This document shows, piece after piece, positions 1 to 64,000 of a stretch of 64,000 nt of DNA (its first letter is position 1; every line of letters begins with the position of its first letter). The notes under the pieces are model-generated. The model did no database searches, was not told the origin of the DNA, and was given only the letters and a program-made list of their open reading frames with translations. The position numbers and the translations under genes were made by a program. Origin of the DNA: Lachnoclostridium sp. An196 (GTDB taxonomy: Bacteria > Bacillota > Clostridia > Lachnospirales > Lachnospiraceae); the NCBI RefSeq assembly GCF_002160135.1, contig NZ_NFJZ01000001.1:372001-436000 (forward strand), given 5' to 3'.

Positions 1-1
1 C

Positions 2-1120
2 CACAACCGGGGGCTGGTGCTGCAGCTGACCGCCACGGGAGAGGCGGTGACCAGGATTGAACTGGCCAGGCAGACAGGGCTTACGAAGATGACCATCAGC
101 AATATTGTATCGGAGTTCCTGGAAAAAGGGCTCCTGGAGGAATGCGAGGAGAAGCTTACGCAGAATTGCGGGAGGAATCCCATCTGCCTCAAAGTGTCCG
201 GATTTGCGCCGAAGATCGTCGGCCTGCTGATCTTCCGCAGCCGGCTGGAGACAGTGCTCTGCGACCTTCGCCTGCAGATCCTCAGAAGGGCGCGGTGGGA
301 TTTCTCTGAACTGGACAGGGAAAGTCTGATCAACCGTTCCTGCGATCTGATCGACCAGGTCAGCGCGGGGGAGGAGCGGATCCTGGGAATCGGAGTGGCC
401 AGCATCGGACCGGTCAACATGAAGGAAGGCATGATACTGAATCCTCCCAGATTCTTCGGCATCAGCCATGTGCCTGTGGTGGAGGAACTCCGGAAAAGAT
501 ATCCATGGCCCGTCTGCCTGGATCATGACAGCAACAGCGCGGCGCAGGCGGAAAAATTGTTCGGAGTAGGGAAAAAAGTGCAGGATTTCCTGTTCCTGGA
601 AGTGACCGACGGGATCGGTTCCGGAATCGTCAGCAACGGAGAGGTCATTCACAACAGCCGGGGGTACGCGCCGGAGATCGGCCATATCAGTATCCATGGT
701 GACGGGGAACTGTGCTCCTGCGGCAATCGGGGCTGTCTGGAACTGTATGCGGACGCCAATGTTGTGAGCGGGCGGCTTTGCCGGGAACTGGGGATCCGGG
801 CGGATTTCGAGAAACTGTGCAGGATGTGGGAAAGGAAAGAAGTAGACACGGCGCTCCGGAAGATGATGGAGGACCTGTCGGTGGCGCTGGTGTCGGCGGT
901 GAATCTTCTGCAGCCGGAACTGATTGTACTGGGATACGAAGCGGTGTACCTGCCGGAAAGATATGTGGGATATCTGGAAGAACTGGTAAATCAGCGCAAA
1001 TTTATCCGGGACGGCCAGAGGACGGTCGTGAAGAAAGCATATTTTGGGGCGGACGCCCAGCTGGTAGGAGCTGCCGCCAATATTCTTGCGCGGGTGTTTT
1101 CGGGAAAAATTTTGGTTTAG
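2..1120 (+). CDS. ROK-family transcriptional regulator, 5' end outside window
   Basis: The reading frame is open to the first bases of the window (it reads HNRGLVLQL before any start), so the N-terminus is missing; the GTG at 17 is not the real start. Residues after it form a winged helix (SRIELARQTGLTKMTISNI-like). The rest is a ROK sugar-kinase-like fold, with CLDHDSNSAAQAE and the zinc signature CSCGNRGCLE preceded by EIGHISIHG. ROK repressors of the NagC/XylR type bind operators when their sugar is absent. It lies directly upstream of the isomerase-kinase-aldolase genes on the same strand, so local sugar control is the natural inference. The effector is unknown. Confidence 0.9.
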   Translation, partial: HNRGLVLQLTATGEAVTRIELARQTGLTKMTISNIVSEFLEKGLLEECEEKLTQNCGRNPICLKVSGFAPKIVGLLIFRSRLETVLCDLRLQILRRARWDFSELDRESLINRSCDLIDQVSAGEERILGIGVASIGPVNMKEGMILNPPRFFGISHVPVVEELRKRYPWPVCLDHDSNSAAQAEKLFGVGKKVQDFLFLEVTDGIGSGIVSNGEVIHNSRGYAPEIGHISIHGDGELCSCGNRGCLELYADANVVSGRLCRELGIRADFEKLCRMWERKEVDTALRKMMEDLSVALVSAVNLLQPELIVLGYEAVYLPERYVGYLEELVNQRKFIRDGQRTVVKKAYFGADAQLVGAAANILARVFSGKILV

Positions 1121-1133
1121 ATCCGCTTTTGAA

Positions 1134-1161
1134 TTGACAATTTTGTGCGATATGTTAGAAT
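1134..1161 (+). promoter_or_regulatory. Sigma-A promoter of the sugar operon
   Basis: TTGACA at 1134-1139, a 16-base spacer, and TAGAAT at 1156-1161 preceded by TG (extended -10, TGTTAGAAT). It sits 45 bases before the isomerase start and after the ROK stop codon. Confidence 0.75.
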
Positions 1162-1165
1162 GTTG

Positions 1166-1180
1166 GTAAAATAAATTTAC
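1166..1180 (+). promoter_or_regulatory. Candidate operator, GTAAA-N5-TTTAC
   Basis: This small AT-rich inverted repeat lies just downstream of the -10 box, where a repressor would block transcription. ROK repressors recognise AT-rich palindromes, so the upstream ROK regulator is the obvious candidate. This is inference only; the match is short. Confidence 0.35.
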
Positions 1181-1206
1181 AATCAAAATATACAGGAGGG
1201 TTGTAT

Positions 1207-1884
1207 ATGAAACGTTCCAGAATTAATCAGGTAATCAAAGACATGGAGGCGCTGGCCAGGGAGCACGGTTTTGAGATCCCGCCGTTCTGCAAATGGACGC
1301 CGGAAGAGTGGGCGGAGAAAGGGCCGGAATGCAACGAGATCCGCGACAATATGCTGGGCTGGGATATCACGGACTACGGACTTGGCAGGTTCGACGAGGT
1401 GGGCTTCGCGCTGATCACGATCCGCAACGGCAATGTGAAGAATCCGATCTACAAGAAACCGTATGCGGAGAAGCTTCTGATGCTGTATGAAGGACAGACT
1501 TCTCCGCTGCATTATCACTGGAGCAAGATGGAAGATATCATCAACCGGGGAGGCAATGATATTTACATTACCGTGTATAACGGAGCGGAAGACGGAAGCA
1601 AGCTGGATACGGATGTGGAGGTGTCGACGGACGGCGTGAAGAGAGTCGTTCCGGCCGGTACGCAGATCAAGCTGTCTCCGGGAGAGAGCATCACGATCAC
1701 TCCGTATCTGTACCATGATTTTGTGGTCCCGAAAGAGGGCGGGCCGGTGCTTCTGGGCGAAGTCTCCATGTGCAATGACGACGAGCATGATAACCGGTTC
1801 TATGACGAGATGGGAAGATTCCCGAAGATTGAGGAGGATGAGAAACCTTACCGGTATCTCTGCAACGAGTATCCGAAAGCATAG
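1207..1884 (+). CDS. D-lyxose ketol-isomerase family protein
   Basis: A cupin-type sugar isomerase of 225 residues resembling the D-lyxose/D-mannose isomerase family. These metal enzymes interconvert an aldose and its 2-ketose in the cytoplasm. The metal-site region is visible as SPLHYHWSKMEDIINRGG, with two His and a Glu, and a later YLYHDFVVP supplies another His. ATG 1207 is chosen over the in-frame TTG at 1201 because AGGAGG at 1194-1199 is correctly spaced for it. It is the first gene of the operon, followed 11 bases later by a PfkB kinase. Members of the family differ in substrate, so the actual sugar is uncertain. Confidence 0.82.
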   Translation: MKRSRINQVIKDMEALAREHGFEIPPFCKWTPEEWAEKGPECNEIRDNMLGWDITDYGLGRFDEVGFALITIRNGNVKNPIYKKPYAEKLLMLYEGQTSPLHYHWSKMEDIINRGGNDIYITVYNGAEDGSKLDTDVEVSTDGVKRVVPAGTQIKLSPGESITITPYLYHDFVVPKEGGPVLLGEVSMCNDDEHDNRFYDEMGRFPKIEEDEKPYRYLCNEYPKA

Positions 1885-1895
1885 GGGGAAGCTGC

Positions 1896-3011
1896 ATGGA
1901 AAAGAAAATAGTAGTTGCCGGCCATCTCTGCGTGGATATCACGCCGGTATTTCCGGAGGGAAAGAAGAAGCCTATCGCCGAACTTCTGACGCCCGGGAAG
2001 CTTCTGCAGATGAAACCTGCCACGGTACATACGGGAGGAGTGGTTTCCAACACCGGACTGGCGCTGAAAAAGATGGGCGCCGACGTTCGCCTGGTGGGAA
2101 AAGTAGGAGATGACGCGTTCGGCACGATGGTGCGGAATATGATGAAAGCGCATGGCGCGGACGGAGATATCCTGATAGATCCGGACGATTCTACTTCCTA
2201 TACCATCGCGCTGGCACCGCCGGGCATTGACCGGATCTTTCTGCATAATCCGGGAGCAAACGACAGTTTTGATGCCGATGACGTGCCGGATGAACTGTTG
2301 GAAGGAGCGTCGGTTTTACATTTTGGATATCCGCCGATCATGAAGAAATTTTATGAAAACGGAAGCGGAGAACTTTTGAAGCTTCTCAGAAGATCAAAAG
2401 AGCACGGCGTAATGGTTTCTATGGATATGACTTCGATAGATCCGGACTCTGAGGCCGGGAAAGCGGACTGGGAGCAGATTTTGCGGGATGTGCTGCCTTA
2501 TGTGGATTTCTTTGAACCCAGTGTGGAAGAGCTTTGTTATATGCTGGACCGTCCGCGCTATGAGGAATGGACTGCCCGCGCGGCAGGACGTGACGTGACG
2601 GAAGTCCTGACCCTGGAAGATATCCGTCCGCTGGCGCAGAAGACCATGGATCTGGGAGCCAGAGTAATGCTGCTGAAATGCGGTGTGTCCGGAATGTATT
2701 ACCGGACCGCGCCGGAAGACCGGATGGGCAGCTATGCGGGTGCCGGTCTTGAACTTGGGGCATGGTGCCGGAAAGAAGGATTTGTAAAGAGTTTTATACC
2801 GGATCGGGTACGCTCCGGCACCGGTGCGGGGGATACCAGTATCGCCGCTTTCCTGCTGGCGATGCTCAGGGGATATCCTGCGGAACAGTGCGTGAGGCTG
2901 GCAGCGGCAGAGGGCGCTTCCTGTGTGGAAGAGTTTGACGCCCTGACCGGAGTGCGTACGCTGGAAGAACTGGAGCAGAAGATCCGTTCCGGTTGGAAAC
3001 AGAGAGATTAA
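1896..3011 (+). CDS. PfkB-family carbohydrate kinase
   Basis: A ribokinase/fructokinase-type ATP-dependent sugar kinase of 371 residues, somewhat longer than typical PfkB proteins (about 310). The N-terminal PfkB motif region reads HTGGVVSNTGLALKKMGADV, followed by LVGKVGDDAFG. The C-terminal ATP-site signature is SGTGAGDTSIAAFL, with the catalytic Asp in GAGD. The neighbours suggest it phosphorylates the ketose made by the upstream isomerase before the downstream aldolase cleaves it. The extra length lies in the middle (about residues 195-260) and is not recognised. Substrate unknown. Confidence 0.88.
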   Translation: MEKKIVVAGHLCVDITPVFPEGKKKPIAELLTPGKLLQMKPATVHTGGVVSNTGLALKKMGADVRLVGKVGDDAFGTMVRNMMKAHGADGDILIDPDDSTSYTIALAPPGIDRIFLHNPGANDSFDADDVPDELLEGASVLHFGYPPIMKKFYENGSGELLKLLRRSKEHGVMVSMDMTSIDPDSEAGKADWEQILRDVLPYVDFFEPSVEELCYMLDRPRYEEWTARAAGRDVTEVLTLEDIRPLAQKTMDLGARVMLLKCGVSGMYYRTAPEDRMGSYAGAGLELGAWCRKEGFVKSFIPDRVRSGTGAGDTSIAAFLLAMLRGYPAEQCVRLAAAEGASCVEEFDALTGVRTLEELEQKIRSGWKQRD

Positions 3012-3033
3012 AGAAAGAAAAGGAGAGAATAAG

Positions 3034-3894
3034 ATGCTGGTAACATTAAAAGAAATCCTGAAAACAGCGGAAGAGAAACAGATTGCCATCGGCGCGTTCA
3101 ACGCGCCCAACCTGGAGAGCCTGCAGGCTGTGACCGCGGCGGCGGAAGAGATGGATCTGCCGGTGGTGATCCAGTTCGCGCAGAGCCATGAGATCTATAA
3201 TCCGGTGGAGGTTATGGGACCGTTGATGATGCAGTTCGCAAGGAATGCGAAGATTCCCATGTGCGTGCATCTGGATCACGGCGAGACGCTGGAATACGTG
3301 GAGAAATGCCTGGATATGGGCTTTACTTCCATCATGTACGACGGTTCCAGACTTTCATATGAAGAGAATGTAGAGAATACCAGGAAGGCGGTGGCGATGG
3401 CAAAAGCCAGAGGAGCCAGTGTGGAAGCGGAACTTGGAAGCATGGGTAAATATGAATCCGGCGCGGGCGACGGAAGCGAAGATGATACGAAGATCTATAC
3501 GGATCCGGTTCAGGCAAAGGATTTTGTGGAGCGGACCGGCGTAGACGCGCTGGCATGCTCATTCGGAACAACCCATGGAATCTATCTGACCAAACCGCGT
3601 CTGGACTTCTCCGTAGTGGAAGGCGTGCGCCGCGAGACCGGAGGAATCCCGGTAGTTATGCACGGCGGTTCCGGAGTCAGCAAGGAAGATTTTCATGCGG
3701 CGATCCGCGCCGGAGTGCGTAAGATCAATTATTTCACATATATGGACAAAGCGGCAGGAACCGCTGTGGTAGATTGGGCAAATTCTCTGAAAGAGGGACA
3801 GCCGCCGTTCTTCCTGAACGCAGAGATCGAGGCTAAGAAAGCCATGAAAGAAAATCTGAAAGAAGCTATGAAGACATTCGCGTTTATGGACTGA
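3034..3894 (+). CDS. Class II ketose-bisphosphate aldolase family protein
   Basis: A zinc-dependent class II aldolase of 286 residues in the fructose-bisphosphate/tagatose-bisphosphate aldolase family. The zinc and catalytic regions are CVHLDHGETLEYV (Asp-His pair), SFGTTHGIYL, VVMHGGSGVSKEDF and KINYFTYM. The family cleaves a phosphorylated ketose to dihydroxyacetone phosphate and an aldehyde. It lies 22 bases after the PfkB gene with ribosome site GGAGAG. With a single kinase in the operon, the substrate may be a ketose 1-phosphate rather than a bisphosphate; that is inference. Confidence 0.88.
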   Translation: MLVTLKEILKTAEEKQIAIGAFNAPNLESLQAVTAAAEEMDLPVVIQFAQSHEIYNPVEVMGPLMMQFARNAKIPMCVHLDHGETLEYVEKCLDMGFTSIMYDGSRLSYEENVENTRKAVAMAKARGASVEAELGSMGKYESGAGDGSEDDTKIYTDPVQAKDFVERTGVDALACSFGTTHGIYLTKPRLDFSVVEGVRRETGGIPVVMHGGSGVSKEDFHAAIRAGVRKINYFTYMDKAAGTAVVDWANSLKEGQPPFFLNAEIEAKKAMKENLKEAMKTFAFMD

Positions 3895-3920
3895 CTGCCA
3901 GGCCGCGCATGGTTTGCGGC

Positions 3921-3990
3921 AAACGTGACAAATGTCATCTCGAATTCGTGACAAAGGACAGATGTACTTTTTCCGGAATTTATTTATGAT
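3921..3990 (+). promoter_or_regulatory. Candidate activator-dependent promoter region of the sugar importer
   Basis: CGTGACAAA occurs twice, at 3924-3932 and 3947-3955. The first copy is part of an inverted repeat TGACA-AA-TGTCA at 3926-3937. A reasonable -10 (TATGAT, 3985-3990) has no good -35 at 16-18 bases, as expected when an activator binds upstream. The response regulator at 10016 or the ROK protein could act here; neither is shown by the sequence. Confidence 0.3.
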
Positions 3991-4034
3991 GTAATCACCA
4001 AATAAACCTACACCAAGAAGGGGAGGAAAAAGAC

Positions 4035-5087
4035 ATGAAAAGAAAAATCTTGAGCGTGCTTCTGTGCGTATCTATGGTTGCAGCAATGGCAGCCGGATGC
4101 GGCAGCAGCACCGAAGACACAGCAGCTGACGCGGCTACGACCGAGGAGGCGCCTGCAGAAGAGTCCGCTGAGACGGAAGAAGCAGCTCCGGCAGAAGACA
4201 CCGCAGAGGCAGACGATGCGGCAGCATCCGAGGGTGGAAGAACCTTTGGCTATACCTGCATGGATGGTACCAACCCATTCTTCGTAGCTCTGGAAGGGGC
4301 GATCAGAGAAGTTGTTGAGAGCAACGGCGACACCCTGGTTTCCATGGACCCGGCAAACGATTCCAACACTCAGGTTAACCAGATCGAGGATATGATCTCC
4401 AGAGGCGTTGAACTGATGTTCGTGAACCCGGTAGACGCGGACGGCATTATCCCGGCACTGGATATGCTGAAACAGGCTGAGATCCCAATGTTCGGCTTCG
4501 ATACCGAAGTAGGCGATATGAGCTACCTGGTATCCTATGCAGGCTCTGATAACTACAACGCAGGTTATGTATGCGGCGAAGATCTTGCCAAGAAGATCCC
4601 GGAAGGCGGCGATATCCTGGTACTGGATTCCCCGACCATGCAGTCTGTAACTGACCGTACCAACGGCTTCCTGGATGCGATCGAAGAGTCCGGCGTGACC
4701 TTCAATATCGTAGGCCAGCAGGATGCGCAGGGCAACCAGCAGGTGGCCAATGAGAAGGCAACTGACCTTCTGACCGCTCATCCGGATGTAGTAGCTATCT
4801 TCGGCGGCAACGACCCGACCGCTCTGGGCGCTTACACTGCGGCAGACGCGGCAGGACTTGAGCCTCTGATCTACGGCGTAGACGGATCCCCGGACGTAAA
4901 AGCGCTTCTGAAAGATACCATGATGGAAGGTACCGGAGCTCAGTCCCCGATCACCATCGGCAAGACCATTGCTGAGACCGCTTACCAGTGGCTGAACGGC
5001 GAAGAAGTAGAATCTTACATCCCGATCGAGACATTCCTTGTCACCGCAGACAATGTGGACGAATACGGAACCGATGGATGGCAGTAA
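4035..5087 (+). CDS. Sugar ABC transporter substrate-binding lipoprotein (ribose type)
   Basis: A periplasmic-binding-protein type I lipoprotein of 350 residues. The signal peptide ends in a lipobox (MAAGC, Cys22) and is followed by an acidic, Thr/Ala/Glu-rich linker to about residue 70 that tethers the domain to the membrane. The binding domain starts at TFGYTCMDGTNPFF and shows the family motifs VNPVDADGI, GGNDPTALGAY and IYGVDGSPD. It delivers the sugar to the ABC importer encoded next. A clear paralog lies at 7743. Ligand unknown, probably the sugar handled by the upstream enzymes. Confidence 0.92.
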   Translation: MKRKILSVLLCVSMVAAMAAGCGSSTEDTAADAATTEEAPAEESAETEEAAPAEDTAEADDAAASEGGRTFGYTCMDGTNPFFVALEGAIREVVESNGDTLVSMDPANDSNTQVNQIEDMISRGVELMFVNPVDADGIIPALDMLKQAEIPMFGFDTEVGDMSYLVSYAGSDNYNAGYVCGEDLAKKIPEGGDILVLDSPTMQSVTDRTNGFLDAIEESGVTFNIVGQQDAQGNQQVANEKATDLLTAHPDVVAIFGGNDPTALGAYTAADAAGLEPLIYGVDGSPDVKALLKDTMMEGTGAQSPITIGKTIAETAYQWLNGEEVESYIPIETFLVTADNVDEYGTDGWQ

Positions 5088-5109
5088 TTAATCAGATAAG
5101 CATATGAAT

Positions 5110-5147
5110 AGAAGGGCTTTGCTCCTGAAGCGGAGCGAAGCCCTTCT
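5110..5147 (+). other. Intercistronic stem-loop after the binding-protein gene
   Basis: A 16-bp stem (10 perfect pairs AGAAGGGCTT/AAGCCCTTCT, then 6 more with one G-U) with a 6-base loop. No T-run follows, so it is not a simple terminator. Such hairpins commonly protect the 3' end of the binding-protein mRNA and lower expression of the ATPase and permease. Confidence 0.75.
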
Positions 5148-5193
5148 CCTTACACGGGAAATCCGTTGGAAAGAAGACAGGTGGTGGCGATTT

Positions 5194-6678
5194 ATGAGTG
5201 AACAGTACTTACTGGAGATGAAAGGAATCAGTAAATCCTTCCCTGGCGTCAAAGCCCTTCAGGATGTGAGCCTTCAGCTGAAGGCAGGCGAAGTCCATGC
5301 GCTTCTTGGAGAGAACGGCGCAGGAAAGTCCACCCTGATAAAAGTTCTGGGCGGTATCTACCATGCAGAAGAGGGAGAAATCTATATTGACGGCAAGAAG
5401 GTGGAGATCGACGGCGTCGTAGCAGCCCGTCATGCAGGCATCTCCATCGTACATCAGGAACTGGTACTGGTTCCGTATATGACGGTTGCGGAGAATATTT
5501 TCCTGGGCAGGGAGCCGGGAAATAAGATGAATATTAACCGTCGCCAGATGTCTGTGGAAGCGCAGAAACTTCTGGATACTTATGAGATGAATATCAACGC
5601 GGACACGCTGGTGGAAAAGCTGACGATCGCGCAGCAGCAGATGGTGGAGATCGTGAAGGCGATTTCCCTGAACGCGAAGATTCTGGTTATGGATGAGCCG
5701 ACATCGTCCATATCTGATAAAGAGGTCGGCTTCTTATTTGAGACTATGCGCTCGCTGGTGAAAAAAGGCGTGGGCATCATCTACATCTCACATAAGATGA
5801 GCGAGTTGGAAGAGATCTGTGACCGCGTAACCGTCATGCGCGACGGCCAGACAGTCGGTACGAGAGTGGTCAAAGAGACCAGTACCGACGAGCTGATCGC
5901 CTTGATGGTAGGACGTGAGCTGACAAATTATTATACAAGAGACTATCAGGAGCCGGGAGATGTAATCCTCAAATGCGAACATATCTCGGACGGGAAGATG
6001 GCGAAAGACGCCAGCTTCGAACTCCGTAAAGGAGAGATCGTCGGATTCGCCGGGCTGGTAGGCGCCGGACGGAGCGAGACGATGAAAGCGATCTTTGGCC
6101 TCGCGCCTCATATGACGGGAGACGTCTATGTGGAAGGCAAGAAAGTTTCGATCAAATCCCCGATAGACGCGCTGAAATACGGAATCGCGCTGGTGCCTGA
6201 GAGCCGGAAGGAAGAAGGCCTGTATCTGGTACAGAGCGTGAAATTCAACACGACAATAGAGGTTCTTGAGCAGTTTATCAGCAAACTTCGCGTAAATTCC
6301 AAAAAAGAAGAGGAGATTACGCAGAAATACATTGATCTGATGGCAACGAAGACCCCCAGCCAGGATCAGGTGATCCGAAACCTGTCCGGCGGAAACCAGC
6401 AGAAAGTGATGATCGGCCGCTGGCTGGCGACAGATCCCAAGATCCTCATCCTGGACGAGCCGACCAGAGGCGTGGATGTGGGCGCGAAAGCGGAGATCTA
6501 TTCCATCATGAATGAACTGGTAAAGAACGGGATGTCTATCATCATGATTTCTTCGGAGCTTCCGGAGATCATCAATATGAGCGACAGGATTTATGTGATG
6601 AATGACGGCCGCGTGACAGGATGCCTGGACCATGAGTCTGTGACCCAGGAAGGCATTATGCAGCTGGCTGCAAAGTAA
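5194..6678 (+). CDS. Sugar ABC transporter ATP-binding protein (RbsA/MglA type)
   Basis: A cytoplasmic ATPase of 494 residues with two fused nucleotide-binding domains. The first has Walker A GENGAGKST, signature region LTIAQQQMVEI and Walker B ILVMDEPTSS. The second has the degenerate Walker A GLVGAGRSE, signature LSGGNQQKV and Walker B LILDEPTRGVDVGAKAE, as usual for RbsA/MglA. ATG 5194 is chosen because a GGTGG ribosome site lies just upstream; the longer frame from 5104 would start beside the intercistronic hairpin. It powers the importer with the permease at 6704. Confidence 0.93.
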   Translation: MSEQYLLEMKGISKSFPGVKALQDVSLQLKAGEVHALLGENGAGKSTLIKVLGGIYHAEEGEIYIDGKKVEIDGVVAARHAGISIVHQELVLVPYMTVAENIFLGREPGNKMNINRRQMSVEAQKLLDTYEMNINADTLVEKLTIAQQQMVEIVKAISLNAKILVMDEPTSSISDKEVGFLFETMRSLVKKGVGIIYISHKMSELEEICDRVTVMRDGQTVGTRVVKETSTDELIALMVGRELTNYYTRDYQEPGDVILKCEHISDGKMAKDASFELRKGEIVGFAGLVGAGRSETMKAIFGLAPHMTGDVYVEGKKVSIKSPIDALKYGIALVPESRKEEGLYLVQSVKFNTTIEVLEQFISKLRVNSKKEEEITQKYIDLMATKTPSQDQVIRNLSGGNQQKVMIGRWLATDPKILILDEPTRGVDVGAKAEIYSIMNELVKNGMSIIMISSELPEIINMSDRIYVMNDGRVTGCLDHESVTQEGIMQLAAK

Positions 6679-6703
6679 GCGTTAGAGCGAAGGAGGAGAA
6701 GAT

Positions 6704-7675
6704 ATGGCATCCAGATTTGGTAATGGAGTTGTCAAATATTTCAAAGACAATATCGGTATCATCATTGCACTGCTTGCAATGTGTATCTTTTTGGTAATTT
6801 TCCCGACGACGAGAACCACGTTTCTGACCCCGAACAATATGTTCAATATCCTGCGTCAGAACGCGTCGAACCTGTTCCTGGCCACTGGTATGACGATGGT
6901 CATCATCCTGGGAGGCATCGAGCTTTCCGTAGGCTCCGTCATTGCCCTGTCCGGCTGCGTGGCTGCCGGCTGCGTGGTTAATTTAGGACTTCCGGAAGCG
7001 GTAGGATTCTTGGCGGCTATCCTGGTGGGAGCAATCGTTGGTATGTTTAACGGCTTGGTAATCTGCAAGACAGATATCCCGCCTTTCATTGTAACCCTGG
7101 CTTCCATGAATATCGCGAAAGGTATCGCCCTTGTGTATACCCAGGGCGCTCCGATCCGCTGTATGACGGACGCATTTAAATTCCCGGGCGCCGGTTATGT
7201 GGGTCCGGTACCCACGCCGGTTATCCTGATGCTGATCGTGTTTGTTATCGCGGCGCTGATGATCAACCGGACGCAGCTCGGCCGCCATATCTACGCGGTG
7301 GGCGGCAACGCGCAGGCAGCAAAGTTCTCTGGAATTAATGTTTCTAAAGTGAAGTTTATCGTATATACTTATACTGGAATTATGGCCGGTATTGCTGGAG
7401 TGGTAGTGGCTTCCCGTCTGTATTCCGGCCAGCCGACTGCAGGAGACGGCGCCGAGATGGACGCCATCGCGGCGGTGGTAGTCGGAGGTACATCCATGAG
7501 CGGCGGTTCCGGACGGATCGGAGGAACACTGATCGGCGTGCTGATCATTGGCGTGCTGAACAATGGTCTGAACCTGATGGGCGTGGATTCCAACTGGCAG
7601 TATATCGTAAAGGGTCTGGTTATCCTTCTTGCGGTATATGTGGACTTCATCCGTAACAAGAAAGCCGGAAGATAA
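6704..7675 (+). CDS. Sugar ABC transporter permease (RbsC type)
   Basis: An integral membrane protein of 323 residues with about eight to ten hydrophobic segments. It carries the BPD_transp_2 features GGIELSVGSVIALSG, GLVICKTDIPPFIVTLASM and AIAAVVVGGTSMSGGSGRIGGT. It forms the transmembrane channel of the importer with the ATPase 25 bases upstream (AGGAGGAGA ribosome site). It completes a binding protein-ATPase-permease set whose order is typical of ribose/galactose-family importers. Confidence 0.93.
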   Translation: MASRFGNGVVKYFKDNIGIIIALLAMCIFLVIFPTTRTTFLTPNNMFNILRQNASNLFLATGMTMVIILGGIELSVGSVIALSGCVAAGCVVNLGLPEAVGFLAAILVGAIVGMFNGLVICKTDIPPFIVTLASMNIAKGIALVYTQGAPIRCMTDAFKFPGAGYVGPVPTPVILMLIVFVIAALMINRTQLGRHIYAVGGNAQAAKFSGINVSKVKFIVYTYTGIMAGIAGVVVASRLYSGQPTAGDGAEMDAIAAVVVGGTSMSGGSGRIGGTLIGVLIIGVLNNGLNLMGVDSNWQYIVKGLVILLAVYVDFIRNKKAGR

Positions 7676-7691
7676 TATAAGGCAGTATACA

Positions 7692-7726
7692 AGTCTCCTG
7701 GGCCTTTCGGGGCCAAGGAGGCTTTT
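7692..7726 (+). terminator. Hairpin with T-run between permease and sensor genes
   Basis: A roughly 12-bp stem (GTCTCCTGGGCC against GGCCAAGGAGGC, one wobble and one mismatch) closed by TTTC, followed by TTTT. It probably terminates part of the transcription and keeps the downstream sensing genes at a lower level than the transporter. Confidence 0.65.
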
Positions 7727-7742
7727 GCGCTGTGGAGGAGAA

Positions 7743-8699
7743 ATGAAAAAATACGCGTGGACGATATTGCTGGCGGTCTGCGTATGGGCGCTTTCCGGGT
7801 GCAGGATGCCGGAAGCCCCGGAAGACGCGCATGAGCCCAGAATCTTCGGGGCTACTTATATGACGAGAAACAATCCCTATTTCGACGTGCTCCACGAAGC
7901 CATCGAAGAAGTGGTGGAGGGCAACGGGGATATCCTGATTTCCAGGGATCCCAGCCAGGATCAGGAAAAGCAGAACGGGCAGATCATGGAGATGATCGAG
8001 GAAGGAATCGAGGTCTTGTTTTTAAATCCGGTGGACTGGGAAAAAGTGAAGCCGGCTCTGGAAGCATGCCGGGAGGCTGGCGTAGTGATTATCAATATCG
8101 ATACGGTGGTAAAGGATACAGACTATGTAGTGTCCATCGTGGAAACAGACAATTATCAGGCAGGCGTACTGTGCGCAGAAGATATGATGAGCAGAGTGGA
8201 CAGCGCCAGGATCGTCGTCATCGACAATCCCATACAGACTTCGATTGCCAACCGTGTACAGGGATTTATGGATACAATCGGGGACAACCCCAATTACCAG
8301 GTGATCGATACCGAGATCGGAGCCGGGGAAATTGAGGTGTCTGCGGAAGTGATGGCGAATTTTCTGGAAAAGGTTTTGGATGAAGGAATCGAATTCGACG
8401 TGGTCCTGGGCGGGAACGATCCGTCTGCGCTGGGAGCGCTGGCAGCGCTTCAACAGTACCGGATGGAGGATGGGGTTCTTATCTATGGAATTGACGGTTC
8501 TCCGGATTTTAAATCCATGCTGGAACTTGGATATGTGACGGCGACCAGTTCTCAGAGCCCCAAAACAATCGGAACCGTGGCGGCAGAGACGGCCTATCAG
8601 TATCTGGCGGGCGGGGAAGTAGAACCGTATATCAGCATCGAACCATATTTGGTTACAAGGGAAAATCTGGATGAATACGAAATCAATGAATGGCAGTAA
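7743..8699 (+). CDS. Second sugar-binding lipoprotein, probable sensor partner
   Basis: A type I periplasmic binding protein of 318 residues with a lipoprotein signal (lipobox LSGC). It is plainly a paralog of the protein at 4035: compare NPVDWEKVKPAL, GGNDPSALGALAAL, IYGIDGSPDFKSML and the shared C-terminal pattern LVT-N-DEY-WQ. It lacks the acidic linker of the first copy. GTGGAGGAG precedes ATG 7743. The gene overlaps the histidine kinase by 29 bases and has no further permease, so the likely job is presenting the bound sugar to that kinase. That role is inferred. Confidence 0.85.
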   Translation: MKKYAWTILLAVCVWALSGCRMPEAPEDAHEPRIFGATYMTRNNPYFDVLHEAIEEVVEGNGDILISRDPSQDQEKQNGQIMEMIEEGIEVLFLNPVDWEKVKPALEACREAGVVIINIDTVVKDTDYVVSIVETDNYQAGVLCAEDMMSRVDSARIVVIDNPIQTSIANRVQGFMDTIGDNPNYQVIDTEIGAGEIEVSAEVMANFLEKVLDEGIEFDVVLGGNDPSALGALAALQQYRMEDGVLIYGIDGSPDFKSMLELGYVTATSSQSPKTIGTVAAETAYQYLAGGEVEPYISIEPYLVTRENLDEYEINEWQ

Positions 8700-10023
8700 A
8701 AAACAGAATATGGAAAGCGAAGCGGCGGACCGCCGGGTAGCGGCCCTGCAGGGGGCGATGCTCGCGGTTAATTTTGCCATGGTTTCTTTTATCTGCATTT
8801 TTATCTATATGACGACGGAGAGAATCCGGGCGCGCTACGACGCAAGAGAGTTTCTGGACAGCGTGGTGACGATTCCGGCGGATCCCCGGATGAATCTGAT
8901 TATCTGCCTGTCTTTGATGGGGATGCTGGTGGTGACGTTCGCCATCCGCCATTTCTGGACCAGCCTTTCCAACTCCTGGACGGTAGTCACGCTTCTTGTG
9001 GACTTTATCGTATGCGCGGCGGTGATCTATCAGCTGGATTTTAATTATAATGGTCTTCTGCTGCTGGCCTTCGCCAATGTTATTGCCTATGTGCGGGACG
9101 GCAAGATAAAGCTTTTGTTCGTAATACTGGCAGTATGCGGTTATCTGGTGGCGGATTATAATCTTCTGTCCATTTACATGCCTTTGTACCGCGTGGTTGA
9201 CTATATCCGCTATTATCCGGCCAATACACAGCAGTATCTGTCCAGTATCAACAGTATTATGGCGTCCTTGAATATGATCCTGTTTATTGCATACTGTATC
9301 TATGTGATCAACCGCCAGAGAGGCACCATCGAGGAGGTCAATCAGCTCTATCATGAACTGCAGACGGCGAACGAACAGCTTCATGAATATGCGGACATGT
9401 CGGAACGGATGGCCCAGACCAGAGAGAGAAACCGTCTGGCGAGGGAGATTCACGATACGCTGGGTCATACGCTGACAGGGATTGCCACCGGACTGGATGC
9501 CTGTCTGGCGCTGATGGATATTTCCCCGGAACAGACCAAAAAGCAGCTGGAACTTTTGTCCAAGGTAAGCAGAGAGGGGATCAAGGATATCCGGCGTTCA
9601 GTCAACGAACTTCGTCCGGATTCTCTGGAACGGCTTAGCCTGGAGGTGGCGATTCGGAAAATGGTCACGGAGATGAGTCAGGTGTCTGATGTGAAAATAT
9701 ATTTTGAAACAGATGAGAAACACCTGAAATTTGATGAAGATGAAGAAAATGCGATTTATCGGGTGATTCAGGAGGGAATTACAAACGCGGTGCGGCACGG
9801 AAAAGCGAACCGGATCTGGATTACTCTGAAAAAAGTGGACGGTGAGATTATTCTGGTGATCCGCGACGATGGAATCGGCGCCAAAGAAATCAAGAGCGGT
9901 TTTGGGACAAAACATATGAAAGAAAGGATCGAGATGCTGAGAGGTACGGTGACTTTCGACGGAAGCAATGGATTTACCGTAACCGCGCGGATACCGATCC
10001 GGTGGGGAGAGACGTATGATTAA
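8671..10023 (+). CDS. NarL-type sensor histidine kinase
   Basis: A membrane kinase of 450 residues. About six hydrophobic segments span residues 27-215, followed by a short coiled coil (EEVNQLYHELQTANEQL). A HisKA_3 domain follows with the phospho-accepting His261 in LAREIHDTLGHTLTG, then a HATPase_c domain with the N-box EGITNAVRHGKANRI and G-box DDGIGA / GFGTKHMKERI. There is no large extracellular domain, which fits sensing through the overlapping lipoprotein. The start at 8671 lies within that gene; 8686 and 8710 are alternatives. It overlaps the response regulator by 8 bases. Confidence 0.9.
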   Translation: MNTKSMNGSKKQNMESEAADRRVAALQGAMLAVNFAMVSFICIFIYMTTERIRARYDAREFLDSVVTIPADPRMNLIICLSLMGMLVVTFAIRHFWTSLSNSWTVVTLLVDFIVCAAVIYQLDFNYNGLLLLAFANVIAYVRDGKIKLLFVILAVCGYLVADYNLLSIYMPLYRVVDYIRYYPANTQQYLSSINSIMASLNMILFIAYCIYVINRQRGTIEEVNQLYHELQTANEQLHEYADMSERMAQTRERNRLAREIHDTLGHTLTGIATGLDACLALMDISPEQTKKQLELLSKVSREGIKDIRRSVNELRPDSLERLSLEVAIRKMVTEMSQVSDVKIYFETDEKHLKFDEDEENAIYRVIQEGITNAVRHGKANRIWITLKKVDGEIILVIRDDGIGAKEIKSGFGTKHMKERIEMLRGTVTFDGSNGFTVTARIPIRWGETYD

Positions 10024-10687
10024 AGTATTGATTGCAGACGATCAGGAACTGATCCGTCAGAGTCTGCAGATAGTATTGGACAGCAAACCGGATATTGAAG
10101 TAAGCGATGTGGCGGCGGACGGACAGGAAGTAATCCGCTGCATTCGGAAACAGAAGCCGGATGTGATCCTGATGGATATCCGGATGCCGAAAATGGACGG
10201 CGTACAGTGTACCAAAATCATCAAGGAAAATTATCCGGAGATAAAAATCATCATTCTGACCACGTTTGATGATGACGAATATGTGTACAACGCATTGAAG
10301 TTTGGAGCCAGCGGATACCTTTTAAAAGGGGTATCCATGGATGAGCTGGAAAATGCCATAAAGACTGTGTACAGGGGACAGGCGATGATTAACCCGGATA
10401 TCGCCACGAAAGTATTAAAGTTATTTTCGAGGATGGCAAAAGCGGATTATACGATTCCTGTAGGAGACAAAGGCGTGGAAGAGCTGACGAAGACAGAATG
10501 GAAAATCATCAGCCAGGTGGCAACCGGAGCTACCAATAAGGAGATTGCCGAAGCTCTGAGCCTGTCTGACGGAACGGTGAGAAATTATCTGAGCACGATT
10601 CTGGGGAAACTGGATCTCAGAGACCGTACGCAGCTTGCGATCTGGGCGGTGCAGACGCGGGCAGCGGGCTATGGTCCGGACGAGTGA
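10016..10687 (+). CDS. NarL/LuxR-family response regulator
   Basis: A DNA-binding regulator of 223 residues. The receiver domain is at 1-120 with acidic pocket ADDQ, phospho-accepting Asp54 (ILMDIRMPKMDG), Thr in LTTFDD and the Lys in GYLLKG. The LuxR helix-turn-helix near 155-215 reads LTKTEWKIISQVATGATNKE and VRNYLSTILGKLDL. The slightly divergent TKTEW replaces the common TxRE. It overlaps the kinase gene and is its partner. Probable targets are the sugar importer operon and this cluster. Confidence 0.93.
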   Translation: MIKVLIADDQELIRQSLQIVLDSKPDIEVSDVAADGQEVIRCIRKQKPDVILMDIRMPKMDGVQCTKIIKENYPEIKIIILTTFDDDEYVYNALKFGASGYLLKGVSMDELENAIKTVYRGQAMINPDIATKVLKLFSRMAKADYTIPVGDKGVEELTKTEWKIISQVATGATNKEIAEALSLSDGTVRNYLSTILGKLDLRDRTQLAIWAVQTRAAGYGPDE

Positions 10688-10703
10688 TCCGGGGAGGAGA
10701 CGG

Positions 10704-12017
10704 ATGAAAAAGAGAAATATTCTGATTGGAGTGGCTGCGGCCGCAGTCTTCGGCGGAATAGGGATCGCCGCGTACGCGGGGAATATGCAGCATGAAACCG
10801 TGCTGGAATTCGGGATGTTTGCGGGCAGCAACTGGGATGTGGCGAATGCCAACAGTTTTGTTATTATTGATAAGGCAATCGAACTTTTTGAAAAGGAACA
10901 TCCGGGCGTGCGCATCCATTATTACAGCGGCGTGCGAAAAGACGATTATTCCGAGTGGTTTTCCAGAAAGCTGCTGGCAGGTCAGGAACCGGACGTATTT
11001 ATGGTGCTGGGAACGGATTTTAATCAGTTTTCTTCTATGGGCGTTATGAAAGATTTGGAACCGCTGATAGAGAGAGACGCTTCTTTCGACCCTGAAAAAT
11101 ATTTCGACAGCGCTTTTCGGACAGGCCAGTATGGAGGAAAGCAGTACGCGCTGCCTTACGAGGTGGTCCCCACGCTGATGTTCGTCAATAAGTCTCTTCT
11201 GACGAAAGAGGGGATTGCCATGCCGGACGAAAACTGGACCTGGGATGACTTGTACGAAATCTGCCAGAAGGTGACGAAGGATGTGGATGGCGACGGACTT
11301 CTGGACCAGTTCGGAACTTATAATTATGACTGGTTGGACGCGGTATATACAAACGGGGCGGAGATCTTTGAGTCGGACGGGTCAGAATGCTATCTTGCCG
11401 GCGACCGGGTGGTAGAAGCTGTGAAATTTATCGGGCAGATCGACGATCTCTACCAGGGGCAGAATGTGACGCAGGAGGATTTTAACGCGGGCGATGTGGC
11501 GTTTATGCCTCTGACCTTCGCGGAGTACCGTACTTATAAAACATATCCTTACAGGATTAAAAGATATACGGGATTTCAGTGGGACTGCATTACGATGCCC
11601 GCAGGCGGGCAGGGAGAAAATTTGTCTCAGGTAGACACGCTGCTGATGGGGATCAGCACAAATACACGCCACGAGGAACTGGCGTGGGAATTTCTGAAGC
11701 TGCTTACTTATAATGAAGAAATTCAGATGGAGATTTTCCGGTCTTCTCAGGGCGCGTCTGTTCTCAAAGAAGTGACGCAGTCAGAAGAAATGGAGAGTAT
11801 TGTCCAGGAAGATATGGAGGAAGGAGATACGGTTATCAGCGGAGAATTGCTGGGCCAGGTAATTGAAACCGGGAGAATCAAGCCTCAGTTCAAAAAGTAT
11901 GAACAGGCCATGTCTCTGGCTGACAGCGAGGTCAGCAGTATCCTGGAAAATGACAAGACGGTGGACAGCAGTCTGAAGATTCTGCAGAGAACGATAAATA
12001 CTTATTTACAGCAATAG
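10704..12017 (+). CDS. Family 1 extracellular solute-binding protein
   Basis: A protein of 437 residues with an N-terminal hydrophobic segment (residues 6-26) that ends in AYAG and has no lipobox Cys. It therefore acts as a cleavable signal or a membrane anchor. The rest matches the maltose-type (SBP_bac_1) fold: IELFEKEHPGVRIHYYSG, AGQEPDVFMVLGTDF, GKQYALPYEVVPTLMFVNKS and NWTWDDLYEICQKV. ATG 10704 follows GGGGAGGAGA. No ABC permease accompanies it, so it may be an accessory ligand sensor for the adjacent two-component system or share an ATPase and permease encoded elsewhere. Confidence 0.85.
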   Translation: MKKRNILIGVAAAAVFGGIGIAAYAGNMQHETVLEFGMFAGSNWDVANANSFVIIDKAIELFEKEHPGVRIHYYSGVRKDDYSEWFSRKLLAGQEPDVFMVLGTDFNQFSSMGVMKDLEPLIERDASFDPEKYFDSAFRTGQYGGKQYALPYEVVPTLMFVNKSLLTKEGIAMPDENWTWDDLYEICQKVTKDVDGDGLLDQFGTYNYDWLDAVYTNGAEIFESDGSECYLAGDRVVEAVKFIGQIDDLYQGQNVTQEDFNAGDVAFMPLTFAEYRTYKTYPYRIKRYTGFQWDCITMPAGGQGENLSQVDTLLMGISTNTRHEELAWEFLKLLTYNEEIQMEIFRSSQGASVLKEVTQSEEMESIVQEDMEEGDTVISGELLGQVIETGRIKPQFKKYEQAMSLADSEVSSILENDKTVDSSLKILQRTINTYLQQ

Positions 12018-12038
12018 CAAATATTTTATGAATGCATC

Positions 12039-12066
12039 TTGCATCTCTGCCATTGTGTGTTATTAT
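12039..12066 (+). promoter_or_regulatory. Promoter of the folate operon
   Basis: TTGCAT at 12039-12044, a 16-base spacer and TATTAT at 12061-12066 preceded by TG (extended -10). Transcription would start shortly before the riboswitch. Confidence 0.55.
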
Positions 12067-12094
12067 ATTACTATCATTGGACAAAAGAATAATA

Positions 12095-12191
12095 TGCAAA
12101 ATAGGTTTCCATGCGTCAAGTGTTCGGTGGATGGGGAGTTGCCGCCGAAACGAAAAGCCTGTCTTACGATATGGAGACCGCACCCGTTGCA
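12095..12191 (+). ncRNA. Tetrahydrofolate riboswitch (THF motif)
   Basis: The leader of folE can be folded onto the THF aptamer as recalled. P1 pairs TGCAA (12095-12099) with TTGCA (12187-12191). An internal loop AATAG/GCACCCG follows. The next stem pairs GGTTTCCAT with ATGGAGACC. Then comes the conserved GCGTCAAGTG, a stem TTCGGTGG/CCGCCGAA around ATGGGGAGTT, and AACGAA. In Firmicutes this class binds reduced folates and lowers translation or transcription of folate genes. The GCACC of the aptamer could also pair with GGTGC at the folE ribosome site, suggesting translational control; that part is speculative. Confidence 0.78.
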
Positions 12192-12271
12192 GCAATATCA
12201 GATAGCATCTCATATTGTGAAGGGATATTTCGTCATATGTTCTGTCACAAAGATAAGGAGGTGCTTTTTTT

Positions 12272-12829
12272 ATGGATTATGAAAAAATAAAAGAGGGAGT
12301 CCGTCTGATGCTGGAAGGTATCGGAGAAGATGTGAACCGGGAAGGGCTTCTGGAGACGCCGGACCGGATCGCCCGTATGTGCGCGGAGATCTACGGAGGA
12401 CTGTACGAAGATCCGGCAGTGCATCTGAAAAAACAGTTCGCGGCGGAAGGAAGCGGAATGGTCATCGAGAAAGATATCACGTTTTATTCCATGTGCGAAC
12501 ACCATCTGCTCCCTTTTTATGGAAAAGCGCATATCGGATATTTCCCGAACGGAAAAGTAGTGGGGCTGAGCAAGCTGGCGCGTACCGTGGATGTGTTTGC
12601 CCGCAGGCCGCAGATTCAGGAGAAGATGACGGCGCAGATCGCGGAGGCGCTGGAAGAGAGCCTGGATCCTGATGGCGTAATCGTGATGCTGGAGGCGGAA
12701 CATACCTGCATGACCATGCGCGGCATCAAAAAGCCGGGCAGCAAGACGGTGACATTAAAAGCGACCGGTGTATTTCTGGAAAAGCCGGAGCTCCAGGACC
12801 GGTTCCTTGCCATGGTAAGGCAGGGATAG
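12272..12829 (+). CDS. folE: GTP cyclohydrolase I
   Basis: Converts GTP to 7,8-dihydroneopterin triphosphate, the first step of folate synthesis, in the cytoplasm. The 185-residue length is normal for the bacterial type I enzyme. Zinc and active-site motifs are [20 protein letters not shown] (Cys and His ligands) and the third ligand in [18 protein letters not shown] 12272 follows AAGGAGG. It is the first gene of folE-HD-folP-folBK, under the putative THF riboswitch. Confidence 0.97.
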
Positions 12830-12833
12830 CGCC

Positions 12834-13322
12834 ATGCAGGAGATGATGGAGCGTGTGAACCGGATCTGGAGACATCCGGAATATCAGTCCTGTCTGGAGA
12901 AAATCCGTGTCTGTGAAAAGGAGAGAATCTTCTGCCGTCATACGCCGGAACATTTTCTGGATGTGGCGAGAATTACCTGTCTGCTGGCATATGAAGAAGA
13001 TCTTCCGGCAGACCGGGAAACCGTGTACGCTGCTGCGCTGCTGCACGATATCGGACGCCACCTGCAGTATCAGCAGGGGATCCCGCATGAGCAGGCCAGC
13101 GCCCGGATAGCGGAAGGTATTCTGCAGGACTGCGGGTTTACAGCCGAAAAGAGTGAGGAGATCCTGAGTTTGATCCTGAGCCATCGGACGAGATCAGACA
13201 GGAAAGATCTGAAGGGACTGTTTTACCGCGCGGACAAATTGTCCCGGAACTGTTTTGCCTGTCCGGCGAGAGAACGGTGCGACTGGCCGGAAGAAAAGAA
13301 GAACCGGAATATCATTTGCTGA
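12834..13322 (+). CDS. HD-domain hydrolase in the folate operon
   Basis: A protein of 162 residues with an HD phosphohydrolase core. A metal-binding His precedes LLAYEEDLPADRETVYAAAL, LLHDIGRH carries the HD pair, and IPHEQASARIAEGIL a further His. The C-terminus carries a Cys cluster (NCFACPARERCDW). It lies between folE and folP, 4 bases after folE. Folate synthesis needs removal of pyrophosphate from dihydroneopterin triphosphate, and no Nudix FolQ is seen in this cluster, so this protein is a candidate for that step. This is inference; HD proteins vary widely in substrate. Confidence 0.85.
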   Translation: MQEMMERVNRIWRHPEYQSCLEKIRVCEKERIFCRHTPEHFLDVARITCLLAYEEDLPADRETVYAAALLHDIGRHLQYQQGIPHEQASARIAEGILQDCGFTAEKSEEILSLILSHRTRSDRKDLKGLFYRADKLSRNCFACPARERCDWPEEKKNRNIIC

Positions 13323-13361
13323 CACGAAATGCATCCGTGAAAGACTGAGAGGATCGTTGAC

Positions 13362-14177
13362 ATGAGAATCGGAAATAAAGATTTTGACGTAAAAAATAAG
13401 ACATACATTATGGGAATCCTGAATGTGACGCCCGACTCTTTTTCGGACGGAGGAAAGTGGAAGGACCAGGACGCGGCTCTGAGGCACGCGGAAGAGATGA
13501 TCGCGGATGGAGCCGCTGTCATAGATATCGGAGGGGAATCCACACGGCCGGGGCACCGGCAGATTTCAGATGAAGAAGAGATTGATCGGGTGGCGCCGGT
13601 GATCCGGGCGGTAAAAGCCCACTTTGATGTGCCGGTGTCCGTGGATACTTATAAGGCGAAGGTGGCCAAAGCCGCGATTCAGGCAGGCGCCGACCTGGTC
13701 AATGATATCTGGGGACTGAAATATGATCCGCAGATGGCGGGCCTGATCGCCGGGGCCGGGGTTGCCTGCTGTCTGATGCACAATAAAGATAAGGCGGAGT
13801 ATGAGAATTTTTACCCGGACATCCTGCAGGAAACGGCAGAGTGTGTCAGGATTGCCAGGGAAGCGGGGATTGCCAGGGATAAGATCATCCTGGATCCCGG
13901 CGTGGGATTTGGCAAAGACTGCGCCATGAATCTGGAAACCGTTCATTATATGGAACGTTTCCATACGCTGGGATATCCGCTGCTTCTGGGAACTTCCAGG
14001 AAATCTTTTATCGGACTTACGCTGGATCTTCCGGCGGATCAGAGGGAAGAAGGCACGATGGTGACAACCGTGATGGCGGTTATGAAAAAATATGCGTTTG
14101 TGAGAGTGCATGACGTAAAAGCCAATGCCAGAGCGGTCAGGATGACAGAAGCGATCCTGGCGGCCGGAGAGGAATAA
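13362..14177 (+). CDS. folP: Dihydropteroate synthase
   Basis: Condenses 6-hydroxymethyl-dihydropterin pyrophosphate with p-aminobenzoate; the sulfonamide target. The 271-residue protein has the family signatures GILNVTPDSFSDGG (residues 17-30), DIGGESTRPGH, VSVDTYKAKVAKAA, LVNDIWGLKYD, LDPGVGFGKD and LLGTSRKSFIG. It sits after the HD gene with a GAGAGGA ribosome site and 5 bases before folBK. Confidence 0.97.
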   Translation: MRIGNKDFDVKNKTYIMGILNVTPDSFSDGGKWKDQDAALRHAEEMIADGAAVIDIGGESTRPGHRQISDEEEIDRVAPVIRAVKAHFDVPVSVDTYKAKVAKAAIQAGADLVNDIWGLKYDPQMAGLIAGAGVACCLMHNKDKAEYENFYPDILQETAECVRIAREAGIARDKIILDPGVGFGKDCAMNLETVHYMERFHTLGYPLLLGTSRKSFIGLTLDLPADQREEGTMVTTVMAVMKKYAFVRVHDVKANARAVRMTEAILAAGEE

Positions 14178-14182
14178 AGAAG

Positions 14183-14998
14183 ATGGATAAGATACACATC
14201 AAAAATCTGGAAGTGTTTGCGCATCATGGAGTATTTCCCGAGGAGAATGTGCTGGGACAGAAATTCCTGGTGTCCGCGACTCTTTATACATCCACCCGGG
14301 AAGCCGGAAAGTCGGACGATCTGTCCTGCTCGATCCACTACGGGGAGATCAGCCGTCAGATAGATTCCTTCTTGAAGGAACATACCTTTCAGCTGCTGGA
14401 GACGGCGGCGGAAAAGCTGGCGGAGCAGCTGCTTCTGGAGACAAAACATCTGGAGAAGATAAAGATCGAGATCAAAAAACCGTGGGCGCCTGTCGGCCTG
14501 CCTCTGGAGACAGTTTCTGTGGAGATCGAGAGGGGATGGCATACGGCGTATATTGCTCTCGGTTCCAATATGGGAGACAAGAAAGCGTATCTGGATATGG
14601 GAGTGGAAGGACTCCGGAAAACGCAGGGATGCCGGGTGGAGACAGTCTCGGATTATCTGGTGACAGAACCCTACGGAGTGACAGACCAGGACGAATTCTT
14701 AAACGGGGTCATGAAAATCCGCACGCTGCTTTTGCCGAGGGAACTGTTGGCCCGTCTGCATGAGATAGAACAGGAGGCAAAGAGGGAAAGAATCCTCCGC
14801 TGGGGTCCCAGGACCCTGGATCTGGATATCCTGCTGTACGACGACCTGATCCTGGATGATGAGGATCTCCATATTCCGCATGTAGAGATGCATAAGCGGG
14901 ATTTTGTGCTCAAACCTCTCTGTCAGATTGCCCCGTATGCGAGGCATCCGGTGTATAATCGCACGGCCCGGGAACTGCTGGACGCGTTGGAGGGATAA
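14183..14998 (+). CDS. folBK: Dihydroneopterin aldolase / HPPK fusion
   Basis: A two-domain enzyme of 271 residues. Residues 1-118 are dihydroneopterin aldolase (FolB), with IKNLEVFAHHGVFPEE and the catalytic Lys region IEIKKPWAPVG. From about residue 120 follows 6-hydroxymethyl-dihydropterin pyrophosphokinase (FolK), with AYIALGSNMGDKKAYLD and RWGPRTLDLDILLYDD. Fusion of these consecutive steps is common in Clostridia. It completes the pterin branch of the folate operon; folC is encoded separately at 17438. Confidence 0.96.
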   Translation: MDKIHIKNLEVFAHHGVFPEENVLGQKFLVSATLYTSTREAGKSDDLSCSIHYGEISRQIDSFLKEHTFQLLETAAEKLAEQLLLETKHLEKIKIEIKKPWAPVGLPLETVSVEIERGWHTAYIALGSNMGDKKAYLDMGVEGLRKTQGCRVETVSDYLVTEPYGVTDQDEFLNGVMKIRTLLLPRELLARLHEIEQEAKRERILRWGPRTLDLDILLYDDLILDDEDLHIPHVEMHKRDFVLKPLCQIAPYARHPVYNRTARELLDALEG

Positions 14999-15010
14999 TA
15001 GATTCATGGC

Positions 15011-15039
15011 TTGACAAAACGTCTTTTTAATAATATTAT
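15011..15039 (+). promoter_or_regulatory. Strong sigma-A promoter for the DUF3592 gene
   Basis: TTGACA at 15011-15016, a 17-base spacer and TATTAT at 15034-15039, immediately downstream of folBK. Confidence 0.8.
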
Positions 15040-15082
15040 TGCATTAGATAATTAATACAATAATATGAAAGGCGGGAATCAA

Positions 15083-15460
15083 ATGAATCATGAAAAGATG
15101 TTTCTTTGTGTGATCGCGGCGCTGTCGTTGGCTTTCGCCATTTACAACGGAATATCTATGGCGTGCATGTATCATAGGAGCGCCTGTACGAAAGGTACAG
15201 TTGTCACGCTTATGTCTCCCGGTCCGGAGAGAGTAAAACGCTGTAATTCTAAGTGGGCACAGGTTTCATATAAAGTTGACGGACGCACCTATACATCCCG
15301 GAACCGTGTCCAGGTGCCGATGTGGGCGCAGGTGGGGACTCCTGTTACAGTACGTTATGACATAAAACAGCCGGAAAACCTGTATCATTTTTCAGCGCTG
15401 AGGATTTTGGCAGGAACCATAATTGCGCTGGTCTGCATAGCGGCAGTAATATTTTGGTAA
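15083..15460 (+). CDS. Small DUF3592-type membrane protein
   Basis: A protein of 125 residues with two hydrophobic segments, one at the N-terminus (FLCVIAALSLAFAIYNGI) and one at the C-terminus (LAGTIIALVCIAAVIFW). They flank a beta-rich extracytoplasmic part (WAQVSYKVDGRTYTSRNRVQ) ending in VTVRYDIKQPENLY. This layout matches DUF3592, whose function is not established. ATG 15083 is preferred over 15065 because GGCGGG lies at the proper distance. It has its own promoter and is a single-gene unit. Confidence 0.75.
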   Translation: MNHEKMFLCVIAALSLAFAIYNGISMACMYHRSACTKGTVVTLMSPGPERVKRCNSKWAQVSYKVDGRTYTSRNRVQVPMWAQVGTPVTVRYDIKQPENLYHFSALRILAGTIIALVCIAAVIFW

Positions 15461-15485
15461 ATGTCTAAGCGATATGGCATTTAGG

Positions 15486-15519
15486 AAAAGAGCGCAGCCG
15501 GATGCGGGTCTGCGCTCTT
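15486..15519 (-). terminator. Terminator of pyrBI, probably bidirectional
   Basis: A perfect 10-bp stem, AAGAGCGCAG/CTGCGCTCTT, with a 12-base loop between two converging genes. On the minus strand TTTT follows the stem directly. On the plus strand a T-rich tract comes about 10 bases later. Confidence 0.75.
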
Positions 15520-15529
15520 AGAAGGATCT

Positions 15530-15964
15530 TTATTTTTTTTTGCGCCGGTATTTTTCTTCGCAGTATTTGCAGCGGTATATCTCGCGCGCTTCGTCGGTCA
15601 GGACGAAGATCTGATCCAGTTCCTGCTCAATGGAAGTGATACAGCGGGGGTTTTTGCATTTGACAATATTTTTGATCTCTTTCGGCAGGGACAGACGCTT
15701 CTTTTCAACTACAGCGTCGTCCTTGATGATGTTGACGGTGATATTGTGATCGATAAATCCCAATACGTCCAGGTCGATCTGGTCGATCGGACACTCGATT
15801 TTGATAATATCTTTTTTGCCCATCTTGTTGCTGCGGGCGTTTTTGATGATTGCCACGCAGCAGTCAAATTTATCCAGATTCAGGTATTTATAGATTTCCA
15901 TGCTTCTGCCTGCCTCAATATGGTCCAGCACAAAGCCTTCGTGGAGCACACCGATATTTAACAT
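15530..15964 (-). CDS. pyrI: Aspartate carbamoyltransferase regulatory subunit
   Basis: A 144-residue PyrI that binds nucleotide effectors and links catalytic trimers through a zinc domain. The N-terminal allosteric domain has [18 protein letters not shown]. The C-terminal zinc motif is CKNPRC (first Cys pair) and CKYC (second pair). The start overlaps the pyrB stop by 7 bases, so the two are translationally coupled. Confidence 0.95.
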
Positions 15965-16878
15965 ACTTTCACCTCCAGAAGTGTAAGGATAAGCGCCATG
16001 CGTACATAAACGCCGTATTGTACCTGGCGGAAATAAGCCGCCCGCGGGTCTTTGTCCACCTCCACGGATATTTCGTTCACACGGGGAAGGGGATGCATGA
16101 CGATCATGTCGTCTTTTGCCAGTCCCATTTTTTTGCAGTCCAGTATATAGAAATCTTTCAGGCGGATATAATCTTCTTCATTGAAGAAACGCTCTCTCTG
16201 AACACGAGTCATATACAGGATATCCAGGTCGCCCATGACGTCTTCCAGGCGTTCCACTTCCTGGTATGGAAGGTGATGGGATTCCAGTACGTCTTCTTTG
16301 ATATAGCTGGGGATGCGCAGTTCTTCCGGAGAGATGAAGATAAATTTTACGCCTTCGTATCGCGCCAGCGCTTTTACCAGAGAATGTACGGTACGGCCAA
16401 ATTTCAGATCTCCGCACAAACCGATCGTAAGGTTCCCCAGTCTTCCTTTGAGGGAACGGATAGTGAGCAGATCGGTTAGAGTCTGGGTGGGATGCTGATG
16501 TCCGCCGTCGCCGGCGTTGATGACAGGAATAGAAGAAACGGCGCTGGCTACCATAGGAGCGCCTTCTTTGTGATGACGCATAGCACAGATATCAGCGTAA
16601 CAGGAAATCATACGAATCGTATCGGAAACACTTTCCCCCTTGGATGCGGAACTGCTGGCCGCGGAAGAAAAACCGAGAACGCTGCCTCCAAGATTGATCA
16701 TGGCAGCTTCAAAACTGAGGCGGGTTCGTGTGCTTGGTTCATAGAACAGAGTGGCAAGTTTTTTGCCGTCGCACGCGTGCGCGTATTTCTCCGGATGGTT
16801 TTCAATGTCGACAGCCAGATCCAGAAGCTGGTCGAGCTCTTCGACACTGAAATCCAGCGGACTCATTAAATGTCTCAT
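15958..16878 (-). CDS. pyrB: Aspartate carbamoyltransferase catalytic subunit
   Basis: Makes carbamoyl-aspartate in pyrimidine synthesis. The 306-residue length matches the class that works with PyrI. Motifs are [15 protein letters not shown] (carbamoyl phosphate loop), SSASKGES (the 80s loop with Ser/Lys), [15 protein letters not shown] and [10 protein letters not shown]. The ribosome site is AGGAGG before ATG. It is transcribed with pyrI on the minus strand, converging with the DUF3592 gene. Confidence 0.97.
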
Positions 16879-16937
16879 AAATACCTCCTGTATGAAATTA
16901 ATATAGTCTTACGGACAGGGGCCGGGCCCTTCCCATA

Positions 16938-16966
16938 AGAATACACGATACAGGAGGAAAATTCAA
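16938..16966 (-). promoter_or_regulatory. Promoter of pyrBI
   Basis: On the minus strand TTGAAT (16966-16961), a 17-base spacer and TATTCT (16943-16938). The -35 box overlaps the last codons of the gene at 16963-17364. The initial transcript carries a GC-rich self-complementary patch (GGGCCCGGCCC) before the ribosome site. No PyrR-type attenuator with a T-run was found. Confidence 0.65.
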
Positions 16967-17364
16967 CTTGTTTTTGAAGGACTTATCATTCGCTCGAACA
17001 GAAGACCTGCCAGAAACCAGAGCGGGGCAAAATCCAGACGGATGACTTCGCGGATCTGAAATGGATTCCGTCCATAATTCCAGGGACACATGCCGCGCAG
17101 ATTCAGCAGACTGCCGCTGATGTATTCTGCCAGATAGATCAGAGACATATAGATCAGGCCCCTCTGCCAGAAAGCATAGCGGCGGAGCCGCCGCATCAGA
17201 GGCGCCAGAAAGGCGGCGCATCCGTAGATCGGGAACATCCAGAGAGAGGAGGTCCCGGTAAGTTTCGGGTCGCGCACACGGAAGGAGTGCAGTCCGGTCC
17301 AGAAGATTTCCATGGCCCAGCCCAGGATTCCGCATCGAAAAAAATTTTGTTTCATCATAGGCAT
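16963..17364 (-). CDS. Small PF06541-like membrane protein (putative ABC permease)
   Basis: A protein of 133 residues with four hydrophobic segments. It resembles the putative ABC transporter permease family PF06541, with the family-like patterns SLWMFPIYGCAAFLAP, RGLIYMSLIYLAEYISGSLL and CPWNYGRNPFQIREVIRLDF. Function is unknown; no ATPase lies beside it. It reads toward pyrB and ends inside the pyrB -35 region. The start could be ATG 17364 or the ATG one to two codons later. Confidence 0.65.
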   Translation of the reverse strand: MPMMKQNFFRCGILGWAMEIFWTGLHSFRVRDPKLTGTSSLWMFPIYGCAAFLAPLMRRLRRYAFWQRGLIYMSLIYLAEYISGSLLNLRGMCPWNYGRNPFQIREVIRLDFAPLWFLAGLLFERMISPSKTS

Positions 17365-17369
17365 AGTAT

Positions 17370-17398
17370 TTGAAATATAAACAGAAATATACTATACT
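17370..17398 (+). promoter_or_regulatory. Promoter of folC-pheA
   Basis: TTGAAA at 17370-17375, a 17-base spacer and TATACT at 17393-17398, in the divergent gap between the minus-strand membrane-protein gene and folC. Confidence 0.65.
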
Positions 17399-17437
17399 GT
17401 ATACGGCTATCAACAGATGCAGGATGGTGAAAAAAGG

Positions 17438-18730
17438 ATGAATTACAGAGAAGCAAGGGAATTTCTGGAAGGGTGCAACCGGTATGCGGGGGAAGAGCTT
17501 TCGCTTGGTCCGCTGTCGGAGATGCTGCGCCGTCTGGGAGACCCGCAGGACAGGCTTTCCCTGGTCCATATCGCAGGAACAAACGGGAAAGGTTCCACAC
17601 TGGCATTTATATCTTCGGTTCTTCAGGAGGCGGGGTACCGTGTGGGACGTTATATTTCTCCCACGATTTTTGAATATCGGGAACGCATTCAGGTGAACGG
17701 CACATATATTCCCGAAGAAGATCTGGCACGCCTGACGGAACGGATTCGTGAGACGGGAAAAGAGATGCTGAAGGAAGGGTATGGACATCCTACCGCTTTC
17801 GAAGCGGAGACGGCTCTCGCCTTTCTTTACTTCGCAGAGCAGGGCTGTGACCTGGTGACTCTGGAGTGCGGAAGAGGCGGTCTGACAGACGCCACAAATG
17901 TGGTAAAACATCCCAGATTGACAGTGTTTGCTTCTATCAGTCTGGATCATCTGGGGGTGCTGGGTGATTCACTGGGCGAGATTGCCGCCAACAAGGCGGG
18001 CATCATTAAGTCGGGCTGTACGGTAGTTACATATAGACAGGAGCCGGAAGCGGAGCGCGAGATTCGCAAAAAAGCAGAAGCGCTTTCATGTCCGGTAGTG
18101 CAGGCAGATCCGGAACGGGCGGTCAACCGCAGAAGAGGGATCCGGAGTCAGCGTTTTGATTATAAAACATGGAAAGACATGGAGATTTCCCTGGCAGGAG
18201 AGTATCAGTTTGGCAATGCGGCTCTTGCGCTGGAGTCCGTGGAAGCTTTGCGCGGCATGGGATATGAGATTTCGGATGAAGCGGTGTACCGCGGTATGAA
18301 GAAAGCATACTGGCCTGCCAGATTTACGGTGTTGAACGATTGTCCCCTTTTTATTATTGACGGGGCCCATAACCGGGACGCTGCGGAAAAACTTCGCCGT
18401 ACGGTGGAAACTACGCTGAAAGGCCGTCGTATTATTGGAATTATGGGGATGCTGTCGGACAAAGAATATGAACGGGTGACAGAAACCATGGCGCCCTGTC
18501 TGGACCGGGTGTTTACAGTGACGCCGCCGGAGAATCCGAGGGCGCTTTCGGCCGGGATTCTGGCTGAAACGGCTGAAAAACACGGACTTCCGGCACAGAC
18601 ATGCGCAGATATTCCGGAAGCGGTGGAAAAGGCTCTGGATGCGTCAAAAGAAGATGACGTCATCCTGGCGTTCGGCTCCCTGTCTTATCTGGGAGAACTG
18701 GCCGGATATATACAGAAGAGGAGGCAGTAG
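17438..18730 (+). CDS. folC: Folylpolyglutamate synthase / dihydrofolate synthase
   Basis: An ATP-dependent Mur-ligase-like enzyme that adds glutamate to dihydropteroate and to folates. About 430 residues. Motifs are HIAGTNGKGSTLAFI (P-loop), RYISPTIFEYRERIQVNG, TLECGRGGLTDATNVV, SLDHLGVLGDSLGEIAANKA and the C-terminal domain region FIIDGAHNRDAAEKLR. ATG 17438 (MNYREAREFLEGC) is preferred over the ATG at 17417 because family members begin this way; the ribosome site AGGATGG is weak for either. pheA follows without a gap. Confidence 0.95.
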   Translation: MNYREAREFLEGCNRYAGEELSLGPLSEMLRRLGDPQDRLSLVHIAGTNGKGSTLAFISSVLQEAGYRVGRYISPTIFEYRERIQVNGTYIPEEDLARLTERIRETGKEMLKEGYGHPTAFEAETALAFLYFAEQGCDLVTLECGRGGLTDATNVVKHPRLTVFASISLDHLGVLGDSLGEIAANKAGIIKSGCTVVTYRQEPEAEREIRKKAEALSCPVVQADPERAVNRRRGIRSQRFDYKTWKDMEISLAGEYQFGNAALALESVEALRGMGYEISDEAVYRGMKKAYWPARFTVLNDCPLFIIDGAHNRDAAEKLRRTVETTLKGRRIIGIMGMLSDKEYERVTETMAPCLDRVFTVTPPENPRALSAGILAETAEKHGLPAQTCADIPEAVEKALDASKEDDVILAFGSLSYLGELAGYIQKRRQ

Positions 18731-19861
18731 ATGGAAGACTTACAGGAACTGAGAAAACAGATCGACCAGATCGATCAGGAGATGGTCCGTCTGTTTGAAG
18801 CGCGTATGGACGTCTGCCGCCAGGTGGCGGAATACAAGATCGCCAATGGAAAGAAAGTGCTGGACCGTTCCAGGGAACTGGAAAAACTGGATACGCTGGG
18901 AGGGATGGCGCACAATGATTTTAACCGGCATGGGATCCGGGAGCTTTTTCAGCAGATTATGGCCATGAGCCGCAAGCTGCAGTATCAGCTGCTGGAAAAA
19001 GAAGGAGTGTCCGGAAGCCTGCCGTTTACGCGGATCGATCATATCGACCGGAAACACTGCCGGGTAGTGTATCAGGGAGTAGAAGGCGCTTATCAGCACC
19101 AGGCCGCTTTGGAGTACTTTGGAAAAGATGTGAATGTGTTCCATATGGATACCTGGAAAGGGTGCATGGAAGCCATCAAGGAAGGGATGGCGGATTACGC
19201 GGTGCTTCCCATAGAAAATTCTTCGGCAGGAGAAGTGAACGATATCTATGACCTGTTGGAAGAATATGAGAATTATATTGTAGGGGAGCAGATTATTAAG
19301 ATTCAGCATGCGCTGCTTGGCGTACCGGGAACAAAACTGGAAGATATCCGGACTGTATTTTCCCATCCGCAGGCATTGATGCAGTGCGCGGGTTATTTAA
19401 ACCGGCATCCTCAGTGGAAACAGATCAGCCTTTCCAATACGGCGGTTGCGGCGGAAAAAGCGGCTCAGGACGGCGATAAGAGTCAGGCGGCCATCGCCGG
19501 AGAAATTACGGCAAAGCTTTACGGTCTGGAGATTCTGGAAATGCCGGTGAACGACTGCCGGTTTAATTCTACACGGTTTATCATTGTTACGAACCGGAAA
19601 ATGTATGAGAAAGACGCCAGAAAGGTAAGTATCTGCTTTGAACTGCCCCATGTCAGCGGAAGTCTTTACAATATTCTTTCCCATATCATATATAATGATC
19701 TGAATATGTGCAAGATCGAATCCCGTCCGATTCCGGAACGCAACTGGGAATATCATTTTTTTGTGGATTTTGAGGGAAATCTTGATGACAGCGCGGTAAA
19801 AAACGCCATACGGGGTATCGCGGAAGAAGCGGTAAACTTTAAAATTCTGGGAAATTATTAA
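18731..19861 (+). CDS. pheA: Chorismate mutase / prephenate dehydratase (P-protein)
   Basis: Bifunctional phenylalanine-biosynthesis enzyme of 376 residues. Residues 1-90 form an AroQ chorismate mutase (LRKQIDQIDQEMVRLFEARM). From about 110 to 290 is prephenate dehydratase, with YQGVEGAYQHQAALEYFG, LPIENSSAGEVNDIYDLL and the catalytic NSTRFIIV. The C-terminal ACT domain, with the Phe-binding ESRPIPERNWEYHFF, provides feedback inhibition. The ATG abuts the folC stop (GAGGAGG ribosome site inside folC), so the two genes are co-transcribed. Confidence 0.96.
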   Translation: MEDLQELRKQIDQIDQEMVRLFEARMDVCRQVAEYKIANGKKVLDRSRELEKLDTLGGMAHNDFNRHGIRELFQQIMAMSRKLQYQLLEKEGVSGSLPFTRIDHIDRKHCRVVYQGVEGAYQHQAALEYFGKDVNVFHMDTWKGCMEAIKEGMADYAVLPIENSSAGEVNDIYDLLEEYENYIVGEQIIKIQHALLGVPGTKLEDIRTVFSHPQALMQCAGYLNRHPQWKQISLSNTAVAAEKAAQDGDKSQAAIAGEITAKLYGLEILEMPVNDCRFNSTRFIIVTNRKMYEKDARKVSICFELPHVSGSLYNILSHIIYNDLNMCKIESRPIPERNWEYHFFVDFEGNLDDSAVKNAIRGIAEEAVNFKILGNY

Positions 19862-19871
19862 GGAGGATCAA

Positions 19872-20732
19872 ATGAGACCATATGTAATTACAACAGACAG
19901 CAGCGCGGACCTGGAGAACAGTTATCTGAAAGAGCACCAGATCGGTGTGGTATCTCTGAATTGTCTCATGGACGGGGAAATATATAATGAAGAAAATCCT
20001 CTTCCGGTAAAGGAGTTCTATGCGAGGATCCGGGCAGGCGCTATGCCTACTACGGCGCAGGTGAATCCGGAACAGGCGCGTGCGCTTTTTGAACCATATG
20101 TAAAAGAAGGAACCGATGTGCTGCATCTGGCGTTCTCTTCAGGCCTCAGCGGCAGCTGCCAGAGCGCGGTGATCGCGGCGAATGAATTGATGGAAGAGTA
20201 TCCGGACAGCAGGATTGTGGTGGTGGATACGCTGCTGGCGGCCATGGGACAGGGACTTCTGGTGTACAGGGCCGTACAGAAGAAAGAGGCGGGGATGCCT
20301 CTGGACGAACTGGCGCAGTGGTGCGAAGAAAATAAGATGAAGATCGCTTCTTATGTAACCGTGGATGATCTGAACCACTTATACCGGGGAGGACGTATCT
20401 CCCGGAGCAGCGCGGTCCTGGGCAGCATGGTCGGCATCAAACCGGTGATCCGCATCAATGATGAAGGGAAACTGGAAGTGATCGGAAAAGCCCGCGGAAG
20501 GAAAAAAGCAGTCCAGACGATCATCGAGAAACTGATGGATCTGATTCAGGACGGTGAAAAGACAGTATTTATCAGCCACGGGGACTGTCTGGAAGAAGCG
20601 GAGGCCATTCGCGATACATTAATGGAAAAATATGGTGTGGAAGAGACTATGATCAACTTTGTGGGGCCTGTGGTGGGCGCTCATACCGGGGCCGGTGTGC
20701 TTGCGGTTTTTGCTATGGCAAAATCCAGGTAA
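19872..20732 (+). CDS. DegV family protein (fatty-acid-binding)
   Basis: A 286-residue DegV protein. Family members bind a fatty acid between two domains and in Gram-positives serve as FakB subunits that present it to the kinase FakA; no fakA is seen here. Motifs are ITTDSSADLENSYLKE at the N-terminus, TSQ-like MPTTAQVNPEQA, HLAFSSGLSGSCQSA, VVVDTLLAAMGQGLLV, DDLNHLYRGGRISRSSA and VVGAHTGAGVLAVF. AAGGAGG precedes the start, 10 bases after pheA. The fatty-acid ligand is not predictable. Confidence 0.9.
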   Translation: MRPYVITTDSSADLENSYLKEHQIGVVSLNCLMDGEIYNEENPLPVKEFYARIRAGAMPTTAQVNPEQARALFEPYVKEGTDVLHLAFSSGLSGSCQSAVIAANELMEEYPDSRIVVVDTLLAAMGQGLLVYRAVQKKEAGMPLDELAQWCEENKMKIASYVTVDDLNHLYRGGRISRSSAVLGSMVGIKPVIRINDEGKLEVIGKARGRKKAVQTIIEKLMDLIQDGEKTVFISHGDCLEEAEAIRDTLMEKYGVEETMINFVGPVVGAHTGAGVLAVFAMAKSR

Positions 20733-20752
20733 GTATGCTGCAGAAAAGGGTA

Positions 20753-20781
20753 TTGACAGTAAACAGGGAATGATATATTCT
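20753..20781 (+). promoter_or_regulatory. Promoter of the malic enzyme gene
   Basis: TTGACA at 20753-20758, a 17-base spacer and TATTCT at 20776-20781. The leader that follows has a small hairpin (AGCCG/CGGCT, 20810-20824) and then AT-rich sequence to the AGGAGG at 20855. Confidence 0.75.
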
Positions 20782-20868
20782 TAACAAAGTAGGAGATTTC
20801 TGTTTGTACAGCCGTTTTGCGGCTTTAAAATTTCATATTAAATTTATCTGAAACAGGAGGATACAAAA

Positions 20869-22044
20869 GTGGATTACGCAAAAGAATCTTTAAGACTTCA
20901 TGAAGAGTGGAAGGGCAAGATTGAAGTGGTGGCGACTGTTCCGGTCAAGACCAAGGAAGATCTGTCTCTGGCTTATACTCCGGGGGTGGCGCAGCCTTGT
21001 CTGGAGATCCAGAAGGATGTGGAAAAGAGCTACGACCTGACCCGCCGTCATAATATGTGTCTGGTAGTGACCGACGGAAGCGCGGTGCTCGGACTGGGAG
21101 ATATCGGACCGGAAGCAGGAATGCCGGTTATGGAAGGAAAATGTGTCCTCTTTAAAACTTTTGGAGATGTGGACGCGTTCCCGCTCTGCATCAAGAGTCA
21201 TGACGTGGACGAGATCGTCAACACGATCTATCTGATTTCCGGAAGCTTCGGCGGCGTGAACCTGGAGGATATCTCCGCTCCCCGCTGCTTTGAGATTGAG
21301 AAAAAGCTGAAAGAGAAATGCGATATTCCGATTTTCCATGACGACCAGCACGGAACCGCCATCATTACGCTGGCAGGACTGACTAACGCGCTGCGTCTGG
21401 TAGGCAAGAAAAAAGAAGATGTGAAGATCGTGGTGAACGGCGCGGGCGCAGCCGCAATCTCCATCACGAAACTGCTCCTGACCGCAGGCTGCAAGAATGT
21501 AACTCTCTGCGACCGCAAAGGCGCGATTTACGAGGGCCGTCAGGAAGGCATGAATCCGGTGAAAGAAGAGATGGCTAAGATTACCAATCTGGAGAAGAAG
21601 GCAGGAAGCCTGGCGGATATGCTGGTAGGCGCCGACGTATTCATCGGCGTAAGCGCTCCGAAGACTGTGACTGTAGATATGGTGAAGACCATGAATAAAG
21701 ATGCGATCATCTTTGCATGCGCGAACCCGACTCCGGAGATCTTCCCGGATGAAGCGAAAGAAGGCGGCGCAAGAGTCATCGCTACCGGAAGAAGCGATTT
21801 CCCGAACCAGATCAACAATGTGCTGGCATTCCCGGGCGTATTCCGCGGAGCATTCGATGTGCGTGCGAAGGACATTAACGATGAGATGAAGCTGGCAGCG
21901 GCAGAAGCGCTGGCAAATCTGATCACCGATGAGGAGCTGACCGAGGATTATATCATCCCGAAGGCATTCGATCCGAGAGTCGGTAAAGCAGTGGCTGCGG
22001 CAGTAGCGGAGGCTGCAAGAAAGACCGGAGTGGCAAGACTGTAA
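20869..22044 (+). CDS. NAD(P)-dependent malic enzyme
   Basis: Oxidatively decarboxylates malate to pyruvate. At 391 residues it is the short, MaeA/YtsJ-like single-domain form without a phosphotransacetylase tail. Motifs are [61 protein letters not shown] (metal Asp) and the dinucleotide-binding [17 protein letters not shown], plus [14 protein letters not shown]. The start is GTG, set by AGGAGG. It is a monocistronic unit with its own promoter and terminator. Cofactor preference cannot be read with certainty. Confidence 0.94.
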
Positions 22045-22066
22045 TCAATATAAACATTGAAAATAA

Positions 22067-22105
22067 GAGGGGCTGCGCGCCAGATTGGCGCGCAGCCCTC
22101 TTTTT
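22067..22105 (+). terminator. Rho-independent terminator of the malic enzyme gene
   Basis: A 13-bp GC-rich stem (GGGCTGCGCGCCA/TGGCGCGCAGCCC), extended by adjacent pairs, followed by TTTTT. Confidence 0.92.
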
Positions 22106-22298
22106 AGTGTGCTCATCCTTAACATAGGAAGAGGGAACTGGAAGCACTGGCGGCACAGAAATGACGAAAAAGGAGTGAACTGACAACATTTATAAAAAAG
22201 CTTTAGAGGGCTTTGACAAAGAAAAAATTTTGGTAAAAGAGCTGGAATAGTAAAAATATACAGAAGAAAGCAAGTATTGCAATAAAAAATAAACAAAG
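22106..22298 (+). other. AT-rich intergenic region, no feature seen
   Basis: Between the malic enzyme terminator and the eut promoter lie about 190 bases with no convincing gene, hairpin or repeat on either strand. A minus-strand frame here has no ribosome site or family resemblance. Confidence 0.6.
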
Positions 22299-22327
22299 TT
22301 GACAATGAGCACAGTGCATGCTATAAT
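22299..22327 (+). promoter_or_regulatory. Consensus promoter of the ethanolamine operon
   Basis: TTGACA at 22299-22304, exactly 17 bases, then TATAAT at 22322-22327: a perfect consensus. A promoter this strong implies that control lies after initiation, which fits the hairpins and terminator that follow. Confidence 0.92.
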
Positions 22328-22345
22328 GAAGGAAATTTAGGTGTG

Positions 22346-22398
22346 TCTGCGACGTAGCAGATGCGTTTGGATTGAATCTGAGAGCGTTGAAGTGTCTT
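22346..22398 (+). promoter_or_regulatory. Putative dual-hairpin ANTAR target (EutV binding RNA)
   Basis: Two hairpins with 6-base loops. P1 is TCTGC-GACGTA-GCAGA (22346-22361). P2 is GAGAGC-GTTGAA-GT(G)TCTT (22380-22398), with one bulge. Both loops have G at position 4, as ANTAR targets do; position 1 is G rather than the usual A. The 3' arm of P2 is the start of the terminator stem at 22391, so forming P2 excludes the terminator. This is the known EutV antitermination layout. Confidence 0.7.
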
Positions 22399-22445
22399 GG
22401 CTGTTTCCCCTGTCAAAGAAGAGAGGGGGAGTCCGGGCACTTTTT
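22391..22445 (+). terminator. Leader terminator controlled by EutV
   Basis: The left arm starts AGTGTCTTGG and continues to CCCC at 22410. The right arm is GGGGGAGTCCGGGCACT, followed by TTTTT. Pairing is AGTG/CACT plus several G-C and wobble pairs, a small internal loop and a CCCC/GGGG top. It lies between the consensus promoter and the first eut gene. Confidence 0.75.
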
Positions 22446-22470
22446 GCGTTTGGAGAAAGGAGGACTGGAA

Positions 22471-23607
22471 TTGGGACAATTTATCTTGAAAACCCGTGTC
22501 TATCTGGGGAAAGAAGGACTGGATGAGATCCTGACAGGCGTCAGCCGCGCGTTCATCGTGACCGACAAGTTCATGCATGAAAGCGGAATGGTCGGATACC
22601 TGACGGAACCCATGGAGAAAAAGGGAGTCCAGTACCAGATCTTTTCAGATGTGAAACCGGATCCGGACATTGCTACGGTCACGAAAGGGATCGGACAGCT
22701 TCTGGACTTTAAGCCGCAGGTTCTGTTCGCCCTTGGCGGAGGTTCGTCGATCGATGCGGCGAAAGCCATGAACTGGCTGTCGGTGAAAGGCGGACTTGCC
22801 GAGAAGATGTCATTTGTGGCAGTTCCTACCACCAGCGGCACAGGCTCCGAGGTGACCACTTTCGCGGTCATCAGCGATCCGCAGAAATCCGCGAAGTATC
22901 CTCTGGTATCAGAAGATATGCTGCCGGATGCGGCAATTCTGGACGCAGAGCTGGTCCGTTCGGTACCGCCTGCTACAACGGCGGATACGGGCATCGATGT
23001 GCTGACGCATGCGATTGAAGCGTTTGTATCTACGAATGCCAATGATTTCACGGACGCGGCGGCAGAAAAAGCCATGAAACTGGTCAAAGCCAACCTGCTC
23101 AAGGTTTGCAAAAACCCGAATGACATGGAGGCGCGTCAGAAAATGCATGACGCTTCGTGCCTGGCGGGTATCGCATTCAGCAATGCAGGACTGGGACTGA
23201 ACCACGGCATGGCGCACACTCTGGGCGGGCATTTCCATATTCCTCATGGCAGAGCGAATGGAATCCTGCTTCCCTATGTAATGGCTTTCAATGCAGGCTG
23301 TCATGACGGCCTGACTCCGGTAGCGGAACGCTATGCACAGATCGCGGAGGTGCTCCGGCTGGAAGGCCCGAGCGTCCGCCAGAGCGCATTCAGTGTGGTA
23401 CGCACGACCAAGCAGTACATCCATCAGCTTCATATCCCGAATACGATTGAAGCGGCCGGCATTGCCCGGGAAGATTTCGAGGCGGCGCTGGACGAGATGG
23501 CGGAAGCAGCCTACAACGATTCCTGCACCAGGACGAACCCGAGAGCATGCTCTGTGGAGGACATCAAAGAAGTGTTCCAGCGTGCGTACACGGGGAAACT
23601 GATCTGA
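22471..23607 (+). CDS. eutG: Iron-containing alcohol dehydrogenase of ethanolamine utilisation
   Basis: Reduces acetaldehyde to ethanol and regenerates NAD+ inside the microcompartment. It is a group III (Fe-type) ADH of 378 residues with NAD-site ALGGGSSIDAAKAMNW, VPTTSGTGSEVTTFAV and metal ligands in GLGLNHGMAHTLGGHFHIPHG. The TTG at 22471 is chosen because AAAGGAGG ends 7 bases upstream; earlier in-frame starts would lie inside the leader terminator. First gene of the eut operon. EutG and the related PduQ are hard to separate without alignment. Confidence 0.9.
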   Translation: MGQFILKTRVYLGKEGLDEILTGVSRAFIVTDKFMHESGMVGYLTEPMEKKGVQYQIFSDVKPDPDIATVTKGIGQLLDFKPQVLFALGGGSSIDAAKAMNWLSVKGGLAEKMSFVAVPTTSGTGSEVTTFAVISDPQKSAKYPLVSEDMLPDAAILDAELVRSVPPATTADTGIDVLTHAIEAFVSTNANDFTDAAAEKAMKLVKANLLKVCKNPNDMEARQKMHDASCLAGIAFSNAGLGLNHGMAHTLGGHFHIPHGRANGILLPYVMAFNAGCHDGLTPVAERYAQIAEVLRLEGPSVRQSAFSVVRTTKQYIHQLHIPNTIEAAGIAREDFEAALDEMAEAAYNDSCTRTNPRACSVEDIKEVFQRAYTGKLI

Positions 23608-23644
23608 CACAGATGCGCGTATAAGCCGGAAGAGGTGACAGAAC

Positions 23645-23992
23645 ATGCAGGAAGAGAGAAAAGAACGGATTATACAGGAATCCGTTCCCGGCAAGCAGGT
23701 GACGCTGGCGCATGTGATTCCCCATCCGGTGGAAGATCTGTACCGGAAGATCGGCCTGATTGACGCGGAAGGGGCGATCGGTATTTTTACAATCACGCCC
23801 AGCGAGGCCGCGATCATCGCGGCGGATGTGGCCAGCAAGGCTGCAGACATCCGGATCGGATTTGTGGACCGATTCAACGGTTCGCTGGTGATCACCGGAG
23901 ATGTGGCAGGCGTTGAGGCTGCGCTGCGCGATGTGATGGGAGTGCTGTGCGGGAAAATGGGATTTGATTCTACACCGGTTACCCGGTCCTGA
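23645..23992 (+). CDS. eutS: Microcompartment shell protein EutS, copy 1
   Basis: A 115-residue circularly permuted BMC-domain protein. EutS forms bent hexamers that help shape edges of the shell. Family pattern: [40 protein letters not shown] and [18 protein letters not shown] near-identical second copy follows 387 bases later. Confidence 0.95.
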
Positions 23993-24031
23993 TTTCCGAG
24001 AAAAAAGAAAGGCGTCAGATGGTGACAGAAA

Positions 24032-24379
24032 ATGTATGAAGAAAAAAAAGAACGGATCATACAGGAGTTCGTTCCCGGCAAGCAGGTGACGCTGGCGCAT
24101 GTAATTCCCCATCCGGTGCAGGATCTGTACGGGAAGATGGGCCTGATCGATGCAAAAGGAGCGATCGGTATTTTTACGATCACACCCAGCGAGGCCGCGA
24201 TCATCGCGGCGGATGTGGCCAGCAAGGCCGCGGATATCCAGATCGGATTTGTGGACCGTTTTAACGGATCTCTGATTATTACCGGAGATGTGGCGGGAGT
24301 AGAAGCGGCGCTGCACGATGTGATGAGCGTGCTGTGCGATCAGATGGGATTTGCTTCGGCTCCGATCACCAGATCATGA
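24032..24379 (+). CDS. eutS: Microcompartment shell protein EutS, copy 2
   Basis: A 115-residue EutS paralog of the preceding gene, about 85-90% identical by eye. Changes are scattered (for example [10 protein letters not shown] against [10 protein letters not shown], and DIQIGF against DIRIGF). Both copies are intact, which argues for retained function, perhaps mixed hexamers or dosage. Confidence 0.94.
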
Positions 24380-24404
24380 TTTTCAGGAAGGCAGGACAGG
24401 CAGG

Positions 24405-24878
24405 ATGGAGACGAAACCCAAGAGAATAATCCTGATCGGAAGATCGATGGCTGGAAAGACGACGCTGTGTCAGTACATACGACATGAAGATCTGAAATAT
24501 CACAAGACGCAGACTGTACAGGTGATTAACGGGAATATGATCGACACGCCGGGCGAGTATTTGGAGCGCACTTATCTTCGGGGGGCTCTGACTGTGACTG
24601 CGGTGGACGCAGATGTGATTGTGCTGGTTCAGCAGGCCAATGAAGGCGGCACTATGTTCCCGCCGGGGTATTCCAGCACCTTTGCGAAACCATGTATCGG
24701 CGTGGTGACAAAAAGTGATCTTGCTGATGACAAGCAGATCGAAGACGCAAAAAAATATCTTGTAGCGGCGGGAGCGAAGAAGGTTTTCGTTACCAGCAGC
24801 TACGAAGGAACCGGATTTGAAGCGCTGCTGGAATATCTGACGGAACAGGACTGGTCGCTGGAAGGTACGGCAGAGTAA
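24405..24878 (+). CDS. eutP: EutP/PduV-family GTPase-like protein
   Basis: A 157-residue P-loop protein. Walker A is GRSMAGKTTL; switch II region DTPGEYLER; specificity motif TKSDLAD. EutP has been reported as an acetate kinase in Salmonella; the related PduV is linked to microcompartment positioning. The role here is thus acetate kinase or a compartment-associated GTPase. ATG 24405 follows AGGACAGG. No eutQ-eutP fusion. Confidence 0.9.
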   Translation: METKPKRIILIGRSMAGKTTLCQYIRHEDLKYHKTQTVQVINGNMIDTPGEYLERTYLRGALTVTAVDADVIVLVQQANEGGTMFPPGYSSTFAKPCIGVVTKSDLADDKQIEDAKKYLVAAGAKKVFVTSSYEGTGFEALLEYLTEQDWSLEGTAE

Positions 24879-24913
24879 AAACGCGGATAGCAAAACAGGA
24901 AGGATTATATGCC

Positions 24914-25483
24914 ATGCAGGTGGTCATAGCAGACGACGAACCGATTACCAGAATGGATCTGAAAGAGATTCTGGAAAAAGAAGGACATCAGGTGGTGGCG
25001 GAGGCGGCAGATGGATTTGACGCCATCGAATGCTGCAGGGACTGTCATCCGGACCTGGTGGTTATGGATGTAAAGATGCCCCTGCTGGACGGCATTACCG
25101 CTTCCAAAGTCATTGCGGAAGAAGATCTGGCCGAGACGGTGGTTCTGCTCACGGCGTACTGCGACCGGGAGTTTATCGAAGAAGCGAAAGAAGCGAAAGT
25201 CAGCGGATATTTCGTCAAACCGGTGGAGGAACGGACGTTCCTGCCGGGGCTGGAGATCGCAGTGGACAGAAGCCGCGAGATGAAAAAGCTTCAAAAAGAA
25301 TGCCGGGATATGACCAAGAGACTGGAAAGCCGGGCGGTGGTGGAACAGGCCAAGGGGCTGATCATGAACAAACGGGGAATGACAGAGCAGGAGGCCTATG
25401 ATTACATCCGGAATATCAGCCGCATGAAAAATATTTCCATGAAAAAAGTGGCGGAGATCATTCTGATGGGCAGAGGTAAATAA
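24914..25483 (+). CDS. eutV: ANTAR-domain response regulator EutV
   Basis: A 189-residue RNA-binding antiterminator. Residues 1-118 are a receiver with ADDEP, phospho-accepting Asp52 (VVMDVKMPLLDG) and GYFVKPV. A helix leads to the ANTAR domain (about 125-185; ESRAVVEQAKGLIMNKRGM, EQEAYDYIRN). Phosphorylated EutV binds paired hairpins and prevents terminator formation; a matching site lies at 22346-22398. It overlaps no gene but is 1 base from eutW. Confidence 0.96.
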   Translation: MQVVIADDEPITRMDLKEILEKEGHQVVAEAADGFDAIECCRDCHPDLVVMDVKMPLLDGITASKVIAEEDLAETVVLLTAYCDREFIEEAKEAKVSGYFVKPVEERTFLPGLEIAVDRSREMKKLQKECRDMTKRLESRAVVEQAKGLIMNKRGMTEQEAYDYIRNISRMKNISMKKVAEIILMGRGK

Positions 25484-25484
25484 G

Positions 25485-26897
25485 ATGCAGGGAGCGATAA
25501 GGCAGCTGTGTCAGGAATATACCGACCTGACTGACGACGAGATCCAGGTGATCGAGATGATGGCAGGTACGCTGCAGCCGCTGGCAAATCTGGAAGCGGC
25601 AGATATTTTTGTGGACTGTCCGTGCAGAGAAGGCGACGCCATTGTCGTGGCGGAGGCGAAACCGGAAGAAGATCCGTCCGCATACCGGAACAGTGTGGTG
25701 GGCATGCTCGCCAAGTCGGAAAACGAGCCGGCAGTGGCCAGAACTTTTCGTCTGGGAGTCGCCACCAAACATATGAAAGCCCGGACGCAGGAGGATAATT
25801 ATACGATCCAGTCTGTGGAGCCGATCAAGTATAACGGCAGGGTAATCGGAGTGCTGATCCGGGAAAAAAGAATTACCGATGAGCAGGACGAGCAGAACGA
25901 CGGTGACCGCTATATGGCGGTGGAGACGCCGCTGGCGCATATGATTAACGAAAATGAATGGCTGACCGAGAGCATCGACGAGGGACTGATCCTGGTGGAT
26001 GAGCGGGATGAAGTCATATTCCGCAATATGTATGCGAAAAAGCTGTTTCAGAATCTGGGCTATGTGAGGGACATCCTGGGGCAGAAATATAAAAACGTAT
26101 GTCTCACGGAATGGGAAGAGCATCTGAACCGGATGGAGCAGCTCAGGGAAGTCCGCTACGGAAAGTTTTATCTGCAGATTCGTCAGATCCCTCTCAGAAA
26201 GGGGAATCTGAGGCTGGCGGTAATCATCCGGGACATCACCTGGAACCGGGAGCAGGAAAAAGATCTGATTCTGAAGTCCGTAGCAGTACGGGAACTGAAT
26301 CACCGGGTCAAAAATAATCTTCAAATTGTCGCATCGCTCCTGAGACTTCAGGCCAGACGGGTCGACAATGAGGAGACAAAAAAGGTCCTGAACGAGACGA
26401 TCAGCAGAATTTTATCCATTTCGGTGACGCATCAGCTTCTTTCTCAGACGGGAGAGGACAGGGTGAGCCTGATGGAGGTTCTGCGCACGGTGAAAAACAA
26501 CGCGATTCAGCCTTTTCTGAAGCCGGAACTGAAATTGAATCTGGAACTCCAGGGAGACGACATTATCGTGGATACGGATATTGCCAGTTCGGTGGCGCTG
26601 ACAGTCAACGAACTGCTTCAGAACTCCATGAGACATGCGTTTGACGGAAGACGGGAAGGCACGATTTTTATTATTGTGGAGAGAGGAAACGCATATTCCA
26701 AACTTACGGTGCGGGATGACGGGATGGGATTTGACACAGAGAATACCCGGGCGGGAAGCCTAGGGCTTGATATCGTCAGATCTGTAGTGCAGGATAAACT
26801 GCACGGCAAACTCCGAATCCGGTCCGGAGAGTCGGGAACCAGCGTGAGCTTCGATTTTATCAACGAAACAGCAGATTTTGTGAGTGTTTCGGAATAA
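25485..26897 (+). CDS. eutW: Ethanolamine sensor histidine kinase EutW
   Basis: A soluble 470-residue kinase. The N-terminal sensor domain (1-145, H_kinase_N type) contains Cys45 and Cys47; a PAS-like domain covers about 155-255. The HisKA_2 motif has His273 in RELNHRVKNNLQIVASLLRL, and the HATPase_c domain has NELLQNSMRHAF and DDGMGFD / GSLGLDIVRSVV. It phosphorylates EutV in response to ethanolamine in characterised Firmicutes. Confidence 0.95.
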   Translation: MQGAIRQLCQEYTDLTDDEIQVIEMMAGTLQPLANLEAADIFVDCPCREGDAIVVAEAKPEEDPSAYRNSVVGMLAKSENEPAVARTFRLGVATKHMKARTQEDNYTIQSVEPIKYNGRVIGVLIREKRITDEQDEQNDGDRYMAVETPLAHMINENEWLTESIDEGLILVDERDEVIFRNMYAKKLFQNLGYVRDILGQKYKNVCLTEWEEHLNRMEQLREVRYGKFYLQIRQIPLRKGNLRLAVIIRDITWNREQEKDLILKSVAVRELNHRVKNNLQIVASLLRLQARRVDNEETKKVLNETISRILSISVTHQLLSQTGEDRVSLMEVLRTVKNNAIQPFLKPELKLNLELQGDDIIVDTDIASSVALTVNELLQNSMRHAFDGRREGTIFIIVERGNAYSKLTVRDDGMGFDTENTRAGSLGLDIVRSVVQDKLHGKLRIRSGESGTSVSFDFINETADFVSVSE

Positions 26898-26921
26898 GCG
26901 GCGGGAAGGAAGTGATAGCCT

Positions 26922-28349
26922 TTGCAGGAAACGATTTTAAGCGTGGGGATTGATATCGGGACATCCACGACCCAGCTGATTTTCAGCAGGCTGACCATAG
27001 AGAATCTGGCAAGCAATTACACGGTACCCCGCATAAGCATTGTAAACAAAGAAGTCATCTACCGGAGCGGCATCCATTTTACTCCTCTGAAATCCCAGAC
27101 GGAGATCGATGCGGCGCAGGTGAAAGACATTATCAGGGACGAATACCGAAAAGCAGATATGAGGCCGGAGGATCTCCAGACGGGAGCAGTCATTATCACA
27201 GGTGAGACGGCCAGGAAACAGAACGCCAACACGGTTTTGGAAAGCTTAAGCGATATGGCCGGAGATTTTGTGGTGGCGACTGCCGGACCGGATCTGGAGT
27301 CCGTGCTCTCGGCGAAAGGAGCCGGGACAGACAAAATCTCAGAAGAGAAAAGGGAGGTGGTAGCCAACCTGGATATCGGAGGAGGCACCAGCAACATTGC
27401 GTTTTTCCAGAAAGGAAACCTGAAAGGCACCTGCTGTTTGGATATCGGCGGCAGACTGATCAAGGTGGAAGACGGAAAGATCAGCTATATTTTCCCGTCG
27501 ATCCAGGAACTGGCCGACAGGCATCAGATCCGGATCAGGGTCGGAGACCGGGCGGACGAGAATGTTCTGTACCGTGTCTGCGAATATATGGCGCAGCAGC
27601 TGGCGATGGCTCTGTATATCGAGGAACCTGATGAATTTCACAGCAGACTGTACACCAATCAAGGCAGACCTCTGGCGAGAGAGCCAAAAATCCAGGCGGT
27701 AACATTCTCCGGAGGCGTGGCGGAGTGCATGCTTCACGAAGAAGGGGATGTGTTCCGGTATGGAGATATCGGTGTACTGCTGGCTAGAGCGGTCAACCGC
27801 TGCAGCGCATTCCGGAAAGTGAAAATCTATCCGGCGGCGGAAACAATCCGGGCTACCGTGGTGGGAGCCGGAACGCACACCACAGATGTTAGCGGAAGCA
27901 CAATCAGTTATTCGAGAGATAAGCTTCCCATCAAAAACATTCCGGTCATGAAACTAACCGAGGAGGAAGAGTCCGATGGAGAGGAAATGAAGGCGGCGAT
28001 CCGCAGGGGGATTTCCCTTTACGAGTCGCAGGGCGATACAGAACAGATTGCCATTGCATTTTCAGGCAGATACCATACTTCGTTCTCTCAGGTCCAGGAG
28101 CTGGCGCGCCTGGTGACAGAGGGGGCAGACAGTATCATACGGGGGCCATATCCGTTGATTCTGGTTATTGAAAATGATATAGCCAAAGTGCTCGGCAACG
28201 CCATTCGTGTTCTGCTGGAAGGGAAGAAAGATGTGATCTGTATAGACGGAATCCATACCCGCAACGGCGATTACATCGATATCGGCGAACCTGTGGCGGA
28301 AGGCCATGTGGTGCCGGTGGTAACAAAAACGCTGATCTTCAATTCATGA
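26922..28349 (+). CDS. eutA: Ethanolamine ammonia-lyase reactivating factor
   Basis: A 475-residue ASKHA-fold chaperone that exchanges damaged cobalamin on EutBC. The phosphate-binding segment is VGIDIGTSTTQLIFSRL, a second ATP motif is NLDIGGGTSNIAFF, and later AVTFSGGVAECML. The start is TTG (26922), after GGAAGGAAG. It sits directly before eutB, as in other Firmicutes. Confidence 0.95.
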   Translation: MQETILSVGIDIGTSTTQLIFSRLTIENLASNYTVPRISIVNKEVIYRSGIHFTPLKSQTEIDAAQVKDIIRDEYRKADMRPEDLQTGAVIITGETARKQNANTVLESLSDMAGDFVVATAGPDLESVLSAKGAGTDKISEEKREVVANLDIGGGTSNIAFFQKGNLKGTCCLDIGGRLIKVEDGKISYIFPSIQELADRHQIRIRVGDRADENVLYRVCEYMAQQLAMALYIEEPDEFHSRLYTNQGRPLAREPKIQAVTFSGGVAECMLHEEGDVFRYGDIGVLLARAVNRCSAFRKVKIYPAAETIRATVVGAGTHTTDVSGSTISYSRDKLPIKNIPVMKLTEEEESDGEEMKAAIRRGISLYESQGDTEQIAIAFSGRYHTSFSQVQELARLVTEGADSIIRGPYPLILVIENDIAKVLGNAIRVLLEGKKDVICIDGIHTRNGDYIDIGEPVAEGHVVPVVTKTLIFNS

Positions 28350-28403
28350 CGGAGAAAAGACATCCGGCAATGAAAGAATACAGAAAAGGAGAGGTGAGAC
28401 AAT

Positions 28404-29771
28404 TTGATTCTCAAAACAAAATTATTCGGCAAAGTGTATGAATTTAAATCTCTTCGCGAAGTAATGGCAAAAGCCAATGAAGAGAAGTCCGGCGACAAGC
28501 TGGCAGGCATTGCCGCAGAGACTGCGGAAGAGAGAGTTGCGGCAAAGGTAGTACTCTCCCATATCACGCTGGCAGACCTGAGAAATAATCCGGCTGTTCC
28601 TTATGAAGAGGACGAAGTAACCAGGATTATTCAGGACGGCGTAAATGAGACTATTTACAACGAAATTAAAAATATGACGGTGGCAGAGTTCAGAGAGTGG
28701 ATGCTGGACATCAATACTACCGGAGATATGATCAAGAGAGCTTCCAGAGGTCTTACCAGCGAGATGGTAGCAGCCGTCTGCAAACTGATGACCAATCTGG
28801 ACCTGATCTACGCGGCGAAGAAGATTCGTATTTCCGCGCATTGTAACACAACAATCGGCCTTGAGGGAACATTCTCGTCCCGTCTGCAGCCGAACCATAC
28901 CACGGATGATCCGAAGGGCATCATGGCTTCCGTTATGGAAGGATTAAGCCTTGGATGCGGCGACGCCGTAATCGGTCTGAACCCGGTAGACGACTCTGTA
29001 GAGAGTGTTACAAGAATTCTGAAGAGCTTTGACGAGTTCAAGAATAAATGGGAGGTACCGACCCAGATCAGCGTTCTGGCGCATGTTACGACCCAGATGG
29101 AAGCTATCGAGAAGATGAACGCTCCGTGCGATCTGATGTTCCAGTCTATCGCGGGATCTCAGAAAGGAAACGAGGCATTCGGTCTTACCGCATCCATGCT
29201 GGATGAAGGACGCGACCTGATGCTCCACCGCGCGACCAGCACCGGCCCGAACGTTATGTATTTCGAGACCGGACAGGGTTCGGAGCTTTCTTCCGACGCT
29301 CACAACGGATGGGACCAGGTAACCATGGAAGCAAGATGCTATGGCTTCGCAAAGAGATATCAGCCGTTCCTGGTAAATACCGTGGTAGGATTCATCGGAC
29401 CGGAGTACCTGTATGATTCCAAGCAGGTAACCCGTGCAGGTCTTGAGGATCATTTCATGGGCAAACTGACAGGTATCCCGATGGGCTGCGACGCATGCTA
29501 TACCAATCATATGAAAGCAGACCAGAACGATATTGAGAACCTTGCAACTCTTCTGGTGGCGGCAGGATGCAATTACATCATGGGCGTGCCGCAGGGCGAC
29601 GACTGTATGCTGATGTATCAGTGCACCGGATATCATGAGGCAGCCAGCCTTCGTGAAGTATTCGGACTCCGTCCGATCAAAGAATTTGATCAGTGGCTGG
29701 AAAAAATGGGATTCTCCAAAGACGGCAAACTGACACCGCTGGCAGGCGATGCATCTGTATTTTGTAAATAG
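28404..29771 (+). CDS. eutB: Ethanolamine ammonia-lyase large subunit
   Basis: The 455-residue catalytic TIM-barrel subunit of the adenosylcobalamin-dependent lyase that splits ethanolamine to acetaldehyde and ammonia. Recognisable stretches are SHITLADLRNNPAVPYEEDE, NTTIGLEGTFSSRLQPNHTT, FQSIAGSQKGNEAFG and GIPMGCDACYTNHMKADQND. The start is TTG 28404 after AGGAGAGG. Codon use shifts toward preferred codons, as expected of a highly expressed gene. Confidence 0.98.
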   Translation: MILKTKLFGKVYEFKSLREVMAKANEEKSGDKLAGIAAETAEERVAAKVVLSHITLADLRNNPAVPYEEDEVTRIIQDGVNETIYNEIKNMTVAEFREWMLDINTTGDMIKRASRGLTSEMVAAVCKLMTNLDLIYAAKKIRISAHCNTTIGLEGTFSSRLQPNHTTDDPKGIMASVMEGLSLGCGDAVIGLNPVDDSVESVTRILKSFDEFKNKWEVPTQISVLAHVTTQMEAIEKMNAPCDLMFQSIAGSQKGNEAFGLTASMLDEGRDLMLHRATSTGPNVMYFETGQGSELSSDAHNGWDQVTMEARCYGFAKRYQPFLVNTVVGFIGPEYLYDSKQVTRAGLEDHFMGKLTGIPMGCDACYTNHMKADQNDIENLATLLVAAGCNYIMGVPQGDDCMLMYQCTGYHEAASLREVFGLRPIKEFDQWLEKMGFSKDGKLTPLAGDASVFCK

Positions 29772-29784
29772 GAGGTAGCGGATC

Positions 29785-30681
29785 TTGGTAAACGAAAACG
29801 ATTTAAGGACAATTATCGCGCAGGTTCTTTCCGAGATGAACCTGGATCAGAAAGAAGATACAAAAGAAGCGGAGACTTCCGGATGTGCTGCATGCAGCAA
29901 TGAACCGGTGATTGAAAACGGATGCATCCCGGATGTAACCGAAGTGGATATCCGTAAGCAGTATCTGGTAGAAAACCCGGAGAACGGCGAAGCATATTAC
30001 GACCTGAAACAGTACGCTCCGTGCCGTCTGGGTATCGGCAAAGCAGGCGCAAGATATAAGACCGATCCGGTCCTGCAGTTCCGCGCAGCTCATTCCGCGG
30101 CTCAGGATGCGGTGTTCTCCGATGTGGATCAGGACTTTATCGATAAAATGGGACTCTTTTCCGTGCAGACTCAGTGCGACAGCAAAGATACTTATCTGAC
30201 CAGACCGGATCTGGGACGTAAGCTGAGCGACGAGGCAGTGAAAACGATCAAAGAAAAATGCCGCATGAACCCGACGGTACAGATTTATGTTTCCGACGGT
30301 TTAAGCTCCGCTGCAATCGCTGCAAACGTAGGCGATGTGCTTCCGGCTATCGAGCAGGGCTTAAAGAGTTACGGCATTGATTACGGAACGCCGTTCTTCG
30401 TGAAATACGGACGTGTAGGCGCTATGGACCAGATTTCCGAGATTACCGGAGCAGACGTAACCTGTGTGCTGATCGGAGAACGTCCGGGTCTGATCACCGC
30501 AGAATCCATGTCTGCATATATTGCTTACAAAGCAACGGTAGGCATGCCGGAGGCGCGCAGAACCGTGGTTTCCAATATTCATAAAGCAGGAACAATTCCG
30601 GCTGAAGCAGGCGCTCATATTGCCGATATTATCAAGAAGATTCTTGACAACAAGGCCAGCGGAACAGACCTGAAACTGTAA
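29785..30681 (+). CDS. eutC: Ethanolamine ammonia-lyase small subunit
   Basis: The 298-residue subunit that completes the cobalamin site. Core motifs are ARYKTDPVLQFRAAHSAAQD, YVSDGLSSAAIAANVGDVLP and VLIGERPGLITAESMSAYIA. The first 20 residues (NENDLRTIIAQVLSEMNL) form an amphipathic helix joined by a flexible, Cys-containing linker to the core, as seen in cargo encapsulation tags. Start TTG 29785 after AGGAGG. Confidence 0.97.
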   Translation: MVNENDLRTIIAQVLSEMNLDQKEDTKEAETSGCAACSNEPVIENGCIPDVTEVDIRKQYLVENPENGEAYYDLKQYAPCRLGIGKAGARYKTDPVLQFRAAHSAAQDAVFSDVDQDFIDKMGLFSVQTQCDSKDTYLTRPDLGRKLSDEAVKTIKEKCRMNPTVQIYVSDGLSSAAIAANVGDVLPAIEQGLKSYGIDYGTPFFVKYGRVGAMDQISEITGADVTCVLIGERPGLITAESMSAYIAYKATVGMPEARRTVVSNIHKAGTIPAEAGAHIADIIKKILDNKASGTDLKL

Positions 30682-30716
30682 AACCGTAAAAAGAAAAGAT
30701 AAAGAGGAGGATATCC

Positions 30717-31370
30717 ATGAAACGAGATCCAGTGAGAGCATCAGTTCTTGCAACCAAAATCATCCCCAACGTCAGCCCGGATATGGCGAAAGAGTTCAAT
30801 CTTGATCCGAGCATGAAATCTCTGGCACTGATCACCGCCGACAGCGATGATGTGACCTATACCGCTCTGGATGAGGCGACGAAGAAAGCAGACGTAAAAG
30901 TCGTATACGCTAAGAGTTTTTACGCAGGCGCTGCGAATGCAAACACCAAGCTGGCCGGTGAAATCATCGGCATCCTGGCGGGCCCGAATCCGGCAGAAGT
31001 CAGAAGCGGTCTGGAGGCAGCGGTTGATATGATCGAAAACCAGGCATATTTCATATCCGCAAACGAAGACGACAGCATCATCTACTATGCGCACTGCATT
31101 TCCCGTACGGGTTCTTACCTGTCTGAAGGCGCAGGCATTCAGGAAGGCGAAGCGCTCGCATATCTGATCGCGCCGCCTCTGGAAGCAATGTACGGCGTAG
31201 ATGCGGCCCTGAAAGCAGCAGATGTAAAAATGTGCGTACTGTACGCTCCGCCTTCGGAGACCAACTTCGGCGGCGCGCTGCTCACCGGAAGCCAGTCTGC
31301 ATGCAAGGCTGCATGCGATGCGTTTGCGGCTGCAGTAGAATTTGTTGCAGATAACCCGAAAGAAGAATAA
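30717..31370 (+). CDS. eutL: Microcompartment shell protein EutL
   Basis: A 217-residue tandem-BMC protein; trimers have a gated central pore and bind ethanolamine. Features are VSPDMAKEFNLDP, LALITADSDDVTYTALDEAT, LAGEIIGILAGPNPAEVRSG and MCVLYAPPSETNFGGALLTG. AGGAGG precedes ATG 30717. Confidence 0.96.
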   Translation: MKRDPVRASVLATKIIPNVSPDMAKEFNLDPSMKSLALITADSDDVTYTALDEATKKADVKVVYAKSFYAGAANANTKLAGEIIGILAGPNPAEVRSGLEAAVDMIENQAYFISANEDDSIIYYAHCISRTGSYLSEGAGIQEGEALAYLIAPPLEAMYGVDAALKAADVKMCVLYAPPSETNFGGALLTGSQSACKAACDAFAAAVEFVADNPKEE

Positions 31371-31400
31371 TATCCAGACTCGCAGAGCGGAGGATTGTGC

Positions 31401-32000
31401 ATGAATGCATTGGGAATGATAGAAACTTATGGCTACCTTGCAGCAGTTGAAGCTCTGGACAGTGCACTGAAAGCGGCAAATGTATCTCTGGTAGATGTGA
31501 CAAAGGTAAAAGGCGGACTGGTTACCGTGATGGTGGAAGGCGATGTGGGTGCAGTCAAAGCAGCTATAGACGCCTCCGCCGCAGCGGCGGAACGTGTGGG
31601 CACCGTGGTAAGCGTTCACGTGATCCCCAGACCGGCGCAGGATGTCTGGAATATGCTGGCAAAGCGTGCGGACGGGCCGAAGCAGCCGCCTGAAGGACCG
31701 GGTCCCGAACCGGACAAAGAGCCGGAAGGACCGGCGGAAGAGTCTTCTGTCAGCGAAGCAGAACCGGAAGTTCCGGTAATCGAAGAGACCGGTGACAAGG
31801 AACCGGAAGAGCCGCATCCAGAAGAGCATGAAGAGCCGGAGATTCCCACAGTGGACCAGTTGGAAAAGATGACGGTGGTGAGCTTAAGGACGCTTGCCAG
31901 AAAACTGAAAATCACCAATATGACGCCGCAGGAAATCCGCTTTGCCAAAAAGCAGGAGCTGATTCATGCAATCACAATATTTACTGGACAGGAGAGGTAG
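31401..32000 (+). CDS. BMC shell protein with Rho-N/SAP-like tail (EutK-like)
   Basis: A 199-residue shell protein. Residues 1-88 are a canonical BMC domain ([38 protein letters not shown]). A Pro/Glu-rich linker covers about 90-147. The last 50 residues ([27 protein letters not shown]) resemble the Rho N-terminal/SAP helix-extended-loop-helix fold, which often binds nucleic acid. EutK of enterics also has a BMC domain plus a C-terminal nucleic-acid-like domain, but of a different fold. ATG 31401 is set by GCGGAGG. Confidence 0.82.
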
Positions 32001-32003
32001 GGC

Positions 32004-33482
32004 ATGCAGTTATATGATAAGGATCTTTTGTCAGTCCAGGAAGTACGCGAGCTGGTAGAGAAGGCGAAAGCTGCTCAGGAAGAGCTGAGTACGAAAAGCC
32101 AGAAAGAAGTGGACCGTATCGTTCAGTCTATTGCGGAAGCAGGAGTGAGAAACGCAGGACGTCTGGCGAAGCTGGCCCACGAAGAAACCGGGTTTGGCGT
32201 AGAGTCTGACAAAGTAATTAAAAATGTATTCGCCAGCGAGGGCGTATACGAACATATTAAAGATATGAAGACGGTCGGAGAGGTAGAAAGGGACGATGTG
32301 AATAAGATCCGCAAAATCGCGGTCCCTGTAGGCGTGATCGCAGGTCTGATTCCGTCCACAAATCCTACGTCCACCGTGCTTTACAAGGCGGAAATCGCCA
32401 TCAAGGCAGGAAATGCCATTGTATTTTCCCCGCATCCGAATGCAAGGAACTGTATTCTGGAGACGGTGAAGGTAGTACGTCAGGCGATTGCCGAGGTGGG
32501 AGGAAACGAGGATCTGGTGTCCTGCATCACGATTCCGACGATTCAGGCTACCGACAATCTGATGAAACACCCGGATGTGGCGATGATCCTGGCAACCGGT
32601 GGTTCCGCGATGGTACGCGCGGCATATTCATCAGGAACTCCGGCTATCGGCGTAGGTCCCGGAAACGGACCCGCTTATATTGAAAAGACGGCGGATATTC
32701 CGCTGGCGGTAAAGAGGATTGTAGATTCCAAGACCTTTGATAATGGTACGATCTGCGCTTCCGAGCAGTCCGTGGTATGCGACGACGACATGAAGGAAGC
32801 CGTTCAGAAAGAGATGGAGCGTCAGGGAGCATATTTCCTGAGTCCGGAGCAGATCGCCAAGCTGGGGAAATTCATCCTCAGAGCGAATGGTACCATGAAT
32901 CCTATGATCGTAGGCAAGAGCGCGCAGGTGATCGCGGATCTGGCCGGCATCGAGATTCCGGCGGGAACCAAGATCCTGGTGGCGCAGGAGACGGGCATCG
33001 GCAGAGGCCATCCATATTCCAACGAGAAACTCGCGCCGATCCTGGCATTTTATACGGCTCCGTCCTATGTGGAAGTTTGCGAGCTGTGTAAGGAGATCCT
33101 TCATTATGAAGGAGCCGGACACACTTTCTCCATGCACACCAAGGACGAGAAGATGGTAGACTACTTTGCGAAGAGAGTTCCGGCATCCAGGATTATCGTG
33201 AATACCCCCAGCGCGCTGGGCGGCATCGGAGGCACCACAAAACTTCAGCCGGCTCTGACCCTGGGCTGCGGCGCAGTGGGCGGAAGCGCGACTTCTGAGA
33301 ATGTGGGACCGATGCAGCTTCTGAATATGCGCTATGTGGCGGAAGGAGTATCAGAACTGGAAGACATCAAGGCTGCGCTTCCGGATTGCTCTGACGGAGT
33401 ATGCCGGGCACAGAGAAAATATGACGACATCAATATTGACGAAGTAGTCCGTGAGATCATTAAAAGACTTCAGAACAGCTGA
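32004..33482 (+). CDS. eutE: CoA-acylating acetaldehyde dehydrogenase
   Basis: Converts acetaldehyde and CoA to acetyl-CoA with NAD+. 492 residues. The active-site Cys lies in [17 protein letters not shown] site motifs are [20 protein letters not shown] and [20 protein letters not shown]. The N-terminal helix ([20 protein letters not shown]) may serve as a cargo tag. It begins 3 bases after the EutK-like gene. Confidence 0.96.
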
Positions 33483-33500
33483 TTTAAGGAGGAATAGATT

Positions 33501-33785
33501 ATGGCAGCACAGCAGGCCCTTGGAATGATTGAAACCAAAGGATTGGTTGCATCCATCGAAGCGGCGGATGCAATGGTAAAAGCAGCGAATGTGACGCTGA
33601 TCGGAAAAGAGCATGTAGGCGGCGGCCTGGTGACCGTTATGGTAAGAGGCGACGTGGGAGCAGTAAAGGCGGCTACGGACGCGGGAGCAGCGGCAGCAGA
33701 GAGAGTGGGAGAGCTGGTATCTATCCATGTAATCCCGAGACCGCACGAGGAAGTAGAAGCGATCCTTCCGTCCCTCGGCAAATAA
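33501..33785 (+). CDS. eutM: Microcompartment shell protein EutM, copy 1
   Basis: A 94-residue single-BMC hexamer-forming protein, the main facet component ([59 protein letters not shown]). It differs from copy 2 at three or four residues: KEHVGG against KVHVGG, and EAILPSLGK against ESILPSLDK. These lie near the hexamer surface or C-terminus. Confidence 0.97.
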
Positions 33786-33815
33786 TTATAAGCACAGATC
33801 AAGGAGGAATAGATT

Positions 33816-34100
33816 ATGGCAGCACAGCAGGCCCTTGGAATGATTGAAACCAAAGGATTGGTTGCATCCATCGAAGCGGCGGATGCAATGGTAAAGGCAG
33901 CGAATGTGACGCTGATCGGAAAAGTACATGTAGGCGGCGGCCTGGTGACCGTTATGGTAAGAGGCGACGTGGGAGCAGTGAAAGCAGCTACGGATGCGGG
34001 AGCAGCGGCAGCAGAGAGAGTGGGAGAGCTGGTATCTATCCATGTAATCCCGAGACCGCACGAGGAAGTGGAATCCATTCTGCCTTCTCTTGACAAATAA
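33816..34100 (+). CDS. eutM: Microcompartment shell protein EutM, copy 2
   Basis: A 94-residue near-identical copy of the preceding gene with the same AAGGAGG ribosome site. A stable hairpin follows at 34123. Two identical strong copies raise the dose of the major facet protein. Confidence 0.97.
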
Positions 34101-34122
34101 GATCCGTAAGAAAAAAGTGTTT

Positions 34123-34141
34123 CCGCCGGGATTCCCGGCGG
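34123..34141 (+). other. Stem-loop after eutM
   Basis: A perfect 8-bp stem, CCGCCGGG/CCCGGCGG, with loop ATT and no T-run. It probably protects the upstream shell-gene mRNA or dampens read-through into eutT. Confidence 0.7.
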
Positions 34142-34185
34142 CAGCACGGACTCTCACGGCGACATAAGGAGGTGGCTTACCGGAT

Positions 34186-35016
34186 ATGAAGGTAATCACA
34201 GAAGCGATACTGCGCAGCGAGCTGCGGGCGTCCACTCCGGAATGCTACAAAGTGCCGGAAGGGAAGATCCTTTCTCCGGCGGCAAGAGAATATCTCCAGC
34301 AGTGCAAGATACGGATCGATGACGGAAAAGGCCGTCCGGGTCCCAGAAAACAGGAAGACACTTCCAGGGAAGAGTCAGGCGGGGAACAGCAGACCAAAGT
34401 GGTTGCGACGGAAGTTCCGCCTATGCCTGAAGTACAGGTGGAAAAAGAGAAGAAGCCTAAATATGTGGATTATGAGACCGGAGCGTATTATTACGAAAAA
34501 CCGGAGCATATGACGCATCTGTACGGCAACACGCTGGTGGCGAAGGATCATAAAAGGATCCTGTTCCGCGGCAAGCTGGACAGCCTGGAGGCCCTGTTTG
34601 TTCTGAATCAGTCGATCCTTCTGGAGATGGGAGAATCGGAGAAACTGATCGAAGATCTGCAGGATATTGTGGGAAGCTTAAGAGAGATGATGCGCTGCGA
34701 CGTGCTGGAAGAGCCGTTCCGCAGAGAGTTTCTCATCGGACTGAGCCATAAAGAACTCAGAGAACATTCCCATAATCCAATGAAATATTACAATGTAAAA
34801 CAGATGGTGCTCCCGGATTATACGCTGGGAAGAGCATATGCCCTCCTGAATCAGCTGCGTGCGGCGGTCCGCGAGACAGAAGTGGCGGCAGCTGCGGCTT
34901 TCCATGAGGGGAAAACCTATACCAGGGAAGACATCATCGAAGAGCTGAACCGGATGTCCAGTGCCATGCACATCGTTATGTGCAAGTATCTGGCAGGGGA
35001 ATATAAAAAAGACTGA
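34186..35016 (+). CDS. eutT: EutT-type corrinoid adenosyltransferase
   Basis: Makes adenosylcobalamin for EutBC. 276 residues: an N-terminal segment (KVITEAILRSELRAS, ILSPAAREYLQQCKIRI), a variable linker at about 50-105, then the adenosyltransferase core (LYGNTLVAKDHKRILFRGKL, LSHKELREHSHNPMKYY, LNQLRAAVRETEVAAAAAF). The CCxxC metal motif of the enteric enzyme is absent from the linker, as I recall for the Listeria form, so this may be the metal-independent class. Confidence 0.93.
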   Translation: MKVITEAILRSELRASTPECYKVPEGKILSPAAREYLQQCKIRIDDGKGRPGPRKQEDTSREESGGEQQTKVVATEVPPMPEVQVEKEKKPKYVDYETGAYYYEKPEHMTHLYGNTLVAKDHKRILFRGKLDSLEALFVLNQSILLEMGESEKLIEDLQDIVGSLREMMRCDVLEEPFRREFLIGLSHKELREHSHNPMKYYNVKQMVLPDYTLGRAYALLNQLRAAVRETEVAAAAAFHEGKTYTREDIIEELNRMSSAMHIVMCKYLAGEYKKD

Positions 35017-35042
35017 CCGAAGGAACGGGCATGGGAGGAACT

Positions 35043-35666
35043 ATGGAACAGCTGATAGAACAAGTGATGGATACGATGACGAAAGCCGGACTGGTGCAGG
35101 TGGAAGTATCGGCAAGACATGTTCATCTGACAGATCAGGATGTGGAAGTCCTGTTTGGGAAGGGAGCGGTTCTGCATGAAAAGAGGCCGCTTTCCCAAAA
35201 AGGACAATATCTCAGCGAGGAACGGGTGACTCTGATCGGACCGAAGGGAAAGAAGGAGCGCGTGGCTGTTCTGGGACCGGTCCGCAGCGCGACGCAGGTG
35301 GAGCTGTCCGTCAGCGACTGCGTGTCTCTGGGAGTGAAAGCGCCGCTTCGGGAATCTGGTGACGTGGAAGGCTCAGGACCGATCACCATTGAGGGACCGG
35401 CCGGGAGCATTTCCATCACTCAGGGCACGATAGTGGCCCACAATCATATCCATGTACCCACAGACGTGGCGCGTATGCTGGATCTGAAAGACAAAGAACA
35501 TGTGAGTGTGAAGATCTTGAGCGAGCGGCCGGTCACTTTTGAAGATGTGATCATTCGGGTCAGCGATGCGTTTACTTTCCGAATGCACATAGATTTTGAT
35601 GAGGCCAACGCGGCATCCGTCAGTGGATTTACTCTGGGGAAGATTATACCCCACGGAAAAGAATAA
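35043..35666 (+). CDS. pduL: PduL-type phosphate acyltransferase (EutD role)
   Basis: Converts acetyl-CoA to acetyl phosphate and recycles CoA within the compartment. About 207 residues with the PduL signatures VEVSARHVHLTDQDVEVLFG (zinc His residues), FGKGAVLHEKRPLSQKGQYL, VLGPVRSATQVELS and IVAHNHIHVPTDVA. The N-terminal helix MEQLIEQVMDTMTKAG fits an encapsulation tag. ATG 35043 or 35031 is possible; GGAGG lies between them. It replaces the Pta-like EutD of enterics. Confidence 0.95.
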   Translation: MEQLIEQVMDTMTKAGLVQVEVSARHVHLTDQDVEVLFGKGAVLHEKRPLSQKGQYLSEERVTLIGPKGKKERVAVLGPVRSATQVELSVSDCVSLGVKAPLRESGDVEGSGPITIEGPAGSISITQGTIVAHNHIHVPTDVARMLDLKDKEHVSVKILSERPVTFEDVIIRVSDAFTFRMHIDFDEANAASVSGFTLGKIIPHGKE

Positions 35667-35691
35667 TAGTAGCTTAAGGAGCAGACAGCGG

Positions 35692-36507
35692 ATGGATATC
35701 AGACGTGTGGAAGAATTTATGAAACTTGTGGAGGAGTCAGAGACGAAGACCTTTCCATTTACCGGAAAGCTGAAGGTCGGGGTGGATCTGGGAACTGCCT
35801 ATATCGTACTTGTGGTGCTGGATGAGGAAAATCATCCGGTAGCCTGCGAGAAGCAGGCGGCCAGTGTGTTGAGAGACGGTGTGGTGGTCGATTATACAGG
35901 GGCGCTCAGGATCGTCAGAGAACTGAAGGAAAAACTGGAGACAAGAATCGGACAGGAGCTGGTAAACTGTGCGATCGCCATGCCGGCAGGAACGGAAGGC
36001 AGCGTTAAGACCCATCAGTATGTGGCGGAAGGCGCAGGATTTGAAGTGACCGCCATATTGGATGAACCTTCCTCTGCCAACGCGGTCTATCAGATAGAAG
36101 ACGGCGTGATTGTGGATATCGGAGGAGGAACGACCGGTCTGGCGCTTCTGAGAGGCGGAAAGGTAGTAGAGATCGAAGACGAACCCACAGGAGGAACCCA
36201 TCTGACGCTGGTACTGGCAGGAAACTACCATATATCATTCGCAGAAGCAGAAGCAATCAAGCAGGATTACAGCCGCCATAAAGAGATTCTGCCGGTGGTA
36301 AAGGCGACGGTGGAAAAAATTGCATCCATCATCAATCGCTATATCAGGCCCGGCGATGTGGATACCATTTATCTGTGCGGCGGTACCTGCTGTCTGACAG
36401 GGATCGAGCAGATCATACAGAAGGAGACGGGGATCCGGACGATCAAACCGGCGAATCCGTTCCTTGTGACCCCCACGGGTATTGCGATGAACTGCAGGAT
36501 CAGCTGA
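35692..36507 (+). CDS. eutJ: EutJ chaperone-like protein
   Basis: A 271-residue Hsp70/actin-fold ATPase found in eut operons. Phosphate 1 is KVGVDLGTAYIVLVVLDEEN, phosphate 2 VIVDIGGGTTGLALL, and the adenosine loop YLCGGTCCLTGIEQII. Role not established; presumed assembly chaperone. ATG 35692 follows AAGGAGC at a 10-base distance. Longer frames reach into pduL and are unlikely. Confidence 0.92.
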   Translation: MDIRRVEEFMKLVEESETKTFPFTGKLKVGVDLGTAYIVLVVLDEENHPVACEKQAASVLRDGVVVDYTGALRIVRELKEKLETRIGQELVNCAIAMPAGTEGSVKTHQYVAEGAGFEVTAILDEPSSANAVYQIEDGVIVDIGGGTTGLALLRGGKVVEIEDEPTGGTHLTLVLAGNYHISFAEAEAIKQDYSRHKEILPVVKATVEKIASIINRYIRPGDVDTIYLCGGTCCLTGIEQIIQKETGIRTIKPANPFLVTPTGIAMNCRIS

Positions 36508-36542
36508 GACAGAATTAAATAAAGAGGAAGGAGGGAACTGAC

Positions 36543-37295
36543 GTGGATATGGATGCTTTGATTGACGAGATCTGCCGCAGAGTGCAGCAGAAAATTCAGG
36601 CACTGGAAAACAGGACGGAAGACACGAAACCGGCTATCTTAATCCTGACTCCGGACCATGGCACAGCCTGCCATGAGATGCTGGAAGATGAGAAACTGGC
36701 GGAATGTTATCGGACGGAATGCGCGCTTTTGAAAGAGTACCAGTGTTCGCCCGCGGATTATGAAGCGGTGGTCGCATACGGCATGAGCAACGAGTCGCTG
36801 GGAAAGATCGCGTACGGAATCTTTGACAGCGGTTATACCCGTTTGTTCGGACAGTCGATTTTAGCCGGAAAGAAAATTTATCTGGTGGAAGAAGAGATCG
36901 AACTGTACCGTTATAAAGATACTGCGCCGAAGGCGTACTACGGATGCCTGGAAGCCAGTCTGGAGATGCTGAAAAACAGCGGAGTAACCATAGCGTCCCA
37001 GTCGCAGATCCCCGACCTGATCCTTCACGGAGAACCGGAGGAAGGCGTGGAGCCGGAAGGGCCGTCCAAAGACTGTGAAGTCCCGAAAAAGGACGAAAGC
37101 TGTGTGAAAGAGGCGGTGCTGGACAAGAGGGTTATCACGGAGAAGGATATGATAGACCTGGGAAATAACAGGGTTCGGAAAGTAACCGTAGGTGAAAAGG
37201 CGATTCTGACAGACCTGGCGAGGGAATATGCCTCGAAGCACCGGATTGCCGTTCTGCGCAGGGGTACCTCTTCAGGAAAGGGGCATAACCTATGA
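36543..37295 (+). CDS. Conserved ethanolamine-operon protein of unknown function
   Basis: A 250-residue protein of the type found only in Firmicute eut operons (TIGR02536-like by recall). It opens with an amphipathic helix (MDALIDEICRRVQQKIQAL) resembling a cargo tag. A Rossmann-like middle part follows (AILILTPDHGTACHEMLED, YGIFDSGYTRLFGQSILAG), then an acidic linker. The C-terminal segment AILTDLAREYASKHRIAVLR echoes the EutT N-terminal stretch ILSPAAREYLQQCKIRI. Start GTG 36543 after AAGGAGGG; the stop overlaps eutN. Biochemical role unknown. Confidence 0.85.
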   Translation: MDMDALIDEICRRVQQKIQALENRTEDTKPAILILTPDHGTACHEMLEDEKLAECYRTECALLKEYQCSPADYEAVVAYGMSNESLGKIAYGIFDSGYTRLFGQSILAGKKIYLVEEEIELYRYKDTAPKAYYGCLEASLEMLKNSGVTIASQSQIPDLILHGEPEEGVEPEGPSKDCEVPKKDESCVKEAVLDKRVITEKDMIDLGNNRVRKVTVGEKAILTDLAREYASKHRIAVLRRGTSSGKGHNL

Positions 37296-37585
37296 AAACA
37301 GGAAGAGTCATCGGAAATATCTGGGCAACGAGAAAAGCAGATAATCTGTCTGGTCTGAAACTGCTGGTGGTACAGCCGATCAGCCTGCTGGACGACAGCC
37401 CGGTAGATACGCCCATTGTGGCGGCAGATATCATCGGAGCCGGTACCGGAGAGAAAGTGATCTATGTAGGCGGCAGCTCCGCAAGGAGCGCCGCCGGCAG
37501 CAGAGAGATTCCGGTGGACGCGACGATCGTAGGCATCGTGGACGACCAGGAAATAGACGAAAGCCTGATAAACGGAAAGCGGTGA
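37292..37585 (+). CDS. eutN: Microcompartment vertex protein EutN
   Basis: A 97-residue EutN/CcmL protein; pentamers cap the vertices of the shell. Features are GRVIGNIWATRKADNLSGLK, DIIGAGTGEKVIYVGGSSAR and DATIVGIVDDQEI. The start overlaps the previous stop (ATGA). Confidence 0.97.
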   Translation: MKTGRVIGNIWATRKADNLSGLKLLVVQPISLLDDSPVDTPIVAADIIGAGTGEKVIYVGGSSARSAAGSREIPVDATIVGIVDDQEIDESLINGKR

Positions 37586-37589
37586 TGCT

Positions 37590-38939
37590 ATGGATTTTGT
37601 AGAAGCAGTAAAAGCGGCGGGCGTGGTAGGAGCCGGAGGAGCGGGATTTCCCACTCACGTAAAACTGAACGCGAAAGCGGAGTGGTTCCTGGTTAACGCG
37701 GCAGAGTGTGAGCCGCTGATTGAAACAGACAAGTATCTTTGCCGTACCTATCCGGACCGGATCGTGGAGACGGTGAAGACGATTGCAGGACATCTGGGAG
37801 CTTCCCACGCGGTGATCGCGCTGAAGGCGAAATACCGGCGCGAGATGGAAGCTCTGCAGGGGGCGATCGATAAAAGCGGAGCGCCGGTGGAACTGTTCGG
37901 TCTTCGGACGTTTTATCCGGCAGGCGATGAGCAGACCCTGGTTCAGCAGGTGACGGGCCGGGTAGTGCCGGAACGGGGACTGCCGCTGGATGTGGGGTGC
38001 GTTGTGGACAACGTGGGAACGGTTCTTGCCATCGCAGATGCCCTGGAAGGAAAACCGGTGTCGGAAAAGTTCCTGTCTGTGACGGGAGCTGTAAAACAGA
38101 CCCGGATGTTCCATGTGCCGCTGGGGACTCCGATTACGGAGATTCTGAAGGAAACGGAGATCACAGAGCCCGATTATGCGGTGATTGTAGGCGGGCCCAT
38201 GATGGGACGCATGCTGAAGGATAAAGAGGCGATCCGGCAGGCAGTAGTTACGAAGACCACAGGTAATCTGCTGGTACTGCCTGCAGATCACTATCTGGTA
38301 AAGAGATCGGAACTGACGGAAGAGCAGATGATCCACCGGGCAGCGACGGCCTGCATCCAGTGCAGAATGTGCACCGATATGTGTCCGCGTTTTATGATCG
38401 GGCATGAAGTGCGGCCCAATATGGTGATGAGAAACCTGTGGAGAGAGAAGAGCATCAGCTCCAACGAGGAGTTTGAAAAGGCGTTTGGCAGCGCGGTCAA
38501 CTGCTGCAGCTGCGGCGTCTGCGAGATGTTTGCCTGTCCTATGGGGCTGTCGCCGAGAAAAATGAACGAATACGCCAAGAAGCTCCTGAAGGAGAGAGGA
38601 ATCAATCCGGCGCGCAATATGCATCCGGTAGCCAGAGAAGCGGTCGAGTATCGGAAGATTCCCACCGAGAGACTGATCGCCAGACTGGACCTTTCCCGGT
38701 ACGTGACGCACGACCTGCCTCAGTTTACAGAGGTGAAGGTAAAAGAATGTATGATACCGCTGTCCCAGCACATCGGGAAACCTGCTTTGCCGTCGGTGAA
38801 GGCGGGAGACCATGTAGAGAAGGGCGCGCTGGTAGCCGCAGCGGCCGAAGGGCTGTCTGTGAACATCCATACAGGAATGAGCGGCGTTGTGACCGAGGTC
38901 ACGGACAAAGGGATCAGAATCTGTGGAGAGGAGGAATAA
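37590..38939 (+). CDS. PduS-like corrinoid reductase (RnfC-like)
   Basis: A 449-residue electron-transfer protein. The N-terminal glycine-rich part (GVVGAGGAGFPTHVKL) binds FMN/NADH in relatives; an SLBB region follows. Two 4Fe-4S clusters are indicated by CIQCRMCTDMC (255-265) and CCSCGVCEMFAC (305-316). The C-terminus is lipoyl-like (VKAGDHVEKGALVAAAAEGL). PduS supplies Co(I) corrinoid for adenosylation, so it should serve EutT here. It is followed 3 bases later by a PduT-like shell protein. Confidence 0.9.
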   Translation: MDFVEAVKAAGVVGAGGAGFPTHVKLNAKAEWFLVNAAECEPLIETDKYLCRTYPDRIVETVKTIAGHLGASHAVIALKAKYRREMEALQGAIDKSGAPVELFGLRTFYPAGDEQTLVQQVTGRVVPERGLPLDVGCVVDNVGTVLAIADALEGKPVSEKFLSVTGAVKQTRMFHVPLGTPITEILKETEITEPDYAVIVGGPMMGRMLKDKEAIRQAVVTKTTGNLLVLPADHYLVKRSELTEEQMIHRAATACIQCRMCTDMCPRFMIGHEVRPNMVMRNLWREKSISSNEEFEKAFGSAVNCCSCGVCEMFACPMGLSPRKMNEYAKKLLKERGINPARNMHPVAREAVEYRKIPTERLIARLDLSRYVTHDLPQFTEVKVKECMIPLSQHIGKPALPSVKAGDHVEKGALVAAAAEGLSVNIHTGMSGVVTEVTDKGIRICGEEE

Positions 38940-38942
38940 ACG

Positions 38943-39482
38943 ATGAGCAAAGCGATTGGCATGGTTGAATTGTCCAGCATTGCAAAAGGAATAGAGACCA
39001 GTGATTACATGGTAAAAGCTGCTCAGGTAGACTTGTTACGCTCATCCACAGTCTGCCCCGGAAAATATGTGGTGATTGTGGGAGGTGATACCGGAGACGT
39101 AAAGGCGGCTATGCAGGAAGGCCTTGCCAGAGGCGGGGAATATGTAGTGGATTCTCTCAGAATCTCCAATGTGCATGAGCAGCTGATTCCGGCGCTTACC
39201 GGAACCGTTTCGGTGGAAAACCCGGGAGCAGTGGGAGTGATAGAATTTTACTCCATGGCTTCTGCCATACTGGCGGCGGACGAAGCGGCCAAAGCAGCAA
39301 ATATTACGCTGATCGAGGTGCGTATGGGATATGCGGTCGGCGGAAAAGGATTCGTGACCCTGACGGGAGATGTGGGTGCGGTCCGGGCTGCGGTAGCGGC
39401 GGCAAAACAGGACAAAGATCTGTACGTGGCGAGCACGGTGATTCCAAGGCCGTCGCCGCAGGTCTTCAAGTCTCTGCTGTAG
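38943..39482 (+). CDS. PduT-like tandem BMC shell protein
   Basis: A 179-residue protein with two BMC domains (KAIGMVELSSIAKGIETSDY and GAVGVIEFYSMASAILAADE). PduT trimers carry a 4Fe-4S cluster at the pore through Cys108 (numbering recalled from Citrobacter). Here residue 108 is Ala, while Cys38 in TVCPGKY is kept, so the cluster is probably absent or bound otherwise. Its place after the PduS-like gene mirrors pdu operons. Confidence 0.9.
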   Translation: MSKAIGMVELSSIAKGIETSDYMVKAAQVDLLRSSTVCPGKYVVIVGGDTGDVKAAMQEGLARGGEYVVDSLRISNVHEQLIPALTGTVSVENPGAVGVIEFYSMASAILAADEAAKAANITLIEVRMGYAVGGKGFVTLTGDVGAVRAAVAAAKQDKDLYVASTVIPRPSPQVFKSLL

Positions 39483-39546
39483 GGAATAGAGACACACTTC
39501 AAAGACAACAATGGGCCGTCCGGACGGGCGGCGAGAGGAGGAAAGT

Positions 39547-40785
39547 ATGTTTCAGGAATTAATTGACAACATTACGAACGTGAGTGTATTTACGGACAGT
39601 ATCTCAGAATGGATCAGCAACATCTCCATCAACTCTGTGATCATTTTGATTATGATGATCTTTATGCTGGTAGGAGCCATCGACAAGATCCGCGGAAATA
39701 AACTGGGATATGGCGAAAAATTTGACGAAGGTTTCAATGCGATGGGCCCGCTGGCGGCATCTATGGCCGGCGTTGTGGCGGCGGCTCCGGTATTGGCAAT
39801 TATTCTGCAGCCGATTATCGTGCCGATCTACAGCCTGTTCGGCGCAGACGCATCCATGTTTGCCACCACGCTGCTGGCATGCGATATGGGTGGTTATCCG
39901 CTGGCAATGCAGATGGCAGGGAACGAAGCTATCGGTAACTTCTCAGGTCTGATCCTGGGAACCATGATGGGGCCGACCCTGGTGTTCACGATCCCGGTTG
40001 CGCTTTCTATTATTAAGAAAGAAGACAGACCGTATCTTGGCGCAGGTATCTTCGCAGGTATGATCACCATTCCGATCGGCTGTATCGTCGGCGGTCTGGT
40101 CATGAATCTGACTCCTTACAAGCTGGATGTCGTTACCATCATCCAGAACCTGATCCCGGTTATCATCATCGCGGCCCTGATCGTTGTAGGTCTGTGGGTA
40201 GCGCCGCTTAAGATGATCAACGGATTCAGCAAATTTGGTTCGGGCGTTACAATTGTTATCACCATCTTTACCGCTATTGCAGTATTTGAGTATCAGACAG
40301 GCATTAAGTTCCCGCTGCTCAACATCATGGTAGAAGCAGACGCGGACGGCGTAGTTCCTCTGGAAAATGGTCTTCTGACATGCGGTATCATCTCCATCGT
40401 GTTGATCGGAGCATTCCCGATGGTTGAGTGGATTACCCGTACCTTCGGCGGCGCCCTGGAAGCTCTGGGCAAGAAGTTCGGCATGAACGAACAGAGTTCT
40501 GCAGGTCTTGTGGCAACTCTGGCGAACAACATTGCCATGTTCAACATCATGGGCGATATGAATCCGAAAGGAAAACTGCTCAACGTGGCGTTCGCAGTCA
40601 GCGCGGCATTTGTATTCGGCGATCACCTGGGATTCACCGCAGGCGTGAACCAGGATATGATCCTTCCGATGATCATCGGCAAACTGGTTGCAGGCGTTAC
40701 CGCATTTATCGTAGCCAACGCCCTGTCCGGCAAACTGCTTGAGAAGGTGGACGAGAGCCTTAAGGCGCAGGCAAAAGAAGACTGA
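39547..40785 (+). CDS. eutH: Ethanolamine permease EutH
   Basis: A 412-residue inner-membrane transporter with about ten to eleven hydrophobic segments; it imports ethanolamine when the free base is scarce. Family stretches: KLGYGEKFDEGFNAMGPLAA, LACDMGGYPLAMQMAGNEAI, GTMMGPTLVFTIPVALSIIK and FGDHLGFTAGVNQDMI. ATG 39547 follows GAGAGGAGGAAAG. Confidence 0.96.
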   Translation: MFQELIDNITNVSVFTDSISEWISNISINSVIILIMMIFMLVGAIDKIRGNKLGYGEKFDEGFNAMGPLAASMAGVVAAAPVLAIILQPIIVPIYSLFGADASMFATTLLACDMGGYPLAMQMAGNEAIGNFSGLILGTMMGPTLVFTIPVALSIIKKEDRPYLGAGIFAGMITIPIGCIVGGLVMNLTPYKLDVVTIIQNLIPVIIIAALIVVGLWVAPLKMINGFSKFGSGVTIVITIFTAIAVFEYQTGIKFPLLNIMVEADADGVVPLENGLLTCGIISIVLIGAFPMVEWITRTFGGALEALGKKFGMNEQSSAGLVATLANNIAMFNIMGDMNPKGKLLNVAFAVSAAFVFGDHLGFTAGVNQDMILPMIIGKLVAGVTAFIVANALSGKLLEKVDESLKAQAKED

Positions 40786-40829
40786 TAATCAGACGGACAT
40801 AGAGCTGCCCTTGAAAGAAAGGATAAGAT

Positions 40830-41264
40830 ATGAACGTTAGCGAAGAATTGATCCGCGAGGTAGTTAAGCGGATCCTGGAGGAGTCCGCGAAAGCGGATTC
40901 CCCCAAGGAAGATTTTGTAAAAGAAAAAGATCCCAGCGGTATTATCAAGATTCAGACAAGCACTGTAAAGTGCGAGCCGTTCAAACAGGAGGGCGTGACG
41001 CTGAAGGATGTGGTGACGCTGGAAGAAGCTCCGCGTATGGGGTGCGGCATTATGGAACTGGATCATACCAGCTTCGAGTGGACGCTGACCTACGACGAGT
41101 ACGACATGGTTATTGACGGCGTATTGGAAATTGAGATTGACGGCCGGGTGCTGACCGGAAATCCGGGAGATATTATCTATATTCCCAAAAACTCCCATAT
41201 CCATTTCCAGACTCCGTCCAAGACGAGATACGCGTATTTTGTATATCCGGCAGACTGGCAGTAG
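40830..41264 (+). CDS. eutQ: EutQ cupin-domain protein
   Basis: A 144-residue protein. The first 20 residues (NVSEELIREVVKRILEESAK) form a basic/hydrophobic helix of the encapsulation-tag type, followed by a linker. The C-terminal EutQ cupin reads MGCGIMELDHTSFEWTLTYD and ILEIEIDGR-like VLEIEIDGRVLTGNPGDIIY. EutQ was reported to have acetate kinase activity in Salmonella. Last recognisable eut gene. Confidence 0.95.
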   Translation: MNVSEELIREVVKRILEESAKADSPKEDFVKEKDPSGIIKIQTSTVKCEPFKQEGVTLKDVVTLEEAPRMGCGIMELDHTSFEWTLTYDEYDMVIDGVLEIEIDGRVLTGNPGDIIYIPKNSHIHFQTPSKTRYAYFVYPADWQ

Positions 41265-41303
41265 GATAGAGGCAAATAATCAGAGAGAGAAGGTGCAGGA
41301 GAT

Positions 41304-42536
41304 ATGGAGATTCGTTTTGTAAGACCGGAGGAGGAAGCGCAGCTGGCAAGAAATATACAGACGGCTTTTCCCTCCAAGACACCCGAGTCTCTCTTAAATA
41401 ACATGGGAAGCGAACTGGTAAAGCCTGATGAAGGACGTTACCTGGGCTGCTTCGACGATGACGGGACGCTGATCGGTTCCACGCTCCTGATGGATTTTCA
41501 GATGAATGTGCGGGGAAAGCTGATGAAAATGGGAGGCACTGCCTATGTGTCTACCAGTTTCCTTCATAAGAAGGAACACATCGCCAGAAATATGATCCGT
41601 GTGGGCATCGGCGTCTTTGCGAAAACCGGTACTCCGGTAGGGGCGCTGCACCCTTTTAATCCGGCGTTTTACGGAAAAATGGGATTCGGATACTGCAATG
41701 AGTCAGTAATGTATTCTCCAAAACCTCAGTATATCCGCTCTTACGGAGACAAATCCGGTCTGGCTTATGCCAGACCGGGAGATGAGGAAGAAATCCTGGA
41801 GTTTTATCGAAACTATGCACGGAAAACGCATGGAGCCACTATACATCCGTATATGGACAGACACAGGATCTTCGATATGCCTTATGTGGTGGTGTGCCGC
41901 AGAAACGGCAGGATCACCGGCTATCTGACCTTTGAATTTGTGGAAGTGGATCATTATACGGATATGTACCATGATCTGGCGGTCCGCGAGATTGTGTGCG
42001 AGGATATGGAAACGATGAAACAGTTTCTGACATTCTTTGCGTCACAGATAGATCAGATCGACCGCGTCAGAATCTACACCCATGAAGATAATTTCCACAT
42101 GCTGTTCACCAATCCGGACAGCGGAGAAAATCGTGCTTTTGACGGCGCGATTCAGGAAGTGGGAAGGAAGAACATGGGTTATATGTTCCGGATCTTCGAT
42201 GTAAAAGAATATTTCCGTCAGCAGAGCCACTGCGAGCGGCCGGCCGAACGGGAGTTTACGCTGGAACTGCAGGTGGACGACAATTTTGTGGAGGAAAACA
42301 GCGGAAGTCTGTATCTTCATGTAAAAAACAACAGCGTGAAACTGACAGACGGTCCCCGGGCAGATGTGGTTCTGCGGACAAATATTGCGGATCTTTCCTC
42401 TTTTGTTATGGGAGCGATTCCGCTGAGTGCGTTTCTCTGGACCGGAAGGATGACATGCAGCGACAGAAGCTATGAACAGGACATTCAGAATGCTCTCGGA
42501 TGGAGCCGGAAGCCGAAGAATTATACTTATTTCTGA
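41304..42536 (+). CDS. Eis-like GNAT acetyltransferase
   Basis: A 410-residue protein with an N-terminal GNAT domain (IRFVRPEEEAQLARNIQTAF; acyl-CoA region HKKEHIARNMIRVGIGVFAK), a second GNAT-like domain, and a C-terminal sterol-carrier-like domain (FVMGAIPLSAFLWTGRMTCS). This three-part layout matches Eis/enhanced-intracellular-survival proteins, which acetylate amines. It lies 39 bases after eutQ with no terminator between, so it may be read with the eut operon. Substrate unknown. Confidence 0.85.
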   Translation: MEIRFVRPEEEAQLARNIQTAFPSKTPESLLNNMGSELVKPDEGRYLGCFDDDGTLIGSTLLMDFQMNVRGKLMKMGGTAYVSTSFLHKKEHIARNMIRVGIGVFAKTGTPVGALHPFNPAFYGKMGFGYCNESVMYSPKPQYIRSYGDKSGLAYARPGDEEEILEFYRNYARKTHGATIHPYMDRHRIFDMPYVVVCRRNGRITGYLTFEFVEVDHYTDMYHDLAVREIVCEDMETMKQFLTFFASQIDQIDRVRIYTHEDNFHMLFTNPDSGENRAFDGAIQEVGRKNMGYMFRIFDVKEYFRQQSHCERPAEREFTLELQVDDNFVEENSGSLYLHVKNNSVKLTDGPRADVVLRTNIADLSSFVMGAIPLSAFLWTGRMTCSDRSYEQDIQNALGWSRKPKNYTYF

Positions 42537-42553
42537 TAGAAGAGGTGACGCGG

Positions 42554-43123
42554 ATGACAAAAGTGGATGCAGGAACAGGACAGACAGAGATCCTGTCCAG
42601 GTATCTGGATAAAGATGATTTCCTGGATCGCTATATCCGCAGGGACGGTTCAGAAGAGGACTGCAGGCTTTGCCCTTATTATGGGAAACGCTGGTCCTGC
42701 CCGCCCGGACTTCCTCATGCTTACAGCTATCTGGAAAAGTATCAAAGCCTTTGTCTGGTGGCGCTGAAAGTGAATTATTCACAGGAGGTACGTGGAAAAG
42801 CGAAGGATAATCCGGAATACGCGGATCAGATCCGTGAAGAAGTGTATGAATCAGCCAAACGGAAACTGTTGATGAAGCTTCTGGAGCTGGAGAAAAGGAT
42901 TCCGGGAAGCAGGACTCTGGGAGCGGGGCGCTGTATTCTCTGTGAGCATTGCACCAGGGAAGAAGGAAAACCCTGCAGACATCCGGAACTGAGACGGTAT
43001 TCCATTACAGGTTTTGGCCTGGATTTCGGAAAGATTCTGGAAGAAGTTTTCGGACTCCCGCTTTTGTGGGCGGCCGATGGTCTTCCGGAGTATGATGTGG
43101 CAGTGGCGGCGCTGTTTTTTTAA
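42554..43123 (+). CDS. DUF2284 metal-binding protein
   Basis: A 189-residue cytoplasmic protein with conserved Cys motifs: CRLCPYYGKRWSCPPG and, later, GAGRCILCEHCTREEGKPCRHP. These match DUF2284, thought to bind a metal or Fe-S cluster; function not known. ATG 42554 follows AGAGGTGACGCGG. It starts 17 bases after the acetyltransferase gene and probably shares its transcript. Confidence 0.85.
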   Translation: MTKVDAGTGQTEILSRYLDKDDFLDRYIRRDGSEEDCRLCPYYGKRWSCPPGLPHAYSYLEKYQSLCLVALKVNYSQEVRGKAKDNPEYADQIREEVYESAKRKLLMKLLELEKRIPGSRTLGAGRCILCEHCTREEGKPCRHPELRRYSITGFGLDFGKILEEVFGLPLLWAADGLPEYDVAVAALFF

Positions 43124-43142
43124 AAAACCTTTGATTTTATGC

Positions 43143-43170
43143 TTGCATTTGCCGCAAGTTGTGCTATACT
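43143..43170 (+). promoter_or_regulatory. Promoter of the rimP-nusA-infB operon
   Basis: TTGCAT at 43143-43148, a 16-base spacer and TATACT at 43165-43170, with TG one base before it (extended -10). Confidence 0.65.
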
Positions 43171-43200
43171 GAAAAAAGCATGATATGTAGACTGAAGAAA

Positions 43201-43268
43201 GGGGTGGACAAAAGTCCACTCCTTCTTATGTAAGCGGGTTTTTACAGTCCTTTTACATAAGAAGGAGT
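43201..43268 (+). promoter_or_regulatory. Structured leader with two competing hairpins upstream of rimP
   Basis: Hairpin A pairs GGGGTGGAC (43201-43209) with GTCCACTCC (43214-43222) around AAAA. Hairpin B is a perfect 16-bp stem, ACTCCTTCTTATGTAA (43218-43233) with its complement at 43253-43268. They share the bases ACTCC and cannot both form. The right arm of B contains AAGGAG, a ribosome-site mimic, just before the true AAAGGAGG at 43271. No T-run follows, so control would act on translation or mRNA decay. Confidence 0.7.
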
Positions 43269-43285
43269 ATAAAGGAGGATCGCAA

Positions 43286-43753
43286 TTGACGAAGAGAGAG
43301 ACTTACGAACAGAAAACGGAAGCGCTTCTTGCGCCGCTTCTTGAGGAGCACCGGTTTGAACTGGTGGACGTGGAGTTTGTAAAAGAAGCCGGGACCTGGT
43401 TCCTGCGCGCTTATATTGATAAGCCCGGCGGAATCACGATCGATGACTGTGAACTGGTCAGCAGAGCTCTGTCGGATCTGCTGGATGAAAAGGATTTTAT
43501 CGAGGAAACTTATATCCTGGAAGTCAGTTCTCCGGGGCTGGGAAGACCGCTGAAAAAAGACCGGGATTTTGAAAGAAGTCTGGGAGAGTCCGTGGAAGTG
43601 CGGCTGTACCGGGCAATTGACCGACAGAAAGAATTTACAGGTATTTTAAAAGCCTGGAACAAAGAAACTGTGACTCTGGAATTTGAGGATGAAGCTGTTC
43701 TGGACATAGACAGGGATAATATCGCCCTGATCCGTCTGGCATTTGATTTTTAA
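43286..43753 (+). CDS. rimP: Ribosome maturation factor RimP
   Basis: A 155-residue factor for 30S subunit maturation. N-terminal alpha-beta domain: FELVDVEFVKEAGTWFLRAY; core motifs VSRALSDLLDE, YILEVSSPGLGRPLKKDRDF. The start is TTG 43286, 7 bases after AAAGGAGG. It is the first gene of the nusA-infB operon. Confidence 0.96.
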   Translation: MTKRETYEQKTEALLAPLLEEHRFELVDVEFVKEAGTWFLRAYIDKPGGITIDDCELVSRALSDLLDEKDFIEETYILEVSSPGLGRPLKKDRDFERSLGESVEVRLYRAIDRQKEFTGILKAWNKETVTLEFEDEAVLDIDRDNIALIRLAFDF

Positions 43754-43770
43754 GGAGGAAAAGACAGAAA

Positions 43771-44910
43771 ATGAACACGGAATTAAAGATGGCTCTGGAG
43801 ACGCTGGAGAAAGAGAAAGATATCAGCAAGGACGTCATGCTGGAAGCCATTGAGAATTCGCTGATTACCGCATGCAAAGGCCATTTTGGAAAAGACACGG
43901 ATAATTTCCGCGTGGAAATAGACCGCGAAACCTATGATTTTCATGTATATGTGGAGAAAACCGTGGTGGAGCAGGTCGAGAATGATGTAACAGAGATCAG
44001 TCTGGCGGATGCGAAGCTTCTGGACAGTAAATACGAGATCGGTGATATTGTCAGGGAAGAGATCAAGTCTAAGGAATTCGGCAGGATCACGACTCAGAAC
44101 GCAAGAAATGTGATCCTTCAGAAGATCCGTGAAGAAGAACGCAAGGTATTGTTTAATCAGTATTATGCAAAAGAGAAAGACGTGGTCACCGGAGTGGTGC
44201 AGCGTTATATCGGGAAGAATGTAAGTGTAAATCTGGGTAAGGTGGACGCGATCCTGAATGAGAACGAGATGGTAAAAGGCGAGGTGTATAAGCCGACAGA
44301 GCGTATTAAGGTATACATTCTGGAAGTGAAGGATACGCCGAAAGGTCCGAGGATTCTGGTATCCAGAACGCATCCGGAACTGGTGAAAAGGCTGTTCGAG
44401 TCTGAGGTGACGGAGGTCCGCGACGGTATCGTAGAGATTAAGAGCATTGCCAGAGAGGCAGGATCCCGTACCAAGATCGCCGTCTGGTCCAACGATCCGG
44501 ATGTGGATCCGGTGGGCGCGTGTGTAGGTCTGAACGGCGCCAGGGTGAACTCCATTGTCAACGAGCTGAGGGGCGAGAAGATCGATATTATTAACTGGAA
44601 TGAGAATCCGGCCCTGTTGATCGAGAATGCGCTGAGCCCGGCGAAGGTAGTCGTGGTACTGGCAGATCCGGAAGAAAAGACCGCGAAAGTGGTTGTGCCG
44701 GATTACCAGCTTTCCCTGGCAATCGGCAAAGAGGGACAGAACGCGAGACTGGCTGCAAGGCTGACCGGATTTAAGATCGACATCAAGAGCGAGAGTCAGG
44801 CAAACGCCATTGAAGGATTCTATGAAGGGTTCTATGATGACGATGAAGAGTATGAGATAGAATACGAGGGAGAGTACGAGGACGGCGAGACAGTTCCGGA
44901 AGAGTCATAA
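43771..44910 (+). CDS. nusA: Transcription factor NusA
   Basis: A 379-residue elongation, pausing and termination factor. N-terminal RNA-polymerase-binding domain to about 130, S1 domain near 135-200 ([20 protein letters not shown]), KH1 and KH2 ([20 protein letters not shown] and [20 protein letters not shown]). The C-terminal tail is short and acidic, without the acidic repeats of the enteric protein, as usual in Firmicutes. Confidence 0.97.
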
Positions 44911-44927
44911 AGAGCAGGAGTGATAGA

Positions 44928-45206
44928 TTGAGCGCAGCAAGAAAGATCCCGATGCGTCAGTGCATCGGATGCAGTGAGATGAAAAGCAAAAAAGAGATGA
45001 TACGCGTCTTAAGGACAACAGAAGGAGACATCGTACTGGATGCTACAGGCAGGAAAAATGGCCGGGGCGCTTACCTCTGTAAGAATCCGGACTGCCTGGA
45101 AAAGGCGATGAAGTCCAAAGGACTGGAGCGGTCGCTGAAGACGGCGGTTCCGGAAGAAGTGTATGAGAAACTGGCGAAGGAGATGGAGCAGTTTGCAGAA
45201 CCGTAA
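44928..45206 (+). CDS. rnpM: YlxR/RnpM RNA-binding protein
   Basis: A 92-residue DUF448 protein; in Bacillus and Clostridia it binds RNase P RNA and modulates processing. The signature is PMRQCIGCSEMKSKKEMIRV and GRKNGRGAYLCKNPDCLEKA. TTG 44928 follows AGGAG. Confidence 0.92.
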   Translation: MSAARKIPMRQCIGCSEMKSKKEMIRVLRTTEGDIVLDATGRKNGRGAYLCKNPDCLEKAMKSKGLERSLKTAVPEEVYEKLAKEMEQFAEP

Positions 45207-45531
45207 GGTATGGGGCTATCTCGGGCTTGCCGCCAGGGCAGGTAAGGCAGTGAGCGGAAGTTTCTGCGTGGAACGGTCAGTGCGCCGCAGGCGAGCGAAA
45301 CTGGTGATCGTGTCGCAGGACGCTTCTGAGAACACAAAAAAGGCGTTTCGGGATTTATGTACTTACTATAAAGTACCGCTGTATATTTTTGGAAGCAGCG
45401 ACGAGCTGGGGAAGACTTTGGGAAAAGAATTCCGCATTCTGGCAGCGATTGAGGACGAAGGACTGGCCAGGGCGGCAGCCGGCCAGCTGGAGCAGGAACC
45501 TAGTATCGGAGGTAGTAAGTATGGCGAATAA
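45193..45531 (+). CDS. L7Ae-like ribosomal protein YlxQ
   Basis: A 112-residue L7Ae/L30e-fold protein, expected to bind kink-turn RNA. Features are [40 protein letters not shown] and [20 protein letters not shown]. The TTG at 45193 is chosen because family members start with a short NR-like N-terminus and GGAG lies upstream. It overlaps rnpM by 14 bases and infB by 11. Confidence 0.88.
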
Positions 45532-48187
45532 TATCCGCGTGTATGAACTCGCGAAGGAACTGAATAAAACGAGTAAAGAAGTTATGGCCGTACTGGCAGA
45601 GAAAAATATTGAGGTGAAGACACATATGGCAACATTGGATGATAAGCAGGCGGAAATGCTCCGCGCAGAACTGGGTGGGAAAAAGGCTGAGAAAGAGGCA
45701 AAGCCCTCGCCGGCAGCTGAAGGCTCTCAGGAATCGAAGCCCGCGCCCAAGAAAAAGAAATTTATCGTGGTGCATAATCCGGAAAACAGCAGGGATAAGA
45801 AGAGCCCTGAGAGAAGAGTTCCGGTGAAACAGAACCGCCCGCAGCCGCCCAAAAAAGAAGCCGCGGTGAAGGCAGAGGCGGAGATCAAAAAGGCTCCGGA
45901 AGAAAAATCAGAGCCGAAAAATGAAAACAGACAGGGAAGCCGTCCGGCAAGACCAGCCGCCGGCGAGCGTCCGCAGGGAGAGAGAAACAATCGTCCGGAG
46001 CGTCCGCAGGGAGATCGGAACAACCGTTCTGAACGTCCGCAGGGAGACCGGAACAGCCGTCCCGGCCGTTCGCAGGGGGACCGCGGAAATTATAACCGCT
46101 CTGAACGTCCGCAGGGAGACCGGGGCGGGTATGGCCGTCCGCAGGGGGATCGGAACAACCGTTCCGAGCGTCCGCAGGGAGACCGGAGCAACCGTTCTGA
46201 ACGTCCGCAGGGCGGACGCGGCGGACAGGGAGGAAGAAACAATCTGGGCCGCCAGATGAATAAAGCTTTTGATACCCCGGTGGAGACCAAACCGGAAAAC
46301 AGAAGGTATGATAACCGGAATCATCAGAAGCAGGAAAAACAGTACAAAGACGAGGATATCAGCAAGCTGAAGAACCGCCCGGGGCGCTTTATCAAACCGG
46401 AAGCGAAGCCTCAGCCCAAAAAAGAAAACACCGAGCCGAAGAAGCTGCCGCTTCCGGAGACCATCAGTATCTCGGACCTGGCAGAGCGTATGAAGATCCA
46501 GCCGTCGGTTATTATCAAAAAACTGTTCCTGGAAGGGAAGATGCTGACTGTGAATTCCGAGCTGGATTTCGAAGCGGCAGGTGAGATCGCGCTGGAATAT
46601 AACTTCGATCCGGAGCCGGAAGAAAAAGAAGATGTGATCGGCAAGATGCTGGAGGATCATGAGGATCCGGAAGAGTCTTTGAAGCCGCGGCCGCCGGTGG
46701 TTTGCGTCATGGGTCATGTAGACCATGGAAAGACCTCTCTGCTGGATAAAATCCGCCATACCAATGTGACAGACCGGGAGGCGGGCGGCATCACTCAGCA
46801 TATCGGCGCTTATACAGTGTCTGTGAGCGGAAGACAGATTACCTTCCTGGATACGCCGGGACACGAGGCGTTTACGGCTATGCGTATGCGCGGCGCTAAT
46901 TCCACGGATATCGCTATCCTGGTAGTCGCTGCGGACGATGGCGTCAAACCGCAGACGGTAGAGGCTATCAACCACGCGAAAGCGGCAGAAGTGGAGATTA
47001 TTGTGGCGATCAATAAGATCGACAAGCCGGGAGCCAGCGTGGACCGCGTGAAGCAGGAGCTGACAGAGTACGGGTTGGTGGCGGAAGACTGGGGCGGAAG
47101 CACGATCTGCGTTCCGGTATCCGCGAAGACCGGCGAAGGCATCGGAGACCTGCTGGAGATGGTGCTCCTGACCGCTGATGTTCTGGAATTGAAAGCAAAT
47201 CCGAAGCGTCAGGCCAGAGGACTTGTCGTGGAGGCAGAGCTGGATAAAGGAAAAGGTCCGGTGGCAACGGTTCTGGTACAGAAGGGCACGCTGCATGTGG
47301 GCGATTTCATCGCGGCAGGAGCGTCTTACGGAAAAGTCCGCGCTATGATGGACGATAAAGGACGCCGTGTGAAAGAAGCAGGGCCTTCTACTCCGGTGGA
47401 GATCCTCGGACTTTCCGATGTGCCTATGGCAGGAGAGATCTTCGTGTCTCCGGAGACAGATAAAGAGGCCAGACATTTTGCAGAGACCTTCATTAAGACG
47501 AGCCGCGAGAAGATGCTGGAGGATACCAAGATGAAGATGTCCCTGGACGATCTGTATTCCCAGATCCAGACCGGCAGCCTGAAAGAGCTGAACCTGATCA
47601 TCAAAGCGGATGTGGCAGGTTCCGTGGAAGCGATGAAACAGTCTCTGCTGAAACTCTCCAATGAAGAGGTCGTGGTAAAATGTATCCATGGAGCGGTCGG
47701 AGCGATCAATGAGTCCGACGTGACTCTGGCCAGCGCGTCAGGCGCGGTGATCATCGGCTTCAATGTAAAACCGGACGCTGCGGCGAAAGATACGGCAGAG
47801 CGCGAGAAAGTGGATATTCATCTGTACCGCGTCATTTATGACGCGATCGCCGATGTGGAGCGCGCGATGAAGGGTATGCTGGATCCGATATATGAGGAGA
47901 AGGTGATCGGCCATGCCGAGATCCGTCAGATCTTCAAGGCTTCCGGCGTGGGCAATATCGCCGGTTCCTATGTCCTGGACGGTGTGTTCCAGAGAGGATG
48001 CAAGATCCGGATCAGCAGAGAAGGAAAACAGATTTACGAAGGTGAGCTTGCTTCCCTGAAACGTTTCAAGGATGATGTAAAAGAAGTAAAAGCGGGCTTC
48101 GAATGCGGACTGGTATTTGAAAAATTCAATGACATCCAGGAACTGGATATTGTCGAAGCTTATATAATGGTAGAGGTGCCAAGATAG
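45521..48187 (+). CDS. infB: Translation initiation factor IF-2
   Basis: An 888-residue GTPase that delivers fMet-tRNA to the 30S subunit. An N-terminal IF2N domain ([20 protein letters not shown]) is followed by a long Arg/Gln/Asp-rich linker (about 85-290). A second IF2N comes near 310. The G domain has [38 protein letters not shown] and SAKTGEG; C-terminal C1/C2 domains follow. ATG 45521 follows GGAGG; the longer frame upstream belongs to ylxQ in another phase. Confidence 0.97.
45961..46235 (+). repeat. Arg-rich tandem repeats within infB
   Basis: The linker of IF-2 carries about nine degenerate copies of a block coding [11 protein letters not shown]. The DNA period is roughly 27-33 bases, with the recurrent core CGTCCGCAGGGAGA. 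It is a low-complexity, highly charged disordered segment; such linkers vary greatly between strains. Confidence 0.85.
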
Positions 48188-48188
48188 A

Positions 48189-48566
48189 ATGAGAAAAAAC
48201 AGCATAAAAAATACCCGGATTAACGGCGAGGTACAAAAGGTGCTCGCCGGAATCATCCGGGGAGAGATCAAGGATCCGCGGATCCACCCCATGACCTCGG
48301 TGGTGGCGGTGGAAGTGGCTCCGGATCTGAAGACCTGCAAGGTCTATGTCAGCGTGCTGGGAGATGAGAAGGCACGTGAAGATACACTGAGGGGCTTAAG
48401 AAGCGCGGAGGGATATATCCGCCGCCAGCTGGCCCATGAACTGAACCTGCGCAACACACCTGAGATCACGTTTATTATGGATCAGTCTATTGCCTATGGA
48501 GTCAGTATGTCCAAACTGATCGATGAAGTGACCAGGGATATGGATATGGAGGATAATGAAAAATGA
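48189..48566 (+). CDS. rbfA: Ribosome-binding factor A
   Basis: A 125-residue KH-like protein for 16S rRNA 5'-end maturation. Motifs: RINGEVQKVLAGIIRGEIKD, RIHPMTSVVAVEVAPDLKTC and LAHELNLRNTPEITFIMDQS. It starts 1 base after the infB stop and overlaps nrnA by 4. Confidence 0.96.
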   Translation: MRKNSIKNTRINGEVQKVLAGIIRGEIKDPRIHPMTSVVAVEVAPDLKTCKVYVSVLGDEKAREDTLRGLRSAEGYIRRQLAHELNLRNTPEITFIMDQSIAYGVSMSKLIDEVTRDMDMEDNEK

Positions 48567-49528
48567 TGCGGCTGGAAATGATATTGCAGAACGTACAGAC
48601 TGTGGGGCTTGCCGGGCACATCCGTCCGGACGGAGACAGCGTAGGGGCCTGTGTGGGACTCTGGAATTATATCAAAGACAATTTCCCTCAGATCCGCGCG
48701 GATATCTGGCTGGAACAGCCCGACCGGAAATTTTCCATTCTGGAGGGGTTTGAGATGATCAGGCGTCCGGACGGACAGGATCGGAAGTACGATCTGTTTA
48801 TATCGCTGGATGCTGCGGATCTGAAGCGTCTGGGCGATGCGCTTCCGTATTTTGAAAACGCAAAAAAAACAGTCTGCGTCGATCATCATATCAGCAATAA
48901 GGGATTCGCGGATGAGAACGTAATCGTTCCGGATGCCAGCTCTACCTGTGAAGTGCTTTTTCACATGATGGAGCCGGAACAGATATCCCGGGCTGCGGCG
49001 ACTGCCATCTATATGGGAATCGCCCACGACACCGGCGTATTCCAGTACAGCTGCACGTCGCCGGATACCATGCGCGCAGCGGCAGTTCTGATGGAAAAAG
49101 GGATCCCTTATTCCAGAATTCTGGAGGAGACTTTCTACAAAAAGACCTATCTTCAGAATCAGGTTCTGGGAAGAGCGCTGCTGGAGAGCATGCTGCTTCT
49201 GGACGGAAGGTGCATTGTCAGCGCAACCAGGAAGAGAGATATGGAATTCTTCGGAGTGGGACCGGCGGATCTGGAAGGGATCGTCAGCCAGCTCAAACTG
49301 ACAGAAGGTGTGGAGGTGGCGATCTATCTCTACGAGACCGGCAATCATGAGTACAAGGTCTCTCTCAGATCCAAGGAATTGGTGGACGTAAGCGAGATCG
49401 CGTCATATTTCGGCGGAGGCGGCCATGTGCGAGCGGCCGGAGTAACCATGCAGGGAACTTTTCATGATATTGTCAATAACCTGACACTGCATATCGAACG
49501 TCAGCTGACGGAGCAGGAGACAGAGTGA
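48563..49528 (+). CDS. nrnA: NanoRNase / pAp phosphatase NrnA (DHH family)
   Basis: A 321-residue DHH-DHHA1 phosphoesterase that degrades very short RNAs and pAp. Metal-binding motifs: HIRPDGDSVGA, LFISLDAAD, CVDHHISNKGFAD and MGIAHDTGVFQ. The substrate loop is FGGGGHVRAAG in DHHA1. It lies between rbfA and truB, as in many Firmicutes. Confidence 0.94.
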   Translation: MMRLEMILQNVQTVGLAGHIRPDGDSVGACVGLWNYIKDNFPQIRADIWLEQPDRKFSILEGFEMIRRPDGQDRKYDLFISLDAADLKRLGDALPYFENAKKTVCVDHHISNKGFADENVIVPDASSTCEVLFHMMEPEQISRAAATAIYMGIAHDTGVFQYSCTSPDTMRAAAVLMEKGIPYSRILEETFYKKTYLQNQVLGRALLESMLLLDGRCIVSATRKRDMEFFGVGPADLEGIVSQLKLTEGVEVAIYLYETGNHEYKVSLRSKELVDVSEIASYFGGGGHVRAAGVTMQGTFHDIVNNLTLHIERQLTEQETE

Positions 49529-50433
49529 AAAACGGAATTATCAATATTTATAAAGAGCGCGGTTTCACTTCCCATGATGTGGTAGCGAAGCTGCGGGGAA
49601 TTTTAAAACAGAAAAAGATAGGACATACAGGAACTCTCGATCCGGATGCGGAGGGAGTTCTTCCTGTATGTCTGGGAAAAGGGACGAAGCTCTGCGAACT
49701 GCTCACTGATCATGACAAGACATATGAAGCGGTGCTTCTTCTCGGGCAGTCTACCGATACGCAGGACGTAACGGGGACGGTGCTTGAACAGTCCGAGGTG
49801 CAGGTGACCGAAGAACAGGTGCGTAACGCCATCTCCGGATTTACGGGAACATACGATCAGGTGCCTCCCATGTACTCGGCGCTGAAAGTAGGGGGGAAAA
49901 AACTCTGCGATCTGGCGAGGGAAGGCAAAGAAGTGGAGCGGAAACCACGGCGCGTGGAGATTTATGAGATCCGTATTCTGGAGGTCTGTCTGCCCAGAGT
50001 GCGGATGGAAGTGTCCTGCTCGAAGGGGACCTATATCCGTACCTTGTGCCATGATATCGGAGAAAAGCTGGGATGCCACGGCTGCATGGAAAGCCTGTTG
50101 AGGACAAAAGCAGGCCGGTTCCTCCTGAAGGACAGCTGCCGTCTGGAACAGGTGGAAGAGCTGAGAGACGAAGGAAGACTGGATGAGATCATCCTGCCTG
50201 TTGACCAGGTGTTTGCATCCTGCCCGGAGACGGTGCTGCGCAGAGAATCAGAACGTCTGGGATACAATGGGAACGCCTTCGCCGCTTCAGATCTGGAAAA
50301 GGGAGCCGGTGCGGAAGGACAGGTCCGTGTCTACGATCAGGCGGGGACATTCATTGGTCTGTATGAATACCGGCAGGAAAAACATCTGTATTGTCCGGTG
50401 AAAATGTTTTATGAAAAGCGGGAGACGCCATGA
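49525..50433 (+). CDS. truB: tRNA pseudouridine-55 synthase
   Basis: A 302-residue enzyme that modifies U55 of the tRNA T-loop. Motif II, with the catalytic Asp, is KIGHTGTLDPDAEGVLPVCL. Others are GTYDQVPPMYSALKVGGKKL and SKGTYIRTLCHDIGEKLGCH. Start GTG 49525, overlapping the nrnA stop. Confidence 0.97.
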   Translation: MKNGIINIYKERGFTSHDVVAKLRGILKQKKIGHTGTLDPDAEGVLPVCLGKGTKLCELLTDHDKTYEAVLLLGQSTDTQDVTGTVLEQSEVQVTEEQVRNAISGFTGTYDQVPPMYSALKVGGKKLCDLAREGKEVERKPRRVEIYEIRILEVCLPRVRMEVSCSKGTYIRTLCHDIGEKLGCHGCMESLLRTKAGRFLLKDSCRLEQVEELRDEGRLDEIILPVDQVFASCPETVLRRESERLGYNGNAFAASDLEKGAGAEGQVRVYDQAGTFIGLYEYRQEKHLYCPVKMFYEKRETP

Positions 50434-51365
50434 TTTATCAAACAGGAAAGACTGAATTTTATACAGAGGGACCTTCTGCGGTCAGTATCGGAAAATTTGA
50501 CGGGCTGCACCGCGGGCATCAGAAGCTGATCGGACGGCTGCTGGAGCAGAAAAAGAAAGGGCTTCAGACTGTGATATTTACTTTCGAAAAAAATCCCACC
50601 AGACTTCTCTCCGGGTTGTCAGGGAAAAATATCCTGACCAACGAAGAACGCCGCAGGATGCTGGAGGAGGCGGGCATTGACCGCCTTCTGGAATGTCCGT
50701 TTGTCCCGGAGATCTCCCATATGGAACCGGAAGATTTCGTGGAGGAAATACTGGTGCGCCAGATGAAGGCGGCCTACGTGGCTGTAGGCAGAGACTGCGG
50801 ATTCGGATATCAGAGGCGGGGGGACAGCAAGATGCTGGTCAGCCTGGGAGAAGAATACGGATTTCTGACCGAAATTATTCCGAAAGAACAGAGTCACGGT
50901 CAGGATATCAGCAGCAGCTATATCCGGGAGGCTCTGCATGAAGGAAATATTCCTCTGGCAAATGAACTGCTGGGATACCCGTATTTTGTCAGCGGAGAGG
51001 TGCTGCATGGCCGCCAGATCGGCAGGACGCTGGGACTTCCGACTACAAATCTTCTGCCTGCGCCGGAGAAACTGCTCCCCCCCAACGGGGTGTACCTGAC
51101 CAGAACCGTTCTGGATGAGGGAGAATACTGCGGCATCACCAACGTGGGATATAAGCCCACAGTGGGCGGCGAGACAAGAAAAGGCGTGGAGACCTATCTT
51201 TTCGATTACAGCGGAAACCTGTACGGCCGCTTTTTGAAAGTGGAATTTCTGGAATTCCGGCGTCCGGAACAGAAGTTCGGGTCCCTGGATGAACTAAAAT
51301 CACAGATACTTTCCGATGTTCACTGGGGAAAGAATGTTCTGATAAATCAAAAGTCAAAGACCTAG
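50430..51365 (+). CDS. ribF: Riboflavin kinase / FAD synthetase
   Basis: A 311-residue bifunctional enzyme: N-terminal adenylyltransferase (VSIGKFDGLHRGHQKLIGRL, ISSSYIREALHEGNI) and C-terminal flavokinase (GRQIGRTLGLPTTNLLPAPE, GVYLTRTVLDEGEYCGITNV). It overlaps truB by 4 bases and ends the operon. No clear terminator follows it before the copA promoter. Confidence 0.97.
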   Translation: MIYQTGKTEFYTEGPSAVSIGKFDGLHRGHQKLIGRLLEQKKKGLQTVIFTFEKNPTRLLSGLSGKNILTNEERRRMLEEAGIDRLLECPFVPEISHMEPEDFVEEILVRQMKAAYVAVGRDCGFGYQRRGDSKMLVSLGEEYGFLTEIIPKEQSHGQDISSSYIREALHEGNIPLANELLGYPYFVSGEVLHGRQIGRTLGLPTTNLLPAPEKLLPPNGVYLTRTVLDEGEYCGITNVGYKPTVGGETRKGVETYLFDYSGNLYGRFLKVEFLEFRRPEQKFGSLDELKSQILSDVHWGKNVLINQKSKT

Positions 51366-51372
51366 TCCGCTC

Positions 51373-51401
51373 TTGACAAAAGCAGGGAACTGTGCCATAT
51401 T
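51373..51401 (+). promoter_or_regulatory. Promoter of copA-csoR
   Basis: TTGACA at 51373-51378, a 17-base spacer and CATATT at 51396-51401. The CsoR-like operator begins 10 bases downstream. Confidence 0.6.
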
Positions 51402-51410
51402 AATAACAGG

Positions 51411-51427
51411 ACACCCCGGTGGGGTGT
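51411..51427 (+). promoter_or_regulatory. CsoR-type copper operator
   Basis: ACACCCC-GGT-GGGGTGT is a perfect inverted repeat with C and G runs, like the known CsoR sites (TACCCC...GGGGTA). It lies at the transcription start between the -10 box and the copA ribosome site. CsoR itself is encoded at 54043. It could also be read as a short hairpin, but the T-run after it is only three bases. Confidence 0.7.
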
Positions 51428-51437
51428 TTGAAAGGAG

Positions 51438-54032
51438 ATGGCACAGGTGAAACAAAAGTTTGATGTGACCGGCATGAGCTGCAGTGCCTGCAGCGCTCAT
51501 GTAGAAAAAGCAGTCAGCAAAGTGCCGGGCGTAGACCGTGTCCAGGTCAATCTGCTCCAGAATACCATGGAAGTGGAATACGAGCAGGGGGCTGCGGACG
51601 CGGATAAAATCATAAACGCCGTGCAGGAGGCAGGATACGGAGCTTCCGTGCGCGGAGGACAGAAAGACCAGGCAAAGGAGAAGAATGAGCTTCAAAAGAA
51701 GACCGCGGACGAAGCGCGGAAGATGAAGCACCGTCTGGCATGGTCGATCGCGTTCCTGCTTGTTCTGATGTATGTGTCCATGGGACACATGTTTGGATGG
51801 CCGCTGCCGGGGATTCTGCTGGGAGAGAAAAATGTAATGGTGTTCGCGCTTACCCAGCTTTTCCTGACGCTTCCGGTCATGTATCTGAATCGAAAATATT
51901 ATGAGAACGGTTTCCGGTCTCTGCTTCACGGCGCGCCCAATATGGACACGCTGGTGGCGATGGGTTCCACGGCAGCCGCAGGCTACAGTGCCGCGCAGCT
52001 GTTTGTCATGGGCTATGAGCTGGGAAGAGGAAATCTGGAAGCGGCGCACATGAGCGCGATGAACCTGTATTTCGAGTCGGCGGCCATGATCCTTGCGCTG
52101 GTGACCATAGGGAAATACATGGAGAGCCGCTCCAAGAGCCATACCTCCGATGCGTTGACCAGGTTGATGGACCTGGCGCCTAAAACTGCTCTGGTCTTAC
52201 GGGACGGCAGGGAGATGGAGATCCCTTCCGAAGAAGTACAGCTGGGCGAGACAGTCATTGTAAAACCGGGGCAGTCGATACCGGTGGACGGTATTCTCAT
52301 AGAAGGAACAGGAACGGTGGACGAATCTGCCATTACCGGCGAGAGTATTCCGGTGGAGAAAAAAGCCGGAGACCGGGTGACCGGAGCGACTGTGAACAGG
52401 GCCGGATATTTTCATATGAAGGCAGACCGGGTGGGCGAAGATACGACGCTTTCCCAGATTATCCGTCTGGTGGAAGAAGCGGGAGGATCCAAAGCTCCTA
52501 TCGCAAAACTGGCGGACAAAGTAAGCGGTATCTTCGTACCGGTCGTGATCACGATCGCGCTGATTACCATTGCGGTCTGGCTGCTGGCAGGACAGAGTTT
52601 CAGCTTCGCGTTGGCGTCCGGAATCGCCGTGCTCGTGATCTCGTGTCCGTGCGCGCTTGGCCTGGCTACCCCTACGGCAATCATGGTTGGAACCGGCCGC
52701 GGGGCAGAGCAGGGCATCCTGATTAAATCCGGCGAGAGCCTGGAGACGGCCCATCTGGTAGACACAGTGGTCCTGGATAAGACGGGAACCGTCACCCAGG
52801 GGCGTCCGGAGCTGACGGATATCCGGACCGCGGAAGGCGTACAGGAGCAGGAACTCCTGATGCTGGCCGGTTCTCTGGAGCAGGCGTCGGAGCATCCGCT
52901 GGCGGAAGCCATTGTAGACGGAGCGAAAAAACGCGGCGTACCCCTGGAAAAGGTAGAAGATTTTTCCGCTGTGTCAGGACAGGGAGTGCTGGGAACAGTC
53001 CGGGGCAGGAAAGTACTGGCGGGAAACCGGAAGATGATGGAAGAAAACGGCATCAGTACGGAGAACTTAAAAGAGGCTGCCGGATTACTGGCAGAAGCGG
53101 GAAAGACAGCGCTCTATATCGCGGCGGACGGTCGTCTCCTGGGACTTGTGGCCGCGGCTGACCAGGTGAAAGAAACCAGCGCGCAGGCGATCCGTGAGAT
53201 GGAAAAGATGGGGCTTTCCGTGGTTATGCTTACCGGCGACAACGAACGGACCGCAAAGGCGATTCAGAGACAGCTGGGCATCAGCAGGGTTGTGGCGGAG
53301 GTCCTTCCCCAGGATAAGGAAAGAGAAGTGCGCAGGCTGCAGGAAGAAGGCCATAAGGTGGCCATGGTCGGCGACGGCATCAACGACGCGCCCGCTCTTG
53401 CCAGAGCCGATGTGGGTATCGCGATCGGGGCAGGCACGGATGTGGCGATTGAATCTGCGGATATTGTGCTGATGAAGAGCGACCTGCTGGACGCGGCGGC
53501 AGCCATCCAGCTCAGCCGGGCGGTGATCAAGAATATTAAAGAGAATCTGTTCTGGGCGTTCTTTTATAATGCGCTGGGCATTCCGCTGGCGGCGGGAGTC
53601 TTTTACCCGTTTCTGGGATGGCAGTTAAGTCCTATGTTCGGAAGCGCGGCCATGAGCTTCAGCTCTGTGTTCGTAGTATCGAACGCGCTGCGCCTGAAAG
53701 GATTCCGTCCTTCTTTCCGAAAGAAAAAAGAATTGACGGCATGCCCGGTTCCTGCGGCAAAGGCAGAGACCGGGGTTCCGGATACAGAACTGGAAAACAA
53801 TACAGAGCGTAAGGAGGAAAAGAAAATGAAGAAGACGATGAAGATTGAAGGCATGATGTGCGGACACTGCACCGGCAGAGTGGAGAAGGCACTGAACGCG
53901 CTGGATGGCGTACAGGCTGAAGTGAGTCTGGAAGACAAAGCGGCTTATCTGACCATTGACGGGGATGTCAGCGACGACACGCTGAAAAAAGCAGTGGAAG
54001 ACGAAGGCTATCAGGTCGTCGGCATCGCGTAA
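51438..54032 (+). CDS. copA: Copper-exporting P1B-type ATPase with C-terminal CopZ-like domain
   Basis: An 864-residue membrane pump. The N-terminal HMA domain has [11 protein letters not shown] (Cys15, Cys18). About eight transmembrane segments follow. Motifs are [10 protein letters not shown], the metal-site [13 protein letters not shown], phosphorylation site [18 protein letters not shown] and [16 protein letters not shown]. The C-terminus carries a second HMA domain from residue 797 ([17 protein letters not shown]; Cys808, Cys811) after a Glu/Lys linker. AAGGAGG lies just upstream of the in-frame ATG 53826, so a separate CopZ may also be made. ATG 51438 follows GAAAGGAG. Confidence 0.96.
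53811..53828 (+). promoter_or_regulatory. Internal ribosome site and start for a CopZ-like chaperone
   Basis: AAGGAGG at 53811-53817 and an ATG at 53826-53828, 8 bases later and in the copA frame. Initiation here would give a 68-residue HMA protein (53826-54032) with a GMMCGHC motif. The spacing is ideal and the site coincides exactly with the domain start. Confidence 0.7.
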
Positions 54033-54042
54033 GGAGAGAGGC

Positions 54043-54306
54043 ATGCAGGCGGACCGGAAAAAGATTGAACGTCTCTTAAAGACTGCGAAAGGTCAGATCG
54101 ACGGGATTCTGCGCATGGTGGAAGAAGACCGGTATTGCATGGATATATCGGCTCAGGTCATGGCGACAGACGCCATCCTGCGGAAGGTAAATAATGAAAT
54201 CATACGTGCCCACATGAAGGGATGTGTGAAAGAAGCTATTCTGGAAGGAACCGGAGATGAGAAGATCGATGAGCTGATGGCGGTGGTAGATAAGCTCACA
54301 AAGTAG
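54043..54306 (+). CDS. csoR: CsoR-family copper-sensing repressor
   Basis: An 87-residue all-helical repressor. The copper ligands fit Cys32 (YCMDI), His57 and Cys61 (RAHMKGC), the C-H-C set of CsoR proper. N-terminal KIERLLKTAKGQIDGILRMV is family-typical. Copper binding releases DNA. It lies 10 bases after copA with AAGGAGAG and is probably autoregulated through the operator at 51411. Confidence 0.93.
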   Translation: MQADRKKIERLLKTAKGQIDGILRMVEEDRYCMDISAQVMATDAILRKVNNEIIRAHMKGCVKEAILEGTGDEKIDELMAVVDKLTK

Positions 54307-54336
54307 TAGAAAGAAGTAGAAAAATAGAATCAGACA

Positions 54337-54365
54337 TTGACAAAAACTCCTATGTGTTATAGAAT
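54337..54365 (+). promoter_or_regulatory. Promoter of the NlpC/P60 gene
   Basis: TTGACA at 54337-54342, a 17-base spacer and TAGAAT at 54360-54365. A 50-base AT-rich leader follows. Confidence 0.75.
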
Positions 54366-54420
54366 TGTATTCGAAATGTAATAAATGTAATAGTTCTGTA
54401 ATAATTATAGGAGTTTGTCT

Positions 54421-55476
54421 ATGTTCGTATTCAATAGTAGAAATAAAAGATGGATCGGAAGCATGGGAGCGGTCCTGATGGGAGCCGCGGTTGTATGCGT
54501 GCCGATGGATGTACAGGCGTCCGGAGCGCTGGGAAGCAGCAGTCAGGTCGGCATATCCGCGGATCTGGAGGCAGTGGAAGATACTTCAGTCCTGGAAGTA
54601 GCCATGAACGATATCGTGATCTCCGAATTCAATCTGGACGGATATTCCAATCTGGGTATCGTAACGGTTTCCGAAGGAAAAGTCAATATTCGCGAGACCC
54701 CTTCCACAGACGGCAAGATCGTTGGAAAGATCGGAAAAGACGCTGGCTGTGATGTGCTTGGCGAGGAAGGCGAATGGCTTCACATCAGATCCGGAGAAGT
54801 GGAAGGCTATATCAAGGCAGAGTACGTGCTGACCGGTACAGACGCGCTGCAGCAGGCGTCCACGCTGCTGAAAAAGGTGGCAAAAGTAACCACCGACGGT
54901 TTGAAAGTGAGAACAGAACCGAATACCGAGTGCGAGATTCTGGATATGGTTGGATCCGGACAGAATTTTGACGTGCTGGAAGAGTTGGACGGATGGGTTC
55001 GCATCGATCTGGACGGTGAGACCGGATATCTTTCCACAGATTACGTGGAAGTGGGATCTCAGCTGGACGAAGCGCTGACGATTTCCGAGCTGCTCTACGG
55101 CGAAGGCGTCTCGGATGTGCGCGTGGCGATTTCCGACTATGCGAAGCAGTTTATCGGCAATCCTTATGTATGGGGCGGCACCAGCCTGACGAATGGCGCG
55201 GATTGTTCCGGCTTCGTACTGTCTATCTTCAGTCATTACGGCATCAGCCTGCCGCATTCTTCCAGAGCGCAGGCGAACTGCGGAACGACGATCGGTACCA
55301 GCGAATTGCTTCCGGGCGATCTGGTATTCTACGGAAACGGTTCCGGTATCAACCATGTAGCTCTCTATGTGGGCGGCGGACAGGTAGTGCACGCCAGCAA
55401 CGCGCGCGTGGGCATCACGATTTCCAGCGTGAACTACAGAACTCCGGTGAAAGCGGTCAGACTGATTCAGGATTGA
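54421..55476 (+). CDS. Secreted SH3-domain NlpC/P60 peptidoglycan hydrolase
   Basis: A 351-residue exported endopeptidase. Signal peptide 1-30 (MGAVLMGAAVVCVPMDVQAS) is followed by two bacterial SH3 domains at about 80-140 (VNIRETPSTDGKIVGKIG) and 155-215 (LKVRTEPNTECEILDMVG). The C-terminal NlpC/P60 domain has the catalytic Cys in NGADCSGFVLSIFSHYGISL and the His in NHVALYVGGGQVVHAS. It probably cleaves wall stem peptides during growth or separation. ATG 54421 follows AGGAG at 7 bases. Confidence 0.94.
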   Translation: MFVFNSRNKRWIGSMGAVLMGAAVVCVPMDVQASGALGSSSQVGISADLEAVEDTSVLEVAMNDIVISEFNLDGYSNLGIVTVSEGKVNIRETPSTDGKIVGKIGKDAGCDVLGEEGEWLHIRSGEVEGYIKAEYVLTGTDALQQASTLLKKVAKVTTDGLKVRTEPNTECEILDMVGSGQNFDVLEELDGWVRIDLDGETGYLSTDYVEVGSQLDEALTISELLYGEGVSDVRVAISDYAKQFIGNPYVWGGTSLTNGADCSGFVLSIFSHYGISLPHSSRAQANCGTTIGTSELLPGDLVFYGNGSGINHVALYVGGGQVVHASNARVGITISSVNYRTPVKAVRLIQD

Positions 55477-55504
55477 TTGCTGCTATAATTACAGAAAGAA
55501 ATAC

Positions 55505-55565
55505 CCTGCGGCAGGATACTTCCGGTGTTATATTTAAAGATATCCGGAACTGCCGCAGGTTTTTT
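55505..55565 (+). terminator. Terminator after the NlpC/P60 gene
   Basis: A 10-bp stem CCTGCGGCAG/CTGCCGCAGG, an inner 6-bp stem TTCCGG/CCGGAA, and TTTTTT after the stem. Confidence 0.93.
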
Positions 55566-55779
55566 ATGCGCAGAAAATTTTTGGCAATTAATCTCTTTTA
55601 GGGGAACATGGAAATCTGTGTATTGAATTGTGAGGGAAAATGTGATATCTTTGTAACTATGTTGAAAGAATTCGCGGCTTTATACATTGTATGCGCTATT
55701 GATTTAAACTGATAAAGTGATAGCAGAGTCCAATGGTCAGGCCATACAGAAGTACAGTGGAAAAGAACGAGAGGAAATC
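55566..55779 (+). other. Leader region of the peptide importer operon
   Basis: About 215 AT-rich bases without a gene. A possible promoter is TTGAAT (55623-55628), 17 bases, TATCTT (55646-55651) with an extended TG. No riboswitch or hairpin was recognised. Confidence 0.4.
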
Positions 55780-56796
55780 ATGAAGCAGTCAGAGACAGTA
55801 TTGGAAATCAAAGATCTGTGTGTGGAATTTCAGACGGTCGAAGGAAAAGTACAGGCGGTCGATCATCTGAACTATACCTTACATAAAGGAGAGAAGCTGG
55901 GAATCGTGGGAGAGAGCGGAAGCGGCAAGAGCGTGTCGTCTCTGGCGGTTCTGCAGCTGATTCCCAATCCGCCCGGACGGGTTACGGGAGGCGAGATCCT
56001 GTATAAAGGGAAGGATCTGGTTAAACTTTCCGAAAAAGAGATGCAGAAACTGCGGGGAAACGAGGTGTCCATGATTTTTCAGGAACCTATGACTTCTCTG
56101 AATCCTATTATCCAGTGCGGAAAGCAGATCGCGGAGTCTCTGAGACTTCATAGGGGTATGAACAAAAAAGAGGCCATGCAGGAAGCTGTGAATATGATGA
56201 GGGCAGTGGGAATCGCCAATCCGGAAGTGAGAGCTCATGAGTATCCGCATCAGATGTCCGGAGGTATGCGTCAGCGTGTGATGATTGCCATGGCGCTGGC
56301 CTGTCAGCCGCAGATCCTGATCGCCGATGAACCCACGACGGCATTGGATGTGACGATTCAGGCGCAGATTCTGGATCTGATCCGGGACCTGAACCGGGAG
56401 ATGAACACTGCCGTGCTTTTCATCACCCATGATCTGGGTGTGGTGAGCGAGCTGTGCGATACAGTGATCGTGATGTATACGGGCCATATCGTGGAGCAGG
56501 CTCCGGTCAGAGATCTGTTCCGGGATCCGAAGCACCCGTACACAGTGGGACTTATGAGCGCGATTCCTGCGATCACAAAAGAGAGAAAGCCGCTGCAGAC
56601 CATCGAAGGCATGGTGCCGAATCCTACGGAAAAGATCGAAGGATGCAGTTTCTGGCCCAGATGCCCGCATGCATCGGAGATATGCAAGAAACAGGAACCC
56701 CCGGTAGTGCACATGGGAGAGGAGCGCCTGGTCAGGTGCTGGCTGTATGCCGGAGAAGAAGAGAAGACGGGAGGTCCGGACGATGGCGGAAAATGA
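55780..56796 (+). CDS. Peptide ABC transporter ATPase, DppD/OppD type
   Basis: A 338-residue ATPase. Walker A GESGSGKSVSS, signature MSGGMRQRVMIAMAL, Walker B LIADEPTTALDVTIQAQIL, and the C-terminal oligopeptide extension with Cys cluster (EGCSFWPRCPHASEICKKQEP) typical of the Opp/Dpp family. ATG 55780 follows GAGAGG. It pairs with the ATPase at 56783. Confidence 0.93.
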   Translation: MKQSETVLEIKDLCVEFQTVEGKVQAVDHLNYTLHKGEKLGIVGESGSGKSVSSLAVLQLIPNPPGRVTGGEILYKGKDLVKLSEKEMQKLRGNEVSMIFQEPMTSLNPIIQCGKQIAESLRLHRGMNKKEAMQEAVNMMRAVGIANPEVRAHEYPHQMSGGMRQRVMIAMALACQPQILIADEPTTALDVTIQAQILDLIRDLNREMNTAVLFITHDLGVVSELCDTVIVMYTGHIVEQAPVRDLFRDPKHPYTVGLMSAIPAITKERKPLQTIEGMVPNPTEKIEGCSFWPRCPHASEICKKQEPPVVHMGEERLVRCWLYAGEEEKTGGPDDGGK

Positions 56797-57754
56797 AAAA
56801 GAAACGCTTGTAAGAGCGGATCATGTAAAAGTATATTTTAAAGGAAAAAGCCGAAAGGACGGAACCGTCAAGGCGGTGGACGATGTAAGTCTTGACATCC
56901 GGAAAGGCGAGACTTTCGGTGTGGTTGGAGAAAGCGGCTGCGGCAAAAGTACGCTGGGACGCACGCTGATCCGCCTGATCGATCCGACGGACGGACATAT
57001 TTATCTGAACGGAGAAGACATATCCAAACTGAAGGGCGCAGATCTGAAAGCCATGCGTCGGAAGATGCAGATTATCTTCCAGGACCCGTCAGCCTGTCTG
57101 AATCCGAGAAGAACGGTGCGCCAGATTCTGATGGAGCCGTTTGAAATACACAAGATGGATAAAGACCAGGATGTGGAGGCGCGGATTATGGAACTTCTGC
57201 AGCTGGTCGGTCTGGATTCTTATCATCTGAGCCGTTATCCGCACGAACTGTCCGGCGGTCAGAAACAGAGGATCGGGATCGCAAGGGCGCTGGCGCTGAA
57301 ACCGGATCTGATCGTATGCGATGAGGCAGTCTCGGCGCTGGATGTGTCGGTGCAGGCGCAGGTGCTGAATCTGTTGCAGGAACTGAAGCAGAAACTGGGG
57401 CTGACCTATTTCTTTATTTCCCACAATCTGAATGTGGTGTATCAGGTCAGCGACCGGGTGGGAGTTATGTATCTGGGAAAGATGGTGGAGATCGCCGATT
57501 ATGATCAGCTGTATGAAAAGCGTTATCATCCTTATACGGAAGCGCTGCTTTCCGCGATTCCCCAGGTAAATCAGGAGGACCGGAAAGAAAGAATTCATCT
57601 GGAAGGAGAAGTCCCCAGCCCGACGGATCCGCCGTCCGGGTGCAGATTCCATACGCGCTGCCCGAAGGCCTGCGACCGCTGCAAAGCGGAAGAACCTGCG
57701 CTTCGGGAGATCGCTCCTGGACATCTGGTCGCCTGTCATCTATACGACGCGTAG
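56783..57754 (+). CDS. Peptide ABC transporter ATPase, DppF/OppF type
   Basis: A 323-residue second ATPase. Walker [29 protein letters not shown], signature [15 protein letters not shown], Walker [20 protein letters not shown], and the C-terminal [23 protein letters not shown] 56783 overlaps the previous gene by 14 bases. Confidence 0.94.
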
Positions 57755-57808
57755 AGAGGAGATACTGCCGGATAACCGGCGTCTCAATAGATTTAAGGAG
57801 GTTTTGTT

Positions 57809-59458
57809 ATGAAAAAGAAACTTTTGGCTGCGGTGCTGTGTCTGGCTATGGCCCTTACGACCGCTGCCTGCGGAAGCAGCAGCGATTCGGCCGACAGCAG
57901 TGAACCGGCAGCAGAAGGAACGACGGAAGACACTGCTTCCGGAAGCTCTTCAGATGGCTCCAATACGGTGGTAGTGGCTATGGGATCCGGTTTTTCCACT
58001 CTGGATCCGGGTTATGTATATGAAAAATATCCGCCGCTGATTATGAACGCATGTTATGAGAACCTGTTCAAGTTCTATAGCAACGATGGCGCGCCGGAAC
58101 CGTGTCTTGCCGATACGTATGAGTTTTCCGACGACAACCTGACTCTGACGGTGAATCTGAAACAGAACGTAACGTTTGCCAGCGGCAATCCCATGACGTC
58201 CGCTGACGTGGCGTTCAGCATCAACCGCTGCAAGAACCTGCAGGGCAATCCGTCTTTCATCTGCGACACGATCGAGAGCATCGAAACACCGGATGATTAT
58301 ACGGTAGTATTTCACCTGACCCAGCCGGACAGCGCTTTCCTGTCCAAACTGACTTACAGCTCCCTGGCTGTGCTGGACAGCGAAGTTGTAAAGGCGAACG
58401 GCGGTACGGATGCGGAGGACGCGTCCTCTACAGATACCGCGCAGGCTTATCTGAATACTACCAGCGCAGGTTCCGGTATGTATGTGATGACCAGCTACAT
58501 TCCGGATCAGGAAGTGGTGCTGGAGAAGAACCCGAACTATTGGGGAGAGGCTACCAATGTGGATAAATATATCATTCAGATCCAGCCGGATTCCAATACC
58601 CAGATGATGACGCTGTCCACCGGAGATATCGATGTGGCCATGAACATGACCGACGATACCATGGCGGAGCTGGAAGGCCAGGAGAACATCCAGATCATCA
58701 ATGGCGCAACCAAGACCGTAGGATTTGTGATGATGAACATGAATGAAGAGTACGGCGGACCGGTATCCAATCCGCTGGTACAGCAGGCGATCCGCAAGGC
58801 GCTGAACTATGAGAACTTCCAGACCATCTGCGGCGAAGGTTCTACGACTCCGTATTCTCTGATTCAGGTAGGTTTCATGGGAAGCAAGGGAGAAAGACCT
58901 ACGGATTACACCAATGTGGAAGAAGCCAAAGAACTGCTGGCAGAGGCAGGATATGCAGACGGATTCGACATCGATCTGACCGTGTGCGATCTGGATATGG
59001 AGGGCATCCTTCTGACCGACCTGGCGCAGCTTGTGAAATCTGACCTGGCGCAGATCGGCATCAACGTAAATATCGTATCCCAGCCGTGGGCGGCAGGATA
59101 TGGCGACGCTTACCGCGACGGAACGCTGGGATTCACCGTGATGTACTGGGCAACCGACTACAACGATCCGAACGTACAGATTGAGTTCCTTCCGGGCAAA
59201 ACGGTAGGCGTGCGTGCAGGCTGGAGAGAGGATATGGATCCGGAACTGGCAGCTCTGTATGACGAGGCTCTGAACGCAACCGACAACGACGCGCGTATCG
59301 CTGTTCTGGAGCAGATCCAGGACGCGATGTATGAGGACGGACCGTTTATCTTTGTGGTGCAGGCTCCGGCTCATATCGCATATAATACCAGGCTTGAGGG
59401 CGTAGCGATCTCTGATCCCTACTCTCTGGACCTGACTTTGATCAATATTGCAGAATAA
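57809..59458 (+). CDS. Peptide-binding lipoprotein (family 5)
   Basis: A 549-residue DppA/OppA-like lipoprotein. The lipobox is TTAAC followed by a Ser/Asp/Glu-rich linker to about residue 45. Family motifs: YENLFKFYSNDGAPEPCLAD, VTFASGNPMTSADVAFSINR, GSGMYVMTSYIPDQEVVLEK and NPLVQQAIRKALNY. AAGGAGG ribosome site. Specificity (di-, oligopeptide or other) cannot be set from sequence; the M24 peptidase downstream favours proline-containing peptides. Confidence 0.93.
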   Translation: MKKKLLAAVLCLAMALTTAACGSSSDSADSSEPAAEGTTEDTASGSSSDGSNTVVVAMGSGFSTLDPGYVYEKYPPLIMNACYENLFKFYSNDGAPEPCLADTYEFSDDNLTLTVNLKQNVTFASGNPMTSADVAFSINRCKNLQGNPSFICDTIESIETPDDYTVVFHLTQPDSAFLSKLTYSSLAVLDSEVVKANGGTDAEDASSTDTAQAYLNTTSAGSGMYVMTSYIPDQEVVLEKNPNYWGEATNVDKYIIQIQPDSNTQMMTLSTGDIDVAMNMTDDTMAELEGQENIQIINGATKTVGFVMMNMNEEYGGPVSNPLVQQAIRKALNYENFQTICGEGSTTPYSLIQVGFMGSKGERPTDYTNVEEAKELLAEAGYADGFDIDLTVCDLDMEGILLTDLAQLVKSDLAQIGINVNIVSQPWAAGYGDAYRDGTLGFTVMYWATDYNDPNVQIEFLPGKTVGVRAGWREDMDPELAALYDEALNATDNDARIAVLEQIQDAMYEDGPFIFVVQAPAHIAYNTRLEGVAISDPYSLDLTLINIAE

Positions 59459-59472
59459 ACCGTCTTATAAAT

Positions 59473-59500
59473 GGAGAGTCCGCGCAAAAGCGGGCTCTCC
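59473..59500 (+). other. Stem-loop after the peptide-binding-protein gene
   Basis: An 11-bp stem, GGAGAGTCCGC/GCGGGCTCTCC with one wobble, loop GCAAAA, no T-run. A smaller hairpin GCAGGG-ATG-CCCTGC follows at about 59534-59548. These likely set the high binding protein to permease ratio. Confidence 0.75.
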
Positions 59501-59602
59501 CTGCGGACGGCGCGCGGCGGGTCCTGCCGTGAATGCAGGGATGCCCTGCGCTGACGGAAAGATCCGACAGGCAGATTTTCAAAAGAAAAAGAGAGGTGCT
59601 GT

Positions 59603-60622
59603 ATGGAACAGTTGAAATTCATAGGGAAACGGCTGCTGTATCTGGTCGTCATGCTGTTGGGAGTGGCGACGCTGGTATTCATCCTGACCAAGATGATTCC
59701 GGGAGATCCGACAGTGGCGAATCTAAGCCAGAGAGCATTGAGCGATCCGGAAATCGTGGCGGCTTACCGCGCCAGGTACGGGCTGGATCAACCGTATATT
59801 GTCCAGTATTTTCTGTATATCAGAAATCTGCTGCAGTTTGATCTGGGTACGTCGATCCGTACCAACAATCCGGTGCTGCAGGAATTGCTGCGCTGCTATC
59901 CGGCTACAATCGAACTGGCCCTGTTTGCGATCATTATCGCCGCGCTGCTGGGGATTCTGTTCGGAGTGATTTCCGCGATCCGCAGAAACAGTATCCTGGA
60001 TCAGATCGTGCGCGCGATCTCAGTGACGGGCGTCAGCATTCCCAGTTTCTGGTTCGCGCTGCTGATGCTGTATTTTTTCTATTATAAGCTGCATATCTTC
60101 CCGGGCCCGGGACGCCTGAGCAACACATTCTCGGCTCCTGCCACGGTGACGGGAATGTATGTAATTGACAGTCTGCTGGAAGGAAATCCGGCGAAGGCGC
60201 TGGATGCGCTCAGCCATCTGTTCTTGCCGGCGCTGGTGCTTGCCATGTTTACCATGGGCCTGATCACCAGGACGACCCGTTCCAATCTGCTGGATGTGAT
60301 GTCCACCGATTATATCCGTACTGCAAAGGCAAAGGGTCTTGGCAGGGCGAAGCTGATCCTGCGCCATGCCCTGGGCAACGCGCTGATCCCGGTTCTGACC
60401 GTGATCGGTCTGGGCCTGGGCAATCTGCTGGGCGGCATGGTGCTGGTGGAGACGATCTTCAACTGGCCCGGAGTGGGACAGTTCGCCTATGAATCGGTCA
60501 TGTCGGCGGATTATCCCTCGATCATCGGTGTGGCATTGCTGATCGCGCTGAATTATATGGTGATCAATACGGTGGTGGACATCCTGTATGGACTGATCGA
60601 CCCGAGAGTGAGGTGTAAGTAA
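59603..60622 (+). CDS. Peptide ABC transporter permease, DppB/OppB type
   Basis: A 339-residue permease with six hydrophobic segments. The first is RLLYLVVMLLGVATLVFILT; SFWFALLMLYFFYYK follows. The BPD_transp_1 loop reads YIRTAKAKGLGRAKLILRHA and GGMVLVETIFNWPGVGQFAY. It precedes its partner with a 1-base stop-start overlap. Confidence 0.95.
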   Translation: MEQLKFIGKRLLYLVVMLLGVATLVFILTKMIPGDPTVANLSQRALSDPEIVAAYRARYGLDQPYIVQYFLYIRNLLQFDLGTSIRTNNPVLQELLRCYPATIELALFAIIIAALLGILFGVISAIRRNSILDQIVRAISVTGVSIPSFWFALLMLYFFYYKLHIFPGPGRLSNTFSAPATVTGMYVIDSLLEGNPAKALDALSHLFLPALVLAMFTMGLITRTTRSNLLDVMSTDYIRTAKAKGLGRAKLILRHALGNALIPVLTVIGLGLGNLLGGMVLVETIFNWPGVGQFAYESVMSADYPSIIGVALLIALNYMVINTVVDILYGLIDPRVRCK

Positions 60623-61458
60623 TGCTGCATGCGATTAAAAAACTGTTTAAATCCAATTACCTGTTTACTCTGGGCGTGGTTATCTGCCTGGCGTGGATCC
60701 TGGCGGCGATTTTTGCGCCGGTGATCGCGCCGTATGACCCGATTGCCCAGGATCTGACGCTCCGCCTGCAGCCGCCGTCAGCGGAACACTGGTTCGGAAC
60801 GGATACTTTCGGACAGGACATATTCAGCCGTGTCATTTACGGTGGAAGATACTCGCTGCTGGCGGGATGTCTGACTGTGGTGATCGCGGGGATCATCGGC
60901 ACCTTCTACGGCGCCATCGCCGGATATGTGGGGGGCAGGACGGACAATATCATGATGAGAATCTCCGAGATGATTCTTTCCTTTCCGTCGCTGGTCCTTG
61001 CCATGATCATCAACGCGGTGCTGGGTTCCAACCTGTTCAACACCATGTTCGCGCTGGTAGTGGTGGCCTGGCCGACTTACGCGCGTCTGATGCGCAGCGT
61101 GGTGCTGAGCGTGAAAGAAAACGAATATGTGACGGCGTCGGAAGCTCTGGGAGCGTCGAGACTCCGTATTCTGGTCAAAGAGATCATACCGAACAGCATC
61201 AGCTCGGTGCTGATCATGGCGACCACAGATATCGGAAATCAGATCCTGATGTTCTCCACCCTGAGTTTTCTGGGACTGGGAAGCGCGCCGCCTACGCCGG
61301 AATGGGGCATGATGGTTTCTGAAGGCGTGGATTATTTTAATAAATTCTGGGTGGCCGGATTTCCGGGGCTGGCGATCTTCACTATGGCCGTGGGCGCCAA
61401 CTTTATCGGCGACGGACTTCGGGATCTCCTGGATCCGAAACTGAGAAAACAGTTCTAA
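60622..61458 (+). CDS. Peptide ABC transporter permease, DppC/OppC type
   Basis: A 278-residue permease. The N-terminal OppC region reads FAPVIAPYDPIAQDLTLRLQ and HWFGTDTFGQDIFSRVIYGG. The EAA-like loop is YVTASEALGASRLRILVKEI, and LGLGSAPPTPEWGMMV is typical. It forms the channel with the preceding gene. Confidence 0.95.
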   Translation: MLHAIKKLFKSNYLFTLGVVICLAWILAAIFAPVIAPYDPIAQDLTLRLQPPSAEHWFGTDTFGQDIFSRVIYGGRYSLLAGCLTVVIAGIIGTFYGAIAGYVGGRTDNIMMRISEMILSFPSLVLAMIINAVLGSNLFNTMFALVVVAWPTYARLMRSVVLSVKENEYVTASEALGASRLRILVKEIIPNSISSVLIMATTDIGNQILMFSTLSFLGLGSAPPTPEWGMMVSEGVDYFNKFWVAGFPGLAIFTMAVGANFIGDGLRDLLDPKLRKQF

Positions 61459-61475
61459 AAGGAGGTGCCTTTGCT

Positions 61476-62552
61476 ATGAAACAGAACAGAGTGAATCGTG
61501 TACTGAAAGCTCTTGAAGATATGGGATTGTCCCAGATGCTGATTGTGGACCCCATGACCATTTACTATCTGACGGGAGTTTATATAGCGCCGTTTGAACG
61601 TTTTTACGGGCTCTATCTGAGAGCGGACGGAAAGCATGTCTATTTTCTGAACCGTCTCTTCCATGTGCCGGAAGATGTGGGGATTGAAAAGGTATGGTAT
61701 TCTGATACCGATCCGGTGGCAGATCTGATCGCGGAGAGACTGGATAAAAACACGCCTCTGGGTGTAGATAAAGATCTCCGCGCCTCCTTCCTTCTGCCGC
61801 TGATCGACCGGAGGGCAGCGGCGGGATTTATAAACGCTTCTGTTGCCGCAGACCGGACCAGGGGCGTGAAAGACGCGGAAGAACAGGAACTGATGCGGAC
61901 GGCTTCCCTGATCAATGACCGTGCGATGGCGCAGTTCAAGACGCTGATTCATGAAGGCGTGACGGAGAAAGAGGCGGCGGATCAGATGCTGAAGATCTAT
62001 CAGGATCTGGGAGCGGACGGATTTTCTTTTGAACCGCTGGTGGCTTTTGGCGCCAATGCGGCGGATCCGCATCATGCGCCGGATAATACGGCTGTGAAAC
62101 CGGGAGACTGTGTGCTGTTTGATGTGGGCTGTATCAAGGACGGATATTGCTCGGATATGACAAGAACCTTTTATTATAAAGAAGTCAGTGAGGAGCGCCG
62201 GAAGATCTATGATATCGTGCGCAGCGCCAATGAGAAGGCGATCTCTATGATCCGGCCGGGCGTGCCGCTCTGCGAACTGGACGGAGCAGCCCGTGATCTG
62301 ATCACGGATGCGGGATACGGCGAATATTTCACGCATCGGCTGGGGCATTTTATCGGCCTTGCCGAGCATGAGTATGGAGATGTGTCCTCCGCCAATAACT
62401 GGAAGGCGGAGCCGGGCATGATCTTTTCGATTGAGCCGGGAATCTATCTGTCCGGCGATACCGGAGTCCGGGTGGAGGATCTGGTTCTGGTGACAGAAGA
62501 CGGCTGCGAGGTGCTGAACCATTACTCCAAAGATCTGGAGGTGATCGGGTGA
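61476..62552 (+). CDS. M24 Xaa-Pro peptidase
   Basis: A 358-residue creatinase/prolidase-like metallopeptidase. An N-terminal creatinase-like domain to about 125 precedes the pita-bread domain. Metal ligands: Asp in LFDVGC, Asp in CSDMTRTF, His in THRLGHFIGL, Glu in FSIEPGIYL and Glu in VRVEDLVLV, all present. It likely cleaves X-Pro peptides brought in by the importer upstream; AGGAGG precedes ATG 61476. Confidence 0.93.
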   Translation: MKQNRVNRVLKALEDMGLSQMLIVDPMTIYYLTGVYIAPFERFYGLYLRADGKHVYFLNRLFHVPEDVGIEKVWYSDTDPVADLIAERLDKNTPLGVDKDLRASFLLPLIDRRAAAGFINASVAADRTRGVKDAEEQELMRTASLINDRAMAQFKTLIHEGVTEKEAADQMLKIYQDLGADGFSFEPLVAFGANAADPHHAPDNTAVKPGDCVLFDVGCIKDGYCSDMTRTFYYKEVSEERRKIYDIVRSANEKAISMIRPGVPLCELDGAARDLITDAGYGEYFTHRLGHFIGLAEHEYGDVSSANNWKAEPGMIFSIEPGIYLSGDTGVRVEDLVLVTEDGCEVLNHYSKDLEVIG

Positions 62553-63121
62553 ATCCGAGAGTGACACTGCACATGGCCAATGGTTCTAAAATCGTGATGG
62601 AACTTCTGCCGGATGCGGCGCCCAACACGGTGAACAGTTTCCTTTTCGCGGCGCTGGGAGGTTATATGGATCATCACGCCATCGAAAGAATTGTGCCGGG
62701 CAACTGGATCGATGTGAGTTATACAGCCTTCGGACAGGAAGCCTGCCGGTATCTGATTCCCAATGAGTTTGAACTGCATCCGGAGATTGAACCGATGGAT
62801 TCTCATCCGGGAGCGGTCTGTATGGGCGGTTATGGAGAAGCCGGGCTTGCCGGATGTGAGTTTTTCTTCCCGCTGAGGGACTGCCCGGAGCATAAAGGAA
62901 TCTATCCGGTATTCGGAAAAGTTCTGGAAGGCATGGACGAGCTTTACCGGCTGGAAAAGGTAGAGACGGTGCCGGTGACGGATTTCCCTATTGAAGGAGT
63001 GGAAGTGAACCGTCCCGTGGAGCCGCAGGTGATCGATCACGTGGAGGTAGAGCTTTTTGGAAAAACGTATCCGGAACCCGTACGTGTAAATGATCCGAAG
63101 CTGCCGCCCTGCTGGAAGTAA
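62549..63121 (+). CDS. Cyclophilin-type peptidyl-prolyl isomerase
   Basis: A 190-residue cyclophilin-like protein with [53 protein letters not shown] and [17 protein letters not shown]. The usual arginine and FHR active-site motif is replaced by [12 protein letters not shown], so catalytic strength is doubtful. Start GTG 62549 overlaps the peptidase stop by 4 bases. The pairing with a proline peptidase suggests handling of prolyl peptides. Confidence 0.85.
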
Positions 63122-63132
63122 GAAAAAACGAC

Positions 63133-63161
63133 TTTACAAAAGATAGGGTTTATGCTATTGT
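63133..63161 (+). promoter_or_regulatory. Promoter of rpsO
   Basis: TTTACA at 63133-63138, a 17-base spacer and TATTGT at 63156-63161, with TG one base before (extended -10). Confidence 0.6.
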
Positions 63162-63178
63162 TATAAAGTATGAATTCA

Positions 63179-63235
63179 GCCGTCATTCAGGATCAGGATA
63201 CTCCGACCGGTTCTTAATGACTGGCGTTAAGGAGA
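63179..63235 (+). promoter_or_regulatory. Structured rpsO leader, candidate S15 autoregulatory RNA
   Basis: GCCGTCATT (63179-63187) pairs with AATGACTGGC (63226-63235), leaving one bulged T. The enclosed 38 bases contain smaller pairings such as ACCGGT. It ends 3 bases before the ribosome site. S15 represses its own translation through leader RNA in several phyla, but the structures are not conserved, so this is a structural guess. Confidence 0.5.
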
Positions 63236-63252
63236 AAAAGGAGGAGAAACAC

Positions 63253-63519
63253 ATGATTTCCAAAGAGAAGAAACAGGCGATTATCGCAGAATACGGACGC
63301 ACTGAGGGCGACACCGGTTCACCGGAAGTTCAGGTTGCTATCCTGACCGCAAGGATTCAGGAGCTGACTGACCACCTGAAAGCAAACCCGAAGGATCATC
63401 ATTCCAGAAGAGGACTTCTGAAGATGGTAGGTCAGAGACGTGGTATGCTTGCATACCTGAAGAAAATCGATATCGAGAGATACCGTGCGCTGATCGCAAA
63501 ACTTGGACTGAGAAAATAA
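63253..63519 (+). CDS. rpsO: 30S ribosomal protein S15
   Basis: An 88-residue S15 that binds the 16S rRNA central domain early in assembly. Typical stretches are [60 protein letters not shown] and [15 protein letters not shown] 63253 follows AAAAGGAGG; the upstream in-frame ATG at 63217 would lie inside the leader stem. Confidence 0.97.
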
Positions 63520-63527
63520 CAGTCATA

Positions 63528-63555
63528 AGGGCGGAGGGTTCCTCCGCCCTGTTTT
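63528..63555 (+). terminator. Terminator of rpsO
   Basis: A perfect 10-bp stem, AGGGCGGAGG/CCTCCGCCCT, loop GTT, then GTTTT. Confidence 0.88.
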
Positions 63556-63572
63556 CGTGAAAATTTAAATTT

Positions 63573-63660
63573 ATCTGGCAGAAGATAATCTCCGAGACCA
63601 CTGAAAAGTGCAAAAAGTACGGATTTGCATTTTTCAGTAGTTTCGGTATCTTCTACAGAT
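63573..63660 (+). promoter_or_regulatory. Long pnp leader hairpin, likely RNase III / PNPase control site
   Basis: About 35 pairs in 88 bases: ATCTG/CAGAT, AGAAGATA/TATCTTCT, CCGAGAC/GTTTCGG, ACTGAAAA/TTTTCAGT and GTGCAAA/TTTGCAT, with small bulges and one C-A mismatch, loop of 9. It ends 7 bases before the pnp AAAGGAG and has no T-run. In E. coli, pnp mRNA is controlled by RNase III cleavage of such a leader stem followed by PNPase. Confidence 0.8.
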
Positions 63661-63685
63661 AAGACAGAAAGGAGATACAGTTAGT

Positions 63686-64000
63686 ATGTACAAAAGTTAC
63701 ACAATGGAACTGGCAGGCAGAACTCTGAGAGTGGATATCGGCCGTGTGGCAGCTCAGGCGAACGGCGCGGCTTTCATGCACTACGGAGATACGGTAGTGC
63801 TGTCCACGGCGACTGCCTCTGAAAAACCGAGAGAGGGTATTGATTTCTTCCCTCTGAGTGTGGATTATGAGGAAAAAATGTACGCGGTAGGAAAGATCCC
63901 GGGAGGATTCAACAAGCGTGAAGGAAAAGCGTCCGAGAACGCGATCCTGACTTCCCGTGTGATCGACCGTCCTATGAGACCGCTGTTTCCGAAGGATTAC
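63686..64000 (+). CDS. pnp: Polynucleotide phosphorylase, 3' end outside window
   Basis: The frame is open from ATG 63686 to the last base (105 codons). It reads [40 protein letters not shown] and [20 protein letters not shown], ending in [16 protein letters not shown]. This is the first RNase PH domain of PNPase, the phosphorolytic 3'-5' exonuclease. AAAGGAG lies 11 bases upstream of the ATG. Confidence 0.96.

Follow-up and report, generated by a model that had tools for sequence, protein, structure and literature searches.

According to Meydan and to Drees (both 2017), Escherichia coli reportedly has a frameshift-made copper chaperone, CopA(Z). In the accessible parts of three reports, this product is traced to the 5′ part of E. 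coli copA and to −1 frameshifting (PMC5009743, PMC10187127, PMC9548414). In-frame internal initiation, which yields genes within genes, is described for RpnL/RpnS in the available text of PMC10327210. For the CsoR regulon of human gut Firmicutes, the accessible portion of Hobbs et al. 2016 concludes that CopZ-type chaperones are absent (PMC4938975).

Here, these systems are compared with a copA gene in the window, by which we mean the whole 64,000-nucleotide stretch of Lachnoclostridium sp. An196 DNA analysed. Taken together, the sequence comparisons make it very probable that a copZ gene has been fused in frame to copA, that its ribosome-binding site has been kept by selection, and that one gene thereby yields both pump and, via internal initiation, chaperone. 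The proposed route would involve: joining of an adjacent copZ in frame to copA, with its own ribosome-binding site and start codon retained; initiation at GTG 51447, giving an 861-residue pump that has a metal domain at its N terminus and, on a C-terminal linker, a CopZ-like one; and initiation at ATG 53826 by ribosomes bound at TAAGGAGG (53810-53817), giving a free 68-residue chaperone that would carry Cu(I) to the pump. The template for the short product may be the full mRNA alone or a shorter processed mRNA as well. The arrangement of signals suggests that initiation at ATG 53826 takes place in the cell, and the free domain is expected to be stable and to act as a chaperone. Presumably copA, copZ and csoR form one operon, placed under copper control via CsoR.

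The copA locus

The copA gene, carried by a 3.25 Mb genome, lies in one uninterrupted open reading frame on the plus strand (51438-54032) that has no internal stop. Its true start is probably GTG 51447, although the mechanical reading frame begins at 51438. This codon is preferred because ATG 51438 abuts the Shine-Dalgarno (SD) sequence AAAGGAG (51431-51437), from which GTG 51447 is spaced by 9 nt. The product scores 613.8 bits against TIGR01511 (ATPase-IB1_Cu; cut-off 397), which identifies it as a P1B-1 copper ATPase. A profile search finds PF00122, PF00702 and two stretches of PF00403, and the translation contains both the CPC membrane motif expected of CopA, as SCPCALG, and the CxxC of its HMA domain, as GMSCSAC. 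Among the best 80 of 592 matches, the closest named record is the Lachnospiraceae genome UBA7182, at 82% over the CopA protein. The features of the locus are collected in Table 1.

Table 1. Features of the copA region, in positions of the window.
Feature	Position	Strand	Basis
Sigma-70-like promoter TTGACA-17-CATATT, upstream of copA	51373..51401	+	Consensus scan, weak
G/C-tract palindrome ACACCCCGGTGGGGTGT, candidate CsoR operator	51411..51427	.	Inverted repeat seen
Shine-Dalgarno AAAGGAG of copA start	51431..51437	+	Sequence
copA, P1B copper-transporting ATPase, 861 aa, N- and C-terminal HMA	51447..54032	+	ORF list, profile matches
N-terminal HMA of CopA	51459..51638	+	Profile matches
Putative internal Shine-Dalgarno TAAGGAGG, −12.1 kcal/mol with anti-SD	53810..53817	+	Sequence, duplex energy, relatives
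Internal in-frame ATG, proposed CopZ start	53826..53828	+	Sequence, ORF list, relatives
Proposed nested copZ, 68-aa HMA, GMMCGHC copper site, complete beta-alpha-beta-beta-alpha-beta fold	53826..54032	+	PF00403, PDB relatives, AlphaFold2
TAAGGAG, copA/copZ stop overlapping SD of next gene	54030..54036	+	Sequence
CsoR-family metal-sensing repressor, 87 aa, next gene, likely same operon	54043..54306	+	PF02583, 88.4 bits

The palindrome ACACCCCGGTGGGGTGT sits between the sigma-70-like promoter and the copA start, and we take it to resemble CsoR operators. If it is one, the operon would be ruled by its own last gene. The promoter assignment is weak, since the scanned stretch holds three promoter-like sites against 2.1 expected by chance. 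No consensus promoter was found on the plus strand between that of copA and that of the next gene (51401-54337), and no known RNA motif reached gathering scores over 51000-54500. Elsewhere in the window, an aldehyde-dehydrogenase-like gene is followed by two near-identical tandem 94-residue genes (33501-33785 and 33816-34100) with identical ribosome-binding sites, presumably of the bacterial microcompartment shell protein kind.

The internal start and its predicted product

The original prediction had placed an AAGGAGG, followed after 8 bases by an in-frame ATG, exactly at the boundary of the C-terminal HMA domain, with a 68-residue product. The sequence agrees on each point. The full SD, TAAGGAGG, is longer than AAGGAGG and lies 8 nt from ATG 53826; the TAA within it is a stop in the −1 frame only. 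Translation from this ATG to the stop at 54030-54032 gives 68 residues, of which PF00403 covers 4-63. Against the PDB, phmmer aligns residues 2-64 with residues 3-67 of the 69-residue CopZ 2qif. The strength of the site is unusual for the gene: the best SD among the 23 ATG codons of this copA's core is −7.3 kcal/mol versus −12.1 at the internal start, and across 278 relatives only 3/5,892 core ATG codons reach −12 kcal/mol. Sequences of the form AAGGAGG-N5..9-ATG occur seven times in the whole window, compared with a shuffled mean of 1.3. The predicted RNA fold of 53700-53900 is not unusual overall (z −1.1), and it leaves SD and ATG in an unpaired stretch.

The 68-residue product belongs to the HMA/Atx1-like family, matching the whole PF00403 profile (1-62 of 62) at 52.3 bits against a cut-off of 24.8. 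AlphaFold2, run on a 30-sequence alignment, predicts a complete HMA fold with a mean pLDDT of 93.3. In length, fold and start position the product is that of a stand-alone CopZ. It misses all three NCBIfam CopZ cut-offs (NF047957, 66.8/85; NF033795, 60.5/91; NF033794, 53.8/95), which the full-length protein clears only by summing two matched stretches. For this reason it is called CopZ-like here by its origin, size and expected role.

Conservation among relatives

Matches to CopA were drawn from: 145 related genomes; a scan of named genomes (best 80 of 592); and class and phylum samples, fetched in part. The 286 loci examined gave 278 unique loci with a usable anchor, after removal of five duplicates and of three loci without the anchor motif (the unfused L211, and the fused L244 and L249, which have Met at the boundary and were left unscored). 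Of these, 215 have a fused C-terminal HMA, 32 a separate HMA gene downstream and 29 neither, with two unknown; because the loci were picked by similarity to a fused query, these proportions are not a measure of prevalence. The presence of SD and start played no part in selection. One of the six search peptides, MKIEGMMC, does contain a Met, which lies five codons before the motif Met and is distinct from the start Met.

Fused loci include isolate records, among them Anaerotignum lactatifermentans An390, [Ruminococcus] torques ATCC 27756, Evtepia gabavorous KLE1738 and Eggerthella sinensis DSM 16107. The class-labelled loci provide named examples from Clostridia (59), Negativicutes (6), Coriobacteriia (2) and Erysipelotrichia (1). 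By a loose motif, csoR lies near fused copA downstream in 40/207 and upstream in 99/204 fused loci.

The main scoring rule took the best in-frame ATG 6-16 codons before GMxCxxC and called an SD at a duplex energy of −5.5 kcal/mol or lower. By this rule SD and ATG stand at the boundary in 205 of the 215 unique fused loci, and in 172/215 at −8 or lower. A rule blind to the SD, which takes the most upstream ATG at 6-14 codons, finds an ATG in 209/215, with an SD of −5.5 or lower in 193 and of −8 or lower in 160; several of its failures reflect an extra upstream ATG, for example within the SD itself (ATGGAGG), with the proper ATG after it. Among the 205, GGAGG occurs in 108 and GGAG in 168, and the ATG follows the aligned SD by 7-10 nt in 187. 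The signal is present in every member of 166/175 genus-level groups, unlabelled loci being counted singly. Judged from these sequences, the nested-start arrangement in copA is widespread.

The ten misses comprise: five loci with a weak SD (−4.9 to −5.4 kcal/mol); L223, which has AAAGGAG and, at the same place, GTG instead of ATG; and four startless loci (L064, L084, L134, L165). For two of these, L084 and L165, the genome contains a CopZ-like gene that stands free (L303, L304). For L064, an HMA reading frame of another type lies just downstream of copA, and for L134 no clear free CopZ was found among the HMA matches inspected.

In one further locus, L230, the linker is interrupted by one in-frame TAA, and HMA, SD and ATG are intact; it was tallied as separate architecture, and L226, of the same genus code, is fused. 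This may represent a natural split after which the chaperone would rely on the internal start, or, as the genome is a draft, a sequencing error.

Constraint on the RNA

Other domain boundaries and other ATG codons of the same genes serve as controls. Where two or three HMAs stand in tandem at the C terminus (L136, L166, L062, L224, L260), none of the six inner domains has SD and ATG, and the signal precedes the last HMA only. At second or later N-terminal HMAs, an ATG is found in 1/26 and an SD in 0/26. Among in-frame ATGs of the pump core, 885/5,939 (15%) have an SD of −5.5 kcal/mol or lower and 117/5,939 (2%) one of −8 or lower.

Across the loci, each of the three codon registers is used by the SD (136, 63 and 6 loci), with at least 32 register changes on a FastTree core tree of 278 rows, so that the linker peptides differ (KEE, QEE, KGE, KGG, MEE, RRE) while the SD stays. 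Codon choice follows the same direction. Lys-Glu dicodons are written AAGGAG in 80/99 cases in the SD zone versus 155/770 elsewhere in the same genes, and Gly is written GGA in 69/95 versus 4,035/14,069. The mean SD energy is −9.70 kcal/mol as observed versus −6.24 when codons are recoded synonymously according to the usage of the gene concerned, and the observed SD is stronger than its own null mean in 196/210 loci. Peptide content explains part of this strength, because Lys-Glu-rich linkers can spell AAGGAG unaided (recoded mean −6.2); at single loci the excess over recoding is often modest, with p < 0.05 in 30/210. The set-level P values are tiny and assume an independence that related sequences lack.

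Folding of the start region is fairly compared with synonymous recodings, and in 167/210 loci it shows weaker folding than these recodings do on average (−1.0 versus −2.2). This effect is smaller than that against random gene windows (+6.7 kcal/mol, n=144), which is confounded by A-rich linkers. An SD arising by chance or driven by the peptide was considered and rejected on set-level codon choice, register changes and the domain controls. Read at the level of the whole set, the constraint acts on the RNA and not on the peptide.

Origin of the C-terminal domain

The original prediction also raised the possibility that the C-terminal domain derives from fusion of neighbouring copA and copZ genes, for which relatives with the two genes apart are the natural reference. 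Such relatives exist, 32 of the 278 having an HMA gene downstream, and they resemble the fused loci in SD strength and start offset. Their SDs average −8.9 kcal/mol, with 28/32 at −5.5 or lower. An offset of nine codons between start and motif Met is seen at 167/205 internal starts and in 20/32 separate copZ genes, and the internal product has a median length of 69 residues. A tree was built from 165 HMA domains: 61/215 fused C-terminal, 6 inner, 40/274 first N-terminal, 26 further N-terminal and 32 separate. In it, C-terminal HMAs group with free CopZs and are parted from N-terminal HMAs by a single change with local support of 84, in an alignment of 69 columns that leaves 13/162 branches firm. 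These data lend moderate support to a copZ ancestry of the C-terminal HMA, in line with the fusion envisaged.

Other HMA proteins in these genomes

Beyond copA, the window's genome (97% complete) contains two HMA matches, by eye a small protein of DCANC type and a GMTCRNC domain that follows a hydrophobic stretch at the N terminus. A search elsewhere in this genome found no GMxCxxC CopZ that looks soluble. As the other two matches differ in type, the nested domain is the only soluble-looking GMxCxxC candidate found there. A Megasphaera genome (G819) has the internal start plus a soluble-looking, free CopZ-like gene (L316), and G014 and G016 have the internal start plus a small HMA of another type. 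Over 20 selected HMA-match regions, strict complementarity (internal start or free copZ, never both) was not established.

Two candidates for a free CopZ, both from genomes with the nested start, were rejected. L315, at a contig end (G006:C15), proved to be the 3′ portion of a second fused copA; it belongs to the closest relative of the window's genome, and its HMA boundary again carries a Met, KEDKTMTKTITIEGMMC. In L309 (G044), a hydrophobic segment occupies the N terminus. Small HMAs of this kind, in which such a segment and a Cys/Gly-rich stretch precede the domain, are also seen in L004, L308, L310 and L317, the last of which ends just before copA. A recurrent small HMA protein with GMxCGMCEAHVN, unlike CopZ, is found directly after copA downstream of L064 and in L313 and L314.

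Alternative explanations

If copZ was fused to copA long ago, SD and ATG could be functionless leftovers, with only the two-domain pump mattering. A fusion origin is likely, and a leftover signal would be expected at first. A relic should have decayed, however. The signal is found in 205/215 loci and throughout the membership of nearly all genus-level groups, and it persists although pump cores are 50-65% identical to the query in 188/205 loci with the internal start and the linker between membrane part and C-terminal HMA ranges from 17 to 184 residues. Codon choice favours the SD, which also stays as its register shifts. This makes a relic very unlikely. In the literature, SD-like sequences have been suggested to slow elongating ribosomes, and the position of this SD, after the membrane part and ahead of a distinct domain, would suit a pause that aids insertion or folding without any initiation. 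Pausing would not need a start codon, yet an ATG follows at 7-10 nt in 187/205 loci and is substituted once by GTG, in L223; nor would it account for inner tandem HMA boundaries having no such site (0/6), or for a distance from the membrane part that varies more than 10-fold. That the SD serves pausing is accordingly judged extremely improbable.

A free chaperone could instead arise by proteolysis of the linker or by −1 frameshifting of the kind known from E. coli copA, with the SD incidental. In favour are a −1 frame reading frame (53618-53812) that ends at the TAA of TAAGGAGG (53810-53812) and a run of A6G at 53724-53730. Against this, the T ahead of AAGGAGG continues the SD consensus by one base and is common to only 36/205 loci; the A6G run is out of X-XXY-YYZ register, and slippage at that run would truncate the pump rather than free the HMA. 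The gene also departs from the E. coli type in that the product is C-terminal and in frame 0, and the end of the N-terminal HMA was checked by eye. Proteolysis leaves the conservation of SD and start codon unexplained. Either origin has a very slim chance of being correct. A sequencing or assembly error could hide a stop between two ordinary genes, and the original prediction had itself raised the concern of a sequencing error of this kind. Separate HMA genes do occur downstream of copA in 32/278 relatives, but the in-frame fusion recurs in 215 unique loci, isolate records among them, which effectively excludes such an error and reduces its probability to a negligible level. The prediction of internal initiation within copA is upheld by comparison, through the 205/215 loci, the negative inner-domain controls and a codon choice that favours the SD.

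Comparison with known systems

Considering the classes sampled, it is probable that the supposedly missing copZ of Clostridia, Negativicutes and some Coriobacteriia and Erysipelotrichia is nested in copA, independently of E. coli frameshifting, and that both the fused and the free copy are under selection. Among the matches listed in the open-access literature, with subscription papers mostly outside it, no prior report of CopZ made via internal initiation in copA was found. A nested copZ is readily missed because a gene finder calls one open reading frame. The study of gut Firmicutes by Hobbs et al. 2016 concerns the same kind of lineages and genes (csoR, copA), and its accessible text makes no mention of a C-terminal CopZ domain or an internal start; a nested copZ would offer an explanation for the absence of CopZ from that copper regulon, as far as the text available describes it (PMC4938975).

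Loci with separate copA and copZ, represented by the 32 relatives and by the NCBIfam CopZ models of Bacillus subtilis and Enterococcus hirae, belong to the same domain family. They are alike in SD strength and in start position relative to CxxC, and they differ in having a stop codon between the genes, where here the reading frame is open through both.

The parallel with E. coli that accompanied the original prediction stands as an analogy: on the accessible descriptions, there too one gene encodes the pump together with a small soluble protein of about 70 residues that binds copper. It does not extend to mechanism or to the part of the gene, since CopA(Z) comes from the 5′ part by −1 frameshifting, whereas here the 3′ part, a C-terminal CopZ-derived domain with its own SD and start, would be made by initiation. 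If correct, this represents a second, mechanistically unrelated route to copper pump and chaperone from one gene, and a clear convergence. An SD and start confined to the last HMA, in registers that change, form a signature that could be sought in further fused proteins and may reveal hidden genes.

With an in-frame start and SD inside a longer open reading frame and conservation at the RNA level, the locus has the properties of a gene within a gene. RpnL/RpnS, in the available account, is alike in that a C-terminal domain is made both within a long protein and separately from an internal start. That pair is toxin and antitoxin; the pair proposed here is metal pump and chaperone, is known from sequence, and has a domain of separate-gene origin. 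Genes within genes by internal initiation are already known, and the pairing of pump and chaperone would be a variant of them.
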